This document shows positions 1 through 15,785 of a stretch of DNA of 15,785 nt, piece by piece. This DNA is from Acidobacteriaceae bacterium (GTDB lineage: Bacteria > Acidobacteriota > Terriglobia > Terriglobales > Acidobacteriaceae). A model generated the notes under the pieces. That model made no database searches and was not told the origin of the DNA. It worked only from the letters and a program-made list of their open reading frames with translations. Where the stretch lies: NCBI GenBank assembly GCA_030040115.1, contig JASHUH010000098.1, positions 1 to 15,785 on the forward strand, given 5' to 3'. Each line of letters starts with the position of its first letter. Within the stretch, counting starts at the first letter, position 1. The translations under genes were made by a program, and so were the position numbers.

Positions 1-2316
1 CGCATTCCCATCCTCGAGGCGGAGGGCTTCGAGGCCGACGACGTCATCGGCACGCTGGCTCGCGAGGCTGCGGAGCGCGGGCACGAGGTCTTCATCGTCT
101 CCGGCGACAAGGACATGATGCAATTGGTCACGCCGCAGGTGATGGTTCTTAACCCGCAAAAAGACAACCTGATCCTCGATCCCGCCAAAGTCACAGAAAC
201 GCTCGGCGTACCGCCCGAGAAAGTGATCGACGTGATGGCGCTGCGCGGCGACAGCGTGGACAATATTCCCGGCGCGCCCGGTATCGGCGACAAGGGCAGC
301 GTCGATCTGATCGTCGAGTTCGGCAGCGTGGAGGCGGTTCTTGACCACGCCGCCGAAGTCAAGCGCAAAAGCTACCGCGAATCCCTCCAACAGAATCGCG
401 ACGCTGTCTTGCTCTCGAAGGAGCTGGTCACCATCGACTGCCATGTGCCGCTGGATCTTGATTTAACGTCGCTCGAAACCCAGTCGCCCGATCTCGAAGC
501 CTGCCGCGCGCTGTTTACCGAACTCGAGTTCACTTCGCTGTTGCGCGATCTGGCTCCTGCGGAGGGCGGGCCTTCGGTAGAGATCATTGAAGAGCCGACA
601 ACCGAGCAGCTCGCTGCGTTTGTTCACGTCGCCCGCACCGAGGGATTTGCCTTCGCTCTCGACGCCGCCGAGCCGATCGCATTGGAAACGGAAGAGGAAG
701 CGGAACCACCTGCGGCTCCATTGCTCGATGCCATCGAGGCGGCCGAGCGCAAGACCCGCTCGAGCGTAGGCGTGTGCGCGGAGACAACGCGAGCGCTTTG
801 CCTGCCGCTCACGCAGGAACTGCGCGCGTTGCTCGAAGACCCCAAAATCCCCAAACGCACGCACGACCTGAAGCTCGCCTTGCATGTCCTGCACGGCCTC
901 GGCGTCGCGTTGCGCGGCGCCGTGGACGACCTGATGCTGCTCTCCTACGCGCTGAACCCCACACACGCCACGCAAACACTGGCCGATATTGCCGCCCGCA
1001 ATGGCCAGACGCCGCCGGATTCAATCGCGGCGAAGGCGGCGGCTATTCACGCGCTGGCGCCGGCACTGCACACGGAGGTCGAGAAGGCGGGTCTGGAGCG
1101 CGTCTACCGCGAAATCGACCTGCCTCTGGCGCCGGTGCTCTTCCACATGGAGCGCGCCGGCGTGCGCATCGACACAACCGCGTTGGGCGGACTTTCGGAG
1201 CGATTCAGCGGAGAATTGAACCGCGTGGGCGAGCGCATCTTCGAGCTGTCTGGCCAGCGCTTCAACATCAACTCGCCCAAGCAGCTCGGCGTGGTGCTGT
1301 TTACGCATCTTGGGTTGCAGCCGCCCGCAGTGCGGGGCAAAAGCAAGACCGTTTCCACCGCCCAGGATGTTCTCGAACAGCTTGCCGAAAAGCATGAAGT
1401 TCCGCGCCTGGTGCTCGAATACAGGCATCTGGCCAAGCTCAAGGGCACGTACGTGGATGCTTTGCCGTTGCTGGCTGACGCCGATTCACGCGTCCACACC
1501 AATTTTCAGGCGGCGGCCACGGCCACCGGCCGGCTTTCGTCCATCAACCCGAACCTCCAGAACATTCCTGTGCGGACGGAACTGGGACGCGAGATTCGCG
1601 CGGCGTTTACGGCCGCGCCGGGTACGCGTCTGCTCTCGGCCGACTACTCGCAGATCGAACTGCGCTTGCTGGCGCACTTCTCCGGCGATGCGCTGCTGAC
1701 GCGCGCTTATGCCGAGGGCATCGACATCCACACCCTCACCGCAAGCGAGGTCTTCGGCGTGCCGGCGGAAAACATGGACAAGGAGACGCGCGATCGCGCC
1801 AAGGCGGTCAATTTCGGCATTGTCTATGGCATTTCGGCGTTTGGCCTCGCCGCCCAGCTCGGCATTTCGCAGGCCGAGGCAAAGGCCTACATCGAGCGCT
1901 ATTTCGCTCGCTACCAGGGCGTCAAGGCGTTTATCGAGAGGACGCTGGAGCAGACGCGCAAGGACGGGTTTGTGCGCACGCTGTTCGGGCGAATGCGGCC
2001 GATTCCCGATATCGAGAGCCGCAACCCGAACCAGCGCGGCTTTGCCGAGCGGACGGCCATCAACACGCCGCTGCAGGGCACCGGCGCCGATCTCATCAAG
2101 CTGGCCATGATCGCCCTCGACCGCCAGCTCGCTGAGCGCAAGCTCAAGACGCGCATGGTCTTGCAGGTTCATGACGAATTGCTTTTCGAAGTCCCGGTTG
2201 AGGAAACCGAGGAAGTGGAAACGCTGGTGCGCGACGAAATGGAGGGCGTGGCGAAGCTCAAAGTGCCGCTGGTCGCGGATTTGGCTTTCGGTCCGAACTG
2301 GCGCGATCTGAAGTAA
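1..2316 (+). CDS. polA: DNA polymerase I, 5'-truncated by the window edge
   Basis: Family A DNA polymerase for gap filling, primer removal and repair in the cytoplasm. The reading frame is open from base 1, so the gene starts upstream; 771 residues are visible against about 900 for the family. The first part is the C-terminal half of the 5'-3' exonuclease: SGDKDMMQLV, then the helix-hairpin-helix segment GDSVDNIPGAPGIG (about 249-290). The middle domain corresponds to the 3'-5' exonuclease, but the usual FDTET-type metal-binding motif is replaced by FALDAAEP (about 649-672), so proofreading is probably lost, as in the Taq and Bacillus enzymes. The polymerase domain is intact: motif A DYSQIELR (1641-1664), motif B RDRAKAVNFGIVYG (about 1792-1833) and motif C VHDELL (2167-2184). 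It ends in FGPNWRDLK and TAA. Identification is certain; loss of proofreading is inferred from the missing motif. Confidence 0.97.
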   Translation, partial: RIPILEAEGFEADDVIGTLAREAAERGHEVFIVSGDKDMMQLVTPQVMVLNPQKDNLILDPAKVTETLGVPPEKVIDVMALRGDSVDNIPGAPGIGDKGSVDLIVEFGSVEAVLDHAAEVKRKSYRESLQQNRDAVLLSKELVTIDCHVPLDLDLTSLETQSPDLEACRALFTELEFTSLLRDLAPAEGGPSVEIIEEPTTEQLAAFVHVARTEGFAFALDAAEPIALETEEEAEPPAAPLLDAIEAAERKTRSSVGVCAETTRALCLPLTQELRALLEDPKIPKRTHDLKLALHVLHGLGVALRGAVDDLMLLSYALNPTHATQTLADIAARNGQTPPDSIAAKAAAIHALAPALHTEVEKAGLERVYREIDLPLAPVLFHMERAGVRIDTTALGGLSERFSGELNRVGERIFELSGQRFNINSPKQLGVVLFTHLGLQPPAVRGKSKTVSTAQDVLEQLAEKHEVPRLVLEYRHLAKLKGTYVDALPLLADADSRVHTNFQAAATATGRLSSINPNLQNIPVRTELGREIRAAFTAAPGTRLLSADYSQIELRLLAHFSGDALLTRAYAEGIDIHTLTASEVFGVPAENMDKETRDRAKAVNFGIVYGISAFGLAAQLGISQAEAKAYIERYFARYQGVKAFIERTLEQTRKDGFVRTLFGRMRPIPDIESRNPNQRGFAERTAINTPLQGTGADLIKLAMIALDRQLAERKLKTRMVLQVHDELLFEVPVEETEEVETLVRDEMEGVAKLKVPLVADLAFGPNWRDLK

Positions 2317-2407
2317 TCGGAAAAAGAAAACAGGCTTACAATACGGGTGGGCGACGAAGTCAACGACGCCGGCGACCGCTGGCCCCGCGCGCAGGCAACG
2401 CTTTCTC

Positions 2408-2758
2408 ATGTTGTTCGATCTCGGCAAAGCGCTCTCGTTTTTTTTGAGTATTCTCTCGCTTTGCCCGGTGGTGGTGAACGCGTTTTTTGTCCCGGGGACG
2501 CGTTGGGAAGATCGGCTGGCGCTGTCGCTGGGCAGAATCGTTCTGGCCGCCTGCGTGTGCTTTGCCAGCGGCCTGCTGTTTCTCCGCGACGACAAGTCGG
2601 GGCGCGCGACCGAAGAGGCCCTGATGTCCACGCTCCCGGTGCGCATGTTCTTGTGGACGCTGGCCACAGTGGCGGTTCTTTTCGTGGTTTCCTGGTATCT
2701 CGACGTCAACTACGCGCCGCTGCTGTGGCGGAATCAGCCGCACGAGATCGGCTTCTAG
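2408..2758 (+). CDS. Small three-helix membrane protein of unknown function
   Basis: A 116-residue protein starting at ATG 2408, 91 bases after polA on the same strand. Three hydrophobic segments are visible at residues about 8-28, 37-59 and 80-98, joined by short loops containing TRWEDR and RDDKSGRATEE. The C-terminus (NQPHEIGF) is polar. I recognise no family motif. No strong ribosome site precedes the ATG; an AGG lies about 12 bases away. A TACAAT hexamer at 2337-2342 could be a -10 element for its own promoter, but no convincing -35 goes with it, so read-through from polA is equally possible. A longer + strand frame starting at GTG 2347 overlaps it, but is arginine- and glycine-rich and looks like a shadow. 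The hydrophobic pattern supports a real inner-membrane protein; its role is unknown. Confidence 0.75.
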   Translation: MLFDLGKALSFFLSILSLCPVVVNAFFVPGTRWEDRLALSLGRIVLAACVCFASGLLFLRDDKSGRATEEALMSTLPVRMFLWTLATVAVLFVVSWYLDVNYAPLLWRNQPHEIGF

Positions 2759-2896
2759 AATATTCTCCTTCCGGCGCGCCACTCCTACTGAAGAGAGAAA
2801 ATACCTGCCCGCGCATCTCCCTTTCCCCATTTATCGCATCGCGGCTGGCACCCGGGTTGCGATCGGAAGGTTACGACGTCTTGGGTTTCCGGGGGT

Positions 2897-3706
2897 TCAG
2901 CCTTGTTGTGTTTCGGCCTGGGATGGCGATGGCTCATCGCTGCGTCGGCCGGCGCGGACGGTTTTGGCGGCGCGGGTCGCGCGGATGCGCCAGAGGGCGA
3001 GGCGGGCGGAAAAACGCTCCCCACGTGTAAGCGGCGTGGGAAGAAATGCGGCGAGAACGCGGTCGACGGAGGTGAAGCGCCCGGCGTTGCGGTCGAGAAA
3101 GTCGCACAAGGTGAGGAGGGTGGCCGCGGATGTGGTGTTGGGATGGACGCAGATGGTCCATAGGCCGGAGGGCTTTTCGACCGGCGCCCAAAGCTGCTGG
3201 GGAATCCAGGTGAGGCCGTTGCGGAGGAAGGGACGGCGGGCAAGGCCATCGCAGAGGAGGAGGATTCCTTCGTCGCGAAGGACCTCGAGAGTAGCGGTGT
3301 CGAAGCCGTGTCGGGGAGCAACCCAGAGGCGCGGGTTGAGGCTGTGGCCGCGAAGAAGGTCGAGGCCGTCGCGAATCCAGCCACGCTGCGTGGCGGCAGA
3401 GACACCGGCGAATTCCGATTGCGCATGAAGTGGGAGCAGACTGCGGCCGCGGCTCAGGCAGAGATGGCGATAGCCGTGGAGGGCGATGACGGCGCCGGCG
3501 GTCTCGAAGGCGCGCAGTTGACGCCAGAAACCGGGATCGGGCGGGGAGACGCACAGTTCGGGGTCGCGATTGTCGGGGACGACGGCGAGGATGGGATGGA
3601 GATGGAATTCTTCGATAAGGGCTACGCATTGGCTCCAGCGCTGAGCGGAGACGGTGGGACAAAGGTCGTCGAACCGGAGCAGGTATTGGGCGGGCGTGAG
3701 AGGCAT
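2897..3706 (-). CDS. DUF2334-type polysaccharide deacetylase-like protein
   Basis: A 269-residue protein of the NodB-like/DUF2334 group, which resembles carbohydrate esterase family 4 deacetylases. Expected metal and catalytic positions are present: RFDDLCP near the N-terminus (D13, D14), HGYRH (H77 and H81, the HxxxH pair) and APRHGFD (about 130-136). A late histidine occurs in ICVHPN (H188). No signal peptide is visible, so it probably acts in the cytoplasm or on lipid-linked sugars, unless secreted another way. The last 35 residues are basic and then polar, and likely disordered. ATG 3706 lies 5 bases after the flippase stop codon, with AAGG about 9 bases upstream inside the flippase gene, so translation is probably coupled. 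It is the last gene of the polysaccharide cluster and may trim acetyl groups from the product. The frame stays open far upstream, but that part lies over the flippase gene and is a shadow. Confidence 0.85.
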   Translation of the reverse strand: MPLTPAQYLLRFDDLCPTVSAQRWSQCVALIEEFHLHPILAVVPDNRDPELCVSPPDPGFWRQLRAFETAGAVIALHGYRHLCLSRGRSLLPLHAQSEFAGVSAATQRGWIRDGLDLLRGHSLNPRLWVAPRHGFDTATLEVLRDEGILLLCDGLARRPFLRNGLTWIPQQLWAPVEKPSGLWTICVHPNTTSAATLLTLCDFLDRNAGRFTSVDRVLAAFLPTPLTRGERFSARLALWRIRATRAAKTVRAGRRSDEPSPSQAETQQG

Positions 3707-3711
3707 CGCGG

Positions 3712-5178
3712 TCAGCCTTGAACCAGAGGAATTGGGGTGCATGGAGCGCCCGCCGAGGCTTGCCCATCGCGGGCAATAGCATCGGCGAGAAGGTGATGGC
3801 TCCAGTACCAGAGGAACAGGAAGGTGGCCACCATCCAGAGCGACGTGGCGAGGGCGATTCCCGCCACCCCATAGATGCGCATGAGGACCAGGTTCAGGAT
3901 CACGTCGAGGGCGAGATTGATGGCGCCGCAGTAGAAGATGAGATCGGTGCGGCGCATGGCCACGATGAAGCGATAGAAGACGCGGCTGACCACGAAAAAG
4001 GGAATTTGGATGGCGAACATGGCCAGGACACGGGCGACGATGAAGGTGTCGCGCGGCCCAAATGCGCCGTGCTGAAAGATGATGCGGACAAGCGAGGGTG
4101 CGCCGGCGATGAGCAGGACGGCGACGGGCGCGGAGACCAGCGCGGTGAGGCGAACCCAGGTGCGGAGGGTGTGGCGGCAGGCAGCCCAGTCGCGATACGC
4201 AATGAGGCGCGATAAGTAGGGCACAATGGCGGTGGAGATGGCGCCTGCGAGCAGGGTGAGAACGACGGTGATAAAGCGGTTGGCGTAGACGAGAGCGGAG
4301 ACGCTGCCCGAGGGCAGCATAGCGGCCATGGCCTGATCGACGAGCAGACCGCCAGAGGCCACGACGCCGCTGAGCAGGACCGGGCCGTACTGGCGGCCCA
4401 CTTCGCGCGTGGCGTCGGTCATTCCATACCAGCGCAAGCGAAAATGGTAGCCGTGGGCATGCATCATGGCGACCACGAGGGCGGCGTAGATCAGTGTGCC
4501 GGCGACGGTGGCGAAAACCATGGCCCAGATTCCAAAGCGATGGCCGAGGGTGAGCGCACCGAGAATGATGGAGGCGGAGATGACCATGGGCGCGAGCGCG
4601 GGAAGGGCGAAGCGGTCGACGGTGTTGAGGACGGCGGCGCAGTTGACGGCGACGCCGGTAATGAGCACGATGGGTAGTAAACCATAAAAGAGGCGGATGG
4701 AGAGCGCCAGCTTGGCGGCGGGAAAATGCGACGCGATGAGCGGGAAGAAGACGGGCGCGGTGAGCGCCATGACGGCTGAGGCGGCGAGGAGGAGCAGGCA
4801 CATCCAGAGCAGTGAACTGGAAAGAAGTTGCTGGGCGCGCTCTCGGCCCTCCTGCTCGCGGATGCGGACGAGGGTCGGGATGAGCGCCTGGTTCATCGAC
4901 TCGGAGATGAGATTGACGAGTAGGCTGGGGACGAGGGTGGCGGCCAGGAACGCGTCCATGGCGTCGGAACGGCCGTAGATCCCGGCGACGGCGATTTCTT
5001 TGCCGGTGGCGGCGAGCTTGACGGCGACGCCGACTGCGCCCACGGAGAGGGCCGCGCGCAGAATGCTGCGGTTGACGCTGGAGCGGAGCGCGAGTGAGGC
5101 GGGTTGGGCGGTGGCGGTCATCGCGATGGCGTTTTCCCCGGGGCTCTGGACATTAAGTGAATTATTCAGCAGTTTCAT
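3712..5178 (-). CDS. MurJ/MviN-family lipid-linked glycan flippase
   Basis: Polytopic membrane protein of 488 residues from ATG 5178, close to the 510-530 usual for MurJ. It belongs to the MOP exporter superfamily that flips undecaprenyl-linked sugars across the inner membrane. Signature segments include GKEIAVAGIYGRSDAMDAFL (residues 59-78) and ISESMNQALIPTLVRIRE (91-108), the MviN pattern DAFxxAxxxPxxLxxxxxE. About a dozen or more hydrophobic helices follow. It lies third in the polysaccharide cluster, so its substrate may be the polysaccharide repeat unit instead of peptidoglycan lipid II; sequence alone cannot separate the two. The frame is open up to 5346, but that would overlap the preceding gene by 61 bases and add an arginine-rich non-MurJ stretch. 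ATG 5178 (GAGG only 2 bases away) and ATG 5121 are the candidate starts; I prefer 5178. Confidence 0.9.
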   Translation of the reverse strand: MKLLNNSLNVQSPGENAIAMTATAQPASLALRSSVNRSILRAALSVGAVGVAVKLAATGKEIAVAGIYGRSDAMDAFLAATLVPSLLVNLISESMNQALIPTLVRIREQEGRERAQQLLSSSLLWMCLLLLAASAVMALTAPVFFPLIASHFPAAKLALSIRLFYGLLPIVLITGVAVNCAAVLNTVDRFALPALAPMVISASIILGALTLGHRFGIWAMVFATVAGTLIYAALVVAMMHAHGYHFRLRWYGMTDATREVGRQYGPVLLSGVVASGGLLVDQAMAAMLPSGSVSALVYANRFITVVLTLLAGAISTAIVPYLSRLIAYRDWAACRHTLRTWVRLTALVSAPVAVLLIAGAPSLVRIIFQHGAFGPRDTFIVARVLAMFAIQIPFFVVSRVFYRFIVAMRRTDLIFYCGAINLALDVILNLVLMRIYGVAGIALATSLWMVATFLFLWYWSHHLLADAIARDGQASAGAPCTPIPLVQG

Positions 5179-5285
5179 TCCCTCGGTGGCTTCTATGAGA
5201 CGGCTAGAACCCGGCCAATTTTTGCGCCTCTTCGGCTCGGCTAAAGGCGCGCCCTTCCAAAACCTCGAATTCTCCGCGGTGTTTT

Positions 5286-6506
5286 TCAGTCCGCGGCTTG
5301 AGGCGCGGGCGCAAGTGCCGGGCCTGCGTATGGCGCGTCGAAGCATGCCGCAAGTTCGATTGGCTGATCTTCATTGAGGCGGGCGGCGAGGGCAACGAGG
5401 GCCATCAGCAGCCAGGTGGTGCGGCTTTCTTCCACGGTCGCGACGAGCGAGGTCACCAGCCAGACCAGCAGCGAGACCACCAGGGCCAAACGCAGCGCGC
5501 TTATCATCTTGCAAGCGAGATAGGCGGCCAGGGTGACGATGGCTGCGGCCAGGAAAAGCGCGCAGAGGCCGCCGCCGACCAGGATGGAAAGGCCAGTATT
5601 GTGCGCGGTGTCGATGGGCGCGGTTCCAGCGGCGCGTACAAACGTGCCCGCGCCCGAGCCGATGAATGGAGCATGGAGAAAGGCCCGCCAACCCGCGGAC
5701 CAGATGTTGAGGCGCTGATTAAGGCCGCCCCCGCGAAGCTGCTCGGGGATGGTGGCCAGGCGGGCGAAGGTGGCGGAGGGAATCGCGAACCAGAGGCCGG
5801 CGGCAATAGCCGGGGAAGCAAAGAGTACGGCGAGGACGGCTTTGGCGTGACCGCGGACAAGGACCGCGGCGCAACCGGCAAGCGCCACCACGGCAGCGAC
5901 GAACCCACCGCGGGATGCAGTGAGAAGAACGGCGACCAGGCCGAGAGGCAGATAGCCCACGGCGAGCAGGCGCTGGAGCCAACCTGACCCGCTATCGAGG
6001 AGCAGCGCGGCGAGAGGAAAACCGAGATCGAGAAAACGGGCGACGTCGTTGGGGTCCTGGCCGTAAGCGGCGAAGCGAACCTGACCGGCAGCAACGGCTT
6101 CAGGGGAGCTGAAGTTGGCGACCGTCAGTGCGGCGAGCACCCAGGAGCCGGCGATGTAAGCGCGCAGAAGGGTCCGTAGATCGCGCGGAGTTTCCGCGAA
6201 CTCCCACACCAGCCAGACCACCATCATTTCCTGGAAATAGGCGCGGATTCGATAAAAAGTCTCCGCCGGATCGATGGTCCAGAAACCAGTGCAGCAGAAC
6301 CAGAGATAAAAGACCAATACCAGCCATTGAAGGGGTCCAGGCGAGCGCAGGCGGCCAGCCTGCAGGACGGCGGGAACGGCGGCCAGAAGCAAGACCAGGC
6401 CCACAATGCGCGCCACATTGCCGAAAGGCGGTCCAAGGTCGAGCGAGTACTCCCAGGGAACCGCGAAGGCGAAGGCGACGAGGAGGGTCCAGGCGAGGCT
6501 GCGCAT
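5286..6506 (-). CDS. O-antigen ligase / Wzy-type polymerase family protein
   Basis: A 406-residue inner-membrane protein with about ten to twelve hydrophobic helices and a large periplasmic loop typical of the Wzy_C/WaaL family, which polymerises lipid-linked repeat units or transfers glycan to an acceptor. The family region RLNIWSAGWRAFLHAPFIGS followed by AHNTGLSILVGGG (residues about 265-313) contains the conserved H-N pair and the G-S-G turn. TASRGG (196-201) and DPNDVAR (151-157) are also typical. ATG 6506 is chosen because AGAGG sits 10 bases upstream and the gap to the previous stop is only 4 bases; a frame extending to 6557 would overlap that gene. The C-terminus is short and proline/alanine-rich. 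Being next to export and flippase genes and far from lipid A genes, polymerase is more likely than ligase. The 107-base gap to the next gene holds no clear promoter. Confidence 0.88.
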   Translation of the reverse strand: MRSLAWTLLVAFAFAVPWEYSLDLGPPFGNVARIVGLVLLLAAVPAVLQAGRLRSPGPLQWLVLVFYLWFCCTGFWTIDPAETFYRIRAYFQEMMVVWLVWEFAETPRDLRTLLRAYIAGSWVLAALTVANFSSPEAVAAGQVRFAAYGQDPNDVARFLDLGFPLAALLLDSGSGWLQRLLAVGYLPLGLVAVLLTASRGGFVAAVVALAGCAAVLVRGHAKAVLAVLFASPAIAAGLWFAIPSATFARLATIPEQLRGGGLNQRLNIWSAGWRAFLHAPFIGSGAGTFVRAAGTAPIDTAHNTGLSILVGGGLCALFLAAAIVTLAAYLACKMISALRLALVVSLLVWLVTSLVATVEESRTTWLLMALVALAARLNEDQPIELAACFDAPYAGPALAPAPQAAD

Positions 6507-6510
6507 CGGC

Positions 6511-9042
6511 TTAATACCTCTGCGAATACACGAGGCCCGAGTAGATGGAAACGCCAATGGTGGATTGGATGGCCGATTCCAGGGTGCGGTTCAACAGGTT
6601 CTTGGTCATGGAATCGGGCAGGTAGAGAATGTCGCGATCGTGGATGGGCTGGTCGGGATCCTGGCCGCGCAACATGCGGCGCAGGTTGAGCGCGGTGAGG
6701 GTGCGTCCGCCTTTCTGCTCGCGAATGAGGATGGCTTTGCCGAGAGCGGCGTTCTGCGAAGGGCCCCAGGCGAGGGAAAGCGCCTGGACCACGGTGAGCC
6801 CCTGAACCGGGTCGACGGGAAACCCGCCGGGGCGGACAACATCGCCGACGACATAGACGAGGCCGGCGCGGCTCACCTGGACTGTGTCGCCAGGGCTGAG
6901 CTCGGGATTGTGATCGGAAGTGACGTCGGTTCCGCTGGGATCGAGAACGACGGGATGCGCGGTTTTGGGATCGTTGACGTGGAAGATATTGACGAGGCGT
7001 CCGGCGTTCGGTGAAAGACCCGAAGCGGCGGAGATAAGATCGAGCAGCCGGTGATGGTAGGTGTAGGGATAGACGCCCGGCCGGGCCACTTCTCCCAGGA
7101 CGCTCACCTCCTGGCCTGCGTAGACCGTCACCAGAACGGAAACCAGCGGATGGAGCAGCATGCCTTTAGCCAGAAGTTGCTCCTCGATGGCGTGAGCGGC
7201 GGCGAGTTCGTCCAGACCGGCAATGCTGATTGGACCGATCAGGGGCAGGGTGACGGTCCCCTCGGGCGACACCCGAACCTCGGAGTGAAACTCGGGGGTG
7301 TGAGACTCGCCGATGTCGAGGAAGTCTCCGGGGCCGATGGGCGCGGGCATGGGCGAGCCGGCCCGCGCGACTCCAGGCGGCAGGCCAGCGGGGCTTGCTC
7401 CAGCGGGCGCATCCCAGACTGCCGGCGCTTCCTTGGGGTTGGGCAGGCTTTTGGTTTCCTGCGTCTGCGGAAAGGTGGCGACGCCGGTAGGCAGGCCCGA
7501 GGTGCTGGGCGTGGGCGCCTGCGCGTGCGTCAGCGAACCGGCCGCAAGCGCGGCCAGCAACAGTATTACGATACGGCTTTCCGGGCGATCCATCGATTCG
7601 GCCACGAGCGCGCCTCCCACTGCCAGCCAGAGTCCGGCAAAAAAGGTGATGGCAAGATAAAGCGGCGGATTGGGCGCGATGGGCTTGACCGGAGGGCGTG
7701 CATCGTCCACCACCGAGATGTCGGAGCTGTGAACGCCGGCGGCGAGGCCGGCTTCTTCGACTTTCTCGAGCAGGCGCAGGTAGAGCGCGTGGGCGGCTTC
7801 GGACTCTTCGCGCATAGCCATGTATTGCGTGGAGGCCTGATTCAGCTTCAAACCTTCGCCAGTGGTTTCCTCCAGGCTTTGGCGCACCATTTGCTCGCGT
7901 TCGAGCGCGGTTTGCCAGTTGCTCTTGAACTGGGCCAGGAGTTTGGCGTCTTCAGTCTGTTTTTGCCGGTCGAGATCGCGTAACTGGCGGCCAATCTCAA
8001 CCACGCGGGGAAAATCGGGTCCGTGCTCGGCGCTCAACTGGGCCTGCTCTTGTTCAAGGTCGCTGCGGTGCGCGCGAATCTGCTCGAGAAGCGCCGACGC
8101 AAAGTTGCCGCCTTGCGCCTGAAGGCGGGGATCGGAGGCAATCACAGCTTCCGGGTCACCCTGGGAGGCGGCCCGGTATTCGGCTTCAGAGAGAATGCGG
8201 TCGGCGGTGGCGGCGACGAGTTGCCGGCCCAACTCGTCGATCTCCAAGCCCGTGGAGTTGTGTTCGGCATCGCCGGGCTGGCCATTGGCCAGAGTTTGCG
8301 GAGTGCTGATGATGCCGTGGGCGTTCGCGAAATCGGCGAGACGCTGGTCGTCGCGATCGACCTGCCTTTTCAGCGCCTGGAGTTGGTTCTGGACCCAGCC
8401 GGAGGCTTGCGTGGTGGCCTGGACCTCGGATTCGGCATCCTGCTCGATGTAAGCGCGGATGAGGGCGTTGACCACGGCTGCGGATAGGGCCCGATCACGG
8501 GAGCGAAAGCGGACCTGAATAAGCAGGGTGCGGGGCATGGTTTCCACGTCGAGACGGCGGGAGAAGCGTTCCAGGAGCCATGCTTGCGCAATGGGATCTG
8601 GAGCGCTCGGAAGAAATCCAGGAAATCGGCGGGCAAAACTGCCTCGAAAGCCAGGCGCCTGGTAAAGCTTGAGGCCGGTAATAACGCGCCAAGCCAGATG
8701 ATCGCTGCGCAGCACCCCGGCAAGGGTTTCGAGGGCGACCGGCGCGGAGAGGATGGAGGCGGAGACCAGCGGTTCGGCCGCCTCGAGGCTCAGCGACGAC
8801 GCCGGCCCGGTGCGCAGTTCGATTTTGCCGGCAGCCTCGTATTGATTGGGAGCGAAGAGGCAGTACAGGAGGCAAACCAGCAGAAGACCGCCCTCGATGA
8901 GAGCCACCAGTTGCCGGCGGCGCCGAAGAATCTGCCACAGCTCGCGCAGTGAGACCGAGGGATCGACGCGGCGTACCTCGCCCGAGGCCAGCGATTCAAG
9001 CTCGCCTGGGGAGACCTGCTCAACCGGGGCGCCGTCAGGCAA
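6511..9042 (-). CDS. Wzz/GumC-type polysaccharide co-polymerase fused to Wza-type export protein
   Basis: An uninterrupted 843-residue ORF carrying two normally separate proteins. Residues about 30-480 are a polysaccharide co-polymerase: Wzz start SLRELWQILRRRR, first helix 44-63, long coiled-coil periplasmic part (about 200-430), then DDARPPVKPIAPNPP and second helix 459-480. There is no C-terminal tyrosine kinase. Residues 484-508 then form a signal-peptide-like segment (MDRPESR, a hydrophobic run, SLTHA before QA) without a lipobox cysteine. Residues about 566-640 are the Poly_export domain (IGPGDFLDI, VRVSPEGTVTLPLIG), followed by two SLBB domains (about 643-690, with VLGEVARPGVYPY, and 727-785, with VVGDVVRPGGF). 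The end is an amphipathic helix finishing in Tyr, as expected for the outer-membrane ring. The only available start is TTG 9042, with GAGG 10 bases upstream and an in-frame TGA behind it. It could be one polyprotein or two overlapping genes. First gene of the cluster. Confidence 0.9.
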   Translation of the reverse strand: MPDGAPVEQVSPGELESLASGEVRRVDPSVSLRELWQILRRRRQLVALIEGGLLLVCLLYCLFAPNQYEAAGKIELRTGPASSLSLEAAEPLVSASILSAPVALETLAGVLRSDHLAWRVITGLKLYQAPGFRGSFARRFPGFLPSAPDPIAQAWLLERFSRRLDVETMPRTLLIQVRFRSRDRALSAAVVNALIRAYIEQDAESEVQATTQASGWVQNQLQALKRQVDRDDQRLADFANAHGIISTPQTLANGQPGDAEHNSTGLEIDELGRQLVAATADRILSEAEYRAASQGDPEAVIASDPRLQAQGGNFASALLEQIRAHRSDLEQEQAQLSAEHGPDFPRVVEIGRQLRDLDRQKQTEDAKLLAQFKSNWQTALEREQMVRQSLEETTGEGLKLNQASTQYMAMREESEAAHALYLRLLEKVEEAGLAAGVHSSDISVVDDARPPVKPIAPNPPLYLAITFFAGLWLAVGGALVAESMDRPESRIVILLLAALAAGSLTHAQAPTPSTSGLPTGVATFPQTQETKSLPNPKEAPAVWDAPAGASPAGLPPGVARAGSPMPAPIGPGDFLDIGESHTPEFHSEVRVSPEGTVTLPLIGPISIAGLDELAAAHAIEEQLLAKGMLLHPLVSVLVTVYAGQEVSVLGEVARPGVYPYTYHHRLLDLISAASGLSPNAGRLVNIFHVNDPKTAHPVVLDPSGTDVTSDHNPELSPGDTVQVSRAGLVYVVGDVVRPGGFPVDPVQGLTVVQALSLAWGPSQNAALGKAILIREQKGGRTLTALNLRRMLRGQDPDQPIHDRDILYLPDSMTKNLLNRTLESAIQSTIGVSIYSGLVYSQRY
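7603..7618 (-). promoter_or_regulatory. Possible internal ribosome site and GTG start for a separate Wza-type protein
   Basis: On the minus strand GGGAGG (7613-7618) is followed after 7 bases by GTG (7605-7603), in frame, at residue 480 of the long ORF. Starting here would give a 364-residue Wza precursor beginning M-A-E-S-M-D-R-P-E-S-R and then a classical signal peptide. The purine run also encodes the glycines of the preceding helix, so it may be there by chance. Confidence 0.4.
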
Positions 9043-9079
9043 AACCTGAAAACCTCGGATTCAGAAGTCGCGCGGCGCC

Positions 9080-9103
9080 GCCGTTCGACACGCTGCGAAC
9101 GGC
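9080..9103 (-). promoter_or_regulatory. Perfect hairpin in the leader of the polysaccharide cluster
   Basis: GCCGTTCG (9080-9087) and CGAACGGC (9096-9103) form an 8-bp perfect stem with an 8-base loop. It lies 37 bases upstream of the TTG start of the fusion gene, between that start and the dyad at 9151. No T-run follows on the minus strand, so it does not look like a simple terminator. It may be a leader RNA structure affecting translation or stability, or a DNA operator. Confidence 0.45.
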
Positions 9104-9150
9104 CGCAGGCCGGGCACACCCAGTCTGAGGGATCGGGGAAGCCATTGTTA

Positions 9151-9164
9151 GTGAGCTACATCAC
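9151..9164. promoter_or_regulatory. CRP/FNR-family-like dyad upstream of the polysaccharide cluster
   Basis: GTGA-N6-TCAC, the core of the CRP consensus TGTGA-N6-TCACA. Read on the minus strand it is GTGATGTAGCTCACT, close to the lac-operon CRP site (GTGAGTTAGCTCACT). It is centred about 115 bases upstream of the TTG start at 9042. The same dyad with the same spacing occurs twice before the cytochrome gene. Binding by a CRP/FNR-family protein is inferred. Confidence 0.5.
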
Positions 9165-9522
9165 GCAATGCAGGGAAATGGAAAGGCGGCCCGGACTGGC
9201 GGAAGGGAAATGAACCGGCGTGCCGCGCCGCACCGCCCTACGCCGCTGCCGCGCCGGATGTGTTTCCCGCCTTTGCCGACGAAATGCCGTCATCGCGACG
9301 AAATCTCGGCAGCGCGACTCGCTCACCTTCGCCACATCTCGCGATTTTGGGGAAGGTGCGCCGGCTGTAAATCCTTCATTCGTCAGTTTTGCAGGAAATC
9401 CAACGGGACCTAGGACTATTTGGCGCCCGAAGTGCTTGAGGTAAGGTGTCCTGCGAATCTGCGCGACGGTCGGCACGGTCCATACAGGACGAAATCAAAC
9501 CCTTTACTCTGAGGTGCGACAC

Positions 9523-9717
9523 ATGGCCAGTCATCCCGTTTCGAGCTTTCCGCTTCTAGCTAGCGATCAGGCTGATGTGATCCGAATCTACCTTGAACTG
9601 ATGCATGAACGGGACCGTTCGGGGAACCCTTCGGAAGTTACAGAGGATCAGCCCCTCGGTCCGCCCAAAGGCTCCGATTACTCGTGGTTTCCGGGCCAAA
9701 CATTCGATTACGAGTAG
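9523..9717 (+). CDS. Small acidic protein of unknown function, 64 residues
   Basis: ATG 9523 is preceded by GAGG with an 8-base gap, a good Shine-Dalgarno. A GTG three codons earlier (9514) overlaps that GAGG and is less likely. The product is soluble-looking and acidic, with an amphipathic stretch DQADVIRIYLELMHERDRSG followed by an acidic, proline-rich tail ending WFPGQTFDYE. No signal peptide, cysteine or known motif is seen. It is the only + strand ORF with a good ribosome site between the polysaccharide cluster and the outer-membrane protein gene, and a second small ORF follows 8 bases later. I do not recognise it; homologues in related genomes would decide whether it is real. Confidence 0.45.
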   Translation: MASHPVSSFPLLASDQADVIRIYLELMHERDRSGNPSEVTEDQPLGPPKGSDYSWFPGQTFDYE

Positions 9718-9725
9718 CCCTGAGG

Positions 9726-9959
9726 ATGGCGCCGCGCATTTCCCGGCTGGATGCCGGTATGAAACCAAGGGCTGAAGGAGCAGGTCAGCCGTCGATCGCC
9801 AACGTAAGTCACACAGTGTCGTCCGATGAGCCCTTACAGAGAAACCGGGCTGAGTTTGTAGGGGAAATCCTTTCATTATCGGCAAAACTTCTCTCAGACT
9901 GCTATGTGCAAAACACCCTCGACAATGTGCAAAATATGTTGATAACGCGGGTGAAATGA
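9726..9959 (+). CDS. Possible small protein, 77 residues, with a C-terminal helix
   Basis: The ORF begins at ATG 9726, 8 bases after the previous stop codon, with GAGG directly against the ATG, so initiation would have to be coupled or weak. The N-terminal half is basic and low in structure. Residues from about 42 look like a continuous amphipathic helix (EFVGEILSLSAKLLSDCYV). Near the end a seven-residue spacing is seen, VQNTLDN-VQNML, encoded by two copies of ATGTGCAAAA spaced 21 bases apart (9904-9913, 9925-9934). Base composition is lower in GC than the neighbouring genes. It may be a real short gene, a decayed remnant, or non-coding DNA with direct repeats. Confidence 0.3.
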   Translation: MAPRISRLDAGMKPRAEGAGQPSIANVSHTVSSDEPLQRNRAEFVGEILSLSAKLLSDCYVQNTLDNVQNMLITRVK

Positions 9960-10036
9960 CGCGAAAGATGTAGATATCTCTCGAACCTTATACCAGAGCA
10001 ACTAACGCTGGAGCCGTTCCAACGAAACGATGATCG

Positions 10037-10080
10037 CCTGATGAGTTATGAGCCTTTTTGACTACCTGACGAGTGATGAG
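10037..10080 (+). repeat. Imperfect 16-base direct repeat, two copies
   Basis: CCTGATGAGTTATGAG (10037-10052) and CCTGACGAGTGATGAG (10065-10080) agree at 14 of 16 positions, with starts 28 bases apart. Function unknown; it could be part of a structured RNA or a decayed duplication. Confidence 0.55.
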
Positions 10081-10125
10081 TGTCTTTAGGCGCCCGATGC
10101 CGGGTTCCCACGGAGAAAAGAGAGT

Positions 10126-10155
10126 CCCCAGGAAGCGGCCTTTTGCTTCCCGGGG
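10126..10155 (-). terminator. Hairpin, probable terminator of the outer-membrane protein gene
   Basis: CCCCAGGAAGC (10126-10136) pairs with GCTTCCCGGGG (10145-10155) with one mismatch and an 8-base loop. On the minus strand it is followed by ACTCTCTTTTCT, a moderately T-rich tail. It lies 86 bases downstream of the stop codon at 10242. On the + strand no T-run follows, so termination is likely only for minus-strand transcripts. Confidence 0.5.
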
Positions 10156-10241
10156 ATAAGTCTTAATCGCTGGGCGAAGCTATCGATCTTGAGTTACCTG
10201 GCGAACCAGAACGGACAAGTACGAGTTATGCCGTTCGGCGC

Positions 10242-10895
10242 CTAAAAACGAAAAGTCGGCCCAAACGCGATGCGCAGGTTGTTGTAGGCGCCGTTGTTCC
10301 AATAGATTTCGTCGCCTGCATCCACGCGCAAGCCGATCGGCCCCCAGAACCCTTCAATGCCGCCGCCCGGGTAAACGGCAAAATGCGTGCTCGATCCACC
10401 AAAATTATTCAGGCTGTTGCTAAAGCACGATCCTGAGCCAGCCGGCGCATTGCAACTGGTGCTAAAGTCCATGAAGCCGGCTTTGGCGTCGATAAACGCG
10501 CGGAACGCACTCGAGGCGCCGAATTGGAATTTCGGGCCAAACAGGCCGGAAATAGGACGCACCTTGGCGGTGTAAGTGGTTGAGCTTGCACTGCCGCTTC
10601 CGACGCTACCTGCGCCGCTCACGGTGACATTCGTGTAGTTCTGCTCGAAGTCGTAGCTCATCTCGCCTTCCAAGGCAACGTATCTGCCCGTGTTGAAAGC
10701 GACGCGCGCGCCGAAGCCCAGGAAGTTGCTCGCGCTGGCTCCTTTCGGCGAGATCCGGAACATATCGCCGTAGGCGCCTATTTCGCCGTGATCGTATGTG
10801 TTTTCAGACGGGACTTGAGGTGCGGCTTGAGCGGCAAGACAAACAGGTACAGCAAGCAATAGCACTAATCCCGCACTTAGAAGTAAACGCCTCAT
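10242..10895 (-). CDS. Outer-membrane beta-barrel protein, OmpA/OMP_b-brl-like
   Basis: A 217-residue secreted protein. Residues 1-21 are a signal peptide (MRRLLLSAGLVLLLAVPVCLA). The mature part shows alternating hydrophobic and polar strands, such as FGARVAFNTGRYVALEGEMSYDF and YTAKVRPISGLFGPKFQFG, with glycine turns and serine-rich loops. It ends in RIAFGPTFRF, a C-terminal phenylalanine typical of the BAM recognition signal. Two cysteines in one loop (TSCNAPAGSGSCFS) could form a disulphide. The size fits an eight-stranded barrel. ATG 10895 has GGAG 8 bases upstream, a good ribosome site. It stands alone on its strand, divergent from the cytochrome gene, with its own probable terminator. 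The family is clear; the specific role is not (structural, adhesive or small-solute porin are possible). Confidence 0.85.
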   Translation of the reverse strand: MRRLLLSAGLVLLLAVPVCLAAQAAPQVPSENTYDHGEIGAYGDMFRISPKGASASNFLGFGARVAFNTGRYVALEGEMSYDFEQNYTNVTVSGAGSVGSGSASSTTYTAKVRPISGLFGPKFQFGASSAFRAFIDAKAGFMDFSTSCNAPAGSGSCFSNSLNNFGGSSTHFAVYPGGGIEGFWGPIGLRVDAGDEIYWNNGAYNNLRIAFGPTFRF

Positions 10896-11068
10896 TTGGA
10901 ACGCTCCATGAAAGAATTTCTTTCAAGCAAACGACGGCCCGCGAACTCGCGATACCTATCAAGGTTCGCTCCGTGACTAAGATGCCGCCGCACTGTGGCA
11001 GGTTGACTTTACCCGGGGGGTTGTGCGGCATCCGATTTGTTTCGGTGAATGTGACTTTCGCAGCGCGC

Positions 11069-11094
11069 TTCGCGGCTAGATTTCGCGGCTAGAT
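11069..11094 (+). repeat. Perfect 13-base tandem duplication
   Basis: TTCGCGGCTAGAT occurs twice head to tail with no gap (11069-11081 and 11082-11094). It may be a slippage duplication or a pair of regulator half-sites in the divergent promoter region. Confidence 0.7.
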
Positions 11095-11182
11095 CGAGAG
11101 GCTTGGGATTCTCCCATGTCTGCCTCTCAGGCAACCTTTTCAGAGATAGCTAAAATTGCCGATGGCAATGCGCGACTGCTTG

Positions 11183-11222
11183 TTTGTGACCCGAATCACT
11201 GCTTTGTGACCCGAGTCACTGC
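11183..11222 (+). promoter_or_regulatory. Two tandem CRP/FNR-like dyads before the cytochrome gene
   Basis: Two copies of a 20-base unit (11183-11202 and 11203-11222) differ at one base. Each contains TGTGA-N6-TCAC, nearly the full CRP consensus. The half-sites GTGA, TCAC, GTGA, TCAC start at 11186, 11196, 11206 and 11216, exactly 10 bases apart, so all face the same side of the helix. The dyad centres are 42.5 and 62.5 bases before the GTG start of the cytochrome. The repeat is seen directly; the regulator is inferred. Confidence 0.6.
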
Positions 11223-11254
11223 GAGGAAATCCGCTCCGGGCTTCTCCTCAAAAC

Positions 11255-13237
11255 GTGGACTCCGCTCGTAGATGGTTCATCGGTGCGTTTGTTTTTGTTC
11301 TTCTTTTCTGGGCCTCCAACGCAGTGATCGCGCAGAAGCTCAAAGATTCCGATTGCCTGACCTGCCACTCCGACGTGACGCTGACGGGTCAGGACGCCAG
11401 CGGCAAAACCATCAATTTGTATGTAAATGCGGATAAGCTCAAGCATTCCGTCCACGGCGCGATGTTCACCTGCATCGATTGCCACAAGGATGTGAAGAGC
11501 CTTGCGCACGCCGCGCCGCCCGAAAAAATCTCTTGCGCCGCCTGCCACGCCGACGCTCAGCAAGCCTACGCGCACAGCATGCACGCGCAGGCAAGTAAGA
11601 CGGGCAAAAATCCTGCCGCCACGTGTCAGGACTGCCACGGCGATGCGCACCAGGTTCTCGCCGCGGCCGATCCGCAATCGCCGGTAAGTCACACCAGGAT
11701 TCCGGCTACGTGCGGCCGCTGCCATGGCCAGAGATTTCTGATGGAGTCGAACGGGGTCAGCGCGCAGCCCTTCATCTCTTATCAGAACAGCGTGCACGGC
11801 CGCGCCGTCGCCAACGGCTCGGAGCAGGCCGCCGTCTGCACCGATTGCCACGCCGCGCATGCCATCTTACCGGCCAATAATCCCAGTTCGCCCATCTCCC
11901 GGCCCAACGTCGCGGCCACCTGTGGCAAGTGCCATACAGTCATCGAGATGACCTTCAAGCAGAGCATCCACGGCCAGGCCATTGCGCAGGGTAACCAGCT
12001 TGCCCCCACCTGCACGGATTGCCACGGCATTCACACCATCAAGTCACCCATCAATCCCAATTCGCCAGTCGCCGCGCAGAATCTTTCCCGCGACGTCTGC
12101 GCCCGCTGCCACGAAGGCGTGCGCCTCTCGCAGGAATTCGGCGTGCCCGGCAATCGCGTCGCCACCTATTTCGACAGCTATCACGGTCTGGCCTCCGAAG
12201 GTGGATCGCTGGTGGTCGCCAATTGTTCGAGCTGTCACGGCGTGCACAACATCCTTCCCTCCAGCGATCCCCGCTCCACCATCAGCCCCGCCAATCTCGA
12301 CGCCACCTGCGGTAAGTGCCATCAAGGAGTCACTCGTCAATTCACTCTGACTCCGGTGCACCTCGGAGATGGTCAGTACCCCAAAGCCATCGGCTCCATT
12401 GCGGTGCGCTGGGTGCGCCGCATTTATATCGTTCTTATCCTGCTCGTCATCGGCCTCATGTTCCTGCACAATGCCGTCATCTGGCGCAGCAAGGCCGTGG
12501 CGCGCCGCCAGATGCAAAACCCCTACATGACTCGCATGACCGCGAATCAGCGTTGGCAGCACCTGATTCTGCTTGCCAGCTTCATCGTTCTCGTCCTTAC
12601 CGGCTTTGCGCTTAAGTTTCCCGACACTTGGTTCGCCCACGCGTTGGGCATGGGCGAGAACCTCCGCGGCGTCATCCATCGCGTCGCCGGCGTCATCCTC
12701 ATCGGCGCCGGCGTGTATCACCTCTTTTATTTAGCCGCGTTGAAGGAAGGCCGGCGCCTCATTCGCGATCTTGCGCCGCAACCGAAAGACGCCTTCGATA
12801 CGTGGGGCGCGATGCGCTATTACCTTGGCCTGAGCCGCCAAAAACCGCAATTCGGGCGCTTCAGTTATGCCGAGAAGGCTGAATACTGGGCGCTCGTATG
12901 GGGCACCGCCCTCATGGGGCTTACCGGCATCATGATGTGGGCGAAAGTCTGGGTTGGCGACTTGCTGGCGCGCTGGTGGGTCGATGTGGCCACCGCGATC
13001 CACTTCTACGAAGCCATCCTCGCCACGCTGGCCATTGTGGTCTGGCACTTCTACCAGGTCATCTTCGATCCCGATGTCTATCCCATGAATTGGGCATGGT
13101 GGGACGGCAAAATGCCCGTCGAGCATTATCGCCTTGAGCACGCCCTGGACGCTTCCTCGCTCGATCAAGAGGATGAATCGGCAAATGCCCGGCAAACCGC
13201 CGGCGTCGGTCCCGTCCAGGAGTCGGCGGGCAAATAG
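11255..13237 (+). CDS. CbcL-like multiheme cytochrome c fused to a b-type cytochrome
   Basis: A 660-residue predicted quinol:cytochrome oxidoreductase of the inner membrane. Residues 1-27 are a signal sequence (WFIGAFVFVLLFWASNAVIA). Eleven CXXCH sites follow, with first cysteines at 34, 73, 94, 124, 153, 195, 223, 253, 282, 324 and 352, and possible distal ligands in SVHG, SMHA, SIHG and SYHG. Five hydrophobic helices (about 389-409, 436-454, 473-495, 545-565 and 580-603) form a FdnI/HydC-type cytochrome b, with histidines H436, H475, H489, H583 and H598 as haem-ligand candidates, then the family tail DPDVYPMNWAWWDGKMPVEH. This order, periplasmic multihaem part then b-type membrane part, is that of Geobacter CbcL. 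The tail after about 630 is acidic and disordered. The start is GTG 11255, the only usable one after an in-frame TGA at 11207; no Shine-Dalgarno is near. It converges on recG with a 32-base gap. The electron partners are unknown. Confidence 0.92.
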   Translation: MDSARRWFIGAFVFVLLFWASNAVIAQKLKDSDCLTCHSDVTLTGQDASGKTINLYVNADKLKHSVHGAMFTCIDCHKDVKSLAHAAPPEKISCAACHADAQQAYAHSMHAQASKTGKNPAATCQDCHGDAHQVLAAADPQSPVSHTRIPATCGRCHGQRFLMESNGVSAQPFISYQNSVHGRAVANGSEQAAVCTDCHAAHAILPANNPSSPISRPNVAATCGKCHTVIEMTFKQSIHGQAIAQGNQLAPTCTDCHGIHTIKSPINPNSPVAAQNLSRDVCARCHEGVRLSQEFGVPGNRVATYFDSYHGLASEGGSLVVANCSSCHGVHNILPSSDPRSTISPANLDATCGKCHQGVTRQFTLTPVHLGDGQYPKAIGSIAVRWVRRIYIVLILLVIGLMFLHNAVIWRSKAVARRQMQNPYMTRMTANQRWQHLILLASFIVLVLTGFALKFPDTWFAHALGMGENLRGVIHRVAGVILIGAGVYHLFYLAALKEGRRLIRDLAPQPKDAFDTWGAMRYYLGLSRQKPQFGRFSYAEKAEYWALVWGTALMGLTGIMMWAKVWVGDLLARWWVDVATAIHFYEAILATLAIVVWHFYQVIFDPDVYPMNWAWWDGKMPVEHYRLEHALDASSLDQEDESANARQTAGVGPVQESAGK

Positions 13238-13269
13238 CCGCGGGTATTTCGGGATCGGCAGGATCAGCA

Positions 13270-15576
13270 TCAACCCGCCTCCACTAACCCGTACCGCCGC
13301 TGCCACGCTTCTTTGAGCCGCGCCCATACGCGCGCCCGCTCGGCTTCGCTCACCCCCGGCTCCGGCTGGGTCGCAAACCGCGCCGCCTCCTGTTTGGCCA
13401 GTTCCAGCAATTGCCGGTCGCGCACCAGGTTGGCCACGCGAAATTCCGGCAGACCCGCCTGCCGGGTGCCGAAAAATTCTCCGGGCCCGCGCAGCGCCAG
13501 GTCCAGCTCCGCCAACTCGAATCCGTCCTGCGTCCGCACCATCGCGTTCAGCCGTTCTTCGCCCAGCGGCGAAACCGGCGCGCCCGTCATCAGAATGCAA
13601 TAGCTCTTCGCCGCGCCGCGGCCCACGCGCCCGCGCAACTGGTGCAACTGCGCCAGCCCGAAGCGCTCCGCATGTTCCACCACCATCACTGTGGCGTTGG
13701 GCACGTCCACGCCCACCTCGATGACCGTGGTCGCCACCAGCACGTCGATCTCGCCACGCTCGAAGCGCCGCATGATGACCGTTTTCTCATCCGCGTCCAA
13801 CCGCCCGTGCAGCAGCCCCACGCGCGACCCCGCTAGAGGTCCTTGGCGCAGCTTCTCGTGCATCTCCACGGCGGACTTCAAGCCGGACTTGGCCCACGGG
13901 TTCGCCTCCTGCCGCGCGCGCGGAAACAATTCGGCCGCCTCGATCTTGCGTCCAGTTCTTGCCCTGGGTGCCCCAGGTCTCGCTTTTGAGACCTGGGAAG
14001 GCAGCTCAATCCCCGATGGATCGGACATCGGCTCATCCTGCGAAAAATCCAGCTCCGGATGGTCGTCTTTTGTCCCTTCGATCACGGGATAGACGACATA
14101 TGCCTGTCTCCCCAGCCGCACCTGCTTGCGCACAAATTCCCACACCTCACCGGCGCGCTCATCCGTCACGCGCCGCGTCACAATGGGCGTCCGTCCCGGC
14201 GGCAGTTCGTCCAGCACGCTCAGGTCCAGGTCGCCATAGAGTGAAAGCGCCAGCGTGCGCGGAATCGGCGTGGCCGTCATCACCAGCACGTCGGGCTCCG
14301 CCTGCCCCGGCTTCTTCATGAGCTTGAACCGCTGCAGCACGCCAAAGCGGTGCTGCTCGTCCACCACCACCAGCCCCAACCGGTCGAACTCCACTTTTTC
14401 TTCGATCAGCGCATGCGTCCCGATGACCAATTGCGCCTCGCCCCGGTTGATCATTCCCCGGTTCCACCGCTTGCGGTCTTCGTCGAGCGAGCCGGTCAGT
14501 AGGACAATCCGCGGCTTTCGGCTTGACCGCTCCAGCAGCTTGCGCGCCGCCAAAAAGTGCTGCGTAGCTAAAATCTCGGTGGGCGCCATCAGCGCCGCCT
14601 GGTAGCCGTTTTCCATCGCCACCAACATGGCCTGCAACGCCACAATGGTCTTGCCCGATCCCACATCGCCCTGCAACAGTCGCCGCATCGGCGTGGGTAC
14701 GCGCATGTCGGCCACAATTTCGCCGAGCGCCCGCTTTTGCGCCGCCGTGGGATGAAACGGCAGCACCTCGCGGATCGCCTCCCGCACCTTGTCGTTGGTC
14801 GCAAAGGCGATGCCCGCGCGCTCCTTCATGCGCCGTCGCTTCAGCTCCAGCCCCAGCTCCAGAAAAAACAGCTCTTCGAAAATTAGCCGCCGATGCGCCG
14901 GCGTGGCCGCAGCTTGCAATTGCGCAAACGGCGTGCCTTCGCGCGGAAAATGCGCCTCGCGCAATGCGGTCTCCCGATCCGGCAACGCCAGCCGTTCCAG
15001 TATCGCCCGCGGCAGGCACTCTGGCGCCGCGCCACGAATCGTCTCCAGTAGATTGAAGATCACCTTCCGCTGCCATCGTGACGCCAGTCGACTGCCTCCC
15101 AGCGACTCGTACACCGGCGTGATGCGGCCCACTTCCAGGAGGCGCGTCTGCGCGTCGGCGCTCTCGTCGGGCAGAATCTCGAATTGCGGCTGAATCATTT
15201 TGAAGTGGCTCGCCGACCGCGACGGCTCAACTTTCCCGTACACCGCGACCGTCTGCCCCGCGTGAAACTTGCCTTCGAGGTACGCGGCGTGAAACCAGAT
15301 GCATTTCATGACGCAGCGACCCTGTCCCAGCGTCATTTCGAACAGCGACCCCTTGCGCGTGCGCAGCAGCGCCGCCCCGCGCACTTCGGCGATCACGCTC
15401 GCCGTCTCGCCGGCCTTCAACTCATCGAGGCTACGCGGATTCTGCCGGTCCTCGTAGCGGAATGGCAAATGGTAGAGCAGGTCCTCGGCGGTCTCGATCC
15501 CCTTGGCGCGCAGCATCTCCGCCACGCGCGGACCCACGCCGCGCACATACATGACTGGGGTATCGAGGGCAGGCAC
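13270..15576 (-). CDS. recG: ATP-dependent DNA helicase RecG with an in-frame insert
   Basis: Superfamily 2 helicase that remodels stalled replication forks and branched DNA. It has 768 residues against about 690 in E. coli. The N-terminal wedge/OB region begins LDTPVMYVRGVGPRVAEML; Walker A is GDVGSGKT (303-310), Walker B region VVVDEQHRFG (403-412), motif III TATPIPRTLA (434-443), and the second RecA domain has VGLLHGRLDADEK (586-598), VATTVIEVGVDVPNA (614-628) and QLRGRVGRG (646-654). The C-terminal wedge-binding part, DLALRGPGEFFGTRQ, is intact. Extra residues, about 502-565, lie between VYPVIEG and LKSAVEMHEKL, and include a palindrome-encoded peptide. The start is GTG 15576, which keeps the LDTPV segment found in relatives; ATG 15552 is the alternative, and neither has a clear ribosome site. 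All motifs are present, so the enzyme should be active despite the insert. Confidence 0.97.
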   Translation of the reverse strand: MPALDTPVMYVRGVGPRVAEMLRAKGIETAEDLLYHLPFRYEDRQNPRSLDELKAGETASVIAEVRGAALLRTRKGSLFEMTLGQGRCVMKCIWFHAAYLEGKFHAGQTVAVYGKVEPSRSASHFKMIQPQFEILPDESADAQTRLLEVGRITPVYESLGGSRLASRWQRKVIFNLLETIRGAAPECLPRAILERLALPDRETALREAHFPREGTPFAQLQAAATPAHRRLIFEELFFLELGLELKRRRMKERAGIAFATNDKVREAIREVLPFHPTAAQKRALGEIVADMRVPTPMRRLLQGDVGSGKTIVALQAMLVAMENGYQAALMAPTEILATQHFLAARKLLERSSRKPRIVLLTGSLDEDRKRWNRGMINRGEAQLVIGTHALIEEKVEFDRLGLVVVDEQHRFGVLQRFKLMKKPGQAEPDVLVMTATPIPRTLALSLYGDLDLSVLDELPPGRTPIVTRRVTDERAGEVWEFVRKQVRLGRQAYVVYPVIEGTKDDHPELDFSQDEPMSDPSGIELPSQVSKARPGAPRARTGRKIEAAELFPRARQEANPWAKSGLKSAVEMHEKLRQGPLAGSRVGLLHGRLDADEKTVIMRRFERGEIDVLVATTVIEVGVDVPNATVMVVEHAERFGLAQLHQLRGRVGRGAAKSYCILMTGAPVSPLGEERLNAMVRTQDGFELAELDLALRGPGEFFGTRQAGLPEFRVANLVRDRQLLELAKQEAARFATQPEPGVSEAERARVWARLKEAWQRRYGLVEAG
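13972..13997. repeat. Perfect palindrome inside recG
   Basis: CCCAGGTCTC (13972-13981) and GAGACCTGGG (13988-13997) make a perfect 10-bp stem with the loop GCTTTT. It is in frame within recG and encodes residues about 527-535 (SQVSKARPG) of the insert. It looks like a dispersed palindromic repeat that has entered a coding gene without breaking it. The copy number in the genome is unknown from this window. Confidence 0.65.
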
Positions 15577-15785
15577 ACAAGGATGCTAATGCATTTTGAA
15601 CGATCCATCGGTGAATGGATTTTCGGAGTCGCTCGACATCCAAACCCATGCGGTCCGGCTCGACGCCCGGTGCAAAGCCGCAATCAAAAGCCGTAACTCC
15701 TTTGTTCTACGCACCATGCTTACTTTTCTCGGATATTTCCAGCGCATTTCGACCTGCAAATTTCCGAGGGCGAAGGAGTCTGGCG

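Follow-up and report, generated by a model that had tools for sequence, protein, structure and literature searches.

The fusion gene and its neighbourhood

The window, by which we mean the whole stretch of 15,785 nucleotides analysed here (contig JASHUH010000098.1 of an Acidobacteriaceae bacterium), carries a single open frame at 6511..9042 that runs for 843 codons from a TTG start at 9042 to a stop at 6513-6511 without any internal stop; this frame and all other features described below lie on the reverse strand. The gene joins a kinase-less co-polymerase (PCP; Wzz and GNVR) to a complete exporter (OPX; Poly_export and two SLBB domains). The position of its start is common to relatives: 57 of 68 sequences have a TTG, GTG or ATG codon at residue 1 ± 1. 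The Wzz region of the co-polymerase (8680..8955, residues 30-121) contains helix 1 (about residues 46-63) and scores 22.3 bits against PF02706, just under the Pfam cut-off of 25.5; for many relatives the same domain appears in the precomputed annotation. The GNVR region (7603..7824, residues 407-480; 38.4 bits, Pfam cut-off 27.7) adjoins helix 2 and takes in most of it, and helix 2 itself (7600..7662, residues 461-481, placed by hydropathy) is the final part of the co-polymerase. On the exporter side, Pfam recognises a Poly_export domain (7129..7338, residues 569-638; 52.4 bits, cut-off 28) and two SLBB domains (6703..7113; SLBB_2 at residues 644-723 and SLBB at 729-780), both above their cut-offs. 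The three strongest hydrophobic stretches read from the sequence lie at about residues 46-63, 461-481 and 491-504, and a simple hydropathy scan also flags weaker ones near residue 100 and at 630-641, the PCP half thus holding two strong segments and the weaker one near 100. The Pfam search found no BY-kinase domain at the C-terminus of the PCP, where the exporter stands instead, and tblastn with two kinase parts matched no kinase in any of the 76 fetched loci. Wza_C (PF18412) was not matched in this protein up to E = 1 in Pfam, a search in which weak matches may be filtered out.

Three genes of the same strand accompany the fusion. A Wzy-like polymerase/O-antigen ligase gene (PF04932; 5286..6557), with a likely ATG at 6506-6504 just behind the fusion stop, was matched at 74 of 76 relatives' loci. 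It is followed by a MurJ-like flippase, a probable Wzx by Pfam (3712..5346), present at 57 of the 76 loci, some of which are truncated by contig ends, and by a DUF2334 protein resembling polysaccharide deacetylases (2897..3706, the start having been trimmed within a frame of 2897-4801), present at 58 of them. The DUF2334 protein of one relative also matches Polysacc_deac_1, at 23.6 bits with a cut-off of 23.1. With a flippase and a polymerase adjoining PCP and OPX, as judged solely from Pfam families and the order of the genes, the neighbourhood has the make-up of a Wzx/Wzy-dependent cluster.

Conservation of the fusion

The preliminary description of this DNA, which named no strand, had taken a PCP and an OPX to be joined in one ORF, and the frame, the Pfam domains and the relatives all bear this out. 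Twenty-eight relatives with 53-90% identity align along almost the full length, and both halves share one frame at 67 of 76 named genome loci. The junction is in frame in 72 of the 73 named loci that cover it, the exception (L099) having an N gap there; the other three loci (L103, L106 and L108) are contig-end fragments that start downstream of the junction. Five loci (L068, L069, L091, L098 and L104) are broken elsewhere and open across codons 480-508; L098 is interrupted twice, around residues 215 and 536, in both cases outside these codons and without an N. Locus L099 was considered as a case split at the junction, and its break at codons 495-501 coincides with NN in the assembly, so that it was not counted as unfused. 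A genus-wide search of the group Occallatibacter/Terracidiphilus found a single frame running through the junction to the end in 57 of 80 genomes (three of these rows begin inside the PCP), and in a second group, which holds Acidicapsa, one frame crosses the junction in 12 of 13 matching genomes. The fusion is hence present in two genus groups, and the stop codon or frameshift between the two parts that the preliminary description had proposed to look for in relatives did not turn up in a form that speaks against it. That sequencing or assembly produced the join artificially could be argued from the draft state of the genome (649 contigs) and from the one relative with an N gap at the junction, but the fusion recurs in independent genomes, including those of named strains (L078, L095, L096 and L105, of which L078 and L096 are the soil isolates Occallatibacter savannae and Terracidiphilus (Occallatibacter) gabretensis) and a one-contig genome (G002), and we count this explanation, whose probability is next to nil, as already refuted.

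Within the genus the cluster seems to have been lost as a block rather than split, because its Wzy is missing from 9 of 10 same-genus genomes without a full fusion that were searched for it (these are drafts, and the absence is not sure), the tenth, G208, having a 29% Wzy match beside a separate exporter-then-PCP pair. G215 retains a front piece of the fusion gene running into a stretch that by eye resembles a glycosyltransferase.

Unfused relatives and origin

In a tree of PCP sequences the fused PCP halves form one clade (15 of 15 on one side of a branch with a support of 100/100). We relied on this tree, as the exporter tree is distorted by two fragment rows (L002 and L118, with branch lengths near 10), the first of which lands in the fused group. 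The small alignment at the junction, in which the fused rows L059 and L100 are misaligned, served for its 12 unfused rows. The exporter signal peptide sits where unfused PCPs continue into the kinase via a linker behind helix 2. Unfused PCP-then-OPX pairs whose ORFs overlap from stop to stop occur in the family in 7 of 12 fetched stretches; these stretches were chosen by hand, six of them because PCP and OPX lay near each other in that order, and they establish the existence of such pairs but say nothing about their frequency. The pairs (e.g. L147-L152) resemble the fusion in gene order and domain types, but their PCP frame is about 700-780 codons long and continues past helix 2, and the exporter has its own, overlapping frame. 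A single origin of the fusion is the most likely, in which a PCP-then-OPX gene pair of a type known from the family lost the kinase portion that separated helix 2 from the exporter signal peptide. Such a pair is one possibility for the origin, since the family also has loci with OPX ahead of PCP (rows of G214; G003, G021 and G058).

The predicted cut site and the proposed membrane topology

Behind helix 2 follows a third helix that had been described as resembling a signal peptide and as possibly cut behind the residues THA, and the comparison agrees with both points. Counted from the internal start discussed below, the predicted exporter signal peptide covers 7522..7605 (residues 480-507, hydrophobic core about 491-504), and the -3/-1 rule places the cut behind Ala507, with Gln508 (7519..7521) as the predicted first residue of the mature exporter. 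The signal-peptidase-I rule holds behind residue 507 in 65 of 68 sequences, the exceptions having Pro at -1 (one sequence) or Met at -3 (two). The +1 residue is Gln in all 68, with no Cys at +1 to +3. The sequence of the third helix drifts while the cut-site pattern is kept, and the combination of a hydrophobic core with small residues at -3 and -1 is that of signal peptidase I substrates (65/68, by the rule).

The hairpin topology is not certain, because the loop ahead of the third helix is poor in positive charge, its net charge being zero or negative in 36 of 68 sequences. The same weak charge could suit a chain that stays uncut, in which a three-helix protein would tether the exporter domain to the inner membrane as a permanently joined channel; internal signal sequences are not always cut, and a tether would hold in contact two parts which have to come together. 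The cut-site pattern, retained along a drifting helix together with an invariant Gln, speaks against this arrangement, and an internal start, where present, would yield an untethered exporter anyway. We regard a permanently uncut chain as quite unlikely, and cleavage by signal peptidase I is the reading we retain.

A candidate internal start within helix 2

The codons of Gly476 and Gly477, within helix 2, contain a GGAGG (7613..7617), a candidate Shine-Dalgarno site, behind which an in-frame GTG at codon 480 (7603..7605) is a candidate start for a free exporter. In this gene the duplex energy is -9.5 at the internal site and -5.4 at the gene's own start. A GGAGG with an in-frame ATG, GTG or TTG at codons 480/481 is found in 33 of 68 genes, among them the present one, as compared with 5.7 ± 2.1 (maximum 11) in 200 codon shuffles; in a thinned set the numbers are 24 of 56 and 4.4 ± 1.8. 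The pair of Shine-Dalgarno and start thus appears to be kept beyond the protein's demands. At the level of single codons, Gly476 is GGA in 42 of 58 genes versus 18% of all Gly codons, the highest of 53 Gly columns. All 33 genes with GGAGG have an in-frame start at 480/481, compared to 15 of the 35 others. Of the two soil isolates named above, L096 has the GGAGG and L078 lacks it. Where codon 481 is no start, Leu480 is TTG in 7 of 7 genes with GGAGG and in 3 of 16 without, and where GGAGG is accompanied by a start at 481, Leu480 is CTG in six genes and TTG in three. The mean anti-Shine-Dalgarno energy is -7.7 at the internal site (48 genes, the better of codons 480/481), -6.2 at the own start (57 genes) and -2.35 at other in-frame start codons (n = 3205). 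Relative to codon resamples, folding of the mRNA is weaker by 3.43 ± 0.56 in the 33 GGAGG genes and by 1.06 ± 0.54 in the other 35, while base-pairing over the GGAGG site itself does not differ from the resamples. On the tree, GGAGG and the start always change together in the same way (4.7 times on average, 0 in opposite ways), with a borderline sign test (median p 0.06). None of the 12 unfused PCPs has Gly-Gly at 476-477.

Some observations are less favourable. The pair is absent from 35 of the 68 genes, and from a fresh set of genomes (36 further stretches, of which 32 matched loci already used) only one of the remaining four has it. With weaker four-base sites followed by a start, residues 647-649 score higher (47/68 vs 36); this peak is inside the exporter domain and was not taken as a start. 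TTG at Leu480 (15/36) ranks third of 121 Leu columns, so a share this high also arises in columns where no start is involved. On balance, the GGAGG with its start at codon 480/481 is probably an internal start for free exporter.

Ribosome pausing at Shine-Dalgarno-like sites close to membrane segments has been proposed, and the GGAGG could instead slow the ribosome and so aid the membrane insertion of helices 2 and 3 without being part of a start. Hydrophobic stretches elsewhere do use GGA somewhat more as the first codon of Gly-Gly (15/55, against 227/1513 in background ORFs; at 476-477 it is 33/42). Pausing needs no start codon, yet one follows GGAGG in every case, and TTG at Leu480 is invariant in those GGAGG genes where codon 481 offers no start, so that a role in pausing appears improbable compared with the internal start.

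Alternatively, most of the exporter could stem from the internal start, with the full-length chain a minor or merely tolerated product and its cleavage unimportant. The internal site is the stronger of the two, and the gene's own start is mostly TTG (40/57) whereas the internal one is more often ATG (22/48). Against this, the frame has stayed open at 72 of 73 loci, even though separating the parts by a stop codon would take the least change, and several genes lack GGAGG and start: in L043, L075, L080, L107 and L109 no start codon is listed from roughly position -45 to -13 relative to the cut site, and there the exporter would be obtainable from the long chain only. We hold this possibility to be unlikely, and keep both the cleavable long chain and, in many genes, the internal start. 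The preliminary description had envisaged a polyprotein giving 1:1 synthesis of the two parts; the fusion and the cut-site signals speak for the polyprotein, but the ratio is not supported in view of the Shine-Dalgarno and in-frame start within helix 2 in 33 of 68 genes. A strict 1:1 output of PCP and exporter is unlikely, because an internal start in many genes would add free exporter.

Comparison with known systems

PCP and OPX are described, in excerpts of PMC12881504 and PMC12220298, as separate proteins of two membranes, with kinase cycles governing the assembly of the PCP with its partner. The same two parts meet in the periplasm in Wzc-Wza of Escherichia coli (PCP-2a and OPX), an octamer on an octamer according to the excerpt of PMC12881504, and the profile of the fusion alignment matches the PDB sequences of both, Wza (2j58) at positions 542-764 and Wzc (7nhr) at 308-457. 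The fusion differs from Wzc-Wza in being one frame, in having a PCP without kinase and in that no Wza_C helix was found. Among the best NCBIfam scores are EpsF (TIGR03017) for the first half, at 117.9 bits with a cut-off of 422.75 (TIGR01005 scores 121.5), and EpsE (TIGR03028) for the second, at 117.6 bits with a cut-off of 262.65; EpsF and EpsE are separate proteins, and the fusion halves score far under these curated cut-offs. The exporter half has the domain content of class 3 OPX proteins, which an excerpt of PMC9603273 describes as Poly_export and SLBB only, but is joined to a PCP. Among the neighbours of the fusion, which were classified in part, no conserved beta-barrel protein was recognised.

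In regards to the expression strategy, other proteins offer parallels. The FbcH cytochrome b/c1 precursor of Bradyrhizobium japonicum reportedly is made from one frame with an internal signal peptide and gives two mature membrane proteins; it would work alike, the proteins being unrelated, and we claim no membership. The genes infB and cheA have in-frame internal starts and give two products per frame. SpaO is likewise an internal-start gene with two products from one frame. Unlike in these three, the short product here would carry a signal peptide of its own and act as a distinct component of the outer membrane. A PCP-OPX fusion was not found in the titles and abstract openings that searches of the PMC open library brought up, and outside Acidobacteriota fusions were surveyed only by a pattern scan reaching near relatives. 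The frame itself is already in databases, where JGI protein names give both functions on one protein.

Proposed mechanism and significance

Taken as a whole, we find it rather probable that the gene encodes a cleavable PCP-OPX polyprotein for a Wzx/Wzy-type exopolysaccharide system, with internal initiation in many species. The chain would enter the inner membrane via helix 1, place the coiled-coil co-polymerase domain in the periplasm, return via helix 2 and cross out again via the internal signal peptide directly behind it. Signal peptidase I would then cut behind residue 507 and free the exporter (Poly_export and two SLBB domains), which would sit upon the co-polymerase ring and form the outer section of the channel, exporter and co-polymerase both perhaps being octamers. 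The uncut chain would be about 90 kDa in size and the exporter near 36 kDa. In many species, including this one, ribosomes may also start at codon 480/481 behind the GGAGG and produce an exporter precursor with its own signal peptide, in which case two start sites on one frame would set the ratio of PCP to exporter. More tentatively, and a little short of an even call, the one frame may encode both rings of a trans-envelope channel and itself set their ratio, the front start giving the polyprotein cut by signal peptidase I and the conserved internal start giving surplus exporter; the join would have replaced the family's regulatory tyrosine kinase, so that assembly driven by the kinase may have given way to making the two parts together or to tethering them for a time.

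A natural fusion that lacks the kinase and combines a likely cut site with a candidate second start would make the ratio and the assembly of the two rings directly testable, and structural work could use it as a construct in which the parts are already joined. As a bacterial polyprotein with an internal signal peptide it would be a rarity, and its candidate internal ribosome site is readable from codon choice across many species. In some soil Acidobacteria, one gene may thus make and balance two normally separately encoded parts of a putative export channel for slime sugars.

The co-polymerase and exporter frame in the window and its relatives

The frame (9042 to 6511, minus strand) begins with TTG and runs for 843 codons. 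Its first half matches the NCBIfam models TIGR01005 and EpsF and its second half EpsE, all with scores far under the curated cut-offs, and when the alignment of the family was compared with the PDB, Wzc matched the first half and Wza the second. A simple scan placed the three strongest hydrophobic stretches at about residues 46-63, 461-481 and 491-504, weaker ones being flagged too. The preliminary description had proposed that a co-polymerase (PCP) and an exporter (OPX) share this frame, and had asked whether relatives carry a stop codon or frameshift between the parts. In a named collection, 146 stretches matched a pattern, 77 encode a relative and 76 loci were obtained, whose titles give Acidobacteriota or its members, including Occallatibacter savannae, Terracidiphilus gabretensis, strain AB60 and Acidicapsa dinghuensis. 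Both halves stand in a single frame in 67 of the 76. Three loci begin downstream of the junction; among the 73 that cover it, codons 480-508 are open in 72 and the last has NN at that place, which bears out the proposal, and the fusion is almost certainly real. Between the start of helix 2 and the predicted cut site the relatives have 45 to 56 residues; indels thus occur there, yet the frame is preserved.

The source genome holds a single copy. Of 60 genomes searched, 36 belong to the same genus (its own included), and 31 of these matched through the junction at 53-90% identity with no internal stop, the match in one of them (G010) being without the PCP front; genomes of other families matched the two halves only separately, among the matches listed. 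Genus-wide, a single frame running through the junction to the protein end was found in 57 of 80 genomes, 6 having pieces only and 17 no match at 1e-100. In 298 genomes drawn evenly across the order, both halves in one frame occurred, among the matches listed, only in the window's genus group (Occallatibacter/Terracidiphilus) and in g30, a second genus group holding Acidicapsa, with 12 single-frame matches and a 13th genome bearing the two parts on separate contigs. A phylum-wide search of 396 genomes gave four matches at 1e-100, all from the window's genus; this draw evidently contained no matching g30 genome.

The predicted cut site

A signal-peptidase cut after residue 507 had been predicted, and the relatives agree with it: the -3/-1 rule is satisfied there in 65 of 68 sequences and Gln stands at +1 in all 68 (codon of Gln508, window 7519-7521), while neighbouring shifts of the cut satisfy the rule in 0 to 52. 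Cys is absent from +1 to +3 in these 68 sequences, hence the cut holds no lipoprotein site. The residues that follow the cut (QAPTPSTSGLPTG) show much stronger conservation than the preceding helix. Judged from these sequences, there is a good probability that the polyprotein is cut by signal peptidase. The invariant +1 Gln resembles the Q-rule described for signal-peptidase-I substrates in Bacteroidetes, a rule reported as not typical of related phyla (PMC5837995). Given the +1 Gln in 68/68 fusion sequences, Acidobacteria might follow a Bacteroidetes-like Q-rule.

A candidate internal start in helix 2

In many genes GGAGG, formed by the codons of Gly476 and Gly477, lies inside helix 2, seven bases ahead of codon 480. 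GGA encodes Gly476 in 42 of 58 genes, more often than in any other of 53 Gly columns (next 43%; family-wide Gly codons 18%). Where Gly-Gly occupies 476-477 its first codon is GGA in 33 of 42 genes, the corresponding figures for background ORFs of the same loci being 227 of 1513 and, in hydrophobic stretches, 15 of 55. GGAGG together with an in-frame ATG, GTG or TTG near codon 480 was present in 33 of 68 genes, against 5.7 +/- 2.1 (maximum 11) in 200 synonymous-codon shuffles within each gene, and in 24 of 56 against 4.4 +/- 1.8 after thinning to <80% DNA identity; no other position in the gene exceeds 6. When weaker 4-base sites are counted, residues 647-649, where no sensible start is evident, lead with 47 and the junction follows with 36.

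A start codon stands at 480 or 481 in every one of the 33 GGAGG genes, compared with 15 of 35 without the motif. Where Leu480 is the sole possible start, its codon is TTG in 7/7 genes with GGAGG and 3/16 without, and in GGAGG genes with a start codon at 481 six use CTG there and three TTG. TTG at Leu480 overall (15/36) ranks third of 121 Leu columns and is, taken alone, unexceptional. The energy of pairing with the anti-Shine-Dalgarno is strongest at the internal site, averaging -7.7 there (48 genes, better of two codons), -6.2 at the gene's own start (57 genes) and -2.35 at other in-frame start codons (3205 codons); the window's gene has -9.5 internally versus -5.4 at its own start. The mRNA around the site is less folded than codon resamples (3.43 +/- 0.56 with the pair, 1.06 +/- 0.54 without), and base-pairing over GGAGG itself did not differ from the resamples.

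The absence of Gly-Gly at 476-477 from all 12 unfused PCPs compared suggests a site proper to the fused family. Both deep branches of the tree contain it; 13 changes each are needed for the site and for the start, which change jointly, never oppositely, with a borderline sign test (median p 0.06). The pair was found in one of four fresh genomes. Five loci (L043, L075, L080, L107 and L109) have no usable start near codon 480, so the exporter there would come only from the long chain. In species with GGAGG, these patterns make use of the internal start likely.

Origin of the fusion

In 7 of 12 fetched unfused stretches of the same family, hand-chosen partly for this order, the exporter comes immediately behind a PCP of about 700-780 codons, the ORFs overlapping stop-to-stop. 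The reverse order was seen in genomes G003, G021, G058 and G214; both orders thus occur in the family. Fused and unfused PCPs align as far as the end of helix 2 ('ESL/ESI'), beyond which the unfused continue into the linker of a putative kinase and the fused into the exporter signal peptide. The part behind helix 2 in unfused PCPs we take, from its length, place and family knowledge, to be a tyrosine kinase; the 76 loci gave no match to two such putative kinase parts. In a tree of 15 fused and 12 unfused rows the fused PCP halves form one side of a fully supported branch. The simplest account would be that the kinase part was lost once, which joined two adjacent genes.

Gene neighbourhood

Downstream of the fusion lie genes for a Wzy-like protein (PF04932; matched in 74 of the 76 loci), a MurJ-like flippase (57) and a DUF2334 deacetylase-like protein (58); several of these loci are cut short. 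Other neighbours that recur among 67 loci are an NAD-dependent epimerase (in 42), group-1 glycosyltransferases (in 46) and a UDP-sugar dehydrogenase (in 27), these names resting on one representative apiece. The predicted gene content is that of a Wzx/Wzy-type polysaccharide cluster. PMC12935467 describes Occallatibacter strains and T. gabretensis as capsulated, which fits the cluster but proves nothing on the fusion gene.

In the window and L035 the cluster adjoins a cytochrome gene and recG, whereas many relatives have the epimerase and UDP-sugar dehydrogenase upstream, so that the cluster was relocated or its flank exchanged. The cytochrome frame (11255-13237, plus strand, 660 codons), beside recG, combines multiheme cytochrome c repeats with a cytochrome b561-type membrane domain (PF14522, PF09699, PF01292). 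A 217-aa protein (10242-10895, minus strand), with a signal-peptide-like start, beta-barrel-like by eye and without Pfam match, was matched in only one of the 76 loci and is thus not an evident exporter partner. The wzy match starts about 0.6 to 1.1 kb past the fusion match in L046, L048, L092 and L101, but abuts it in most relatives; a minus-strand ORF family lies about that gap in six loci, including L092, and may be an antisense shadow. In L117 (genome G215; 6853-8454) the fusion's first ~240 residues continue, stop-free, into a glycosyltransferase-remnant-like stretch, which looks like a decayed or rearranged cluster.

Novelty and possible role

The component families are already known, and the fused frame is present in databases, some names giving both functions; in the open-access literature, as far as its available text extends, we found no description of a PCP-OPX fusion or of the internal start. 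As the frame is open in 72/73 loci and roughly half of the genes carry the GGAGG start, the polyprotein would be the basic output, with the internal start as an extra that raises exporter above co-polymerase. Fusion, signal-peptidase cut and internal start, taken all together, we favour by a modest margin. In E. coli, according to PMC12881504, Wza and Wzc stand octamer on octamer, and complexes with two exporters are also seen. By analogy, and speculatively, surplus exporter may aid outer-ring formation or serve two-exporter complexes.
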